50,411 bases of DNA, from positions 1 to 50,411 of the IMG/VR virus record IMGVR_UViG_3300009059_000018; one strand, written 5' to 3'. This stretch comes from a virus. Below, in pieces: positions 1 to 50,411 of this stretch; within the stretch, counting starts at the first letter, position 1; every line of letters starts with the position of its first letter. The notes beneath the pieces are model-generated. The model ran no database searches, was not told the origin of the DNA, and was given only the letters and a program-made list of their open reading frames with translations. A program made the position numbers and the translations under genes.

Positions 1-2391
<2,391 letters not shown>

Positions 2392-2402
<11 letters not shown>

Positions 2403-2802
2403 ATAGTAGTTCCAATCTTTCCTTTATCGTTACGATGTCTTCTGGTGTGCCCATAATTTCAACACGTGCTATAAGGGGTACACCAGTTTTTTCACAGACC
2501 ATGTCTGCTGCCTTACAGTAATGTTCACCAAAGTTTGTGTTACCAGTGCCAATGACACCTCGTAACAAATCCCTGTTGGCAGGATTATTTAAGAATACCT
2601 TGACAGACTTTGGAATAGCAGGCGATTCGCTGCCGCCACCATAAGTCGGAAAGACCAATACATACTCACTACCCACAACGAAGTCCCTAGCATCGCTAGG
2701 CTTAGTTGGAATACGAACTCCTGCACTGGTTAGCCTTTCTACAAATCTCTTAGTGTTTTCCGAGTAATTGGAAAAATAGACAATGGTAATCGGCAATGAC
2801 AC
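2392..2802 (-). CDS. nrdI: NrdI flavodoxin-like protein
   Basis: This 136-residue protein begins [20 protein letters not shown], the NrdI FMN phosphate-binding pattern (F-S-N/S-x-S-x-N-T-x-x-F), and contains VFPTYGGG and [14 protein letters not shown], the flavin-contacting loops. NrdI delivers the oxidant that assembles the dimanganese-tyrosyl radical cofactor of NrdF. The start codon is GTG at 2802; no ATG in frame fits, and the flavodoxin strand starts immediately after it. Its end overlaps nrdE by 11 bases. A 14-base gap separates it from the terminase upstream, so it may be co-transcribed with the packaging genes. Confidence 0.94.
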
Positions 2803-2816
2803 CTAACCACCACTCT

Positions 2817-4592
2817 CTAAATTACGTCAAATTGAGATAGATACTCTTCAATTTTTTCTTTACTGGGCTTATATTGTATCACGTTTTTAGAACTTTCTTC
2901 AATAGGATCTTTTGGTCTATCCCTAAAAGTATGAACCTCTACCTCTTGATTAATGTTTTTAGGTGTATGAGAGATAGCACCAAACACTGCACCACAAACA
3001 GCATCTGCAAGGTCCTTGGAGAGCTTTCTGGGGTGGTCAACCCTGTTCTGCTTAACAATCTTTAGTTCTGTTAGCTCTTCAAACAGCAGCTCAATAGCAG
3101 GCATGGCTAGCCTCTCCTCGTACACTAGCATAGCCATATCTTCATAATGCTTCTTAGCTACAGAAACTGTCTCTGTCCTCATACCGACAGACTTTAGCTC
3201 GTTCTGAATATCGAATGACTGCCATCGGTCAAAGGAGACCATGCCAATATTAAAGCCTTGTCTGCGAAGATTCTGGATCCACTGCTTTACCTCAGATAGG
3301 TTTACAGGCCCTTCTATCCTAGGCTCCCAGTATACAACAGCATCTACGACTACCATAGGCACTACCTGCTCATAGTCTTTCATTACTTGAACAGATACCC
3401 ACTTTTCTACGTGGGCAATAGCTACAGCACACTTGTCATGCTTTTGTGCAAGGTCAGCATGTACATAGTAAACCTTGTCTGGATCTGGCTTAAATGTTTC
3501 GTCAAATCTCTTGGAGCTGTCTATAGGGTTACGTACGGTCATGCATGCCCTGACCTTCTCGCGCTGCTTGAAGAATGCGTCTGATGCAAATGTTGGAACA
3601 CATGCAAAACGCTGCATCGCATCACCCATGTCTGTATAGAAAGCTAATTTAAAGTCATCTACCTTACGTGTTGGATTAACCACCCAGGTTGGCCTCTTTA
3701 ATGCAAATACGCCAGGATACTTGTAGTTTACAATAGTATCTTCATCCCAGCTAATCTCTAAGCTATTGCCCTCTGCATCTTCTGGCAGTTCTGGATTCAT
3801 AACAAACTTATGAGTCTTAGTTATGATCTCTTTCTCGGCAATTACATCGTCATATCTCTGAGATATAAAGTCTCCTGGGAAACGTGGAAAGGAAAGCAGA
3901 GCTACCTTGCCCAAGTCAGGGAATCTTGAGTCAACGGATGCACGGAAAGCTTTATATATATTGTCAGCAGTCTTACCCTGGTCATTACCAGTACCCACCT
4001 CTTGGGCAAACCCAGAGATCTCGTCAAGTACTGCCAGAATAAGGTTTAGACCCTCGTGAGACTCCCTTTCCGAGTGACCTGAGTACACGGTTATGGAGTG
4101 ATCAAACTCAATGCTGTCTGCCTTGGCATAAAACTTTCCTGCGAACCAAGGTGATCTTTCGATCTTAGACTTAAATCCTTTAAAGAAAACGTTCTTTGCT
4201 TGCTGTGCGTTAATAGCTACGTTAATAATATCGATGGCATCCCCAGATGGCTTGCCAAAATACTTAGCAGGGTCTTTAAGACATAGAAGTTTGTAAACAA
4301 TATAGCTACAGGCTACGGTTGACGTAAAGTCTTTTCCACTACCTTTTCCAAGCTGAAGGATAACCTCATTCTTTGTATACTTCTTATAGTACTTACTGCC
4401 TGCATCTGCCCCCATAAGCTCTACTAGGTCTTCTAGCTTATAGATCTGGCTCATGGCCTCGACGATATCGTATTGTACCTGTGATAGTGGTGGCTGGCCA
4501 AGGAAGTCTTCACCTTCTACAAATGTCTTAGCATCTACAGGAATCTCTTCAAATACATCAGACTTAAGTGCTTCTAGAAAATCATCAAACAT
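2817..4592 (-). CDS. terL: Terminase large subunit
   Basis: This 591-residue packaging motor couples ATP hydrolysis to DNA translocation into the prohead and cuts concatemers. The N-terminal ATPase has a Walker A variant GKGSGKD at residues 82-88 and a Walker B ILAVLDE ending at D190-E191. The C-terminal RNase H-like nuclease shows acidic residues in the expected order: D380 (YYVHAD), D455 (MVSFD) and D527/D530 (DLADAV). The start ATG overlaps the stop of the upstream small-subunit candidate by one base. In most siphoviruses terL is next to the portal; here it is roughly 38 kb away, after the replication genes. Confidence 0.95.
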   Translation of the reverse strand: MFDDFLEALKSDVFEEIPVDAKTFVEGEDFLGQPPLSQVQYDIVEAMSQIYKLEDLVELMGADAGSKYYKKYTKNEVILQLGKGSGKDFTSTVACSYIVYKLLCLKDPAKYFGKPSGDAIDIINVAINAQQAKNVFFKGFKSKIERSPWFAGKFYAKADSIEFDHSITVYSGHSERESHEGLNLILAVLDEISGFAQEVGTGNDQGKTADNIYKAFRASVDSRFPDLGKVALLSFPRFPGDFISQRYDDVIAEKEIITKTHKFVMNPELPEDAEGNSLEISWDEDTIVNYKYPGVFALKRPTWVVNPTRKVDDFKLAFYTDMGDAMQRFACVPTFASDAFFKQREKVRACMTVRNPIDSSKRFDETFKPDPDKVYYVHADLAQKHDKCAVAIAHVEKWVSVQVMKDYEQVVPMVVVDAVVYWEPRIEGPVNLSEVKQWIQNLRRQGFNIGMVSFDRWQSFDIQNELKSVGMRTETVSVAKKHYEDMAMLVYEERLAMPAIELLFEELTELKIVKQNRVDHPRKLSKDLADAVCGAVFGAISHTPKNINQEVEVHTFRDRPKDPIEESSKNVIQYKPSKEKIEEYLSQFDVI

Positions 4593-5125
4593 TATTCACC
4601 ACTTACTACCGTGACAGTTTCTCCAGGCTTAGTTGCTGAGGACAACCTTCGCATGATCTCATCTCGAATCTCTGGATGCTCTGCAGCAATATCTTTTAGG
4701 ATAGCGATCAGAGTTGCCTGCCTATCCTCAATAGCCATCATCTCCTCGGCGAGCTCTTTATTCTCCAGGAGACCTGCCTTCTGTAGCATATCGATTCTTG
4801 TACGCTCTAGGTCCATAACAAGCTTAATAGCAGAGTTTTTTGACCTTAAGTCTGAAGCCATAGTAGCCTCATCTATTACTTCATAGGCTTTTTGGATTAG
4901 CTTGCTGTAGTGGGTGTCTGCACCTACCAAAGCTTCTTTTGCTCTTGCACGAATAGCTGCGTTGTCAGATGCCATGGCACGCCACTCGTTGATGTACCCC
5001 ACAACCTTTTGCCTGGGGATTGCAAGCTCCTTAGAGATCTGAGTCTCTGGGGTTCCTGCCAAGTATTTTTCAACTACCTTGTTTACTTGATCAAGATGCT
5101 CTACTGTAAGGTCTTCAAATGACAC
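4592..5125 (-). CDS. terS: Probable terminase small subunit
   Basis: The protein (178 residues from the GTG at 5125) carries a helix-turn-helix near its N-terminus (TQISKELAIPRQKVVGYI), followed by long alpha-helical stretches rich in Ala, Glu and Leu. This is the usual plan of a DNA-recognising small terminase with an oligomerisation core. It ends one base into terL, the normal partner position. A longer open frame with an ATG at 5182 exists, but it would overlap the upstream gene by 68 bases; the GTG at 5125 gives an 11-base overlap and follows a purine-rich GGGGAAGAGGG Shine-Dalgarno. The function is inferred from the HTH and position; sequence alone cannot exclude another DNA-binding protein. 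Confidence 0.68.
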   Translation of the reverse strand: MSFEDLTVEHLDQVNKVVEKYLAGTPETQISKELAIPRQKVVGYINEWRAMASDNAAIRARAKEALVGADTHYSKLIQKAYEVIDEATMASDLRSKNSAIKLVMDLERTRIDMLQKAGLLENKELAEEMMAIEDRQATLIAILKDIAAEHPEIRDEIMRRLSSATKPGETVTVVSGE

Positions 5126-5399
5126 GCTTGGCCCTCTTCCCCTTCTGTGGAATACGCTTAATACGGTCTTCCTTAAATGCACGGAACTGCTGTGCCTTAC
5201 CCCTAAAGATTTCGAAGCAGTCTACCCATTCTGACCCAGTTCGCTCATTAGTTGTGATTCCTACAAACTTAAACTTAACACCATACTCGCCCTTTACCTT
5301 GACGATATCTCCAGCTTCAATGGGAAACCCATTAACTTCCATGTATGGAACTGTTGTCAATCCACTGGGGGCTACTACTACTTTTTTACGTCTTCCCAT
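5115..5399 (-). CDS. Small basic protein of unknown function
   Basis: The 94-residue protein starts MGRRKKVVV and ends in a Lys/Arg-rich tail (KRIPQKGKRAKRVI). The middle, from about residue 25 to 80, looks like a small beta-barrel (VNGFPIEAGDIVKVKGEYG, then VKFKFVGI and WVDCFEIFRG). The basic ends and the barrel-like core would suit nucleic-acid binding, but that is inference. It sits between a small HTH protein and the small terminase candidate, overlapping the former by one base and the latter by 11. I do not recognise the family with certainty. Confidence 0.8.
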   Translation of the reverse strand: MGRRKKVVVAPSGLTTVPYMEVNGFPIEAGDIVKVKGEYGVKFKFVGITTNERTGSEWVDCFEIFRGKAQQFRAFKEDRIKRIPQKGKRAKRVI

Positions 5400-5560
5400 T
5401 ATCTTCTCGACTTTCTAAGCCCAAACTTGGCTAGATAAACATAGATTGTTTCTACGCTTACACCACACTCTAGGGCAATCTGTTCTGGTGTCTTTTTGTC
5501 CATGTGGAAACGTTTCTTTAACCACAATTCATTTGTATATAGTTTAGCAGACTTAGCCAT
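5399..5560 (-). CDS. Small helix-turn-helix protein
   Basis: From the ATG at 5560 this is a 53-residue protein, MAKSAKLYTNELWLKKRFHM onward, which is almost entirely one HTH: TPEQIALECGVSVETIYVYL gives helix, turn (CGVS) and recognition helix, followed by a basic tail. It probably binds DNA as a small regulator or accessory protein. An upstream in-frame start at 5596 would extend 44 bases into the RuvC-like gene and adds no recognisable sequence, so the 5560 start with an 8-base overlap is preferred. The target is unknown; a role beside packaging and resolvase genes is only suggested by position. Confidence 0.78.
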   Translation of the reverse strand: MAKSAKLYTNELWLKKRFHMDKKTPEQIALECGVSVETIYVYLAKFGLRKSRR

Positions 5561-6116
5561 TCTTGTCAACCACCTTATTCCAGTTATACAGGGCATAGTG
5601 CCCTACTCCAACAGCATCGGCAATATCATCGTCTAAGATATCTCTATCATAGTTAATCTTAACAAGGTTAATTGTTCTTTGCTTTCTTACCTGACGCTCT
5701 TTGTTTTTATACCACGTCTTTGACTTGCCTGGAAACTGTTTTGTAAGATCGAACTGTTCGCTCTTAGTCATCTTTTTATTACCCAGATAGCTCTGCCATG
5801 CAATTGGATTTACTGCGCCTGCGATAACAATACCAGATTGTGCAGCAGCTCCTAATAGGGCTCCTTGCACTAGAGCTAAGTCTGCAGCTGTCTTTGGACT
5901 ATTCATAAATACAGTATGCTCAATAACTAGGTTTTTGACCTCAGGGAACTGGTCAAAGAATGCCCTACACTTACGTGCTGCATCTGCTACCCTTGCGTAA
6001 ACCGAAGATCCTTCAAAGTTTATCTTGCCATGTGCTATAAGATCTTCTCCGTCAAAGACTGCGAAGGCCATGCTGTTAGTACTAGCATCTACAGAAAATA
6101 GTTTATTCCTTGCCAT
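5553..6116 (-). CDS. RuvC-like Holliday junction resolvase
   Basis: The 187-residue protein has the RNase H-like RuvC plan: D10 in the first strand (LFSVDAST), E66 in VIEHT, and a C-terminal acidic cluster DDDIADAVGVG, where the last catalytic Asp precedes an alanine/glycine helix. Such enzymes resolve four-way junctions, which in phages clears branches from replicated DNA before packaging. The location beside the terminase genes fits that use. The length matches bacterial RuvC (about 170-190). The start overlaps the zinc-ribbon gene by 14 bases. Confidence 0.88.
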   Translation of the reverse strand: MARNKLFSVDASTNSMAFAVFDGEDLIAHGKINFEGSSVYARVADAARKCRAFFDQFPEVKNLVIEHTVFMNSPKTAADLALVQGALLGAAAQSGIVIAGAVNPIAWQSYLGNKKMTKSEQFDLTKQFPGKSKTWYKNKERQVRKQRTINLVKINYDRDILDDDIADAVGVGHYALYNWNKVVDKNG

Positions 6117-6393
6117 TTTGCAACCTTCTGATGTCTCTTAGAGCCCCTTTAATATCTCTGGGGTCAGCTGGGCAGTTCTCGCACAGATCACTGTCGTTGT
6201 ATATGGATAGCTGTTTGCCACATGACTTGCATGGCCTGTCCTTGCCTTTGCGACGTGATCTTCGTGTTTGGTTATACCTGGCAGAGATTTTTTCTCTAGT
6301 TGCCTGCTCTCTGCATTCTGCAGAACAGTAAATCTGATAAGAAATATCTGATTGAAAGGTATGATCACACCATTGGCAATGCTTGTTTTTCAT
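6103..6393 (-). CDS. Double zinc-ribbon protein of unknown function
   Basis: In 96 residues there are eight cysteines in two well-formed sets: C6/C9 with C23/C27, and C55/C58 with C71/C74. Each looks like a treble-clef or zinc-ribbon site. Between them lies a strongly basic linker (QTRRSRRKGKDRP), and the end is charged. The pattern suggests a zinc-stabilised nucleic-acid-binding protein. It has no HNH catalytic motif that I can see, so I do not call it an endonuclease. It lies between the RuvC-like and Cas4-like genes, overlapping both, and may assist recombination or packaging. Confidence 0.82.
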   Translation of the reverse strand: MKNKHCQWCDHTFQSDISYQIYCSAECREQATREKISARYNQTRRSRRKGKDRPCKSCGKQLSIYNDSDLCENCPADPRDIKGALRDIRRLQNGKE

Positions 6394-7174
6394 CTATTGG
6401 CTCCAGAGATAGTAGTTTAATGTCTCCCTTACCAGCGACATCGCAAGTTGCCTTTACAGGACAAGTCTTGCAAATTCTGGAGTTAGATCTGTAGTTCTTT
6501 TCAGGCAGGGTCCTATCTGTCCATGCCTTGCGAACTGATCTTAGCCAGTCAAATGTGCCGTCTACCCACTTCTTATAATAGTCATTTAGCTCAACTGGTA
6601 GGATGAGCAACTCATGATTATTTTTGTTTTCATAAATAAGAACAGCTTCTGTCTTATTTAGAATCTTCATATATATTAGCAGCTGTACTAGGTGGCCTAG
6701 CTTTGGCTTACCCGCTGCTTTTCGATACTCAAAACCTTCTTGTGGCATTGTCTTGATCTCACCTAGAAGCTCTTTGCCATCCCAGTTAAGCAGAACATCG
6801 CCAAACCCAAAGATTGGCGGATCGTTATGAGTAATCTTGAACTCAGAATCAACAAGAAAGTCTTCTACGTTGCCCATAGCTTCTTGGATTCTGTCATGAG
6901 ACTTGGTACCAGCAGTCATGTTAGCAGCGCCATAGGCATCTGCGCTATCTGCAAACTCTGCCCCATCAAAAGCTATGTACCAGTATCTTGGGCATTCTCC
7001 ATGTCCATAGGCTACTGTTGACGGTGCGAAGGTCTTTTTCTGAGTATGCCTTGGTACACGCTTTACCGTATACCCAGAGTTTATTTTTTCGATAAGCTCT
7101 TTATTGTTTAAAAAAGACTTCTTCTCTTGGCTAGCCTTAAGCATAACCTGATTTAATAGATTCTTTGCCATCAT
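6365..7174 (-). CDS. Cas4/RecB-like PD-(D/E)XK exonuclease with predicted 4Fe-4S cluster
   Basis: The 269-residue protein carries the nuclease signature D126 (GFGDVLLNW), E139-x-K141 (LLGEIKT) and the QxxxY-type helix (HLVQLLIYM, Q164). Four cysteines fit the Cas4/AddB iron-sulfur arrangement: a single C61 before the nuclease core and C235, C238 and C244 after it. Proteins of this type resect DNA ends; phages use them in recombination or in replication-linked processing. There are no cas1/cas2 genes or repeats here, so a CRISPR role is not supported. Two consecutive ATGs open the frame; the first at 7174 is used here. It lies between the zinc-ribbon gene and a small unknown gene. Confidence 0.88.
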   Translation of the reverse strand: MMAKNLLNQVMLKASQEKKSFLNNKELIEKINSGYTVKRVPRHTQKKTFAPSTVAYGHGECPRYWYIAFDGAEFADSADAYGAANMTAGTKSHDRIQEAMGNVEDFLVDSEFKITHNDPPIFGFGDVLLNWDGKELLGEIKTMPQEGFEYRKAAGKPKLGHLVQLLIYMKILNKTEAVLIYENKNNHELLILPVELNDYYKKWVDGTFDWLRSVRKAWTDRTLPEKNYRSNSRICKTCPVKATCDVAGKGDIKLLSLEPIDEKQALPMV

Positions 7175-7177
7175 AAT

Positions 7178-7480
7178 TTATCGAGCTATGTACTTTAGTG
7201 CAGCAACTAGGTCATTAACTGCCTCTGCTGTTGTAAAGTATATATTCTTCTTAGCTCTATCTCCCTTATCTACGTTTACCATCCATGTGGCCTTTAGTGA
7301 CATCTTTGCTGCAATAGCCTGTAGCCTAACAATTTCAATGGTAGCTACCTGAATTGGAATATCTGGTTTTAGAATTAGCTTGGCCACCATAGTAAGAGCC
7401 TGAGTTAGCTCTTCGTCTTGCATAAAGTCTGCAATCTCTGCAAGGCCATTTACTGATTCTAGAGTTGTCTTATCTGTCAT
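7178..7480 (-). CDS. Small helical protein of unknown function
   Basis: The protein (100 residues from the ATG at 7480) looks mostly alpha-helical in its first two thirds (LAEIADFMQDEELTQALTMV) and ends with TAEAVNDLVAALKYIAR. No catalytic motif is seen. The ATG shares one base with the stop of the upstream 2OG-oxygenase-like gene; a GTG one codon earlier is also possible. The position between an oxygenase-like gene and a nuclease gives no clear hint of function. Confidence 0.75.
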   Translation of the reverse strand: MTDKTTLESVNGLAEIADFMQDEELTQALTMVAKLILKPDIPIQVATIEIVRLQAIAAKMSLKATWMVNVDKGDRAKKNIYFTTAEAVNDLVAALKYIAR

Positions 7481-8118
7481 CACTTACTTTCGTTATATGT
7501 ATTTTCCCAATGAGTTCTTTTGTTGTACATAAGTATATCATGTTCTCCCATTGCTGTCATGTCTAGGCTCCACTTTCCATCTATTTCTTTTAGTGGATTT
7601 GGCCCGAGTTCACCTTGTACAGCATCTTCTGCGTAAAAGTGTGCGAAGATCATGTCTACGAATTCACCGTCAGAGAAGTTTGTCTTTGTTCTCCAATGGA
7701 TTTGATTAGTTCCAGAAAAAGTAAGTGCCTGGTTGTCCTTTAGTGTGTACTCCCTGCCCTCAACAACAATTGGCCAGTCTCTATTTGAACCTAGCTGAAT
7801 GTCAAATGTGAGGCGTGGTTCTCTAAATACCTCGTCCCAATGTGGTGGTAGTTGTACTGGAAGGTCTTCCTCAAATATCGCATACCTGGCGAAAGATAAC
7901 TCGCCTAGAACAATCTTTCTATCTGTTGTAGACTGCGCTGCTTTTGTTATAGACTCTACAATGTTTTCTGGCATCCAACTGTGATAGGCCTTATGAGAGA
8001 AGATCCTCATAACCTGTTGTCTATCTTTTGGGGTATTATTAATATGATCGTATATTTGACTAATCTCGTCATCTGTAAATATTTTATCCACAATAACGTT
8101 AGGTTGGTTGTAGTCCAT
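7480..8118 (-). CDS. 2OG-Fe(II) oxygenase-like protein (paralogue A)
   Basis: This 212-residue protein shows the double-stranded beta-helix metal triad order: H93-x-D95 in LPPHWDE, then H141 and R143 in NQIHWRTK, which would bind Fe(II) and 2-oxoglutarate. It shares several features with the next gene upstream: the LPPHxD motif, an N/D-x-DW turn about 20 residues later, and an F-S-x-x-N-Q-x-H block, so the two are paralogues. The substrate is unknown; candidates are proteins, nucleobases or small molecules. Its start overlaps the neighbour by one base. Catalytic activity is inferred from spacing of residues, not proven. Confidence 0.7.
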   Translation of the reverse strand: MDYNQPNVIVDKIFTDDEISQIYDHINNTPKDRQQVMRIFSHKAYHSWMPENIVESITKAAQSTTDRKIVLGELSFARYAIFEEDLPVQLPPHWDEVFREPRLTFDIQLGSNRDWPIVVEGREYTLKDNQALTFSGTNQIHWRTKTNFSDGEFVDMIFAHFYAEDAVQGELGPNPLKEIDGKWSLDMTAMGEHDILMYNKRTHWENTYNESK

Positions 8119-8912
8119 TATGCATTCTCCTTAAGAATTCCATGTATCTCTGCTGGTATGCCCTGCTTAAGGCCCAGCTCGTTGTAAAGAGTCCAAGATT
8201 TTTGCATCTTGGGGTGTTCCGATAGTTTAGACAGATACTCCTGGACCCTATCCTGAAACTTTACTGGATCTAGGGGATAGTCTTGCTTTAAGAACCTCCA
8301 GTCATTCAAGGGTGAATAGTCAAATGTTAAAATTTTAACAAACTCGCCCTCTTGCCACTTTCTTTTTGGCCTAAAGTGTGGCTGGTTAATTGCACTAAAT
8401 ATTAGGGCATCGCCCTTTTTAAGATTGTATGGTTTTTCATCTACATAAATATCCCAATCTATATTTCCATCAAGCATGTAGTTGAATGTTAAAATAGTAT
8501 TTGTATTATCTATGTGTGGTGGAAGTGATGGAAGAAACTTTCCCTCACCGTGTCTGGGGTCATAGTCGATATAGCTGTAATGGCACAGCCTCAAGTCTTC
8601 GCTATATAGCTTTTTGACGTATGAATCCATTACAGATTCAATTTCTTTTGGAGCTTCAAACTCTACCATCTCCCTAGACATGTGGACTACCTTCTTTGGA
8701 TCATACCAGTTTTTGCCTCGATACTCTTCCTGCCCTCCTGGTACCAAGTAGAACTCTGGCTCAGAAGCTAGCAATGTTTTAAATATCGATTCTAGACTAT
8801 CTACTTGCTCATTAGAAAATGGCTTTGTAACGTAGATTGGAATGTCTTCATTATACTGGGACTTATCCTCTGACAAGTAGTCCCACATGCCTGGAGCGGT
8901 AAATTTTTCCAT
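8118..8912 (-). CDS. 2OG-Fe(II) oxygenase-like protein (paralogue B), predicted leaderless
   Basis: The 264-residue protein has H133-x-D135 in LPPHIDN and H179 with R181 in NQPHFRP, the expected iron and 2-oxoglutarate ligands, within a run of short beta strands (ILTFNYMLDGNIDWDIYV, GDALIFSAINQ). It is a longer paralogue of the gene that follows it. The start codon lies exactly six bases after a TATAAT element, so its mRNA may lack a leader; there is no Shine-Dalgarno in those six bases. The -10 element overlaps the stop codon of the exonuclease gene. The substrate cannot be read from sequence. Confidence 0.72.
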   Translation of the reverse strand: MEKFTAPGMWDYLSEDKSQYNEDIPIYVTKPFSNEQVDSLESIFKTLLASEPEFYLVPGGQEEYRGKNWYDPKKVVHMSREMVEFEAPKEIESVMDSYVKKLYSEDLRLCHYSYIDYDPRHGEGKFLPSLPPHIDNTNTILTFNYMLDGNIDWDIYVDEKPYNLKKGDALIFSAINQPHFRPKRKWQEGEFVKILTFDYSPLNDWRFLKQDYPLDPVKFQDRVQEYLSKLSEHPKMQKSWTLYNELGLKQGIPAEIHGILKENA

Positions 8913-8918
8913 GGTTTA

Positions 8919-8927
8919 ATTATACCA
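8919..8927 (-). promoter_or_regulatory. Extended -10 promoter, leaderless spacing, for 2OG-oxygenase gene
   Basis: The minus strand reads TGGTATAAT, followed by six bases (TAAACC) and the ATG at 8912. A start about 7 bases after the hexamer falls on the A of ATG. No good TTGACA-like -35 is seen at 16-18 bases, as is common with TGn-extended -10 elements. The TAA inside TATAAT is also the stop codon of the upstream exonuclease gene. Confidence 0.6.
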
Positions 8928-9528
8928 TAGGCTCACCATTCACTATGTTTTGCTTGTCTTTGCTAGTAACAGTAGCTTTGCCAACAAACCATGGAAGTAG
9001 AATGTCATACAGATCAACTAGCAGATTTACATCTTGAATCTGGTATTTCTTCATCTCTACCCAGGCCTTAGGGTCGCCTGCCATACAATTGATCCATAGC
9101 TTAAACCCTGAGTGCTTTACCTTTGCACCTACACCGAGCTTTTGTGCTACATAATCTAGCTTATTAGAAGGGAACTGGAAGTTAGCCTTCACAACGCTCA
9201 TTAGGTCTAGGTCCTTAACGGTTGATGGAGGTGCCATACCATTCTCCAAGAACTCTCTGTTGATGTGCTTGTGATCAAAGGCTGCTGAGTTCCAACCAAC
9301 TAGGACATCTGCTTCCTCCATTAGCTTGTGTAGCTCTTGTAGCATTGCCTTCTTACCATCGTGGTGTACAGACTTAAAGATAACCTTCTTTGTACCTTTC
9401 CAACGAGCGCCAAAGCATAGCATCTCGGTGGGCTCTATGATCTGGTCAATACTTACGTTCTGGTCCCAAAGGCCCCACACATAAGCTTTAATCGGTGTTG
9501 TCTCAATGTCTAGATATAGTGTTTTCAT
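8920..9528 (-). CDS. DEDD-family 3'-5' exonuclease (DnaQ/RNase H-like)
   Basis: The 202-residue protein has three exonuclease motifs: D7-I-E9-T (Exo I), GWNSAAFD with D85 (Exo II) and, near residue 165, YQIQDVNLL with the Y-x-x-x-D spacing (Exo III). This marks the DEDDy subgroup, as in proofreading domains. DnaE-type polymerases usually rely on a separate proofreading subunit, and this gene lies a short distance after the Pol III alpha gene, so it may be the phage proofreader; that link is inference. Its start shares one base with the stop of the upstream small nuclease-like gene. Confidence 0.85.
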   Translation of the reverse strand: MKTLYLDIETTPIKAYVWGLWDQNVSIDQIIEPTEMLCFGARWKGTKKVIFKSVHHDGKKAMLQELHKLMEEADVLVGWNSAAFDHKHINREFLENGMAPPSTVKDLDLMSVVKANFQFPSNKLDYVAQKLGVGAKVKHSGFKLWINCMAGDPKAWVEMKKYQIQDVNLLVDLYDILLPWFVGKATVTSKDKQNIVNGEPMV

Positions 9529-9818
9529 TATGCATTGCTCTCTTCTATAAGTTGTTCTAGTAATTCTAATTCAATTATTGCTAATCTTGTTTTGCGATGT
9601 GTTTCACCCAATACTACTACTATAGCAGGATCGTTCCCATTACGCAAGGCATCGGTCACAGCTTTTGCCCAATTATCTTGGTTTACTGTAAACCCCTTTG
9701 GATACTCCTTAAAGTCAACTGTAAAGTTTTCCCAAGTAGCATCACCCTTCTTATTTCCTCTGCCAGAGTTCTTGATCCCCTGGGCGTTAAGACGCTTTAT
9801 CTCTCCACGCTCACTCAT
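9528..9818 (-). CDS. Small protein with possible PD-(D/E)XK nuclease signature
   Basis: This 96-residue protein has a layout like Hjc-type resolvases or small VSR-like nucleases: a basic, Ser/Gly-rich N-terminal stretch (KNSGRGNKKGDA), then a strand with D-F-K (TVDFKEYPKG) that could be the (D/E)xK element, with the preceding Asp in KGDA as the other metal ligand. A Trp-containing helix (NWAKAVTDAL) and a hydrophobic strand (AIVVVLGE) follow, as in that fold. It is shorter than most characterised members. The call rests on motif order only. It overlaps the exonuclease gene by one base and the small Cys protein gene by eight. Confidence 0.5.
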   Translation of the reverse strand: MSERGEIKRLNAQGIKNSGRGNKKGDATWENFTVDFKEYPKGFTVNQDNWAKAVTDALRNGNDPAIVVVLGETHRKTRLAIIELELLEQLIEESNA

Positions 9819-9987
9819 TAATGAAGTCAGCTTTCTTTTTCTTTGGATTTAGGCTGACCTCGGATAGGTGCTTTTCTGAGCACATCCAAGTTAGCTGCTT
9901 GGCTTCTGGATAGTGCCTAATAGTGGTGACTTCAGCCTTACAAACATGGCAGCGGAACTGTCCATGGTAAATAGAATACTTAGCCAT
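9811..9987 (-). CDS. 58-residue Cys-containing protein
   Basis: Between the recA-like gene and the small nuclease-like gene the minus strand encodes MAKYSIYHGQFRCHVCKAEV and 38 further residues, ending KKKKADFINE. C13 and C16 form a CxxC, and C36 with H40 could complete a zinc site. The gene overlaps recA's end by 8 bases and its stop overlaps the next start (the ATGAGTGA arrangement), the same tight coupling as its neighbours, which supports it being real. A zinc-dependent nucleic-acid-binding role is a guess. Confidence 0.78.
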   Translation of the reverse strand: MAKYSIYHGQFRCHVCKAEVTTIRHYPEAKQLTWMCSEKHLSEVSLNPKKKKADFINE

Positions 9988-10987
9988 TAAGTTTTGCCCT
10001 CAGTTCTTCCTGAAAATCCTTGTTTTCCCTTACGTAGTCAATGAATCCGTCTCTTCCCTGTACCTTGTTTCCGTCTGGCAGTAGGTACCAAGCTCCTGTG
10101 CGCTCTACATAACCGTTCATCTCTGCTGTATCAACAAGATCTCCGACCTCATCAATACCAATCATGTCACCCTTAAAGTAGAAGTCATACTCTGCAGACT
10201 CTCCAGGAGCAGATGTTTTTGAGTTAAGAACATCCCAGCGCACCTTGCGGCCTACCTTTTGTTCAATAAGCTTGTCTCCTACCTTAATCTTCTTTTTAAT
10301 AGCCTGTCCATCAGATGATGATGAGAAAAGTTTTACAATAGTCGATGAGAAGAACTGTGTGGCATTTCCTCCAGTAGGCACAGCCTGAGTATAGGTTGGT
10401 GTAATGTTATTTCGTGCTTGGGAGATAGCAATAATTAGTGATGGCTTCTCCTGGTTGTTTGCATAGTTAATCATCATCCATGCATGCTTTAGGTCTTTAG
10501 ACTCTGCACCAATCTGCTTAGTCTTATCTAGATCTTTTAGCTCAGTGGAGTCTTTCTCAAAGTATACCGCTGGTAGCAGTGAGCTGATTGAGTCAATGAC
10601 GATTAGATCTACCCCTGCGTGCAGGAGAGCAACTGTTACATCAACCATGTCATTAATGCTTCTTGCCTCCGAGTAAATTAGCTGAGAAGTATCTACCCCA
10701 AGCTTTTGGGCCCACTCTTCGTCATAAGACATCTCAGCATCTACCCAAGCGCATAGCTTACCTTCTTTTTGTGCTAGACCAATTGTCTGCAGGCAAAGAG
10801 ATGACTTTGCACTTGACTTGCTTCCCCACAGCAAAACCTGCCTACCATATGGCAGGCCGCCCCCTAAAGCCTTATTTAGCCCTGGGCTAGGAGTAGGCTG
10901 AAACTCTGTTTTAATGCCCACAGCAGGGCCTAGGCGCTTTCTAATCTTAGGATCTAGTAGCGATAGTGCTTCATCAATTGTTGTCAT
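9980..10987 (-). CDS. recA: RecA-like recombinase
   Basis: The 335-residue protein matches the RecA core: an N-terminal helix, SPGLNKALGGGLPYGRQV leading to a P-loop at residues 55-62 (GSKSSAKS), then WVDAE, and a Walker B LIVIDSISSL followed by the L1/L2 region and a glutamine-containing strand (IIAISQARNN). It should form filaments on single-stranded DNA and drive strand exchange during recombination-dependent replication or repair. The P-loop deviates from the usual GPESSGKT by having Ala in place of the Gly before Lys. It begins inside the 3' end of dnaE with a 14-base overlap, so replication and recombination are co-expressed. Confidence 0.92.
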   Translation of the reverse strand: MTTIDEALSLLDPKIRKRLGPAVGIKTEFQPTPSPGLNKALGGGLPYGRQVLLWGSKSSAKSSLCLQTIGLAQKEGKLCAWVDAEMSYDEEWAQKLGVDTSQLIYSEARSINDMVDVTVALLHAGVDLIVIDSISSLLPAVYFEKDSTELKDLDKTKQIGAESKDLKHAWMMINYANNQEKPSLIIAISQARNNITPTYTQAVPTGGNATQFFSSTIVKLFSSSSDGQAIKKKIKVGDKLIEQKVGRKVRWDVLNSKTSAPGESAEYDFYFKGDMIGIDEVGDLVDTAEMNGYVERTGAWYLLPDGNKVQGRDGFIDYVRENKDFQEELRAKLNG

Positions 10988-13900
10988 TTATGTCCTCCAA
11001 AATAACTGTTCCGTCTTTAGTCTTTCCAAAAGAAAAGTTGTATGCGTTACCCTCTTTAATTTTCATGTAAGCCTTTGCAAACGTTGTAGGGAATACTGTG
11101 ATTGAATGTAACTCTCTAGATGTGTCAGCTACTGTCATAGATGCCATCTTCTTTCCTGCCTTTGTTACCCTTGGCTTAAATGATACGACATACATCTCAT
11201 CATCCTTATAGGGAAGCTGCTTATAGTTTAGGTATTTTACTAGGGATGACTCTACCTTACCCAAGTCGTCTATCTGAATATGACTAACAATCCTGTTATC
11301 GCTAGCCAGTAGCAAATACGTGCGACCTGGCTCAACTGTGGTTTGCTCTTCATCAAATATCCCCACGCTTCCTGTCTTATCTAAGATCTCTACCCTTGAC
11401 CATCCTGGCCCTCTCTTGATTGACTTTGCCATACCCATCAGAACATATGACCCCTTTTCCTCAAACTCGTCTACGTCATTAATAAATGCGTAGAAGTGCT
11501 GAGGAACAGAAATGTTAAATTCTGGTAGGTTTAGGTAGTCATAAAGATTCTCCCTGATCTCCTGATCATTCCTTGGATTATCTTGAAAGGTAGCTGCCCC
11601 AACAAGCTTTAGAGCAGATAGGGCTCGGCTATTAACCCCACTGCCTTTACTAAATGTAAACTCTTCTAGCTCTGCATAGGAACTAAATGGTCGCTTCTCG
11701 ATAAACTTAGCAGCGATGTTATCTGAAATATACTTAATTCCTGTCATTCCAAACCTGATACCCTTGCCTTCAATCTTAAAGTCAGCATCTGAGTCATTAA
11801 TATGTGGCAACTTAATGCTAATCCCCATTCTCTTTGCCTCAATAAGGTACTCCGTACGAGCATCCTTATCCTTTTCATTCTTTAGCATTGAGTACATAAA
11901 CTCTAGTGGGTAGTATGCTTTTAGCCATGCTGTCCAGTAAGAAAGTGTAGAGTAGGCTACCGCATGTGACTTATTAAACGAATACCCTGCGTGAGCCTCA
12001 AAGTCTGTCCATAGCTCTGTGGCAGAGTTTGGAGACATAAACTGGGAGGCACCCTTGACAAACCTATCCTTAAACTGATCAAACTCTTTAGCATCTTTTT
12101 TCTTACCAATAATCTTACGAACTTTATCAGCTTCTGCCATAGACATTCCACCTAGCTCTGTACAAGCCTGCATTACCTGCTCCTGGTAAAGGATACAACC
12201 ATAAGTCTCTGCTGTGAATGCCTTCATCACTTGGTGGTGATATGCAATGTTTTGCTTACCATGCTTACGAAGGATATAATCCTTGCCAATAGTATTCATA
12301 GCTCCTGGACGAACTAGAGCGTTAGAAGCAGCTAACTCTGCAAAGTTCTTTACACCCATCTTTACGAGCAAGTTTGTATATGGGGTTGCCTCACACTGAA
12401 AAACACCCTTTGTAAAGCCGTCAGAGAGCATCTGATAGACTTTTGAGTCTTCCATGTCTACAGATAGGAGGTCAATCTTCTTGCCCTCACGCTGCTCTAT
12501 AGTGGTTAGAGTGTCTTTAAGAACACTGAGTGTCTTAAGACCAAGAGCATCAATCTTAATAAGGCCAATACGCTCTGCCTCTTCCATGTCTACACCTACA
12601 ACTGGAATACGCTCCTTGGTTCCTGGAGCTGTTCTGGTTTCTAGTGGAGCATACTTAAAGATAGGTGACTTAGATGTAACAACACCTGCGGCGTGAATTC
12701 CTGTACCACGAATTCTACCACGAAGCTGTTCTCCGTAACGCTCAATCTCTGGATACTTCTCTCGGAACCATGCTGCTTGCTTTGACCTGCAGTAGTCTTC
12801 CCAGGTGTCAATAACCTTCATAACCTTGTTTACATCTGTTAGAGGAATGTTGAGAACACGTGCGATATCCCTTACAACGCCTTTATCTTTAAACTTTAGA
12901 AATGTTGCAATAGATGCTACGTGCTTGTACTGTCTAACTAGATAATCCTTTACCTCATCACGCCTTGAATCCTGAATGTCGGTGTCGATATCTGGAAAGT
13001 CATTACGTTCTGGGTTAATAAACCTAAAGAAAAGCAGTCCATGGACAATAGGATCAATATCGGTAATCCCTAGTGCATAGCATAGAAGTGAGCCTGCAGC
13101 AGATCCACGACCTGGCCCTACCATGATGCCTTCTTTTTTAGCCCATGCAATCATGGATCTAACAACAAGGAAGTATGGGCCAAAGTTCTTATCCTGAATA
13201 ATCTTTAGCTCTTCGTCTAGCCTAGCTAGGTACTCGTCTGTATGGATTCCTCGCTCCTTGAGGCCAGCAACTGCTAGCTCGTAGAGTTCTTTGTCTGGTT
13301 CCTGATACTGTACTGGAAGCAGATCTAGGTGGTCTTGAATATCATAATCCTCAACCTTATCCGATACCTCTTGAGTTGCTGCATACATATCTTCTCTATC
13401 GATGCCCTGCGCCAGCATAGCTGATCGCATCTCTTCGTCTGATAGCAAATGAATGTCAAACTTGGTAAAGGTTATTTGTCTTTCTCCATACAGATAGTCA
13501 AGCCTATCCATTAGGTTATCATGCTTTAAAGACTTTTCGTAGGTAGCACCTTTTTCTACCTTATTAGAGTAGCTGTTTAGAATCAGCTTTAGCTCTTGAA
13601 TCTCTTTCTGCCCCTTATCAGAGTGGTGGCAGTCTGGAGTAACAATTGGAGTTACCTGGTATTTATCTGCTAGATCAAGCAGCTGCTTGTTTACCTCTGG
13701 GGGATTGTGTGGCATTACTTCAATGTAGAAGTCGTCTTTGAATACACGCTTGTGCCACTCAATAATTCGCTTAGCTTCTGCAAGCTCTTCAGCCTCGATA
13801 GCTTTCGCTAGGGCACCAGAGAGGCACCCAGAAAGGACAATAAGTCCCTCTGAGTACTTCTCTAGAACCTCATAGTCGAAGCGTGGTTTCTTGAAGAAGC

Positions 13901-14249
13901 CTTCTGTCCACGCAATCTCGTTGAGCTTGTTTAGGTTTTCTAGTCCAACACGATTCTTTGCAAGCACAATGACGTGGTTATATACTAGGTCTAGTAATCC
14001 ATCGCGTACATCGTTAGCACGCTGATCTTTTCTATCATTAGTTATATAACCCTCAATACCCAGTACTGGCTTGATACCTTTTTCCTTAGCAATGCGGTAA
14101 AACTCTCTGTGTCCAGATAGCGAACCGTGGTCAGTGATTGCAAGGGAAGACATGCCAAGTTCTTTAGCACGGCTAAGGTACTCTTCTGGGGTGGCGATAC
14201 CGTCGAAGAGTGAGAAATGTGTGTGAACGTGTAAACCGTTATAGCTCAA
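10974..14249 (-). CDS. dnaE: DNA polymerase III alpha subunit (DnaE-like)
   Basis: At 1091 residues this is a full-length C-family polymerase. The N-terminal PHP domain is clear (HVHTHFSLFDG from residue 7; ITDHGSLSGH). The catalytic palm has GPGRGSAAGSL and, about residue 415, FPDIDTDIQD with two catalytic aspartates; a third Asp is expected downstream. The fingers include CILYQEQVMQ, and an OB-fold (SRVEILDKTGSVGIFD) lies near the C-terminus. The phage thus brings its own replicative polymerase; no clamp or clamp loader is recognisable in the window. The gene ends overlapping recA by 14 bases and begins 9 bases after the SSB gene. Confidence 0.95.
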   Translation of the reverse strand: MSYNGLHVHTHFSLFDGIATPEEYLSRAKELGMSSLAITDHGSLSGHREFYRIAKEKGIKPVLGIEGYITNDRKDQRANDVRDGLLDLVYNHVIVLAKNRVGLENLNKLNEIAWTEGFFKKPRFDYEVLEKYSEGLIVLSGCLSGALAKAIEAEELAEAKRIIEWHKRVFKDDFYIEVMPHNPPEVNKQLLDLADKYQVTPIVTPDCHHSDKGQKEIQELKLILNSYSNKVEKGATYEKSLKHDNLMDRLDYLYGERQITFTKFDIHLLSDEEMRSAMLAQGIDREDMYAATQEVSDKVEDYDIQDHLDLLPVQYQEPDKELYELAVAGLKERGIHTDEYLARLDEELKIIQDKNFGPYFLVVRSMIAWAKKEGIMVGPGRGSAAGSLLCYALGITDIDPIVHGLLFFRFINPERNDFPDIDTDIQDSRRDEVKDYLVRQYKHVASIATFLKFKDKGVVRDIARVLNIPLTDVNKVMKVIDTWEDYCRSKQAAWFREKYPEIERYGEQLRGRIRGTGIHAAGVVTSKSPIFKYAPLETRTAPGTKERIPVVGVDMEEAERIGLIKIDALGLKTLSVLKDTLTTIEQREGKKIDLLSVDMEDSKVYQMLSDGFTKGVFQCEATPYTNLLVKMGVKNFAELAASNALVRPGAMNTIGKDYILRKHGKQNIAYHHQVMKAFTAETYGCILYQEQVMQACTELGGMSMAEADKVRKIIGKKKDAKEFDQFKDRFVKGASQFMSPNSATELWTDFEAHAGYSFNKSHAVAYSTLSYWTAWLKAYYPLEFMYSMLKNEKDKDARTEYLIEAKRMGISIKLPHINDSDADFKIEGKGIRFGMTGIKYISDNIAAKFIEKRPFSSYAELEEFTFSKGSGVNSRALSALKLVGAATFQDNPRNDQEIRENLYDYLNLPEFNISVPQHFYAFINDVDEFEEKGSYVLMGMAKSIKRGPGWSRVEILDKTGSVGIFDEEQTTVEPGRTYLLLASDNRIVSHIQIDDLGKVESSLVKYLNYKQLPYKDDEMYVVSFKPRVTKAGKKMASMTVADTSRELHSITVFPTTFAKAYMKIKEGNAYNFSFGKTKDGTVILEDINDNN

Positions 14250-14258
14250 CCCTAGCCC

Positions 14259-14912
14259 CTACCAGTCGATGTTGGTAGAAGTTACAGATGGTGCATCAAA
14301 CCCAAGGTAGAAAGCTTCCTGCTCTGGGTAAGGTACCTCACGGACAACCTTTTCTAGGTTGAAGAACTCAGCAGAACCCCAGTCATGTGGCTCTGTATCT
14401 GGTCCAGTTGGAATTAGTGTGTAGTTGGTCTCAGTTCCCTGGCCATTACGCTTTAGCTTCCAAGTAAGATTGGAGATGCTTCCAGTCTCTAGAGCATACT
14501 CACGAATAGTGTTGAATGCAGACTGCTTGCTAACCCCCTGTGACCATACAGCTACGTATGGTTCCTCTAGACCGTCGTCAATCACTACGTTGCAATAGAA
14601 ACGTAGCTTTGAACGCCATCCAGCCTTTGGCTCTTTACGAGACATCTCACAAGCAAAGCAGCGGCCCTCAGATTCCTGAGTACAAGCTGCCATGCGCTTG
14701 TAGTCCTTTGGATTAGTGTGCTGTGAAATTACAACAGACAATCCTCGTGACTCATCGTAGTGTGCTGAGTCTGCATCTAGCTCCTCAACAAAGCGAATCT
14801 TTGCTGACTGACCATCTGCTAGCTTTACCCAGCGGACCTTTGTTCCAGATCCTTCGTACTTTGGCTTATCAAGTAGTGCGTTGATATCTTTTAGCCCTTT
14901 AATTACACTCAT
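14259..14912 (-). CDS. gp32-like single-stranded DNA-binding protein
   Basis: The 217-residue protein resembles phage gp32-type SSBs more than bacterial SSB. It has an N-terminal basic/aromatic strand set (TKVRWVKLADGQSAKIRFVE), a cysteine cluster C77, C85 and C88 (AACTQESEGRCFACEM) that may bind zinc, and the following strand KLRFYCNVVID. It would coat ssDNA and stimulate the neighbouring polymerase and recombinase. The C-terminus is only mildly acidic, less so than T4 gp32. An AGGAGA Shine-Dalgarno precedes the ATG, and a TGCTACAAT promoter-like element overlaps the end of the primase gene, so this abundant protein may have its own transcript. Confidence 0.72.
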   Translation of the reverse strand: MSVIKGLKDINALLDKPKYEGSGTKVRWVKLADGQSAKIRFVEELDADSAHYDESRGLSVVISQHTNPKDYKRMAACTQESEGRCFACEMSRKEPKAGWRSKLRFYCNVVIDDGLEEPYVAVWSQGVSKQSAFNTIREYALETGSISNLTWKLKRNGQGTETNYTLIPTGPDTEPHDWGSAEFFNLEKVVREVPYPEQEAFYLGFDAPSVTSTNIDW

Positions 14913-14937
14913 TTATTTTCTCCTGTTTTGTGTTTGT

Positions 14938-15882
14938 TTATTGTAGCATAGCTGATATTGATTTGTCAAATGACATCTCTATGTTTCTGATGTCTTCATC
15001 ATTCATCTCACCTATATCTTTGTATTGTTTATCTAGTTGAATCACGGTTACACGAGAGCTTAGCTTTTCATATATTCTAGTCTTCATGTTACCGCCTGCC
15101 TCATCATTGTCTGCAACAACATAAATGTTATTGAAGTATTTTTTTAGCAAGTCTATTTGAAAGTTTGAAACGTTTGCGCCTAGTGTAGCTACTGCTGGTA
15201 TACCACACTGATCTAACCTAATTGCATCGAAAGAAGATTCTACCACATAGACACTATCTTCATTTTTCACTCTGTGTAGGTTAAAGAGAACTTTTGCTTT
15301 TGGCAGGCCTGGAGTATTTTTGAATACCTTGCCCTCTACAGACCTTCCAACAAAACCAACGGGGGTTCCGTCAGGTGCTGAAACTGGCACAGTTACCATA
15401 TCTTGCTTTTCAGAGTATCCAAGCTTAAATTTGGCCATTGATTCTTTTGTGATCTGTCTGCCAGCAAAGTATGAGACAGCTCTGTCATTAATAAGAGCTT
15501 CTTCACCCAGCCTTATGATTGTATCCTTGTCGTAAGGTACGTAGTCTGGCTTGATAATCAAAGCCTTATTGACATCAGTTTCAATATTTGTTTGCTGCTC
15601 TCTAGTCTTAATAAACCTAACAGACTCAAAGTAGGTTCTGGCTGTTGCATGCATGACAAGCTCCACAAGGCTTGCTACGTGGTGGCAAGAAAAACAGAAG
15701 AATGTACCCTTAAACTTGTCTACTTCTCCAGCTGGTGTTCTATGGTTTGGGTGAAATGGACAAAAAAGGATGTAGTCAGTATCAATCTCGGTCTCTACTG
15801 TGAGGCCTGAACCTGTGAGAACTCGTTTGATTTGATCTGGTGAGTATGTATCACCTTTGACCCGTCTATTCCTAGTATCCAT
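14938..15882 (-). CDS. DnaG-type DNA primase
   Basis: The 314-residue protein has a CHC2-type zinc finger (C41-P-F-H44 and C63-F-S-C66) followed by a TOPRIM domain: VVESSFDAIRLD holds the catalytic Glu and VVADNDEAGG the D-x-D pair. It synthesises RNA primers and is next to the DnaB-type helicase. It is much shorter than bacterial DnaG and seems to lack the C-terminal helicase-interaction domain. The ATG at 15882 lies 88 bases inside the upstream gene; there is no alternative ATG, GTG or TTG before the zinc finger, so the overlap is probably genuine. Confidence 0.88.
   Translation of the reverse strand: MDTRNRRVKGDTYSPDQIKRVLTGSGLTVETEIDTDYILFCPFHPNHRTPAGEVDKFKGTFFCFSCHHVASLVELVMHATARTYFESVRFIKTREQQTNIETDVNKALIIKPDYVPYDKDTIIRLGEEALINDRAVSYFAGRQITKESMAKFKLGYSEKQDMVTVPVSAPDGTPVGFVGRSVEGKVFKNTPGLPKAKVLFNLHRVKNEDSVYVVESSFDAIRLDQCGIPAVATLGANVSNFQIDLLKKYFNNIYVVADNDEAGGNMKTRIYEKLSSRVTVIQLDKQYKDIGEMNDEDIRNIEMSFDKSISAMLQ
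14940..14948 (-). promoter_or_regulatory. Promoter-like element before the SSB gene
   Basis: The minus strand reads TGCTACAAT, one mismatch from the TGnTATAAT element seen elsewhere in this window. The predicted start near 14933 would leave a leader of about 20 bases containing AGGAGA before the ATG at 14912. The element overlaps the last codons and stop of the primase gene. Confidence 0.4.
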
Positions 15883-16127
15883 TCGCTTTTTCTTTTCCCT
15901 ACGTAAATTCCATATACAGATATTTCAAACTGAAAGTATCTTGCTTTTTCATTATAGCTTGTTGTGAAGTCTAAGTCAATATCCAATCTTGGAACGTATC
16001 CAGACATTCTCATGCTAGTCCAAAGCAACCTTACGTACTCTGCCTTTAGACGGACAATCTGAGAGTCATCGTGAATGATTCCACTTAGACCAAATTTCTT
16101 TATTGGTTTATGATGTACATAACTCAT
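15795..16127 (-). CDS. Unknown protein between helicase and primase, predicted leaderless
   Basis: The 110-residue protein has a helical first half (VRLKAEYVRLLWTSMRMSGY) and a beta-rich second half (LDIDLDFTTSY, KARYFQFEISVYGIYVG). I recognise no catalytic motif. Its ATG lies exactly six bases after TATAAT, which itself starts next to the stop codon of the helicase gene, so it may begin a leaderless transcript. Its last 88 bases overlap the primase coding region in another frame, the longest overlap of confident genes in the window. A replication-accessory role is inferred from position only. Confidence 0.75.
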   Translation of the reverse strand: MSYVHHKPIKKFGLSGIIHDDSQIVRLKAEYVRLLWTSMRMSGYVPRLDIDLDFTTSYNEKARYFQFEISVYGIYVGKRKSEWILGIDGSKVIHTHQIKSNEFSQVQASQ

Positions 16128-16133
16128 GTAACA

Positions 16134-16139
16134 ATTATA
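16134..16139 (-). promoter_or_regulatory. -10 element with leaderless spacing before the helicase-downstream gene
   Basis: The minus strand reads TATAAT, six bases (TGTTAC), then the ATG at 16127. The upstream triplet is TAG, so the TGn extension is absent here. The first bases follow directly on the helicase stop codon. Same spacing as four other genes in this window. Confidence 0.5.
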
Positions 16140-17360
16140 CTAGTTATCTTCAAAATCTCGGTACTTATAGTAGCCTTTATCAAAATCAGCTTGCACAAAG
16201 AATTCCCCCATAAATCCGTTACGGTTCTTTCTAAATACACACTCAATAACATCGGAGTTTGGTCCTCGTCCTAGAGCCATAACCCAGTCGGCGTCATAAG
16301 CAATCTGACGGCTCCAGGCAGTCTGACCTAGGGTTGGCACAGTATCTAGCTTTGTAACGTCATCTGGAGTCGCTGAGGAGATAGCTATGATAGGAACTTC
16401 CTCAGAGATAGCCATGAGCTTTAGTTCACGAGAAAGGTTCTTCATACGAACAGTCTCACTGTCTGCCTTTTGATTAGGAGACATCAGCTGTAGATAGTCA
16501 ACAATGATGAAGTCTGGCTTATACTGGTCAATCTTTCCTCTAAGAACAGACGGCGTTACTTCGCCACCAGAGTCGTTAGAGATAATGTGAAACTCTGGTT
16601 TGCCAACAACTTTATCTTTGTGCCATCTCTTTAGGTCATCGATATCCACCTGCCCAGCACTTAGCTTGCGGTGTGAGAATAGGCCCTCGCCCATAATTGT
16701 AAATACTCGGTTACGCACTTCTGTCTCGCTCATCTCAAGGCTTACGACCATTGGAGACTTTCCCTGCTTCCATGCCTGTACAGCAAAGTATAGGGATAGC
16801 CAAGACTTACCAATACCTGGATAAGCAAGGAAGACACCAAGCTGACCTGGCATAATTCCTGCTGGCAAATAGTCATCAAAACCTGGAAGACCAGTCTTAA
16901 TTCCAGTTACACCTAATTCAGCTAGTTCTTTTTGTTTTTCATAATATGCTACTGCGGATTCTAGATCTGTAGCATCAATATCTCGAATAGCAGCTGAGCC
17001 TTTCTTTAGCTCTGCTGTTTTGGATATAAGTGTTTCTAGAGCTTCTGCAGACTTGTTTAGCTGAATGTCTGCTGCTGCTGTCCTAAGAACTTCCTTAAGG
17101 CTATTATTCATGTACTCAGCCTGGAGCTCTTCTAGATGATACTTGGTTGCACCAACGCCCTCGGTTGGGGAAAAGTCTCTAAACTTATCTACAACAAGGT
17201 CTAGTGGTGGTGTTCCACCATTCTTCTCAAAATAAGTTCTGATAAACTGCCATATATCTGAATGGCTACTCAGGATGTTGTCAACGTTTGCTTGCAGTAG
17301 TACATGGACTTGCTTGTCCTTAAGTACCGCTGTTATTAGCTTATCTTCTGTATTACTCAC
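16140..17360 (-). CDS. dnaB: DnaB-like replicative helicase
   Basis: The 406-residue protein is a RecA-fold hexameric helicase. After a helical N-terminal region it has TGLPGFDDYLP, a Walker A AYPGIGKSW near residue 180, and a Walker B FIIVDYLQLM near residue 285, followed by an arginine-finger-type region (RKNRNGFMGEF). It unwinds the fork ahead of the phage polymerase and recruits the primase encoded just downstream. The start overlaps the preceding small gene by 8 bases. It is a little shorter than bacterial DnaB (about 450-470), mainly through a reduced N-terminal domain. Confidence 0.93.
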   Translation of the reverse strand: MSNTEDKLITAVLKDKQVHVLLQANVDNILSSHSDIWQFIRTYFEKNGGTPPLDLVVDKFRDFSPTEGVGATKYHLEELQAEYMNNSLKEVLRTAAADIQLNKSAEALETLISKTAELKKGSAAIRDIDATDLESAVAYYEKQKELAELGVTGIKTGLPGFDDYLPAGIMPGQLGVFLAYPGIGKSWLSLYFAVQAWKQGKSPMVVSLEMSETEVRNRVFTIMGEGLFSHRKLSAGQVDIDDLKRWHKDKVVGKPEFHIISNDSGGEVTPSVLRGKIDQYKPDFIIVDYLQLMSPNQKADSETVRMKNLSRELKLMAISEEVPIIAISSATPDDVTKLDTVPTLGQTAWSRQIAYDADWVMALGRGPNSDVIECVFRKNRNGFMGEFFVQADFDKGYYKYRDFEDN

Positions 17361-17661
17361 TTAACCACTTCTTCGCTTGTTGTCTACGCTGTTGGCGTTC
17401 GACTAGATCTTGTTTGTACTGGTTTTGACGTTCTATAATTTGATGTGCGTAGTTTGCAAAATATTTCCAATTTGGATTTGGTGCAACACTAAAGTAATAT
17501 TCTAGCAGATCGTAGCAATCTTGTAAACCATAAGAGTCAACTAAAGCATCTGCTGCCCACTGCTCTACATTTAAATTTACTTGCGGCTTTGCTTCAAACT
17601 TTGCAGTATGTAGCTTACTGTATCTGCTTAGCAAGGCAAACCGCTCCTTGCGGTCTGCCAT
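17353..17661 (-). CDS. Small helical protein before the helicase, possible helicase-loading factor
   Basis: The 102-residue protein has a patterned C-terminal half: DLLEYYFSVAPNPNWKYFAN is followed by a long Gln/Arg-rich helix (NQYKQDLVERQQRRQQAKKW). The YYF...W..F sequence resembles the end of phage replication-organiser or helicase-loader proteins of Gram-positive phages. Because it immediately precedes the DnaB-like gene (8-base overlap), a helicase-loading role is possible, but I see no DnaC or DnaD domain with certainty. Confidence 0.75.
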   Translation of the reverse strand: MADRKERFALLSRYSKLHTAKFEAKPQVNLNVEQWAADALVDSYGLQDCYDLLEYYFSVAPNPNWKYFANYAHQIIERQNQYKQDLVERQQRRQQAKKWLSE

Positions 17662-17870
17662 TACTTATCTTCTAGCTCAGCCGAGGCTTCCTTGACTTTG
17701 TCCGAAAGCTTATTCTCTACAAACTCATACACCCTAGCAAATGCCTGCTCAGTATTTTCACCTTCACGCTTGTTATCAGTTACCTCTAGGTCAATACGTA
17801 GTGATTGAAAATTTCCTAGATTAAGCGTGTAGCCTAGTGCTACCCTAACCTTTGTCTCTTCGTTATTCAT
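17661..17870 (-). CDS. Small acidic protein of unknown function
   Basis: The 69-residue protein begins MNNEETKVRVALGYTLNLGN, with two short strands (VRVALGYTL, LRIDLEVTD) followed by a helix (TEQAFARVYEFVENKLSDKV) and an acidic end. It is likely a compact alpha/beta protein. Its stop shares one base with the start of the next gene, so both are translated from one message with the helicase. No function can be assigned. Confidence 0.75.
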   Translation of the reverse strand: MNNEETKVRVALGYTLNLGNFQSLRIDLEVTDNKREGENTEQAFARVYEFVENKLSDKVKEASAELEDK

Positions 17871-17885
17871 ACCCTGTTCTTTCTC

Positions 17886-18434
17886 TTAAATTGATTCAGA
17901 CCAAACTGGAATGAATCTCCCATCTTCTGTTCTAGTATAAGTCAGTATACCATCACCCATGCGCCTTGTCAACTCTTGCAATGATGGCGTTATGTCGTTT
18001 GTAATCAAGCCATCGTTTCGAGGTCTTCCCATGTGATAGGTAGCTAGTATATCACGAATCTCTTTTACTTGTGACTCAGAATAGTAACTTCTTACTTGCC
18101 AGGCTGTATTGCCGCCCTTTTGAGATCCAGTTGGTCCTGGGATCACCCCACGCTTAACTAGCTGTGGCATATATTTCTTGTGCCTATTGACAAGGTCTGC
18201 AGCCTCTCCTACAGTGTAGGCTCTTTCTCTATTTTTCTTAAAGTCTCCGATAAGACAACTTTCAATCCTATCGTGTATAATATTATAAACAGACATGATT
18301 CCATTTGAACGGTTAATGTGATGAGATCTCACAAGGTCTCCATTTAAGAACCAAACTTTTTTATTACCAGGAATTATTGGAGCAGAGTTATACTCTTCCC
18401 TAGTCCTATATCCACGCTTTGGATTGGGTGCCAT
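17886..18434 (-). CDS. MerR-like helix-turn-helix DNA-binding protein
   Basis: The 182-residue protein contains a winged-helix-type motif, AYTVGEAADLVNRHKKYMPQ, followed by LVKRGVIPGPTG, at about residues 72-103. This is the MerR/excisionase pattern (T-x-G-E-A-A, then a basic recognition helix and a G-x-I-P wing). The N-terminal part (NKKVWFLNGDLVRSHHINRS) is conserved-looking but unassigned. It stands at the boundary between tail and replication genes, where a regulator of the switch between the two modules, or an origin-binding protein, would be plausible; both are inference. Confidence 0.8.
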   Translation of the reverse strand: MAPNPKRGYRTREEYNSAPIIPGNKKVWFLNGDLVRSHHINRSNGIMSVYNIIHDRIESCLIGDFKKNRERAYTVGEAADLVNRHKKYMPQLVKRGVIPGPTGSQKGGNTAWQVRSYYSESQVKEIRDILATYHMGRPRNDGLITNDITPSLQELTRRMGDGILTYTRTEDGRFIPVWSESI

Positions 18435-18443
18435 GACTACCTA

Positions 18444-18884
18444 TTAGTTCGGAATACCTATAGCAATGACATTTACGGATACAGATACTTCACCAGAAGT
18501 TCCAAACCTTACTAAGCCTTCAACTCTAGACGTAGTGATTGATGTCAGGATAACTGAGACGTCCTTACCAGCTGGAGTGCCACCCACGTTAACCAGAGTA
18601 GCTGTGGCTACTGGCGAATACTTAAAGTCTGCGGGGAAATCATAGAAAAAAGACTTTTCATTTCCAGCAGTAATAATACTGTTATTCGCAACTGGAATGA
18701 TTCCACCTAGAACCTTGGCATCTGACGTACGAATACTTTGCTTTCCAGTAGGAGTGTCTAGTGTTGTATACTTCGCTGAAGAAGGAATAACGCTTGCTGA
18801 TAAATCATTAATAGCATTAGCTAACTGGTAGACATATGCAAGATCTAGAGGTTGTCCTCGTTCTGGTAGTGGAATAATAGCCAT
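18444..18884 (-). CDS. Small tail/structural protein, predicted leaderless
   Basis: The 146-residue protein has an N-terminal stretch typical of phage tail accessory proteins (LDLAYVYQLANAINDLSASV) and a beta-rich C-terminal domain (SFFYDFPADFKYSPVATATL, then alternating strands) like the small jelly-roll or H-type-lectin-like folds on phage tails. The ATG is exactly six bases after a TGGTATAAT element. It is the last gene of the tail block. A carbohydrate-binding or fibre role is possible but not shown. Confidence 0.72.
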   Translation of the reverse strand: MAIIPLPERGQPLDLAYVYQLANAINDLSASVIPSSAKYTTLDTPTGKQSIRTSDAKVLGGIIPVANNSIITAGNEKSFFYDFPADFKYSPVATATLVNVGGTPAGKDVSVILTSITTSRVEGLVRFGTSGEVSVSVNVIAIGIPN

Positions 18885-18890
18885 AGATTA

Positions 18891-18899
18891 ATTATACCA
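18891..18899 (-). promoter_or_regulatory. Extended -10 promoter, leaderless spacing, last tail gene
   Basis: The minus strand reads TGGTATAAT, six bases (TAATCT), then ATG at 18884. The TAA within TATAAT is the stop codon of the upstream Fn3-like gene (…GTA TAA). No Shine-Dalgarno fits in the six-base gap. Confidence 0.6.
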
Positions 18900-19356
18900 C
18901 ATTCAGGTCTTCTATACCAGTCTGAGCAATTACTAGGGATGGCAAAACTGATGTTCTAGGTACTGACAGATTTTGAATAAATACCTGAGCAGATACTTTC
19001 CCAGAAGGAATTGGTAGTGTAATGTAGTTACCAGAAACTGTAGCTTTGTATTCTGGAATACCAGTACTACCAGGATTAGAACCCCAAGCAACCCAAACAT
19101 CGTAAGACTGTGTTGATCCTGGCTCTGTATCCCAAGAAACATTAATCATGCCATTTCCACTGGCAAGAGATATTCCGCTATTATCTACTAGCTCGAGAGC
19201 CTTAGGCCCCAGAAGGTATTGTGGTGACCAGTGAGAGGTTCTGTTCTTATCTTCAGAGACTATCCTAAATCTAAGAACATACTTACCCTCATCATAATTT
19301 ATTGGTGGCAAATCTGATTGCTTGATGACAATCTTTTTAATTCCCGAATCTGCCAT
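18892..19356 (-). CDS. Minor tail protein with Fn3-like domain
   Basis: The 154-residue protein has KYVLRFRIVSEDKNRTSHWS, a typical first strand set of phage tail Fn3-like modules, then NGMINVSWDTEPGSTQSYDV and ITLPIPSGKVSAQVFIQNLS, the core strands of a fibronectin type III-like fold. Such modules decorate tails and may bind cell-surface sugars. It sits between a 405-residue tail protein and a small structural protein, sharing one base with the former. Confidence 0.75.
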   Translation of the reverse strand: MADSGIKKIVIKQSDLPPINYDEGKYVLRFRIVSEDKNRTSHWSPQYLLGPKALELVDNSGISLASGNGMINVSWDTEPGSTQSYDVWVAWGSNPGSTGIPEYKATVSGNYITLPIPSGKVSAQVFIQNLSVPRTSVLPSLVIAQTGIEDLNVV

Positions 19357-20573
19357 TACTGAACATCCATCGAAAATCTAAACTCTACCAAGTTTGCAGT
19401 ATTTGGAGACTTTGTAATTGGAAGTCCATTATCAGTTTTAGTAACTGTGTATCCAGTTAGTCCATAGACTGGACTTATTGAATTGAGATTTTCGATTCTC
19501 ATTGCATCTAAAACAACATAGTAGTCAGAAGATGGTGACCCGCCATCTATAGCAGAGGCATAGACCTTTACTACACTGGCTCCTTGCCAAGAAAACTCAG
19601 CACTCTTGTCTAGCTCTTCAAGCTTTTTGCTCACAACAAAGTACCTATTATTGGTAAAGTCATTATCTACTGCTGTCAGGTGTGTCTTAAATCTTGCATA
19701 CTGCTGAGAGGCTCCACCCTCTGGAGTTGAAAATTCCACAATTATTTTTACATCTGTTGGTGCTGAGCTATCGGCATCCTTGTTTACTACAGAAAATGCT
19801 AACCTTAGCTCATCTTTGGCAGAGTACTTATCTAGATTAACAATGGTGCCATTGAGGTGAATGTGATTTGGATTATAGTCTACGCTAAGTGGATCATTAT
19901 CTATGTAGATATTATCTCCAGAACCATAAACAGAACTAGAGTCTCCCCTCATGAAGATTGAGCTATTTAAGAATCTAGGCCTTTCGTTTCTTCCAGTTCT
20001 TGTTCCGTTATCTAAAACAACATCGTCGGCATTTGCCTGGAAAACTTTTTCGACAACATTAATGCTTGTCTCAAGAGCGCCCACTGGTGTTGTTCCATCT
20101 GCTAGCTTATATAGGTCTTGTGGGTGTACTGGAATATCTGTAGCAGATGTCTCCGTATGATACTCCCAGTTTTCAGAGTTAGTAAATGTGTAGATGTTGC
20201 TGCTTTGGTTTAGACTGGTTACAGGATTTGTTCCAGCAGAGTATACGCCGATCTCTGTAATCTCATATCTTTCTGCGGTTGGCAGCTCAGAGGTAAAGAC
20301 TACCTCTGTATACTGTATAGGATTTCCGTTCACGTCTAAAGTGACATCTCCATTAACATCTAATACATTTTGAGTAACATAGCCTTTTGATATAATCGGT
20401 GAACGAAACATTTCAAAGTCTAAAGATTGCTTAGTCTCGTACTCTGCAGTATTAAAGCTATCCGATGCCCCTAGAGGAGCCTTTCCGCAGCCAAATGCCA
20501 AGTAAGAAGCGTACGACGGTACATTGCCTATTAGGTATTTGGCAAGAATGTCTTTTCCAGTATTAGTTATCAT
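19356..20573 (-). CDS. Minor tail / tail-tip protein
   Basis: The 405-residue protein begins MITNTGKDILAKYLIGNVPS, then YLAFGCG, a start found in proteins at the tail tip or base of fibres in phages of Gram-positive hosts. The middle has RYEITEIGVYSAG, reminiscent of baseplate/fibre-attachment proteins, and the C-terminal half is beta-rich and could form a carbohydrate-binding jelly roll (FSTPEGGASQQYARFKTHLT; VLDAMRIENLN). It lies downstream of the large hub protein. The exact role is unknown. Confidence 0.75.
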   Translation of the reverse strand: MITNTGKDILAKYLIGNVPSYASYLAFGCGKAPLGASDSFNTAEYETKQSLDFEMFRSPIISKGYVTQNVLDVNGDVTLDVNGNPIQYTEVVFTSELPTAERYEITEIGVYSAGTNPVTSLNQSSNIYTFTNSENWEYHTETSATDIPVHPQDLYKLADGTTPVGALETSINVVEKVFQANADDVVLDNGTRTGRNERPRFLNSSIFMRGDSSSVYGSGDNIYIDNDPLSVDYNPNHIHLNGTIVNLDKYSAKDELRLAFSVVNKDADSSAPTDVKIIVEFSTPEGGASQQYARFKTHLTAVDNDFTNNRYFVVSKKLEELDKSAEFSWQGASVVKVYASAIDGGSPSSDYYVVLDAMRIENLNSISPVYGLTGYTVTKTDNGLPITKSPNTANLVEFRFSMDVQ

Positions 20574-20581
20574 AAGAACCT

Positions 20582-21073
20582 CTAGTATATTGTATCATTA
20601 ATAATGTCTCCTGCACTTAATATTTGTAATTCTACCTGCTCATCTTCTGCTAGTCCAACTAGCTCTATAACGATAGAGTTGTTTTGGTCTACATAAATGT
20701 ATAGTCCTCCAAGCCCATTACCCTCATTTGGTAGGTAGTCCTCTAGCTTAATTGCAAAGTTATTGAAGTACGCTTTAGATGAATTTTGTACTGGAATGAT
20801 AGACTGTGGTCCATACTGAATTGCTAGCTGAGAAAGATTTTTGATTGGTTGATAAGATGCTGTCTGCCCATTTACAGTATCGTGTCTAGATATGTTAATA
20901 ATTTCTTGGGCAGCTATCTGTTCAAAGTATAGGTTTGTAAGTGTCTCATTAACCTCTAAAGCAGAATTTCTGCGAATATAGTCAGCATCTACAACGATAT
21001 CTGGCGTTGCTTCTTTTACAGCTGCAGAGGTTGCAGCTGATGGCGTTGGTAAATCTGGAACTGCGGATACCAT
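20582..21073 (-). CDS. Tail-associated protein of unknown function
   Basis: The 163-residue protein has an N-terminal Pro/Ala-rich linker, a helix (LEVNETLTNLYFEQIAAQEI), and a C-terminal beta domain with YIYVDQNNSIVIELVGLAED and a following EQVELQIL strand. The context, between the 1442-residue hub protein and a minor tail protein, makes a structural role likely. I see no enzymatic motif. Confidence 0.72.
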   Translation of the reverse strand: MVSAVPDLPTPSAATSAAVKEATPDIVVDADYIRRNSALEVNETLTNLYFEQIAAQEIINISRHDTVNGQTASYQPIKNLSQLAIQYGPQSIIPVQNSSKAYFNNFAIKLEDYLPNEGNGLGGLYIYVDQNNSIVIELVGLAEDEQVELQILSAGDIINDTIY

Positions 21074-21075
21074 AA

Positions 21076-24000
21076 CTAAACCACCTCACTTAAGTATACT
21101 GTCATATCTGGTCCTGCTGGTGTTCGTGTGTACTCAATATTGTAAACTACAAACCTTTTGTCAGAGCTTACAATCAAATCATTTCCGTCTATGTCTTGAT
21201 AATCTACTTGTACCAGATCTCCTAACTGAATCATTGAGTTTGGAAACACCTTTATTCCGAGAGATACCCTTGGTTTCATGACTTTTGATACAATCCATTC
21301 CATCATGTCAGACGCTGCGTCTTGGCTTTGGATATATGGTGCATCTAGAATAAACTCACTCTTTCCATACCTAGTTCTACTACTCTTAATTTTATTGTAC
21401 TGCTCTTGAATAACTAGTGGAGAAATAATTGAATTATCCTTATTGATTATTGGATCTGAGAATTGACCTCTATTGCTAAAGTGATCATCAACTGTCAGCT
21501 CTGTTGCTGAATTTTGAGTAAATGTTGCACCCTGAATAAGAAGCACATTTGCACTGCCCTTTTCAATAATTATATTTGTGTCTGTTGTATTGAACACCAA
21601 GAATTCTGCCCCATAGGCTCCTGCCATAAACCCAGATATGGCATAATTTTTAATTGTAGAAAAGTTTGGGGCAAGTCTAGCATATAGTGCTGGGTATGCC
21701 TTATCATATTTTATATTAAAATAAGCTGCTTCTCTCATGATTGTTCCAAACTCGTCAAAGTATACGTTGTACTTTGGCTCTTCTGCGGGGCTTATGCCAG
21801 AAAGCATTGTAGACTGAATAATTCCGCTTAGGGAGTACTTACTAAAAGCATCACTAATGCTTATCTCTCTTGACCCAAAGATACTACTCGATGGCAGGTC
21901 AACAGCTAGTGCAGAGTTTAATGCGTAGTTTGATCCAATTGCATAGATGTTTTCGAACATTGCCTTTGACGATCCTCTCACAAACAATGCCATATTGTTG
22001 TATACTGGCAATGGTGAGGAATCCTCTACAACCTTAACTAGAGTTCCGTTTAGATATAGGTAGAACTTTCTGACTGACCCAACCTCTTCATATTCCACAG
22101 CAAGTTCATATACAGTTGGATTTTCTTCTGTAACTGCACGGTATTGTCCAGCAAAGTCTCCGCCGTCAACTAGAACATTCGCTATTCCTCCATAAAGAAC
22201 TACAGGAATAGCCTCTCCAGTACTAGAATCTTTCATTACTTTATAGAAAACAAGATTAAACATTGAGTCACTATTTGATAGATTTTTGGTATCTAGTGTG
22301 TCTAGGGCTATTAGCTCAAAGTAGTATCCGTTATTAGTTTCTGGATTTATCAGACATGCTAAGCCAGCGCTTCCACCACTAATATTGTTATAGTATGAGG
22401 CACTTCCAAATGGTGTCTGAAATTTTTCTTCGTTATTCTCGCTTTTGCCAACAATCCTAACTCTAGTTCCAAAGTGCTTAAAGCTATCATTTAATGGCTT
22501 GTGGACATATGATACATAGTTAAGTGGATCCTGCGTGCTAGCAAAGTTTCCACCAGACATAACTAACGCAGATGCCTGTACAGTGCTAGTATCCGTAGAT
22601 AGCAGTCTATTAACTTCAACATCTTTGGGGAAATTTGTTCCTAGGTAGTTCTTAATGATTCCATTACGAGATGTTGAAACAGCTACCGCATTATTTACTC
22701 CTGCAGCCCCCTCTTCAAGAGTTATACCTTCTAGGCCAGCTGTTAGGTTTCCAGGGTCATCAATTCCAAATATCAGGCTAGACTTCATCTCGCATGATTT
22801 TACGTTTGAGTTATCATACCAATAGCTATCCAGCCCTGCAGTATGTTTTGCAATGGTTGTTCCAAATTGAGCTCTACCGTTATTATAAATTTTCCCTGGC
22901 TTCATACGTACGTTGCCATCTATAGTCTCGTACTCAGGCTTAGTAAAGATTCTAACTAGTCCAGTTGCATACATCTTTCCGTTAAATGGAATCTTTGAGA
23001 AATAGCTTTGATATTCCTTAACATTAGTAATCCATACGTTACCATCTACAGACTCTGATTCTGGTAATCCTGGAATGCTATATTGAATAGCGTCGTATCT
23101 TATTATTTCTCCGTTTGCGTAAAGGTACCCATTATATCTGGCCAGAGGGGTGATAGCTTCTCCCATATCTATGGTATTATTTATAATTGTATTATTTACC
23201 ACAGATGGCTCTTCCGCAGGAATATCTGAGTTAATTGGGAATGCACCTAAGCTATAGGCCTCCTGGGTATCCCTAACCTCATTCAGTGACTTTATGTTGT
23301 TTTCTGGAGAAACTTCCCATAGCTCAGATATCTGGTATCCTAGCGGTCGGTCTCTGTCTTGCTTAATTGCTTCAGAGGTATTAGAGATGCCTCTTTGAAT
23401 GTATCGAGGACTATACTGAATTGATCCATCGTTATATACCCTGTTTTCTTGAAGCGCAAAATCTATAATGTTAGCTCTAGATGAAGATATTGGCAAGTTC
23501 TTATATGCGCCTTGTCTTTCTGAATCTGAACTACCTGATAGGAAAATATCTGTCTCTCTTTGTTCTACAGTTGCCATGAGATATTCTTTTGTCATAACAA
23601 TAAAGTTGTTATACTCATCAAAGAACATGGCGCTCTGAGTGGAGACGGCGATGCCCTCCAATACCTGAGCAAGACTCTGGTTTGAATCTACAAAAAAGAA
23701 TGGGATTATTGGATCTGCTTGCCCCTCAATCCTCTTAATAGTATAGTTTGATATACCAACATAGTCCATGATTGTAGATATTGCATAGCTAAGAGATGTG
23801 TCTGGAATCATCAATTCGGGAGCTGTTGTTGACTCTAAGTAAAAGTATAGATCTCTTAGTGATAGGCTAATAGACCTATTGGTGATCTGTGTTTCTGGCA
23901 TACCATCTACATAAAGAGTTTTTAGCGGGATGTAGTACTCAAATGAGCTATCCGTTTTTACAATATCATAGAACTTTAGCTGCAAGTTTTGAGTTAAAAA

Positions 24001-25404
24001 GTCTTTTACGATGCTACTAGAATTAATTGAGCTAAATGCAAGCTCTGAGTCAAACAAGTCTAGTGTTCCTAGGGAAGCTAGTAGTTGTCCAACTGGGAGC
24101 CCCGTTAGACCTATATCAGAAGCTGTCTTATTAATGCTAAAGGACTTAGTCATATCTGTAAGGTCTGCTGTAAGCCTTGGAGACATCTCTATAAGGTCAA
24201 AGGTAGCGTCTGACTTATTCATTGTGTCTACTAAAATCCTAATACCAGAAATATTCTGAAACTCCACATACTCTGATGTTCCATTTATGGGGCTTGTGTA
24301 AGTTATCGGATCTACTAGCTTAGTGACTAAATTAGTTAATCCACTAAGGCTTTCATCTTCTACTAGCTGCCAACCAAATGTTGGGCTGAACATTTCAAAA
24401 GTTCCAGATGCATCCATCCAGATATAGTATATTCCAGTTGACTCTTTATAGTTCTTTACCAAGTATGTTTCGCCAGAAGTTCCAGACTCTGGAAGTAAGC
24501 TAGATGAAGAAATCTCTCCTACAAGAAAAAAGTCTTCACGGTACTGCTCTGGTACTATCAAGCCATACTGAAGCTCTACATAACCGTCCGACTTAATAAT
24601 GGCAGATCCGTCTGACCTTGTAGAGTTAGCATCGAAGGTAACTGCGTCAATCCAAATATCATCTTTTAGGTACTGGACTGACCACTTTTGAGGAACTGTC
24701 TTGTTTGCATCACCAAAGAATGGGTCCTCGTAACTTCCTGCGCTGCTGCTAAATGGACCCAGGTTAGTTGTGCCCACATTGGTTTGCATTTTTAGCACAA
24801 TCCTATTTGACGGAACGGGGCTATCGTAGACAACAAATGGGGCTGCATCATCTATATAGTACAGACCATTGGTTAGCTGGTTACCTATACCACGCTCAGT
24901 GCCCTCATCTAGCCTATAGGATGTCCAGTATTTAAACTTATCATCTCTGTGACCCATGTAGTACCTTGGCCTTGTGGCCATGCTACTATTGCTAAAGTGC
25001 AAGTAGTGCTGGTTAAAATATCTAACCTTATTAATACCAGATCTAGGTCTGAACCTTCCTAAGCAATCTTCTAGAGAATAGAGCATTTGCTCTTTCTGCT
25101 TTTTAGACTTAAACGTAGTCGGAGTGCCGTCGTCCTCAAATCCTCCGTCAATTACCACATCAGAGTCTGTTGCACCTGTGTAATAATTTCCAGTATCACT
25201 GGGGTCAAAGGTGTTGTTCGCTACCGAGTATATAGATCTGCTTGCAACTGGCAGACTTGCAGTCTCTGATGGACGATACCTGTAGTTTCCAATGTGCTTT
25301 ATATTACCTGGAAGATTAAGGTTCCACTCAGCTACGACCTTGCTGCCACTGTTTACTGTTGAAGCAGAATTTAGGTAAGACTCTAATTCGGTGTTTTGAA
25401 ACAT
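21076..25404 (-). CDS. Large tail hub / minor tail protein with LamG-like insert
   Basis: This 1442-residue protein follows the distal-tail gene, the place of the tail-associated hub. The C-terminal part (DAASDMMEWIVSKVMKPRVS, then LGDLVQVDYQDIDGN and an end in TVYLSEVV) resembles the barrel domains of tail hub proteins. A central region (DYVGISNYTIKRIEGQADPI, then LAQVLEGIAVSTQSAMFFDE) is typical of phage hub proteins that assemble as a trimer. Between roughly residues 990 and 1150 lies a concanavalin/LamG-like insert (GYYFELIALD … KFYLYLNGTLVKVV), suggesting glycan binding. It probably initiates host contact and closes the tail tube tip. Confidence 0.8.
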   Translation of the reverse strand: MFQNTELESYLNSASTVNSGSKVVAEWNLNLPGNIKHIGNYRYRPSETASLPVASRSIYSVANNTFDPSDTGNYYTGATDSDVVIDGGFEDDGTPTTFKSKKQKEQMLYSLEDCLGRFRPRSGINKVRYFNQHYLHFSNSSMATRPRYYMGHRDDKFKYWTSYRLDEGTERGIGNQLTNGLYYIDDAAPFVVYDSPVPSNRIVLKMQTNVGTTNLGPFSSSAGSYEDPFFGDANKTVPQKWSVQYLKDDIWIDAVTFDANSTRSDGSAIIKSDGYVELQYGLIVPEQYREDFFLVGEISSSSLLPESGTSGETYLVKNYKESTGIYYIWMDASGTFEMFSPTFGWQLVEDESLSGLTNLVTKLVDPITYTSPINGTSEYVEFQNISGIRILVDTMNKSDATFDLIEMSPRLTADLTDMTKSFSINKTASDIGLTGLPVGQLLASLGTLDLFDSELAFSSINSSSIVKDFLTQNLQLKFYDIVKTDSSFEYYIPLKTLYVDGMPETQITNRSISLSLRDLYFYLESTTAPELMIPDTSLSYAISTIMDYVGISNYTIKRIEGQADPIIPFFFVDSNQSLAQVLEGIAVSTQSAMFFDEYNNFIVMTKEYLMATVEQRETDIFLSGSSDSERQGAYKNLPISSSRANIIDFALQENRVYNDGSIQYSPRYIQRGISNTSEAIKQDRDRPLGYQISELWEVSPENNIKSLNEVRDTQEAYSLGAFPINSDIPAEEPSVVNNTIINNTIDMGEAITPLARYNGYLYANGEIIRYDAIQYSIPGLPESESVDGNVWITNVKEYQSYFSKIPFNGKMYATGLVRIFTKPEYETIDGNVRMKPGKIYNNGRAQFGTTIAKHTAGLDSYWYDNSNVKSCEMKSSLIFGIDDPGNLTAGLEGITLEEGAAGVNNAVAVSTSRNGIIKNYLGTNFPKDVEVNRLLSTDTSTVQASALVMSGGNFASTQDPLNYVSYVHKPLNDSFKHFGTRVRIVGKSENNEEKFQTPFGSASYYNNISGGSAGLACLINPETNNGYYFELIALDTLDTKNLSNSDSMFNLVFYKVMKDSSTGEAIPVVLYGGIANVLVDGGDFAGQYRAVTEENPTVYELAVEYEEVGSVRKFYLYLNGTLVKVVEDSSPLPVYNNMALFVRGSSKAMFENIYAIGSNYALNSALAVDLPSSSIFGSREISISDAFSKYSLSGIIQSTMLSGISPAEEPKYNVYFDEFGTIMREAAYFNIKYDKAYPALYARLAPNFSTIKNYAISGFMAGAYGAEFLVFNTTDTNIIIEKGSANVLLIQGATFTQNSATELTVDDHFSNRGQFSDPIINKDNSIISPLVIQEQYNKIKSSRTRYGKSEFILDAPYIQSQDAASDMMEWIVSKVMKPRVSLGIKVFPNSMIQLGDLVQVDYQDIDGNDLIVSSDKRFVVYNIEYTRTPAGPDMTVYLSEVV

Positions 25405-26064
25405 TTACACCTCTTCAAGTCTTATGTTTATGTTCCAGAAGTCATAGGTTCCATTACCACGCTTCTCTACTGAGTAGTCAAAGCTGGAGATAAACATCTC
25501 GACTACCTGGCTGTACTGATCTAGCTGACTATATGCTGCAGGAATTTCTCCGTAGCTCTTGTAGTTGTCATAGGCTAGGAATACCCAAAAAGAATCTGTA
25601 TGATTATTGTACCAGTCTAGAAGCTCTACGCCTCCAGCACCATTATCTGCAGTATACTCCTCGGTTTGAGCATAGGTAGTAGTTCCATACTGTGAAAAAT
25701 TTGGAGGTCCTACAAATGATCTAGAGGGCAACATATTCCATGAAAGCGATAAGTTTAGCTTGTCTGCTACATGATAGGACCTCATTCGTCCATTAATCAT
25801 TCTTTCACGATTCTCAATCCTATCTACAGAAAAGTCAATGGGCCCTCTATTATGATCTGATAGGATAATGAACTGGTCTGACAAAGATGCGTCACCGCCA
25901 ACTGGAAGAGTCTGGCCTACTTCGTATCCATCTGGGTAATACAAAACTTTTTCATTTTCAGTACCCTGATCGATAAGCTGAAGAGTACCAGGGTTCTCAG
26001 AGAATAATACTCCCTGTGGGCGAGAATACTTTCGCCTATTAGTCATGTAAGCCTGTGTAGCCAT
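25405..26064 (-). CDS. Distal tail (Dit-like) protein
   Basis: The 219-residue protein lies directly after the tape measure and before the hub, the conserved Dit position. Its sequence is beta-rich, with KLNLSLSWNMLPSRSF in the middle and a C-terminal TYDFWNINIRLEEV typical of Gram-positive siphovirus distal tail proteins. Dit hexamers link the tail tube to the tip complex. The start shares one base with the tape-measure stop. Confidence 0.75.
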   Translation of the reverse strand: MATQAYMTNRRKYSRPQGVLFSENPGTLQLIDQGTENEKVLYYPDGYEVGQTLPVGGDASLSDQFIILSDHNRGPIDFSVDRIENRERMINGRMRSYHVADKLNLSLSWNMLPSRSFVGPPNFSQYGTTTYAQTEEYTADNGAGGVELLDWYNNHTDSFWVFLAYDNYKSYGEIPAAYSQLDQYSQVVEMFISSFDYSVEKRGNGTYDFWNINIRLEEV

Positions 26065-29000
26065 TAGAACCTGTTGCTCCTCATTCTCTGTGCGTCAACC
26101 TGCTTTATCTGTGTCAGAACTGCCTTAGCAATTTGGTCTGCATTTGCATCTGACTTAACGTTAACGTTTACCTCATAACTATTATACATGTTACCGCCAG
26201 GGTTTGCACCACTATTGATTGCCTTTAGGTTATTTGCTCCAAATTTATCTACTGCAAACTTACGAACTACAAACTCTCCTGGGGTCAGCATTGCTGGTAT
26301 TGTGTCCGTACCTCTTGCAAACCCTCCAGCTGCGAAGTACTTAGGAACCTTTCCTCCACCTGACATGAATAGACTTCTGTCTACTCCAGCTGCATCCAGC
26401 ATCTTAATTAGTTTGATATTCTCGCTTATAAGTGCTTTATCTGCAACAGTGGTACCAGCTGAATCTCTAACAGATGTTCTATTAGACTTGATCTTAGCTA
26501 TTGCTGCATTTTGCTCGTCCGTCAAACCGTTGCCTGGGGCCTTTTCTTCTACTACAGAGTTTCCTGCATAGGCTTCTTTGAGGCCAGGGATTAGATTTAG
26601 TGCATCCTGAATTGCTTCCTTGTATCCAACTGCCTCAGTTTTAGCTAGCCTAATGCCACTTTCTACCAGAGACCATTCTGCCTTAGTCTTTCCTAGATAC
26701 CCATCGGTGCCGATAGCTTCTAGTGCTATGTCGCGCTGCCTTGTTAGGTCAGCCAACAATTCCTGATTTGGCTTTAGTCTTTTCTGCTCTACTTCTGCGA
26801 TTTGAATCTGTAGCTGCTTTAACTCTTCTTCAATCTGAAGCCTTGTCTTTCCATTTTCAGAAAGCACAGAGCCAAGCTCTTTTTGTCTTGCGGACTCGAT
26901 AACATCTTGAGATCGTTGTTTTTGCCTGTCTGCTTCCTTGCTTCTTTGCTCCTGAATAGCCTTTGCTGCTGCAGCCACGTCACCAGAAGCTAGTGCAGAT
27001 GCGATATCTAGCTTACCCTTCTCCTGCTCTGCCATGTCAGAATTAATTTCGTACATCCTATTAAGAGATTCAACTCTATCGTCGTACTTCTTGTTAATTA
27101 CCTCTTCTTGCTGAGCAATCTTATCTAGGGAGTAGTTTAGATCTCCAACAACAGACTGATAGTCCGAGATCTGCTTTTCTGCAAGAGGAATAAGACCACT
27201 AGTAGTATTTGTTAGGTAGTCACTGGTAGACTCAAATGCTAGGTTAACAGCTTCTTCCTGTGCACTAAATACCTCTTTAATATCCCCTAGTGCTTTAGAA
27301 ACTGCGGATGCCATTCCGTCTGGAGTAGACCTTGAAAAATCTTCTTGCAAGCCCTGTAGCTTTTCAAAATTCTTTATTAGCTCGTCAACTTCACCTGTTG
27401 TTGCAGCAGTAGCAATTGCATATGCAAGAGAAGCATCTTTTACGACATCAAACGCGTCAGCTGCTGACATGCCCTGAGATGTTAGCTTTGTCATGGCAGT
27501 TACCTGCTTATTGACATCTGCAATCCCCTGAGTAAGACTCATGCTGAAATCGCCTAGCTTAATCTCTGAGTATGCCTTGTTTAAAGCCTTGCCAGCTGCG
27601 GTTACCTTAAGTGCACCGTCCGAAATCTTTACAAACTTTGAACGAGTGCCCTCGTCCATTGCCATTACTGCATTTATGAAATCTGCACTATATCCTGAGA
27701 AAAGTAGTTTTTGATCTGTGCCAAGAAACTTAGTAAGACCACTCTTGATTACATCCGTAAGCTCTGCTATTCCGCCCTTAGCGTCAATAGACATGTCCCT
27801 CAGCCTTTTTAGCTTTTCTAGAATTGCGTCTAGTGGATTAGTAACAGCGGAGCCAGTTGAAGTTGGGGTAGTTGGCGTAGTCTCTTTATTTACCTCATCT
27901 ATAAAGCTACTGCCCAAACTTGGAAGATACGTCTTTGTAAACCAGTTTCTTGCAAGAACCTGAAGTACCTCTGGCCTAGAGGCAAAATCGCTAAACTTAG
28001 TTCCATTAATTTCTGGGTTTATGCTATTAGCCTTTGCAAGAGCTTGCTCATCTAGAGAACCTCCAGTTTCAAAAAGTGTTCTAAGAATTGTGGTGTATGT
28101 TACTTTGTTGTCCTTGTCTAGGCTGTCAAAATATTCTTGGTTTGCTTTAATCGCATCCAAAACTGAAGGCTGTACGGTTCCTTCTGTTACAAGCTCCTGT
28201 ATAACCTTTACCGACAAGCCATCTGTTTTTTCTCCAGCTAAAGCAATTGCGTCCAAGTCTTCAGACATGCTTAGCAACATATCGGGGTTGTCTTGGTAAA
28301 ATGCAAAAAGATTAGACAGTCCTTCTTCGCCAACAAGTTCTGAAAGCCTTGCTACTTCGGAAAAGGCGTCTAGAAGGGCAGTGGCCTCTGTAGAGTCAAG
28401 GGAGTTTATGGTATTGAGAAATTCAACATCCCTAGATGTGTTTATGCTAGAATCTGATAACAGCTGTCTTACGTTCGTAGTTTGCCTGTCACCAGTAAAG
28501 AATTCAGACAAAGCCATGGCCCGATTACTCTCTACGACCCCCATCTTAACAATCATGTCTATGACTTTTTCTGAATTTTCTCCATTTAGAATATTATTAA
28601 GCGTCATGGCTTCAATGTCACCAGAGAGTAGTGATGCGCTAATGATCACTTCCTGCTCATCTGGCAACTTAGCTACCTTATCTAAAAGTGCACCTGAAAT
28701 TTGTGAAAGAATTGGGTCGTCTTTAAATTTAGCTTCAATCTGCTTCTTAAACTGATCTAAGACTGCTCCAGAGTTTTCTAGCCCCATAACAGCAGATGAT
28801 ATTTCCTGCATGTTTCTAGAGCCTTCCTCCATCAAAGCAGCCCTGTCTACTATGTATTGTGCCTCGAGCTTGTTTGCCTCTTGCTGGTCCTTTGCTGCCT
28901 TTGCTGCCTCAATTCGCTGCTCATAAGAAAGCTGTAAAGAATCTTCTTGAAGTTTTTGGTTATTAATTAGAGATGTTGATACCGCAAGAATTTCGCCAAT

Positions 29001-32000
29001 TCGATTAGCGCTTGCAGGTGTTCCACTAGGATCTTCTCCACCGCCGATTGTGCCATACCCACTATATCCTGCGCCAAGACCAGAAATCTTATTTTCTGCA
29101 TCTTTGATAACCGATCCAAAAATATTAGTTAGCTGCTGCCTAGATTCTTCAATAATCTTTACCCTAATGCCTAGAGGCTCTGTGTCCAACCTTTCGCCAT
29201 TAGGCCCGAGCAAAGCCGTTAGTTGTGCATTTACATTCATACCAAGTCCACGGTCACCGATGGATTCTGCAAATGCTGCTGCAACGCTTCTGGCCTGAGC
29301 TGCGCTCATAGCTCCACCCGATACAGCAGAAGATAGCTGGTTTGTTAGCTTATCAATTGCGCCATTTCTGCCAAAAGTCTTTAACGCTTCAGCAAATGAG
29401 CTAGCAAGTTTTTTGCCATCTTCTGACTCAATAAAGTTATCTCCAAATGGAGTTTTTCCAGAGGCAACCTGGAATGTGCCGAAGCTGTCGGACCTTCTCT
29501 TGTCAAGAACTTGAGATGCAGTTGCTTTTCCAGCTGCAGTAGCGAACATGCCCATTGCTTCTGTGCTTGCACTAATAGCAGTGTTAAGTTCGTATGATTT
29601 CTTTACCTGATCATTAAATCGCTTGTTGATAAGGTAGATTGCTGCACCTAGTCCACCTAGAGCACCTACCACAAGTCCAATCGGGTTCATGAGCATTGGC
29701 AGGATACCCGCAAATGCAGAAAGCCCCATTAGAGGACCCATTAGCTTTTGAGAGATATCTCCTACTGGTCCTCCAACCATAGAGCCCATACCAGCTACCA
29801 TAGAAGCTGCCCCTAGTGCTCCAAATGCTCTACCGCCCATTTGTGCACGTCTTTGTGCTCCAGCTTGCTTGCGTAGCTTCTTGTCTTGTGCTTCGGTAAT
29901 CTTAGCTTCTTTACGAGATTGACTTCTAGTTCCTTCTCCATACGCCTTAGCATCGTCCGCACCATCTTTTTTAGCAAGCTTGTGAGGGCTATTTCTCTTG
30001 CGGTTCTTCTCGTATAGGTCAGACTTACGGTCTTTGCTTAGCTCCTTCTTCTGCCCCTTCTTATATGCCCTTACACTACTAGCGCCATCCTGCTCAGCAA
30101 GCCTCTGCTCTTTAAGCTTTTTAGACTTGCCCATTGGCCTTCTTGAGTTTCCAGGGCTGGTACCAGTCTCCCTAGTCTCTGTAACAGTGTCTGCTGCATC
30201 ATCTAGAACTGACTCTAGCTTAGTTCCTCTTACCTTTGCTTTAGCCTGGTTGTATACGTTCTGGACGCTCTCAGCTTTTTTGCCAGTCTGCTCTTCATAA
30301 TTTCTAGCCTGAGCCTCTGTATCAAAGAATTTATCTGCTTTGGAGTTTTTGATTAACCTAGACATTTCTGTATCTAGCTCTTTAACGCTTCCAGATAGCT
30401 CCTCTACGTTTCCGCCGCCGAATTCAATTGACTTATTCCACTTCTCTACTCCAGCCTCGTCGAATGTCTTTACTAGATCATCTCTTGATGCTCCCTTTCG
30501 GTCAAGTTGTGCGTTGACAGTCTGATCAATGCCTGCCATTCCTAGACCGCTCTTTACTGGGACGACTCTACCTTCTGGCAAATCCTTTATACCCTGCAGC
30601 TTCTTTGGACCCATCTTTAGGTCTCCAGACTCTACTGCTGAGATTAGCTCTTCTCTGGTCATAGATGTCCCAGATCCGAGATGTGCAAATGCCTTTGTTC
30701 CTGACTTTGCTGTTCCAGTCTTTGCCCTAAAGTCTTTTCTTAAGTTTTCTCCAGATAGCCCTTGGCTTATTCCCTGCTCTAGAGTTGTCAGGGAGTTCTT
30801 TACAGCTTCTGCCCCTTCTTTGGATATCTGTGAAAGGCTAGCCAAGATTCTCCTGGCTTCGCTAGCCGATACCTTTGCGTCTTGAAGCATTTTAACTGCT
30901 CTAGTTCCAACTCCTGGATTTATAGTATTAAGATCTGCAACTTGTGAAGAAATAGGCCTTCTTCTTGGTGTGCCAGGATCTGCCATTAGGTCTGGAGTCC
31001 CAGACGCAAAACCTGGAATGTTGTCAGCAATAATTCCCTTTATAAGAGCGCCATATTTTTTATTTTGCTTTACTGGTACAACAGCTTCTCCTGGAGATAG
31101 CATTGCTGGTACAACATCACCAGCACCCTTTGGTCCTGGTACAGAAACAATACCACTTGCCAACTTCATTCCATTGTTGCCAGTTCCCTTGGTAGCACGA
31201 GTTCCAGATGCAACGTTAAATCTGCTAATTGCAGTTGTTGCTTGTGTATAGGAGGCTATAAGGTTTTGAATAGCTGACTGCTCAGCCGTAAAAATATTGG
31301 TTAGGTTTCCATGCGTTGTTCCTAGCGCATTTGCTGCTGAAGTTGCCTGCAGGTGCTCTTGAGTCATGTAATCTAGCATGGAGTTTAGTCCAGTACCTGC
31401 ATAGGCTACCTTTAAGAATAGTCCTCTGACTACACCGAACCCCTTAATAATATTAGCAATACCATTAGCAAATAGACCGAAGAGCATAAGTGCTGCTGGT
31501 GCTAGAAGTCCCAAAACTGCTACAGTTCCAGTTACAAATCTTTTAACGCCTTCATCAAGTCCATTGAATCTTTGAATAAGATCAGTAGCGAAGGATATTA
31601 GTGGCGTAAGCAGCTCTGTAAACTGCTGACCTAGTGGCACCAGTGCCTTTTGCAAGTCTTCTATAGACTTCTGGAACTTGAATAGTGGTGAGTCTTCAAC
31701 TCGCTTAAGCTCTCGTGCGGATAGAATTGCTAGCTCTTCAGATGTTGACCTTGAAAGCTCTAGAACTCTTTGTGCCTGGTTTCCCTCAGCAACGACATTC
31801 TTGAACAGTGTAGAAATACGTGCGAATTGAAACTTTCCAAATAGCTCTTCAATAGCTCTTGCTCTCTGCAGAGGGTCTAGCGTGTCTAGGGAGTTTGATA
31901 GCTCTATAACTGCACCCTTGATGTTACCCGCATTGCCTTCTACAATTGCATTAAGATTAATTCCAAGCTGACCAAGCATTTCTGTTGCCTTGGTTGTGGG

Positions 32001-33167
32001 ATTAATCATCTTAGCAAGACCAGACTTTAGTGCGTTAGCACCTTCTGAGGCGTTAATTCCACCTTCCTTCATGGCTGTCAAGAAGAAGGCTAGGTCTTCT
32101 ACGCTACCACCTAGCTGCTCGATTACTGGACCAGCCTTTGGAATTGCAATGGTAAGGTCTTCAATAGATGTTACAGTCTGGTTCTCAACAGCGTTTAGGA
32201 AGTCAATTTTTCCAGCAAGCTCTTCTGCTGCAATGCCAAAAGCATTTGTAATAGAGATTGTTGTCTCTAGTGCCTCATTTTGTTCTACCCCACCAAGAAC
32301 AGCTAGCCTTGTAGCCTGAGCAACCTGTGCTGAAAGATCTGCACCCATCTTACCCATAGCAGCGGCATCAGCTGCTAGGCTCATAGTATCTGCAACGGCT
32401 ACGCCATATTTTGTAAACTCTGAAGCCAAGTCTTGAAGCTGCTTGACCATTTGCTCAGTTTCTGCTTCAGTCGTGAATAGCTCACCGTAAACACGCTTAA
32501 ACCTAATTGCTTGCTCTTCCATCTCATTAAAGGTTTTCATAGCTGTAGAGCCAAGCACTGCTAGAGGAAGGGTAATACCAACCATTAGCTGGCGACCAGC
32601 CCATTGGGTATTTTTACCAAAATTTAGTAGGTTTGTAGATCCCTGTGTTAGTAGCTTATTGAATAGCTGTTGCTTTTGAACTGTCATTGCAACCTGTGTG
32701 CCAAGCTGCTGCATGTCAAGGGTTAGGGGCTTAACCTTGATAGCTTCAATTGCACCACCAGCAGTTCTGCCGAGACTTACAAACTGAGTCTGCATAGTCT
32801 TTACGCGGTCGCGTGCAACTAGCTCTATAGTGTCGAACTCTTTTCTAAAAGCACGACCAAATGTCTTTGATGTTGCAGCCCCATACTTGAAGTACTGACC
32901 TAGGGAAAACTTATTCTTTTCTAGGGCATTGGTGAAGCTGGATGCTCTGTCATTAATGCTTGTGAGACTAGCAGAAAACTGCTTAGTAGCATTAACCGAG
33001 TTTAAAAGATTTTTTGTTAGGTTGTCAGATACGGCTTGATTAGCTGCGTTACCTGAGTTACGGATACTTGAATGAAAGGCTGTTATCTGAGCCTGAAGAC
33101 TCTTAATAGCTGACATTGCATTAGCAGTGTCAATATTTACCTGTATATTAGACCTGATATCAGCCAT
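26064..33167 (-). CDS. Tape measure protein (TP901 family)
   Basis: At 2367 residues this is the longest gene. Residues about 190-470 show the TP901 core (AVADTMSLAADAAAMGKMGA, then AFGIAAEELAGKIDFLNAVE and ALKSGLAKMINPTTKATEML). Hydrophobic segments lie near 530-575 and 1108-1180, and long coiled-coil helices near 1930-2200. Two copies of the tape-measure motif D-x-[VI]-P-A-M-L-[ST]-P-G-E-x-V-V occur near residues 690 and 2290. A Lys-rich section near 1030-1075 holds two LAxxDGA repeats. It sets tail length and enters the cell with the DNA; at about 0.15 nm per residue the tail would be about 355 nm. No peptidase or lysozyme domain was recognised. Confidence 0.96.
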   Translation of the reverse strand: MADIRSNIQVNIDTANAMSAIKSLQAQITAFHSSIRNSGNAANQAVSDNLTKNLLNSVNATKQFSASLTSINDRASSFTNALEKNKFSLGQYFKYGAATSKTFGRAFRKEFDTIELVARDRVKTMQTQFVSLGRTAGGAIEAIKVKPLTLDMQQLGTQVAMTVQKQQLFNKLLTQGSTNLLNFGKNTQWAGRQLMVGITLPLAVLGSTAMKTFNEMEEQAIRFKRVYGELFTTEAETEQMVKQLQDLASEFTKYGVAVADTMSLAADAAAMGKMGADLSAQVAQATRLAVLGGVEQNEALETTISITNAFGIAAEELAGKIDFLNAVENQTVTSIEDLTIAIPKAGPVIEQLGGSVEDLAFFLTAMKEGGINASEGANALKSGLAKMINPTTKATEMLGQLGINLNAIVEGNAGNIKGAVIELSNSLDTLDPLQRARAIEELFGKFQFARISTLFKNVVAEGNQAQRVLELSRSTSEELAILSARELKRVEDSPLFKFQKSIEDLQKALVPLGQQFTELLTPLISFATDLIQRFNGLDEGVKRFVTGTVAVLGLLAPAALMLFGLFANGIANIIKGFGVVRGLFLKVAYAGTGLNSMLDYMTQEHLQATSAANALGTTHGNLTNIFTAEQSAIQNLIASYTQATTAISRFNVASGTRATKGTGNNGMKLASGIVSVPGPKGAGDVVPAMLSPGEAVVPVKQNKKYGALIKGIIADNIPGFASGTPDLMADPGTPRRRPISSQVADLNTINPGVGTRAVKMLQDAKVSASEARRILASLSQISKEGAEAVKNSLTTLEQGISQGLSGENLRKDFRAKTGTAKSGTKAFAHLGSGTSMTREELISAVESGDLKMGPKKLQGIKDLPEGRVVPVKSGLGMAGIDQTVNAQLDRKGASRDDLVKTFDEAGVEKWNKSIEFGGGNVEELSGSVKELDTEMSRLIKNSKADKFFDTEAQARNYEEQTGKKAESVQNVYNQAKAKVRGTKLESVLDDAADTVTETRETGTSPGNSRRPMGKSKKLKEQRLAEQDGASSVRAYKKGQKKELSKDRKSDLYEKNRKRNSPHKLAKKDGADDAKAYGEGTRSQSRKEAKITEAQDKKLRKQAGAQRRAQMGGRAFGALGAASMVAGMGSMVGGPVGDISQKLMGPLMGLSAFAGILPMLMNPIGLVVGALGGLGAAIYLINKRFNDQVKKSYELNTAISASTEAMGMFATAAGKATASQVLDKRRSDSFGTFQVASGKTPFGDNFIESEDGKKLASSFAEALKTFGRNGAIDKLTNQLSSAVSGGAMSAAQARSVAAAFAESIGDRGLGMNVNAQLTALLGPNGERLDTEPLGIRVKIIEESRQQLTNIFGSVIKDAENKISGLGAGYSGYGTIGGGEDPSGTPASANRIGEILAVSTSLINNQKLQEDSLQLSYEQRIEAAKAAKDQQEANKLEAQYIVDRAALMEEGSRNMQEISSAVMGLENSGAVLDQFKKQIEAKFKDDPILSQISGALLDKVAKLPDEQEVIISASLLSGDIEAMTLNNILNGENSEKVIDMIVKMGVVESNRAMALSEFFTGDRQTTNVRQLLSDSSINTSRDVEFLNTINSLDSTEATALLDAFSEVARLSELVGEEGLSNLFAFYQDNPDMLLSMSEDLDAIALAGEKTDGLSVKVIQELVTEGTVQPSVLDAIKANQEYFDSLDKDNKVTYTTILRTLFETGGSLDEQALAKANSINPEINGTKFSDFASRPEVLQVLARNWFTKTYLPSLGSSFIDEVNKETTPTTPTSTGSAVTNPLDAILEKLKRLRDMSIDAKGGIAELTDVIKSGLTKFLGTDQKLLFSGYSADFINAVMAMDEGTRSKFVKISDGALKVTAAGKALNKAYSEIKLGDFSMSLTQGIADVNKQVTAMTKLTSQGMSAADAFDVVKDASLAYAIATAATTGEVDELIKNFEKLQGLQEDFSRSTPDGMASAVSKALGDIKEVFSAQEEAVNLAFESTSDYLTNTTSGLIPLAEKQISDYQSVVGDLNYSLDKIAQQEEVINKKYDDRVESLNRMYEINSDMAEQEKGKLDIASALASGDVAAAAKAIQEQRSKEADRQKQRSQDVIESARQKELGSVLSENGKTRLQIEEELKQLQIQIAEVEQKRLKPNQELLADLTRQRDIALEAIGTDGYLGKTKAEWSLVESGIRLAKTEAVGYKEAIQDALNLIPGLKEAYAGNSVVEEKAPGNGLTDEQNAAIAKIKSNRTSVRDSAGTTVADKALISENIKLIKMLDAAGVDRSLFMSGGGKVPKYFAAGGFARGTDTIPAMLTPGEFVVRKFAVDKFGANNLKAINSGANPGGNMYNSYEVNVNVKSDANADQIAKAVLTQIKQVDAQRMRSNRF

Positions 33168-33189
33168 TCATTAAGCACCTCGTGTAGTT

Positions 33190-33513
33190 CTACTTATTAG
33201 GTAGAGTGCCACCCATGGCATCTGTCATATTAATTCCAGAGGCCTCTTCAATAATCCTATAGACGGTTGGCAGGTCTATATTGTCTTCTAATGCTTTGAT
33301 GTCTCCTGCGATTTCAGGACTGTACTGTTTCATTGCAATTTGAACGCAAGCCATCAAAATGTTCATTGATTTATCATTATCATCTGCTACATCTGCAATT
33401 CCTTCAAACTTCTTCGTAAAATCACGAAGCAAAGAAATCTTCAATGGTCGCACATTAATTTCTGTCCCATCAATTAGCTTCAAAACCTTGTTTTCATTAA
33501 CGGTTGTAGCCAT
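33190..33513 (-). CDS. Tail assembly chaperone, short paralogue
   Basis: The 107-residue protein is similar along its whole length to the first half of the 222-residue gene upstream: both have a [LI]DGT strand, PLKI-x-x-LRDF, a helix with QIAM[KR]QY and PEIA. It is a gpG-type tail chaperone, which coats the tape measure during tail assembly. The start has an AGGAAGAGGAGA Shine-Dalgarno and follows its own TGGTATAAT promoter, so it may be made in excess over the long form. Its stop leaves only 22 bases before the tape measure, so no downstream T-type extension could be read by frameshifting. Confidence 0.8.
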   Translation of the reverse strand: MATTVNENKVLKLIDGTEINVRPLKISLLRDFTKKFEGIADVADDNDKSMNILMACVQIAMKQYSPEIAGDIKALEDNIDLPTVYRIIEEASGINMTDAMGGTLPNK

Positions 33514-33549
33514 TGTCTCCTCTTCCTATTACCAATTTGGTGATTATTA

Positions 33550-33558
33550 ATTATACCA
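33550..33558 (-). promoter_or_regulatory. Extended -10 promoter before the short tail chaperone
   Basis: The minus strand reads TGGTATAAT between the two chaperone genes. The expected start near 33543 gives a leader of about 30 bases with a strong GGAAGAGGAGA Shine-Dalgarno before the ATG at 33513. It would raise expression of the short chaperone and tape measure relative to the long chaperone. Confidence 0.55.
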
Positions 33559-33572
33559 TACAAAGCTTTATT

Positions 33573-34241
33573 TTAGCTGATTCTTTCGTACTCCAGGCCC
33601 ATACCAATGCCGAAACCAGCCTCTTGAGCCTTGGTGCCTTTAAGGGATGTGACATCCTTTGTGTCTTCTTCTTTGGCACCGAATACCTTATCTTTTAGCT
33701 TAGTCCACTCGTCTTGCCTTGGAGCACCCTCATCTAGGTCTACGCCCTGTATAGCAGCCAGGAACTTCTTGTCAGCAGAGTCTGCCTCATTCTTTGACTC
33801 AAGAATGGCTATGAGCTCTGGCATAGATATTGATGTTTCTAGGTCATGGTAGTCTTTCCAGATACCCAGCAAAAATGCTCTAGACTCCAGACCAACAAGA
33901 TCCAGATCTGACCAGCTTGAACCATCATCATTACTCTCTTCTGAGCCTGATGACTTTCCAAAAGATATTCCACCCGCTATCTGAACGACCTCATACATAG
34001 TGCTGATGTCCATCAAGTCTTCAACCTGATATGATGTTGCTATCTCGGGCAAATATTGCCTCATAGCTATTGCAACACAGTCTACTAATACCTGGATCTT
34101 TTCGTCTTCTGTAGATGCAGAAACAACATCTTCAAACCTGTCCATAAAATCTCTCAGATAGAATATCTTGAGGGGTGTTATATATAGGCTAGTACCGTCT
34201 AATAGCTCTATGTTTGAGCTTTTATATACTTTATTAGCCAT
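33573..34241 (-). CDS. Tail assembly chaperone, long form, predicted leaderless
   Basis: The 222-residue protein has an N-terminal chaperone domain (residues about 1-100, including PLKIFYLRDF and MRQYLPEIA) continued in the same frame by an acidic Ser-rich linker and a C-terminal domain (RAFLLGIWKDYHDLETSISM; end GFGIGMGLEYERIS) of the kind that other siphoviruses add by programmed frameshift. Here it is one open frame, followed by a separate short paralogue. The ATG lies exactly six bases after TGTTATAAT, itself placed directly behind the terminator after the major tail gene. Confidence 0.8.
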   Translation of the reverse strand: MANKVYKSSNIELLDGTSLYITPLKIFYLRDFMDRFEDVVSASTEDEKIQVLVDCVAIAMRQYLPEIATSYQVEDLMDISTMYEVVQIAGGISFGKSSGSEESNDDGSSWSDLDLVGLESRAFLLGIWKDYHDLETSISMPELIAILESKNEADSADKKFLAAIQGVDLDEGAPRQDEWTKLKDKVFGAKEEDTKDVTSLKGTKAQEAGFGIGMGLEYERIS

Positions 34242-34247
34242 AATACT

Positions 34248-34256
34248 ATTATAACA
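34248..34256 (-). promoter_or_regulatory. Extended -10 promoter, leaderless spacing, behind a terminator
   Basis: The minus strand reads TGTTATAAT, six bases (AGTATT), then ATG at 34241. The TGT is reached immediately after the terminator T-run, so termination and re-initiation are packed within about 50 bases. Confidence 0.6.
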
Positions 34257-34287
34257 AAAAACTGCCCCAGCCGTAGCCAGGGCAGTT
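34255..34287 (-). terminator. Strong intrinsic terminator after the major tail gene
   Basis: On the minus strand a 12-pair stem, AACTGCCCTGGC (34287-34276) with GCTGGGGCAGTT (34271-34260), has two G-U wobbles and encloses the loop TACG closed by C and G, which is the unusually stable cUNCGg tetraloop. A T-run follows (34260-34256 plus the last stem Ts). It should stop most transcription of the abundant major tail message. Confidence 0.85.
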
Positions 34288-34312
34288 CTATTAAGTTATA
34301 TTGCAGCTGATA

Positions 34313-34951
34313 TTAAACAGCTGGGATTGTGCGGTCAACGACCTTACCGTATGCACCAGAATCATTTGGTAGCAAACGGAATGATACGTCAAACATCGAA
34401 GCCTCATCGCGCTTTGCAGATACTGTAACGTTGTCAATTGACAGCGCACGGTATGCAACGTAGACGCGCTCTACCTGCTCTGTTGGAGCACAGTCACCTG
34501 TACCTGGACCAACAGCAACAAGTCCACGCTCTACTGGACACTCACCCAAGTTACCAGAGTTGATCAATAGCTCCTGAGAGTTTGACCCGATACCAGTTCC
34601 TGTAAGGGCTGATAGGTCATTGTTAGATGCAGCGATTGCAACTAGCAAGTTCTCTAGAGTAGCCTCAGCGAAAGTTGTGTTCATGTTTACCTGCATGCCC
34701 TGCTTGTATAGCTTGGCAACGTCAAGAACCTGGTCAACCTGTACTTCACCGAAGTCTGGCTGGAACTGAAGCTCCAGACCATTCATTGTGTAACCTACGT
34801 TTGTGAAGTCAGTATCGTCCGAGAGATCCTCACGGAATGACTGAGCAGCAGTGTAGGCAGGTAGATCAGCTTCTGTTAGCGTTGTACCAAACGTAAACAG
34901 AGAAGCGGCACCAACGATAATGTTGGTACTCGAACCACGTGTATATGCCAT
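34313..34951 (-). CDS. Major tail (tube) protein
   Basis: The 212-residue protein precedes the tail chaperones and tape measure, the standard place for the tube subunit. Its sequence begins MAYTRGSSTNIIVGAASLFT and shows the tube-protein plan: GLELQFQPDFGEVQVDQVLD early, then a helix (ATLENLLVAIAASN) and a long beta-rich C-terminal half (ERVYVAYRALSIDNVTVSAK; MFDVSFRLLPN). It has a good GAGGTGA Shine-Dalgarno, a TATAAT 56 bases upstream and a strong terminator just downstream, as expected for a very abundant structural protein with a dedicated transcript. Confidence 0.88.
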   Translation of the reverse strand: MAYTRGSSTNIIVGAASLFTFGTTLTEADLPAYTAAQSFREDLSDDTDFTNVGYTMNGLELQFQPDFGEVQVDQVLDVAKLYKQGMQVNMNTTFAEATLENLLVAIAASNNDLSALTGTGIGSNSQELLINSGNLGECPVERGLVAVGPGTGDCAPTEQVERVYVAYRALSIDNVTVSAKRDEASMFDVSFRLLPNDSGAYGKVVDRTIPAV

Positions 34952-35006
34952 AATTTATTCACCTCATTTTCATTAGAATAATTGGGCGTTTGTTTCCTCA
35001 GTACTA

Positions 35007-35012
35007 ATTATA
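35007..35012 (-). promoter_or_regulatory. -10 element before the major tail gene
   Basis: The minus strand reads TATAAT (preceded by TTG rather than TGn) in the 80-base gap before the major tail gene. A start near 35000 gives a leader of about 48 bases with GAGGTGA ahead of the ATG. With the terminator at 34255-34287 it would bracket a single-gene transcript. Confidence 0.5.
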
Positions 35013-35031
35013 CAACTCTTTTATGATATAA

Positions 35032-35580
35032 TTATGATTTATGCCAATTATAGTCAATAATTATTTTATTTCCTGCAAAAGTTCTTGCGGTTCCAAAGTC
35101 TATAATGTCTCTAGTCTCTTCTAGCTGATAAACTTTTATGTCATGAAAGAAAACCTCTGGTAGTGGATCTCCCGCATCATTAGTAAGTGGCGTAGCTGAC
35201 TGCTGCCTTAATCTTATCCAGGAGTTTAGATCTTGTGCAGACTCGTCTCCGTTATCTAAGATATCCTGTATTAGCTGAGCCGTCTCGATAACAAAAGGTA
35301 TCGGGTTTGCCCCTGTTGCGTAGAAGTAGTATAATAGCTGCTCAGACTTAATATGTGGAAATGGGCTTCTTCTCATTTTAAACATTCTGTCGTATACAGC
35401 AAACTGACCATTTCCATTAGGGAATGTTTCTGTTAGTGTATCAATATCTGTTGGGCTCGTAGGAAAAAATGGAAGAGTCGTGTCTCCGTCAAATCCGTTT
35501 AGTGGGTTTGCTGAGAAAAAAGTTGATACTTTCTCTTGCATGTATGCATTAATAAAAGCTGGTGGGTAATAAATTGCCAT
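35032..35580 (-). CDS. Probable tail terminator / tail completion protein
   Basis: From the ATG at 35580 the protein has 182 residues, starting MAIYYPPAFINAYMQEKVST; a start at 35607 would overlap the upstream gene by 28 bases and add nothing recognisable, whereas 35580 gives a one-base TAATG overlap. The position, last gene before the major tail protein, and the mixed alpha/beta pattern (QLLYYFYATGANPIPFVIET; VFFHDIKVYQLEETRDIIDF) match siphovirus tail terminators that cap the tube and join it to the head. Assigned on order and fold pattern only. Confidence 0.7.
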   Translation of the reverse strand: MAIYYPPAFINAYMQEKVSTFFSANPLNGFDGDTTLPFFPTSPTDIDTLTETFPNGNGQFAVYDRMFKMRRSPFPHIKSEQLLYYFYATGANPIPFVIETAQLIQDILDNGDESAQDLNSWIRLRQQSATPLTNDAGDPLPEVFFHDIKVYQLEETRDIIDFGTARTFAGNKIIIDYNWHKS

Positions 35581-36248
35581 TATGCTGCTGCACCTCCTGA
35601 TGCCCACTTGATACCAACCATTTTACCATAAGACTTTCCAGCACGCATTCCTCTTTGCAAATTGCTAGCATATGGGAATGGGTTCTTTAAGTAATCAAAT
35701 ATTCCACTAGAATTTATGTATGATTGTGTAAAGTAGTTATTAAAAAATGAATTAACAACTTGCTCAAATGAGCCGTTAGTCTCTATGCCGCCAGGGTTGG
35801 AAACAGTTACGGGACTACTGGTAAATACTTGCTCTCCACCGTCTTCAAATGCTAGAACCCTACCCTTAGGCCTAATTGTTACTGGTATGCCTTCTTCCAT
35901 GATTCTTGCTTTATCATAGAAAGGGGTTGATGATCCTTTCTGAATTGTTGATGACTGCCTGAAGGTGGAGCTAAAAGATAGCCCGTTTCCAGTAACCAGA
36001 TAGTCTATGTCAAATAGCCTACCTGCTGGTGTTCCTGTCATAGACCACTCATAAACATGGTGTAGTGCAGATGGGTTGACTCTTGCATTTGAGTCGACAA
36101 AGTTTTTCAGTGTTTCTATTACGTCCTTGCCTAGCTTATTTAGAATAGCTGGCTTAGCCAGCTCTGTCCCCTCTATGAATCCTTGAGTATATAATACAAG
36201 ATTATTCATATCCTTTATTAGCTTAGAGTCGTCAAACACTACCTTCAT
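35580..36248 (-). CDS. Neck protein (HK97 gp10-like candidate)
   Basis: The 222-residue protein is located between the head-closure and tail-terminator candidates, the neck position. It has an N-terminal helix pair (LIKDMNNLVLYTQGFIEGTE; LGKDVIETLKNFVDSNARVN), then a beta region (LSFSSTFRQSS; VTIRPKGRVLAFEDGGE), similar in order to gp10-type neck proteins. The C-terminus is Gly/Ala-rich. It shares one base with each neighbour. The role in the head-tail joint is inferred from synteny. Confidence 0.68.
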   Translation of the reverse strand: MKVVFDDSKLIKDMNNLVLYTQGFIEGTELAKPAILNKLGKDVIETLKNFVDSNARVNPSALHHVYEWSMTGTPAGRLFDIDYLVTGNGLSFSSTFRQSSTIQKGSSTPFYDKARIMEEGIPVTIRPKGRVLAFEDGGEQVFTSSPVTVSNPGGIETNGSFEQVVNSFFNNYFTQSYINSSGIFDYLKNPFPYASNLQRGMRAGKSYGKMVGIKWASGGAAA

Positions 36249-36697
36249 TAGATATCTACCGCCTGATTCTCAGACCTACGTAATACTATCTTGTAATACT
36301 CTACGCCTCCGAATGGGCCTACGAATGGCTCTTGGCTAGCGACCTCAAAGATTGTTGACTTGTTGACTCTTGCTCCAGATGTTTCTACGTATATGGGGTT
36401 GCAGTTGCTATCTTTAATATTTGTAATAACAATATTGGTAATAGCATTATTTCCATCTTCAGAGGATATTCTTAAATCTGTTTTACATCTACCAACTAGA
36501 ATCTTTTCTTGTGTAATATTAACATTGGGAGCTACCTCTTCCTTCAAGGCTGTGCCTGGAGCTGCTATGCTTACATGAATTAGGCGATCAAACATCCACT
36601 GCTTTTTGACATTTCCATAGGAGCCTTGCTCTACTATTGGGTGAAATATCTCTGCTGATAGTGGAAACTGGTAGTCTCCCGTATTACAGCCTGCCAT
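36248..36697 (-). CDS. Probable head closure (stopper) protein
   Basis: The 149-residue protein is beta-rich with several short strands (EKILVGRCKTDLRIS; VEYYKIVLRRSENQ) and a C-terminal strand of the kind seen in head-closure proteins of the SPP1 gp16 type. It lies directly after the adaptor candidate, sharing one base with each neighbour, the normal order adaptor-stopper-neck-terminator. No enzymatic residues were noted. Confidence 0.65.
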   Translation of the reverse strand: MAGCNTGDYQFPLSAEIFHPIVEQGSYGNVKKQWMFDRLIHVSIAAPGTALKEEVAPNVNITQEKILVGRCKTDLRISSEDGNNAITNIVITNIKDSNCNPIYVETSGARVNKSTIFEVASQEPFVGPFGGVEYYKIVLRRSENQAVDI

Positions 36698-37578
36698 TAT
36701 AACACTCCGAGTTTGGTAATTGATTTATGATACTTAGACAAAATCTTATCAACAATTAGATTGCCTGTGCCCTCAAAGATTGACTTGTCAAACTGCAACT
36801 TAAACTGATCTGTATTGTAGCTTGTAATGTACCTCTTGTAGTATTCTAGCTTTCCACACTCAATGTCTGTTACTAGCAACTCTGTTGCTTTCACGATGTC
36901 TGAAGGTACTGTAGGATAGCCATGCTCAATTACAACCCTGTAATCGTTCCTCTTTGGAAAATCTAGTAGTGTATACCCCACAACTCCGCTATCTGATGCT
37001 GCAGCTGGAAGCATGATTGGTCCGCCTTCAAGTCGTTGGTTGGCTCCTGTAACCTCCACGACAACTGCTGTTTTATCTTTAGATACCCCAAAAGTTCTAT
37101 CGGTAACCAATACATTATTTTCGTAAACCTCTTTTACCCTTACAATCTTATCCCACATTGGAAGGTAGTCTGTTCCATTTCCAGGAATCTCTAATGTCTT
37201 TTTTTGGTAATAGAATCCATCTGGAATGACTGAGTCAATGACTGCCCTGGCAAGCTCTTCGTTAGCTGCATAAGTAGCAATTTCTGTTGCAGTAGTTCCT
37301 TTTGCTGATGCTAGGACGTATGGCCTTACAACCTCATATGTGTCATGAATTACGATCAAATTATCTACAGTTGTAATTTCTACGTAGTAGTTATTGTCAT
37401 ACTTTGCGCTTAGGCTGATGGAAAATTCTTCTCCAGACTCTCCAGTAAAAGTTTGTGTGGATACAGAAAGGTCCGCCATATCTGTAATTGAAGCGGTAAA
37501 CGTCTGACTAGCAAATCCAGTCGGGATCGTTAGCGTTGCCTCTACAACATCATATGGCGGAACTCTCAGTATTTCCAT
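36697..37578 (-). CDS. Head-tail adaptor with an N-terminal beta domain
   Basis: The 293-residue protein seems to have two parts. Residues 1-80 are beta-rich with Thr/Ser repeats (ATLTIPTGFASQTFTASITD), like an Ig-type domain. Residues about 85-293 contain the helical and beta parts expected of an adaptor (AANEELARAVIDSVIPDGFY; IPGNGTDYLPMW; KATELLVTDIECGKLEYYKR). The latter matches the Ad1-type connectors that bind the portal. Most siphovirus adaptors lack the N-terminal domain, so it may be a capsid-exposed decoration. It follows the small acidic gene by 6 bases. Confidence 0.7.
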   Translation of the reverse strand: MEILRVPPYDVVEATLTIPTGFASQTFTASITDMADLSVSTQTFTGESGEEFSISLSAKYDNNYYVEITTVDNLIVIHDTYEVVRPYVLASAKGTTATEIATYAANEELARAVIDSVIPDGFYYQKKTLEIPGNGTDYLPMWDKIVRVKEVYENNVLVTDRTFGVSKDKTAVVVEVTGANQRLEGGPIMLPAAASDSGVVGYTLLDFPKRNDYRVVIEHGYPTVPSDIVKATELLVTDIECGKLEYYKRYITSYNTDQFKLQFDKSIFEGTGNLIVDKILSKYHKSITKLGVL

Positions 37579-37584
37579 TATACC

Positions 37585-38055
37585 TTATAGCTCCCCTGAG
37601 ACCTCAGAAGGCTCTGCCTTCCTGATGTGATCTCTTTCTAGCCACTTAGCTGCTTCTGACTCTGGTACTAGGTTTAGTCCTGTTAGAACTCTACCAACAC
37701 CCACCCAAGTTACGTTGCGTGTTGAGTAAATTGCTACAACAGGCTCTTTTGGATTTGTAGTACCTGCTGATTTCTTGGCTTTCTTTGAAGTCTTTTTGCT
37801 TCCAGTTCCGATAACTCCATCAGCAACTAGCGCCATTGCAGGCTCAGTCTTTTCTTCTGATGGCTCTGGGGATGAGATTAGCTCACCCTTGTCCTCTACT
37901 GGAGCAGGCTCTTCGGCTACTGGCTCTTCAGCTGCTGGTTCTTCAGCTAGCTCTGGCTCTACGACTGATTCTTCTACTGGACGCTCCCATTCGGTTCCAT
38001 CCTGTACGAAGCCATCGCTGTCGCCATCTTTTGCATTTTTGTTGTACCCTGCCAT
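37585..38055 (-). CDS. Acidic, Pro/Glu-rich head protein of unknown function
   Basis: The 156-residue protein starts MAGYNKNAKDGDSDGFVQDG, has a low-complexity centre of Pro, Ala and Glu repeats (EPELAEEPAAEEPVAEEPAP), a Lys-rich patch (GSKKTSKKAKKSA), and a compact C-terminal domain (NVTWVGVGRVLTGLNLVPES) ending in EL. It lies immediately after the capsid gene with its own promoter and an AGGAGGA Shine-Dalgarno. A decoration or capsid-accessory protein is plausible; the C-terminal domain is the conserved-looking part. Confidence 0.7.
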   Translation of the reverse strand: MAGYNKNAKDGDSDGFVQDGTEWERPVEESVVEPELAEEPAAEEPVAEEPAPVEDKGELISSPEPSEEKTEPAMALVADGVIGTGSKKTSKKAKKSAGTTNPKEPVVAIYSTRNVTWVGVGRVLTGLNLVPESEAAKWLERDHIRKAEPSEVSGEL

Positions 38056-38081
38056 GATTCCTCCTCTAAGGCTCTTGTAAT

Positions 38082-38090
38082 ATTATAGCA
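38082..38090 (-). promoter_or_regulatory. Extended -10 promoter just behind the capsid terminator
   Basis: The minus strand reads TGCTATAAT three bases after the terminator T-run. The expected start near 38075 leaves a leader of about 20 bases that includes AGGAGGA before the ATG at 38055. It would drive the adaptor-neck genes independently of the capsid message. Confidence 0.6.
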
Positions 38091-38093
38091 GAT

Positions 38094-38133
38094 AAAAAAT
38101 GAAAGGGACAGAGGCCAGATAGCCCCTGCCCCT
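38094..38133 (-). terminator. Intrinsic terminator after the major capsid gene
   Basis: On the minus strand the arm AGGGGCAGGGGC (38133-38122) pairs with GCCTCTGTCCCT (38115-38104), 12 pairs including two G-U, around a six-base loop, followed by TTCATTTTTT (to 38094). Position 20 bases after the capsid stop fits a late-gene terminator. Confidence 0.8.
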
Positions 38134-38153
38134 CTCAAGGTTATTTAGTTGGA

Positions 38154-39275
38154 TTAAGCGTCAGCCGCAGCATCTGCATAAGCGATGGCGTCTTCCTCTT
38201 CCCACTGAATACCGAAACGTACGAATACGGTGTACTCAATGGTGTCCTTCTTAGCCTTGTACTCACGGTTTACAGTGATGTCTCTCTGGAAACCCCATAC
38301 ACGGTTCTCTGGGAATGTCAAGTCAACATATCCAGCTGGGTAGTAAGGAACTTCCTGAACCTCAATACCTAGAACACGAGTAGTGCGAGCACCACCGAAT
38401 GTCTGAGCATTGCCAGCTAGGTACGCATCGCGACCTGCTGGTGTACCTGCAGCGCCTGCGTGAGAGCCAAAGGCCTCAGCAATTGCATCTGCAAGTGTTC
38501 CGTTGTTCTTTACGATGCCCTGGAATACGTCGGTACCTGCATAGAACTTTAGGTTGTTCTTGATTGCACGGTACTTACGTGGCATTGCCAAGATGATGTT
38601 CTGCATAACCTCTGGGGTCCATGCACCGTTTGCAACAGTAACAACAGACTCGTGTGATCCACCAGTCTTTGCCTTGTTAACAAAACCATCCATGATGGAC
38701 AGGAAGTTTCCTGTTGCTCCATCACCGTTAATAGCTAGGTCTTCGATGTCATTTGCAAATGCATTTGTCATTAGACGTACTAGGTGGTCCTCAAGGGCTG
38801 CGCCCTCGACACCATCTTCGAGAGACTCAGCTGAGACCTCCCAGTCAAGACGGATCTTCTTTGTAGTAAGCTCCACCTTTGTAAATGACGCACCAGTGTT
38901 GGTGTAATCACCTGTTGCCTGTGCTGCTGCACGGATAACACGCTCTCCAACATTGACCTTCTCGAGCTCCATTGTGTTTGCACGCATAGTTACACGGCGT
39001 CCATCTTTGGCGAGGACAGTTGCATCCCATACGTAGTCAATAAAACGACGTGCCTGTTCAGGGCGTAGGATACCGCTACCAGTATCACCTGAAGGATTCA
39101 CCGCGTTACCACCAGATGTTAGTCCCATGCTTGCGGTTGGGATGTTACCCAGTGTGCTTGCACCTGGATCTGTTACACCACCAATACCACCAGATGCGAA
39201 TGCACCTTCACCATTGTATAGACCTGAATCAGCTCCTAGAGCATCTGGATTGTTTTTGATAATCTCTTCCGACAT
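38154..39275 (-). CDS. Major capsid protein
   Basis: The 373-residue protein has an N-terminal Gly/Ser-rich stretch (GALGAD-type, residues 1-70) that may be the protease-removed delta region, then a helix (ILRPEQARRFIDYVWDATVL), the P-domain and A-domain pattern of HK97-fold capsids (LRLDWEV-like strand, EDHLVRLMTNAFANDIEDLA, VPYYPAGYVDLTFPENRVWG) and a C-terminal strand rich in aromatic residues. It follows the protease-scaffold gene and has the strongest Shine-Dalgarno of the region (TAGGAGGTGA). The terminator at 38094-38133 ends its message. Confidence 0.9.
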   Translation of the reverse strand: MSEEIIKNNPDALGADSGLYNGEGAFASGGIGGVTDPGASTLGNIPTASMGLTSGGNAVNPSGDTGSGILRPEQARRFIDYVWDATVLAKDGRRVTMRANTMELEKVNVGERVIRAAAQATGDYTNTGASFTKVELTTKKIRLDWEVSAESLEDGVEGAALEDHLVRLMTNAFANDIEDLAINGDGATGNFLSIMDGFVNKAKTGGSHESVVTVANGAWTPEVMQNIILAMPRKYRAIKNNLKFYAGTDVFQGIVKNNGTLADAIAEAFGSHAGAAGTPAGRDAYLAGNAQTFGGARTTRVLGIEVQEVPYYPAGYVDLTFPENRVWGFQRDITVNREYKAKKDTIEYTVFVRFGIQWEEEDAIAYADAAADA

Positions 39276-39303
39276 TTTGTCACCTCCTAAGTGATTGTTT
39301 GTC

Positions 39304-39930
39304 TTAATTAAATAAGTCGGCAGTTTTGAGGAAACGACCGCCCCATAGGGATTTCTGAACCATATCTGATTCAGTTTCCTGTACGACCTCGCCTAGATCG
39401 CCAGATTTACGGAAAGCGGTGTCGGCCTCAACAGCCGCGAACCTCTTTCCAAATTCGTTAAACTCACTCTTGGATGCAGTAACCTCGTCCTTTACGGACT
39501 TAATCTCTGCATTGGCACCATCAAGTGACTTCTTAAGTTCAGCAACTTGCTCGTTAAGAGACTTAACAACTGCTGAAAGATCGCTAAAGGCCGATGTAAT
39601 ACCACTCTGCAATTCTGCAACAGCAGCAGTAACATCATTTGACTTAGATACCTCAGCTGCATCAACAACCGCTTCGGAAGCATCTGACTTCTCGTCGTAT
39701 GACTTGTCATCTTCTTCTTCCATGTCTTCTGACTTCTCTTCAGTTTCAGCATCATCTGCCTTCTCTTCCATGTCGTCTTCGTCCATATCATCTGTCTTTG
39801 CAACCTCAGCCTCGTCTGCTTTCTCCACTACGGATTCTGCAGCCTCAACTACGGCATCTGCCTCTGGAGCGATCTCGTCTGATTTTTCAACTACAGCATC
39901 TTCTGCTGCATTTGTGTTTTCTTCAGTCAT
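39304..39930 (-). CDS. Possible nested scaffold gene inside protease-scaffold
   Basis: At 39930 an in-frame ATG (Met254 of the fusion; MTEENTNAAEDAV) is preceded by AAGGAGGA with an eight-base spacer, as good a Shine-Dalgarno as any in the window. Initiation there would give a 208-residue protein consisting only of the acidic region and coiled coil. The arrangement parallels lambda C and Nu3, where scaffold is made in excess from an internal start. The AAGGAGGAAGAT also encodes Lys-Glu-Glu-Asp in an acidic stretch, so it could be coincidental. Confidence 0.5.
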   Translation of the reverse strand: MTEENTNAAEDAVVEKSDEIAPEADAVVEAAESVVEKADEAEVAKTDDMDEDDMEEKADDAETEEKSEDMEEEDDKSYDEKSDASEAVVDAAEVSKSNDVTAAVAELQSGITSAFSDLSAVVKSLNEQVAELKKSLDGANAEIKSVKDEVTASKSEFNEFGKRFAAVEADTAFRKSGDLGEVVQETESDMVQKSLWGGRFLKTADLFN

Positions 39931-40689
39931 AGGATCTTCCTCCTTGTTCATCTTAGAAAGATTAATGCCTTTAGCACTATCAACTAAGAACTTTATCATT
40001 TCTGTTTTCTCGTTGTCATTTTTTTCAACGAAACCAATGTTTTTCATGGCATTACCATTTATGGGGCTAACTGCCGAGTCTTCTTCTGAAATAAGAACCA
40101 TACCAGAATCGTTATCCCAGAAAACATTTTCAATTTCTGTATCAAAGGCTTCACCTTTAACCATATCCACACCGTCAACTTTCTCAATAGACATGATGTT
40201 TGCAAACTGATTTGCAGGGGTATCTACCAGTGACAGTTCTACAAGGTCATACTCCTTGATAACTCTGATAGCTTTATCCATGTTCTCGTCATAAGCGTCG
40301 TCCCATTTGTTCATTCTTCCACCAATGGAAAAACCAGAAAGAGTTCCATCTAGAACCTTTTCCCAGGTGTCTTGAGCACCTTTTGAAACATATGCAGAAA
40401 CATATACTCCAGAATAAAACTTCTTTGATTCTGGATCAAAGTACTTTTCTTCTTTAAATGCTACCATTTTTCCAACTGCAAGTGGCTGGTGCATCTCTCT
40501 AATATTTCCTCGAAAGCGTGTGAATGCATCTACAGATGCTTCTGTAGTAACAATGTCATCCTGCCTATCCACATTGTCGAGTGTGGCAAAGCCAGATACA
40601 ATACGTCTCTCCTTGTCCACCTTACTGAAAGGCATGGACAGTCTAACGTTATCGCCATCTGTAATAAGCTGTGCTTTTGAAATAGTCAT
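39304..40689 (-). CDS. Prohead protease fused to scaffold protein
   Basis: The 461-residue protein joins two functions. Residues 1-170 form a prohead protease: FSKVDKERRIVSGFATLDNV, the catalytic His in REMHQP (H67) and a Ser in LSGFSIGG (S121), with DLVELSLVDTPAN after it. Residues about 230-461 form a scaffold: a very acidic segment (MEEKADDAETEEKSEDMEEE) and a coiled coil (AVVKSLNEQVAELKKSLDGA) ending in KTADLFN. The scaffold shapes the prohead and the protease then removes it and the capsid N-terminus. An internal start at 39930 could supply scaffold alone. A TATAAT lies eight bases before the ATG. Confidence 0.88.
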   Translation of the reverse strand: MTISKAQLITDGDNVRLSMPFSKVDKERRIVSGFATLDNVDRQDDIVTTEASVDAFTRFRGNIREMHQPLAVGKMVAFKEEKYFDPESKKFYSGVYVSAYVSKGAQDTWEKVLDGTLSGFSIGGRMNKWDDAYDENMDKAIRVIKEYDLVELSLVDTPANQFANIMSIEKVDGVDMVKGEAFDTEIENVFWDNDSGMVLISEEDSAVSPINGNAMKNIGFVEKNDNEKTEMIKFLVDSAKGINLSKMNKEEDPMTEENTNAAEDAVVEKSDEIAPEADAVVEAAESVVEKADEAEVAKTDDMDEDDMEEKADDAETEEKSEDMEEEDDKSYDEKSDASEAVVDAAEVSKSNDVTAAVAELQSGITSAFSDLSAVVKSLNEQVAELKKSLDGANAEIKSVKDEVTASKSEFNEFGKRFAAVEADTAFRKSGDLGEVVQETESDMVQKSLWGGRFLKTADLFN

Positions 40690-40697
40690 ACTAGTTT

Positions 40698-40703
40698 ATT
40701 ATA
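40698..40703 (-). promoter_or_regulatory. -10-like element before the protease-scaffold gene
   Basis: The minus strand reads TATAAT eight bases before the ATG at 40689 (two bases more than the exact leaderless spacing seen elsewhere). There is no Shine-Dalgarno in the gap. A leaderless or very short-leader transcript is possible. Confidence 0.4.
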
Positions 40704-40741
40704 TACCCTTTTTTACATTTTCCTAACAAAATGGTAACATT

Positions 40742-42343
40742 TTATTCAGAAGATGCTCCCTCTCCCTGTGCATTACGTCCAGATATTGTTGCTGATCCAT
40801 CGGACTGGTTGTTAGTCCTCTCTGCATCACGCGCTCTATTCCCTGCTAGATTTGCTCTAGCATCTGTTGACTGTCTTGGCGACATGTCAAATACTTCATC
40901 TCCTCCAGCACGCTGTGGAAGCCCTAGAGACTCTCTTGCTTCGTTAGGAGTCATAACCTGTGTCTTAATGTATCGTTCTAGGATCTGTGACTGAGCAATC
41001 TCATCTGTAAGTGTTAGCTCATTAAACTTAAATTCTAGCAGGTCAGTCTTTTCACGAACCAAGCGATTAATCATCTTCGCAAGGTTTGTTTGTGCTGGTC
41101 GTGCTACCTGCTCTTTAAAGGTTCGATCTTGTGACAAGGCTGCAGCAATGGATGATGCATCAGCACCACCAATTTTTGACAATGGTACTTGGTGTGCAAC
41201 TAGGATATCATCCCTGTTTCGAAGCCTGTAATCATTAAACGACGCTTCTTGCACTCCGTTTTCAATTGGCTCCATCTTAAACTCTACCTTATTATTATCT
41301 GAATCTCCAGGTAGAGGAATATACAGCGTTCTGTGATTTTGACCCTTAAGGCTTGTTTGCAAAAATCTAAATAGCTTGTCCTCTGCATCTCCAGATAGCT
41401 TTGCACCCTTTAGAGTTACGATGTACCTAGGAGTTGCCTTATTTGCAAAGTAGTCAATGTTATACTGACTTGCTAGCTGATCTCCCTGTAGAGATGAAAT
41501 AGCTGACATGATATCTGGAATGCCATAAAAAGTATTTAGTGGTGAGTATTCCTTGTAGTGAAGAATCTCGTTTGGTCTTGGGTCAGTAGTGATTGGGTTC
41601 TGATTCTTTGCCCCGAAGTTTCTAAAGTAAACAACCTTCTGGCCAATGATCTGAACATATCCATCTCTTAGTCTACGGACACGCATTGTTGTAGCAGGAA
41701 TATGACCCAGGTAACCAATTTCACCGTTAGTCTTTCGTCCCACCTCAAGATATCCGTTACCAGTTGACTGAACATCTGTAAAAAACTTCATTAGTGTGTG
41801 AGTCACTGAGTCATCCTGATTAAGACTCTCAAGCCACTCTGTCAACTCTAGACGAGCTCGCTCTATTCTTTTTCGTGCTTTTTCTGTTGCAGTCTCATTT
41901 GTGTTTGACTCTAGTTGCATCAGCGCACGCTTGCCTATAGAAAAGTCATAACCTAGACCAACAATGTTTTCTACCTTTGCGTCAATAGCAGCATGGTTAG
42001 CAAAAGATGTGTCGTAGAAGTTTGCTAGCTCATAAAGATTCCATGGTGGAGTGATAACGTCAAACATTCCATATCCATTATGATAGACAGATCCTGGATT
42101 AATCTCCTTAGAGCTTGCTCCCTGCCCAGTTCTTACAGCACCAGCTGAAGCTAGGTATCTATCTGTTGGCTCAACAGCAACTGCTTTTGCCATTCGTGTG
42201 GCACGACGCTTAAAGTTGGCATCAATTCCGCTAAGAGACTTTAGGTTATCCCAGGTTTTATTAAATGGGTCTTTAGCCTTAAACTCATTTGGTTCTGGGT
42301 CAAACTCGCCCATCCTGGCATTAATAATATATTCTTGAGACAT
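40742..42343 (-). CDS. Portal protein
   Basis: The 533-residue protein shows the PBSX/HK97-type portal plan: an N-terminal region with YHNGYGMFDVITPPWNLYEL, a helix-rich core (ANHAAIDAKVENIVGLGYDF), a clip region (ILHYKEYSPLNTFYGIPDIM), and a long Gln/Ala-rich stem (VAHQVPLSKIGGADASSIAA). The end is a Gly/Ser-rich tail (SATISGRNAQGEGASSE). Portals form the dodecameric gate for packaging and connect to adaptors. The gene overlaps its small upstream neighbour by one base. Confidence 0.93.
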   Translation of the reverse strand: MSQEYIINARMGEFDPEPNEFKAKDPFNKTWDNLKSLSGIDANFKRRATRMAKAVAVEPTDRYLASAGAVRTGQGASSKEINPGSVYHNGYGMFDVITPPWNLYELANFYDTSFANHAAIDAKVENIVGLGYDFSIGKRALMQLESNTNETATEKARKRIERARLELTEWLESLNQDDSVTHTLMKFFTDVQSTGNGYLEVGRKTNGEIGYLGHIPATTMRVRRLRDGYVQIIGQKVVYFRNFGAKNQNPITTDPRPNEILHYKEYSPLNTFYGIPDIMSAISSLQGDQLASQYNIDYFANKATPRYIVTLKGAKLSGDAEDKLFRFLQTSLKGQNHRTLYIPLPGDSDNNKVEFKMEPIENGVQEASFNDYRLRNRDDILVAHQVPLSKIGGADASSIAAALSQDRTFKEQVARPAQTNLAKMINRLVREKTDLLEFKFNELTLTDEIAQSQILERYIKTQVMTPNEARESLGLPQRAGGDEVFDMSPRQSTDARANLAGNRARDAERTNNQSDGSATISGRNAQGEGASSE

Positions 42344-42726
42344 TATCCCTCATCTCCATATGCAGCAAGAGATTGCTTTGCAGCAATAACTGCACCGAGG
42401 TCATTCATGCTAGGGATAAGCCCCTCTTTCATCCTGTCAACTTGCTCTGAGTATTCTTCATCAGTTACTCTAGCTGTTCCAGGGAAAAATACTGCCTTGC
42501 CTTCTGGCTCTCCATGAAATCTTGCAGCTTCTTCTAGCTTTTGGATTTGACTTTGGTCGCCCTTGTTTGCTGGAATGTTAAGAACATTTCCGCTACCATC
42601 TGTAAAAAACTTACCATTTGACTTTTGCCAGGCATAGATGCCCCAAGCATATCCAGACTTTGGCATCATTGTTAGCTTAGCACTCTTTAGTGCTTGCTCC
42701 ATAGCATCAGGCTTTTCTTTATTCAT
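42343..42726 (-). CDS. Small protein preceding the portal, predicted leaderless
   Basis: From the ATG at 42726 the protein has 127 residues (MNKEKPDAMEQALKSAKLTM). An in-frame start 18 bases earlier would lie inside the TATAAT element and add WYNSV, so 42726 is preferred; it is exactly six bases after TGGTATAAT. The sequence has SGYAWGIYAWQKSNGKFF and a helical C-terminus (RMKEGLIPSMNDLGAVIAAK). Such proteins occur ahead of portals in other actinophages without known function. The stop shares one base with the portal start. Confidence 0.75.
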   Translation of the reverse strand: MNKEKPDAMEQALKSAKLTMMPKSGYAWGIYAWQKSNGKFFTDGSGNVLNIPANKGDQSQIQKLEEAARFHGEPEGKAVFFPGTARVTDEEYSEQVDRMKEGLIPSMNDLGAVIAAKQSLAAYGDEG

Positions 42727-42732
42727 GACACT

Positions 42733-42741
42733 ATTATACCA
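42733..42741 (-). promoter_or_regulatory. Extended -10 promoter, leaderless spacing, start of the head module
   Basis: The minus strand reads TGGTATAAT, six bases (AGTGTC), then ATG at 42726. A TTGTTT hexamer 16 bases upstream is a modest -35 candidate. The element begins two bases after the stop codon of the upstream LamG-like tail gene, so it marks the boundary between fibre and head modules. Confidence 0.62.
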
Positions 42742-42743
42742 CA

Positions 42744-45700
42744 TTAAACTGGAGAAACAACCCTAGAGGACCATTCTGCACCAATATATGCACGATAAGC
42801 ATAATTTTTAAATGATAAAGTACTAGAGTCGGATACAATAAACTTGTTTGTTCCTATATATGCCTTATATATTGACTCTAAATCGATCAAATATTGCTTT
42901 GTTGTAGGAATATATAAGACATTTTCCCAAGTAATTGCGGGAACTTGTGACAAAAAGTCTCCCCAGGTAGCTGGATTTATTCCTATGGAGTCTAGCATGC
43001 TCTCAAGCTCAGCCCAGGTTCTAAACTTTGTCGTCACACCAGTCTTATCAGATGTTATCCTGTATGATGATACTGAGTCTACAGATATATTACCAACTAC
43101 ATTTAAGTTACCAGTAAATGCATCAAACACGAAGCTTTCTGCTGATTGAATACCAATAACTGACCATTCGTTAGGAATTAAATACCCTGAGGAAACAAGA
43201 CTACCATTTAGATAAACAGAGAGTCCTCCAACTGGCTGGCCATCAATATCTGTAAAGTATAGCCTACCCCTTGAACCACTATCATTGTCTGCAACGACAT
43301 ATCCATACACAGACTTGTTGTATGCCTGAATTTCCAAGATTCTTTCTGGTGTTTGATTAAACGAGAGGGCATTGTATTTTGTAAATAGCTGAATGGCACC
43401 AACTCTATACGACAAAGACTGCTCTGTATTAATTGGAAAAGATATTCCTCTATAGTCAGATGTCTCTCCAAGAAGCCTTATGCCTCCGTCGTCTGTCAGG
43501 TATAGGTAGGGTGTGGAGTTCTTGTAAATTTGTACAGGATTATTGCCGCTATAGTTGTTATATATTCCGCTTTTTAGGTATGGGTAAATTGATGTCCCCA
43601 GCTTTGTCTTAATTGCGGTTAGCTGGGTAAGCTCGTTTGCCTGAGATGCTATCTGTAGTGATTTAATTTTAACCTGCGATGACTCAATTCCAGGAATAGT
43701 TGCTTCTATGTGTATTACTATGGCTATCTTGCCAAAGTCTACCCCAGAAGGTGGAAAGACAACTGTTCCGTCAACAAACTCATACCTTGTTGATGTCCAC
43801 TCTGATCCTGGAGAAATTGTTTTACTGATTGGAGCTGGAGCAACATTAGCAATGTTTTCAGATAAGGTGTTTGGGTTATTACCCATGTACTGAAATGACA
43901 CATAGGTCCTTACAGAAGCATTTTTAGTATCAAAGCTCTCTCCATTAGTTGAGTATACAATTGGATTATCAATATTAAGCTGAAGGTAGCTAAGTCTATA
44001 AGACGAGTCTCCATCTGCATCAGATACTGTTTTTGCAAAATATTGTAGCGGAATATAGTCTTGCCAAGAAGAGTCTACCGAGACATCTATTCCAAATGAC
44101 CCTAGGTACTCTCTAGGTATAACAGTATAGCTAGCTGTGTGACTGTAGAGCTGTGCTGTTGTAAAAGATGTGGGATCTCCTCCGTCAAGAAAGTCTGTTA
44201 TTGTTGTATTGTAATCTCCACCGTAAATTTCTTCAGCACCATCATACTGATTAAATACGTTCTCTATGTTTGAGAGAGTTCCTGAGGAATTAAAATATGA
44301 GCTAATCTTTTGCAAATTTCTCTTTGTAGACAAACCTACTCTATAAAGTTTTCCAGTAAAACCATTTAAGAAGTCTACATCTGAGCCTACAGACATTCTT
44401 AGGGTGCTCTTAGATCCAAAGAATGTTGCAACCTTAGATCCATAAACAGATGAAAACTTATCTATATCAATTCCTGCAGATGTAGCCAACCCAACAGTAT
44501 GTTGGGAGTCTGATACTACCGTTGTTATCTCTCCACCATAACTCAGAGTATAGAGGATCTGTGTTCCACTTATAGATATTCTGAAATAGTTCTTGGTGAC
44601 AGAATCTTCAATTTTTAAAATTGTTTGCTCTGCATCATCATTAGACCTAAATACAACGTATAAAGCTTTTAGGTCTTGGCTTAATACATTTAGCGTGTTA
44701 AAGAATAAGTATCCACCGTTTGATCCATCTAGGGAAAGATTAACAAACGCCTTTGGGTCTGTTGATGACGCATTAGCAGATGAATTAGCTACCAGCCAAG
44801 ATGCTTCCGTTGTATCTTTCAAAATTATCTCTGGTGACGAGTAAGTCGGTGCAGCGAGAATATTTGTATCTACAGAAAGATTTTCAACTATGCCCTGGTT
44901 CCATCTAGCCATATCTGGATATAGATAGTTGTTGGCATATTCTGAGTTTCTATAATCAATAATTGCAGAGGACCCTCCGAAAGAACTATTGTTGCTCTCT
45001 GGATACTCTACACCTTGGCCATATACAAACCTTCTCTTAGCCACAACTTCTGGTACAGAGTATGGATATATTGCTGGTGACTCAATCTCAAAGTATAGCA
45101 AGCTAGAGCTTCCATAAATGCCCAGCCAATCCTGGCTTTTTCCGTAGTATGTAGATGATAGATTGTTATTTTTAGATAGTGGCAAGTTTAAATTATTGCT
45201 ATCCACTGAAATAGATGAAACCTGCTCTCCATTAACAAGTAGGCTGATAGAGTTTTGAACCAATCGAATATGGATCAGCATAGGTCTGCCCCAATTACCA
45301 ACAAAATGCGAAATAGTTTCACTATCCACCTTTAGCGTGAGGAACTGCCCATCTACATACAGACCGTCATCGGATGATATCGGACCAAATATCTTTACTG
45401 GGGAATATGATGATGTGGAAATTCTCATCCAGAATTCAAACGTCATATTCTTATTTCTTCCAGAATCATTTAAGAATCCAAATCCTGGAAGTACTACTGA
45501 TGGTCCAGAAATGTCTGGTCTAATTTTTGTAGCATTAGACGATCCATAAACTATCGGTAGCCCATCGTTATAAGCATTTAGCTGATTATCTGAAGCAGTA
45601 TAGTATCCAGGATTTACTTTCAGACCATAGGCTGGTGCCTGGATTGCCTGAACATCTGCCAAGGCTATGTCTGAATTTGTCATTGAGTATAGGCTTGTAG

Positions 45701-46280
45701 TAGATACTCCAGAGGTTGTTGTGTTCTGATTCTCACTCCATTGTGCCATAGAGATACCATTAATATGACAAGTGTAGTCTCCAACTGATGAAGCATTAAC
45801 CTTTATAACTACACGAAGATTTTCTACAGTAGCTGGTATTTCGAATGTCTTAGACAGAAATGCCCAAACTCCAGTTCCAGATATTGAAAAGTTTTCTGTG
45901 ACTTGAGTCACTGTGCCATCAGTATACTCATATCCAAGGTCAACAGACGTTATAGCTGAGTTTTGTGAATAAAAGTATGATGAAATATTAAAGTTTTTCT
46001 TTGAAGGATCTAGGCTAGACGCGGCTATAATATCTGGGCTTATGGCAGTCAGCTGGTCTGAAGAAGCGGTGTCTAGCTGAATGGTTGGTGATACTGTTGG
46101 CTTTGATACATTAGATAGATTACTAGAAGAATAGGTTCCTCCTGATATTGACCAAGAAGTCAGTTTTTTATCATCTGAGGATAGTAGTGATAAAAAGCTA
46201 GCGGAGTCGTCTAACGGCCAAAGAGCTAATGGATGCTCTGAAAATACTTTCTCAGCATAAAGGTTAGACGGTTGTGACAT
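42744..46280 (-). CDS. Large LamG-like tail fibre / minor tail protein
   Basis: The 1178-residue protein starts MSQPSNLYAEKVFSEHPLAL, then WPLDD, a start common to phage proteins with laminin-G/concanavalin folds. Two jelly-roll-like regions are visible: near residues 280-430 (MTFEFWMRISTSSYSPVKIF; ISLLVNGEQVSSISV) and near 500-670 (LKALYVVFRSNDDAEQTILK; YFRISISGTQILYTLS). The C-terminus has FRTWAELESMLDSIGINPAT. It probably binds surface glycans. It lies upstream of the portal, away from the main tail genes, with an AGGAGAA Shine-Dalgarno. Confidence 0.78.
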   Translation of the reverse strand: MSQPSNLYAEKVFSEHPLALWPLDDSASFLSLLSSDDKKLTSWSISGGTYSSSNLSNVSKPTVSPTIQLDTASSDQLTAISPDIIAASSLDPSKKNFNISSYFYSQNSAITSVDLGYEYTDGTVTQVTENFSISGTGVWAFLSKTFEIPATVENLRVVIKVNASSVGDYTCHINGISMAQWSENQNTTTSGVSTTSLYSMTNSDIALADVQAIQAPAYGLKVNPGYYTASDNQLNAYNDGLPIVYGSSNATKIRPDISGPSVVLPGFGFLNDSGRNKNMTFEFWMRISTSSYSPVKIFGPISSDDGLYVDGQFLTLKVDSETISHFVGNWGRPMLIHIRLVQNSISLLVNGEQVSSISVDSNNLNLPLSKNNNLSSTYYGKSQDWLGIYGSSSLLYFEIESPAIYPYSVPEVVAKRRFVYGQGVEYPESNNSSFGGSSAIIDYRNSEYANNYLYPDMARWNQGIVENLSVDTNILAAPTYSSPEIILKDTTEASWLVANSSANASSTDPKAFVNLSLDGSNGGYLFFNTLNVLSQDLKALYVVFRSNDDAEQTILKIEDSVTKNYFRISISGTQILYTLSYGGEITTVVSDSQHTVGLATSAGIDIDKFSSVYGSKVATFFGSKSTLRMSVGSDVDFLNGFTGKLYRVGLSTKRNLQKISSYFNSSGTLSNIENVFNQYDGAEEIYGGDYNTTITDFLDGGDPTSFTTAQLYSHTASYTVIPREYLGSFGIDVSVDSSWQDYIPLQYFAKTVSDADGDSSYRLSYLQLNIDNPIVYSTNGESFDTKNASVRTYVSFQYMGNNPNTLSENIANVAPAPISKTISPGSEWTSTRYEFVDGTVVFPPSGVDFGKIAIVIHIEATIPGIESSQVKIKSLQIASQANELTQLTAIKTKLGTSIYPYLKSGIYNNYSGNNPVQIYKNSTPYLYLTDDGGIRLLGETSDYRGISFPINTEQSLSYRVGAIQLFTKYNALSFNQTPERILEIQAYNKSVYGYVVADNDSGSRGRLYFTDIDGQPVGGLSVYLNGSLVSSGYLIPNEWSVIGIQSAESFVFDAFTGNLNVVGNISVDSVSSYRITSDKTGVTTKFRTWAELESMLDSIGINPATWGDFLSQVPAITWENVLYIPTTKQYLIDLESIYKAYIGTNKFIVSDSSTLSFKNYAYRAYIGAEWSSRVVSPV

Positions 46281-46294
46281 AATTCTCCTACTTT

Positions 46295-46303
46295 ATTTTA
46301 CCA
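46295..46303 (-). promoter_or_regulatory. Weak promoter-like element before the LamG-like gene
   Basis: The minus strand reads TGGTAAAAT, one mismatch from the recurring TGGTATAAT, 14 bases before the ATG at 46280. The expected start would cut into the Shine-Dalgarno, so it may be non-functional or use a slightly earlier start. Confidence 0.3.
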
Positions 46304-46305
46304 CA

Positions 46306-47523
46306 TTAAGTCTCTAGAGACTTCTGCCATTGAACACCGTCATAGTAATATACGGTGCCACGTGTATTCCAGCTTCCAGTGTATGTGTAGACATCTCTCT
46401 CTATCCACTGTGCACCATCATATATAAAAGCTCTTCCTCCAACATCAATTACACTAATTGAAAAGCTAGCTGTAGATATGTACTCGCTTGATCCATTATA
46501 TGCTCTTATACTAAAGCTAAAGTTTCCTGCTGCAGATGCCGTTCCTGAAATTGCTCCAGTAGATGTATCAAGGCTTATCCCGTCAGGCAGTGTTCCTACT
46601 AGCGAGTAGTATGATGCATTTGATGCTAAAACAGAATCTGAATAGCTTTGTCCAACAGATAGCTCTAGCTGACTAATCGACTGGTCTATCCAGCTAGCAA
46701 GTGGATACTTAACTGTTGCTGATATATTAGAAGTACCGACACCCTCACCATTTGCATTAAATGCCTGAAATGCAAACGTATAGGATCCTGGAGTAGTCGG
46801 TGTTCCTGTAAACGAACCATTGCTAGTATTAAAGTTTAGACCTGGCGGTATAGATCCTGAAGAGGAATAGTAGCTGACATCACTAGCAGATACTCCATCG
46901 CTATAATAGTCTCCCTGCCTCATAGTTGTTGAGACTACCTGATCTGTCCATGTTGGATAGGGAATAGCTACAGATATTGTGGCGCTGCCATAAATTGTTC
47001 CTCCTGCACCAGTTGCAGAAAAGCTTACATTGTAGTTACCGCTAAAATTAGGTACGCCAGAGATTGTTCTACCAGAAGCAGTTATACCAGATGGTAGGCC
47101 ACTCCAGGAGTAGCTGGTTGCATTGTTTGCTCCAATTGAACTGCTATAGTAATACCCTACCCTTCCAGATGTTGTTATTGTATTATCGTACCACGTAGGA
47201 GCAGCAGCTGTTGTGGTAAAGCTAACGCTTGTTGCAAAAATTGCATCTGATGGTGAATCAAAGAACATTGATGGGGTAGAGCTAGTTTTCGTCATGTAGG
47301 CATCTAGGTCATAAGTAGTTCCTGGGCTTAGCCCTGTTAGAGACCATGTTGGCTGGCTTAGCTGGTTAATAGCTGCTGACCCACTTGCAGCTCTAGTGTA
47401 CAAATCTTTAAAGATATGACCGTATGCTGTAGCCCCCATAGAAGGACCAGAATTGTAAATATTAAAATATCCTGATGCTGTAGTTGATCCAGTAGATGTT
47501 ACATATATAGCTATCTGTGCCAT
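46306..47523 (-). CDS. Tail protein with repeated putative-Ig domains
   Basis: The 405-residue protein has three repeats of the putative-Ig (He_PIG) type, each with a [LI]P-x-G-[IL] and a G-x-P/A turn: SGLPSGITASGRTISGVPNF, then SIPPGLNFNTSNGSFTGTPT, and TLPDGISLDTSTGAISGTAS. An N-terminal Fn3-like domain precedes them. The C-terminus has a short duplicated motif, IYDGAQW and YYDGVQW. These modules form adhesive stalks on phage tails. The gene lies between an Mtd-type fibre and the LamG-like protein. Confidence 0.8.
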   Translation of the reverse strand: MAQIAIYVTSTGSTTASGYFNIYNSGPSMGATAYGHIFKDLYTRAASGSAAINQLSQPTWSLTGLSPGTTYDLDAYMTKTSSTPSMFFDSPSDAIFATSVSFTTTAAAPTWYDNTITTSGRVGYYYSSSIGANNATSYSWSGLPSGITASGRTISGVPNFSGNYNVSFSATGAGGTIYGSATISVAIPYPTWTDQVVSTTMRQGDYYSDGVSASDVSYYSSSGSIPPGLNFNTSNGSFTGTPTTPGSYTFAFQAFNANGEGVGTSNISATVKYPLASWIDQSISQLELSVGQSYSDSVLASNASYYSLVGTLPDGISLDTSTGAISGTASAAGNFSFSIRAYNGSSEYISTASFSISVIDVGGRAFIYDGAQWIERDVYTYTGSWNTRGTVYYYDGVQWQKSLET

Positions 47524-47531
47524 AATATTAC

Positions 47532-48608
47532 CTACGCAGTCTTAATCCAGATATCTCCAGAAACCATTCCGCTAGATGGCGCAGTAGCCTGAACAAACAA
47601 CTGCCTATTATTAATTTTAGATGCGTTAGTGGCGGTTCCTGTAAGTGTACCAGAAAGAGATGTGGCAGCGACGCTATTTGCAGAGATTGCATCTGCGGAA
47701 ACAGTTCCCGTAAATGTTGGTGATGATAACTTTGCAACAACAGACTCATTGATGGCCACCTGAGTTCCATTAACAGTAATACCAGTTCCGCCAGTAATAG
47801 ATACTCCACCAGCAAACTGTGTAATAGATATGTCATCTGTCCCAACAGTAAAGGTTGCGACATCTGCTACCGTAGCCACATATCCAGCACCAGCATTCAA
47901 AGTACCACTCTTAACAAAAAGATACATTCCTGGAATTTCATCTGCAGTATCGCACAGACTGCATCTACGCAATACCCAGGGTGTACTGGCTGAGCCGAGG
48001 TCGTGAATTACGTATCTTCCATTTTCTGCGGGGTCAGACTGATCTTTTACGAGAATTCCGTCTAGTAGATCCCAGCCAGTGGTGACATCATCAACACCTG
48101 GCCAAGTGCCATTAGAATTAGAGGTTAAGAGAGCTCCTACTCCTAAGGTACCATTAGTGTAAGTAGTATTAAGAGCTGCTGTTGTAGCTGCTTCGACTGC
48201 TGGTTTTGTTACAATTCCCGTGGCAACATTGTCAACGTATTCGATAGTTGCAAGAAGTGAAGTATCTGGTATTCCATGGACACCAGTTGTATCGGAATTA
48301 TGTGATGATAAAGAAGTATTTGTATATGATGTAGCATTAGCTAGCTGAGTTAGGGGCACCTGACCACTAGCATCTAGTCCTGAAACTCCGTTGTTGGCCC
48401 CCACAGAGCTTGATAGGAGGTAGTCTGCAAAACTACCACTTTCAAAATATGGTAGATCATTCCATGCAGTTGAGCTATCGCCCATCTTAAAGCCAGTTGC
48501 TCCATCTGGTCTAACTTCTACACCGAGTTCTCCAAACTCAAGGATTGGGTTTGCAGAGATCCACTGTGCTGCGGTACCACGCCTAAGGGTAATTCTTTGA
48601 ACTGTCAA
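47532..48608 (-). CDS. Tail fibre with Mtd-type N-terminal domain
   Basis: The 358-residue protein starts from a TTG (48608), preceded by AGGAGAAC. The N-terminus RITLRRGTAAQWISANPILE with GELGVEVRPDGATGFKMGDS is the fibre-attachment domain also found at the start of major-tropism-determinant-type fibres. A TTxxG-rich middle (TLNTTY-type repeats and ENGRYVIHDLG) and a Ser/Thr-Gly-rich shaft (SPTFTGTVSADAISANSVAA) follow. No reverse transcriptase or variable repeat was seen, so diversification is not suggested. It has its own TGGTATAAT promoter. Confidence 0.8.
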   Translation of the reverse strand: MTVQRITLRRGTAAQWISANPILEFGELGVEVRPDGATGFKMGDSSTAWNDLPYFESGSFADYLLSSSVGANNGVSGLDASGQVPLTQLANATSYTNTSLSSHNSDTTGVHGIPDTSLLATIEYVDNVATGIVTKPAVEAATTAALNTTYTNGTLGVGALLTSNSNGTWPGVDDVTTGWDLLDGILVKDQSDPAENGRYVIHDLGSASTPWVLRRCSLCDTADEIPGMYLFVKSGTLNAGAGYVATVADVATFTVGTDDISITQFAGGVSITGGTGITVNGTQVAINESVVAKLSSPTFTGTVSADAISANSVAATSLSGTLTGTATNASKINNRQLFVQATAPSSGMVSGDIWIKTA

Positions 48609-48637
48609 GTTTAGTTCTCCTAATAGATATCTAAACT

Positions 48638-48646
48638 ATTATACCA
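48638..48646 (-). promoter_or_regulatory. Extended -10 promoter before the Mtd-type fibre gene
   Basis: The minus strand reads TGGTATAAT just past the stop of the 45-residue gene. The predicted start near 48631 gives a leader of about 22 bases holding TTAGGAGAAC before the TTG start at 48608. Confidence 0.58.
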
Positions 48647-48784
48647 TTAGTTGAAGGACATTTTGTTGTTTTCGTGCTTTTGGAGAGGTCCGCACACATT
48701 ACAAGAATAAGCTTTTATTCCAGTTACTGGACACTGGCTTACTGTTACTTTATGTGACCTTGCCCAGCATAGCAATCTTTTCAT
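48647..48784 (-). CDS. 45-residue Cys-rich protein
   Basis: Reading MKRLLCWARSHKVTVSQCPV and 25 further residues, this small frame begins with an ATGA overlap on the stop of the oxygenase-like gene, a typical sign of translational coupling. Cysteines at 6, 18, 28 and 31 could bind zinc (the last two as CxxC). No other gene fills this gap of about 170 bases. It may be an accessory to the oxygenase-like protein, but the function is unknown. Confidence 0.68.
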   Translation of the reverse strand: MKRLLCWARSHKVTVSQCPVTGIKAYSCNVCGPLQKHENNKMSFN

Positions 48785-49419
48785 CTAAGTGGTACCCAAT
48801 GCTGCTCTTGGTCTGGTGCTTCGTCTTGGATTGTCTTGAATGGAACAATGTCATAAGCAACAGTAATTCTAGGACCATCCCAGTCCCAGTCACCCTGAGC
48901 ATGAACGTGTCCCATTTCAGAGAGAATTGCTTTATTGTTTTTGTTTTCATTAATCTTATGTTCACCAAAAGTGTAGTAGTGTGTTTGTGATGGCTCAGCG
49001 TTAACTGCGTAATACCCGTGAAAGAATGGTGCCCCCGTAGGTGCGTGATCATGCCAGTCTAGCTTGCCAGTCTTTGCATAGTTTATGTTAAACCACCCTT
49101 GCAACATAAAATCTTGTGCATCAAAGTCTACGTCGTAATATTCGCATGCCTCTCTGACCATGACAGAGACTGCATTATAAAGTTTACGAATTCCTGGGAT
49201 ATGAAACTGAAAGACATTGTACTGTTGCCATTTCATAGTAGATACGCTGTTGGATTCTTTCCAAATGTCTGAGTCTCCTACTGGAGTTACACCCCAAATT
49301 TCTGCAGACTGAATCTGGTTGTATCTCTCTGTTAACTCTTTAGCTAATAGCTCTAGGTCATTTTCTAGCGTGTACTCAAAGAACCTGTGAGGCTGCGTTG
49401 ATTGGCTTGCACTTTGCAA
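48781..49419 (-). CDS. 2OG-Fe(II) oxygenase-like protein among tail fibre genes
   Basis: From a TTG start at 49419 with a GGAG Shine-Dalgarno the protein has 212 residues. It has a H-x-H type metal site in LDWHDHAPTG (H123, H125), a distal histidine in GHVHAQGDW (H171 or H173), and R184 in DGPRITVAYDI, an order seen in one family of phage 2OG oxygenases that have H-x-H in place of H-x-D. It is not closely similar to the pair at 7480-8912. A hydroxylase acting on a tail or host protein is one guess; the substrate is unknown. Confidence 0.65.
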   Translation of the reverse strand: MQSASQSTQPHRFFEYTLENDLELLAKELTERYNQIQSAEIWGVTPVGDSDIWKESNSVSTMKWQQYNVFQFHIPGIRKLYNAVSVMVREACEYYDVDFDAQDFMLQGWFNINYAKTGKLDWHDHAPTGAPFFHGYYAVNAEPSQTHYYTFGEHKINENKNNKAILSEMGHVHAQGDWDWDGPRITVAYDIVPFKTIQDEAPDQEQHWVPLR

Positions 49420-49431
49420 AGCATCTCCATT

Positions 49432-49451
49432 CTATAATATAAATATTATAG
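49432..49451. repeat. Perfect 9-base inverted repeat carrying TATAAT on both strands
   Basis: CTATAATAT and ATATTATAG flank a two-base AA centre. Each arm reads TATAAT on one strand. It may be a promoter on both strands, an operator, or an AT-rich coincidence; no plus-strand gene is present to use the second arm. Confidence 0.7.
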
Positions 49452-49453
49452 CA
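49445..49453 (-). promoter_or_regulatory. Extended -10 promoter before the third oxygenase-like gene
   Basis: The minus strand reads TGCTATAAT in the 51-base gap after the Fn3 protein gene. The predicted start near 49438 gives a leader of about 18 bases containing GGAG before the TTG at 49419. The hexamer is one arm of a perfect inverted repeat. Confidence 0.55.
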
Positions 49454-49470
49454 TACAACTATCTTTTAAA

Positions 49471-50277
49471 CTACTGGGAGCGTCCAGTTGGTGAGAAGTT
49501 GAATGGTGTAAAGCTAAATGGGGAGAAGTTAAATGGCGTAAATCCAAATGCACCAAATGGAACAAAGCTGAATGGTGTAAAGCTAAATGGAACAAAGCTA
49601 AATGGAACAAAGCCAAATGCACCAAACGGAACAAAGCTAAACGGTGTAAAGCTAAAGGTTGTTATGCTTGATGAATCGTTTGAGTATAGACCGACTCCAT
49701 TTGCGTTTTCTGCTCTTACCTGGTATGTCTGAGATGTTCCACCTTCTTGGTTTACAACAACCGATGTATCTGTTGTAGTACCAGTCTTTCCGTCAGAAGA
49801 TGTCCAAGTATACTGAGTGATAGATGATCCTCCAGTAGCTGGAGCGGTCCAGGATACTGTGTCTGTTTCTGTACCAGCCACGTTTGCAGAAGCTGATGGT
49901 GCTGGAGATGAAACTGATGGTGCAGCTGGTGTTGCTGGTACAGTTGTTATTGTTACATTCAGTGATCCTGCGGATGATGGGCTATCTCCTACGCTATTTG
50001 AAGCCACTACTGAGAATGACTGAGAGCTTCCAGAAGCTAGTCCAGTAACAATAATTGGTGAAGATGATCCAGAAGCTGTCTGCCCGCCAGAAGAAGTTAC
50101 TGTATATGATGTTGCTGCAGGAGAATTAGCTGGCAAAGAGAATGAAACTGATACAGCTCCGTCATTGTACGCACGGTTTGTGCCTACGTTTGTTCCTGAT
50201 ACCCCCGTAGGTGCCAGTGGCTCCAAAAAGTCGTTAGAGCTCTGTGAGTTTGCACCCAGATTTTTTCCAATTGCCAT
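49471..50277 (-). CDS. Fn3 tail protein with C-terminal pentapeptide repeats
   Basis: The 268-residue protein has two fibronectin type III-like domains (residues about 20-105: VSVSFSLPANSPAATSYTVT; and 110-205: DTVSWTAPATGGSSITQYTW) followed from residue 208 by an unusual tail made of about ten pentapeptides of the form F-[SGN]-F-[TVS]-P, twice interrupted by FGA, ending TGRSQ. Fn3 modules on phage tails are adhesive; the repeat tail is probably an extended or beta-structured stalk or anchor. The ATG follows AGGAGATAATTAGT. It is the second gene from the window's right edge. Confidence 0.82.
   Translation of the reverse strand: MAIGKNLGANSQSSNDFLEPLAPTGVSGTNVGTNRAYNDGAVSVSFSLPANSPAATSYTVTSSGGQTASGSSSPIIVTGLASGSSQSFSVVASNSVGDSPSSAGSLNVTITTVPATPAAPSVSSPAPSASANVAGTETDTVSWTAPATGGSSITQYTWTSSDGKTGTTTDTSVVVNQEGGTSQTYQVRAENANGVGLYSNDSSSITTFSFTPFSFVPFGAFGFVPFSFVPFSFTPFSFVPFGAFGFTPFNFSPFSFTPFNFSPTGRSQ
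49489..49656 (-). repeat. Tandem 15-base repeat coding FxFxP pentapeptides
   Basis: The stretch is built of 15-base units such as TTTAGCTTTACACCA-like variants (each Phe-x-Phe-x-Pro), with two nine-base FGA inserts. A block FSFTP-FSFVP-FGA-FGF occurs twice, showing a segmental duplication. Unit-length changes by slippage or recombination would keep the frame. Confidence 0.85.
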
Positions 50278-50307
50278 ACTAATTATCTCCTGTCGTAATT
50301 TTAGTTA

Positions 50308-50411
50308 TTAAGCTGATGTGTCACCAAAGACTAGCCAGTTGTTAGCTCCACGCTTTAGTAGAGTAACAGATGACCACTGTGCACGTAGCTTTAGCCCTGG
50401 AGTTGCATTAA
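50308..50411 (-). CDS. C-terminal end of a tail structural protein (cut by window edge)
   Basis: The minus strand is open from the window edge to a TAA at 50308. The 33 visible residues include LRAQWSSVTLLKRGANNWLV and end FGDTSA, a C-terminal pattern found in phage fibre or tail-decoration proteins, where a W-x-x-x-x-L-[LI]-K-R strand precedes W-x-[LV]-x-G. Only the end is visible, so the type is uncertain, but it fits the neighbouring fibre genes. Confidence 0.65.
   Translation of the reverse strand, partial: NATPGLKLRAQWSSVTLLKRGANNWLVFGDTSA

Follow-up and report, generated by a model that had tools for sequence, protein, structure and literature searches.

The question raised by this locus is why, in five genes of one phage, the ATG lies exactly six bases downstream of a TATAAT hexamer. 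The window, that is the whole stretch of 50,411 bases that was analysed, is a virus record in which no tRNA genes were found, and its genes include those for a ribonucleotide reductase, terminase, DnaB-like helicase, UvsX-like recombinase, portal and head protease, together with that for a virion structural protein, which also matches major head proteins, though more weakly. Judged by DNA polymerase, chaperone and other genes, the nearest annotated relatives are the Stanwilliamsviridae, and these are distant. The DnaE-like polymerase has about 65-67% DNA identity with that of the Streptomyces phages in this family. A megablast search of phage records with the central part of the window found no matches. 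Relatives were therefore gathered through distant blastn, tblastn and viral contigs. The host is likely to be a low-GC actinobacterium.

A pattern search of the window returned TATAAT-N6-ATG five times, on the minus strand only, and the five starts reported in the initial annotation were all present exactly as described. The number expected from dinucleotide shuffles of the window was 0.83 +/- 0.87, and not one of the 100 shuffles contained five. TATAAT alone was not enriched (39 observed, 42 expected), so the excess lies in the position of the hexamer. As the pattern was chosen after reading the sequence, the shuffle result alone is modest evidence and it is conservation that decides. All five sites are genuine gene starts, each ATG opening an ORF of 110-264 amino acids with relatives in other phages, and the hexamer is preceded by a TGN extension at four of them. 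The initial annotation had also stated that the gap holds no Shine-Dalgarno (SD) sequence. This is true, but a 6-nt gap cannot hold a working SD, so the wider upstream region is the fair test; no SD-like sequence was found there either, and many other genes of the window have a clear SD. The elements concerned, with the predicted genes that they precede, are as follows.

8910-8924, 16125-16139, 18882-18896, 34239-34253 and 42724-42738, minus strand: the five TATAAT-N6-ATG sites
8919-8927, minus strand: extended -10 (TGG-TATAAT) of the 8912 gene, with N6 kept in six relatives
8920-8922, minus strand: TAA stop of the upstream gene, inside the 8912 hexamer
8118-8912, minus strand: predicted leaderless gene, 264 amino acids, with a weak PHROG match to a family labelled ferrochelatase
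16134-16139, minus strand: -10 (TATAAT) immediately following the stop codon of the DnaB-like helicase gene
15795-16127, minus strand: predicted leaderless gene, 110 amino acids, between the DnaB-like helicase and primase genes
18891-18899, minus strand: extended -10 (TGG-TATAAT) of the 18884 gene, with the upstream TAA stop (18892-18894) inside the hexamer
18444-18884, minus strand: predicted leaderless gene, 146 amino acids, no PHROG match
34256-34285, minus strand: intrinsic terminator (CTGCCCTGGC-tacg-GCTGGGGCAG-TTTTTT) directly 5' of the next promoter
34248-34256, minus strand: extended -10 (TGT-TATAAT), beginning at the terminator T-run
33573-34241, minus strand: predicted leaderless tail assembly chaperone gene, 222 amino acids, identified by tblastn with the chaperones of Streptomyces phages Gilson and EGole
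42733-42741, minus strand: extended -10 (TGG-TATAAT), within the short gap that follows the stop of gene 42744-46280
42343-42726, minus strand: predicted leaderless gene upstream of portal, 127 amino acids, start corrected from 42744 to 42726
40698-40703, minus strand: TATAAT 8 nt 5' of the head maturation protease start at 40689, a possible near-leaderless member
33550-33555, minus strand: contrast case, TGG-TATAAT 36 nt before the SD-led start at 33513

We propose, and on the comparisons below consider it highly likely, that the five hexamers are -10 elements giving leaderless mRNAs. The hexamers, four of them as extended TGN-TATAAT, would be recognised by the main sigma factor of the host; RNA polymerase would initiate on the A of the ATG, some 7 nt beyond the hexamer, and actinobacterial ribosomes would initiate directly on the resulting mRNAs, which would have no 5' leader. 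In this model we infer the 5' ends, the sigma factor, leaderless translation and the identity of the host from sequence. Four of the promoters lie in tight gene junctions, so that their genes may also be read from an upstream polycistronic mRNA.

To follow these sites in other phages, approximately 240 related viral contig loci were fetched and orthologous upstream regions were reduced to distinct sequences. A -10 was present at gap 5-7 in all 28 distinct regions upstream of 16127 orthologues, at gap 6 in 25 of 26 for 34241 and at gap 6-7 in 28 of 29 for 42726. In these three families it was mostly extended (TGN-TATAMT) and an SD was nearly always absent, although a looser SD motif scored in 14% of the 16127 and 42726 regions. 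The 8912 gene has few relatives, most of which keep gap 6. The -10 and its distance to the ATG were kept in orthologues with 43-90% protein identity despite changed flanking DNA, and the TG extension was conserved in the 18884, 34241 and 42726 families. Most other gene families had little or no leaderless-like arrangement; the head maturation protease gene (40689) had a -10 at gap 8 in 7 of 38 orthologous regions. The comparison strongly backs leaderless transcription of these genes, as the initial annotation had predicted, in so far as this can be read from the -10, its distance and the scarcity of SD sequences. Conservation of the hexamer and of N6 in relatives had been put forward as a check: the -10 did stay close to the ATG, but at a gap of 5-7 rather than exactly 6.

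For the 42726 gene the window offers a second, in-frame ATG at 42744, 18 nt farther up. Most relatives read TGGTATACT-N7-ATG, with the stop of the upstream gene just before, and their counterpart of the 42744 ATG would lie 19 nt upstream and out of frame. The earlier proposal that the spacing corrects the start to 42726 therefore stands. Among the orthologues the TG columns were invariant and the hexamer columns near-invariant, and the isolated Streptomyces phages Francob and Annadreamy carry GGTATAAT-N7-ATG at this gene. We note that NGTGGTT is kept between the -10 and the ATG in most relatives, which is tighter than a leaderless start needs; the window reads AGTGTC at 42727-42732, unlike these relatives. 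The neighbouring gene 42744-46280 (1178 amino acids, no PHROG match) has an SD leader in the window; of its 37 distinct relatives, 15 are leaderless-like.

At 34241, 25 of the 26 distinct regions contained a GC-rich hairpin whose stems differ in sequence yet still pair (covariation), followed by T-rich sequence that runs directly into the -10, N6 and the ATG. The terminator probably limits read-through from the preceding tail gene, halting its transcription, and the promoter would then restart transcription for the tail assembly chaperone. The chaperone is encoded by a single 222-amino-acid ORF in the window, and in Gilson and EGole the two matching parts are separate ORFs.

The same -10 type also occurs farther 5' of the SD-led window genes 33513, 38055 and 48608, and for 33513 the far promoter was found in 90% and the SD in 93% of orthologous regions; N6 is thus the main mode in the window, and other arrangements exist. 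For a wider view, sites were defined as TGN-TA(T/C)A(A/C)T followed by a long ATG ORF, and the genes were grouped into 54 protein families because a raw histogram counts orthologues repeatedly. Members at gap 6 were found in 20 of the 54 families, at gap 7 in six, and at any other gap in no more than seven; the family-weighted count at gap 6 without an SD was 13.6. The distance from extended -10 to ATG was two-humped: starts without SD formed a sharp peak at 6(-7), and a second, broad hump at about 15-30 consisted largely of SD-led starts. Two of three altered control motifs gave no peak near 6, and the third (GT replacing TG) gave minor peaks at 6, 8 and 9, which is no surprise since such sites retain the hexamer. 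One -10 type thus has two placements, either leaderless or ahead of an SD leader.

A lead to the host came from Actinomycetota MAG contig RGSB01000058.1, which encodes a 75% identical relative of the virion protein at 38154-39275. Three genomes (GC 42-50%) from the family of the MAG that carries this related phage contig were examined; the contig may have been mis-binned with the MAG, so this reading of the host is supported, not proven. In these genomes TANNNT stood at a gap of exactly 6 before 22 of 188, 29 of 220 and 26 of 256 ORFs, against roughly 2-3 for most other gaps. Where TANNNT lay at gap 5-7, only 1 of 28, 2 of 45 and 2 of 30 starts had an SD, compared with 21-24% of all ORFs. TATAAT-N6-ATG proper had almost no matches in this probable host family, as the host uses the looser TANNNT. 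The phage thus seems to follow host practice, with ordinary sigma-70-type start-site selection on leaderless genes, as is general in actinobacteria. The idea of one precise spacing marking a designed class was not supported: the gap is 5-7 in relatives, almost half of the 18884 orthologues have an SD leader, and the N6 peak of the probable host family means that the phage spacing is the host spacing.

One alternative, which we regard as unlikely, is that the promoters are real but that some of them start transcription 1-4 nt to either side of the ATG, giving ultra-short leaders. Gaps of 5, 6 or 7 among relatives, and of 8-9 in some, would fit this; such variation is, however, within normal start-site scatter, and the peak at 6 is sharp in both the phages and the relatives of the probable host. 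A second explanation is that translation proceeds by coupling or reinitiation on long operon mRNAs, TATAAT being a by-product of TAA stops in AT-rich junctions. The 8912 and 18884 hexamers do contain the upstream TAA, those at 16127 and 42726 closely follow a stop, and at the four operon-like junctions translational coupling on a longer mRNA could serve too, which counts against leaderless initiation. In the 16127 family, however, flanks and stop codon vary, the stop lying elsewhere or reading TAG, while TATAMT keeps its distance; the 34241 site sits behind a terminator, outside any coding junction; the TG extension is conserved in three families; and host genes have the same spacing. A by-product of stop codons was rejected, and we consider the explanation as a whole improbable.

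About as improbable is a promoter class peculiar to the phage and served by a sigma factor of its own, with the exact spacing setting apart a coordinated group of genes. The phage hexamers (TATAAT or TATACT, often with TG) are much nearer consensus than host TANNNT, and TATAMT was almost absent at gap 6 in host-family genes. This fits strong promoters; the same -10 type precedes SD-led genes of other modules, and the phage spacing equals that of the host, both of which argue against a separate class. An A-rich ribosome signal other than SD, as in Bacteroidetes, was rejected since plain SD genes are present in the phage and its relatives are actinophages. A merely accidental match between an AT-rich hexamer and five starts, which the post hoc choice of pattern and the unremarkable number of TATAAT might suggest, can be dismissed, being contradicted by the shuffles and by conservation across dozens of distinct upstream regions per family.

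Leaderless transcription as proposed here has to accommodate the 18884 family, in which a -10 at gap 4-8 without SD was found in 31 of 60 distinct regions; the remainder are mostly SD-led, usually with a -10 farther up, and leadered starts in nearly half of the relatives count against the model. When the leaderless label, assigned by simple rules that counted gap 4-9 as leaderless, was mapped onto a DnaB tree with 104 rows, parsimony required 10 changes against a shuffled mean of 32.7, and at least four of the changes were forced by well supported branches. Perhaps, and we offer this tentatively, this large phage group retains a fixed leaderless set over wide divergence, made up of the tail chaperone, pre-portal and primase-region genes, with repeated switching confined to another gene. 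If so, leaderless initiation would be selected gene by gene in phages, for example so that translation is maintained when infection alters ribosomes or initiation factors. The repeated switching of 18884 and the terminator-promoter unit before the chaperone gene offer natural experiments on why genes become leaderless.

The mRNA of lambda cI starts at its AUG and is thus, like those predicted for the window genes, a leaderless phage message, in that case from a single repressor gene in a host with rare leaderless genes. Leaderless mRNAs are already known in actinobacteria and have been predicted in actinophages. Leaderless genes, which account for more than 20% of the genes of Actinobacteria, are recognised by a TANNNT some 12 bp ahead of the start (Zheng et al. 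2011, PMC3160421), and for those of mycobacteria a 5' ATG or GTG is both required and sufficient (Shell et al. 2015, PMC4633059). As in those TA-led genes, the first T of the -10 lies here about 12 nt before the start, there is no SD and +1 is predicted to be at the start codon; the differences are that these are phage genes of several modules and that their near-consensus TATAAT is mostly TG-extended, whereas host TANNNT is loose. Leaderless mRNAs have been predicted for promoters PL1, PR2 and PL2 in five close genomes of Cluster O mycobacteriophages (PMC4351075) and for one gene of Adephagia (PMC11373665). Cluster O is another phage lineage, and its three promoters in close genomes compare with several families across wide divergence here.

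We found no report of leaderless starts for Stanwilliamsviridae in the literature, our coverage of which was incomplete. Members of this family (Gilson, EGole, Annadreamy and Francob) have DnaE, tail assembly chaperone, pre-portal and primase-region genes related to those of the window, in similar neighbourhoods, but the compared genes have only about 33-47% protein identity. Unlike in the window, the Streptomyces phages examined have an SD before the chaperone gene and no -10 at the 16127 orthologue, which also counts against the leaderless model. What the comparison adds is evidence that leaderless gene starts are systematic in a large actinophage group, most of it uncultured, and it yields one start-codon correction and exact predicted 5' ends in isolated Streptomyces phages; for Annadreamy gp23 the predicted 5' end is at its ATG, position 12792 of NC_048719.
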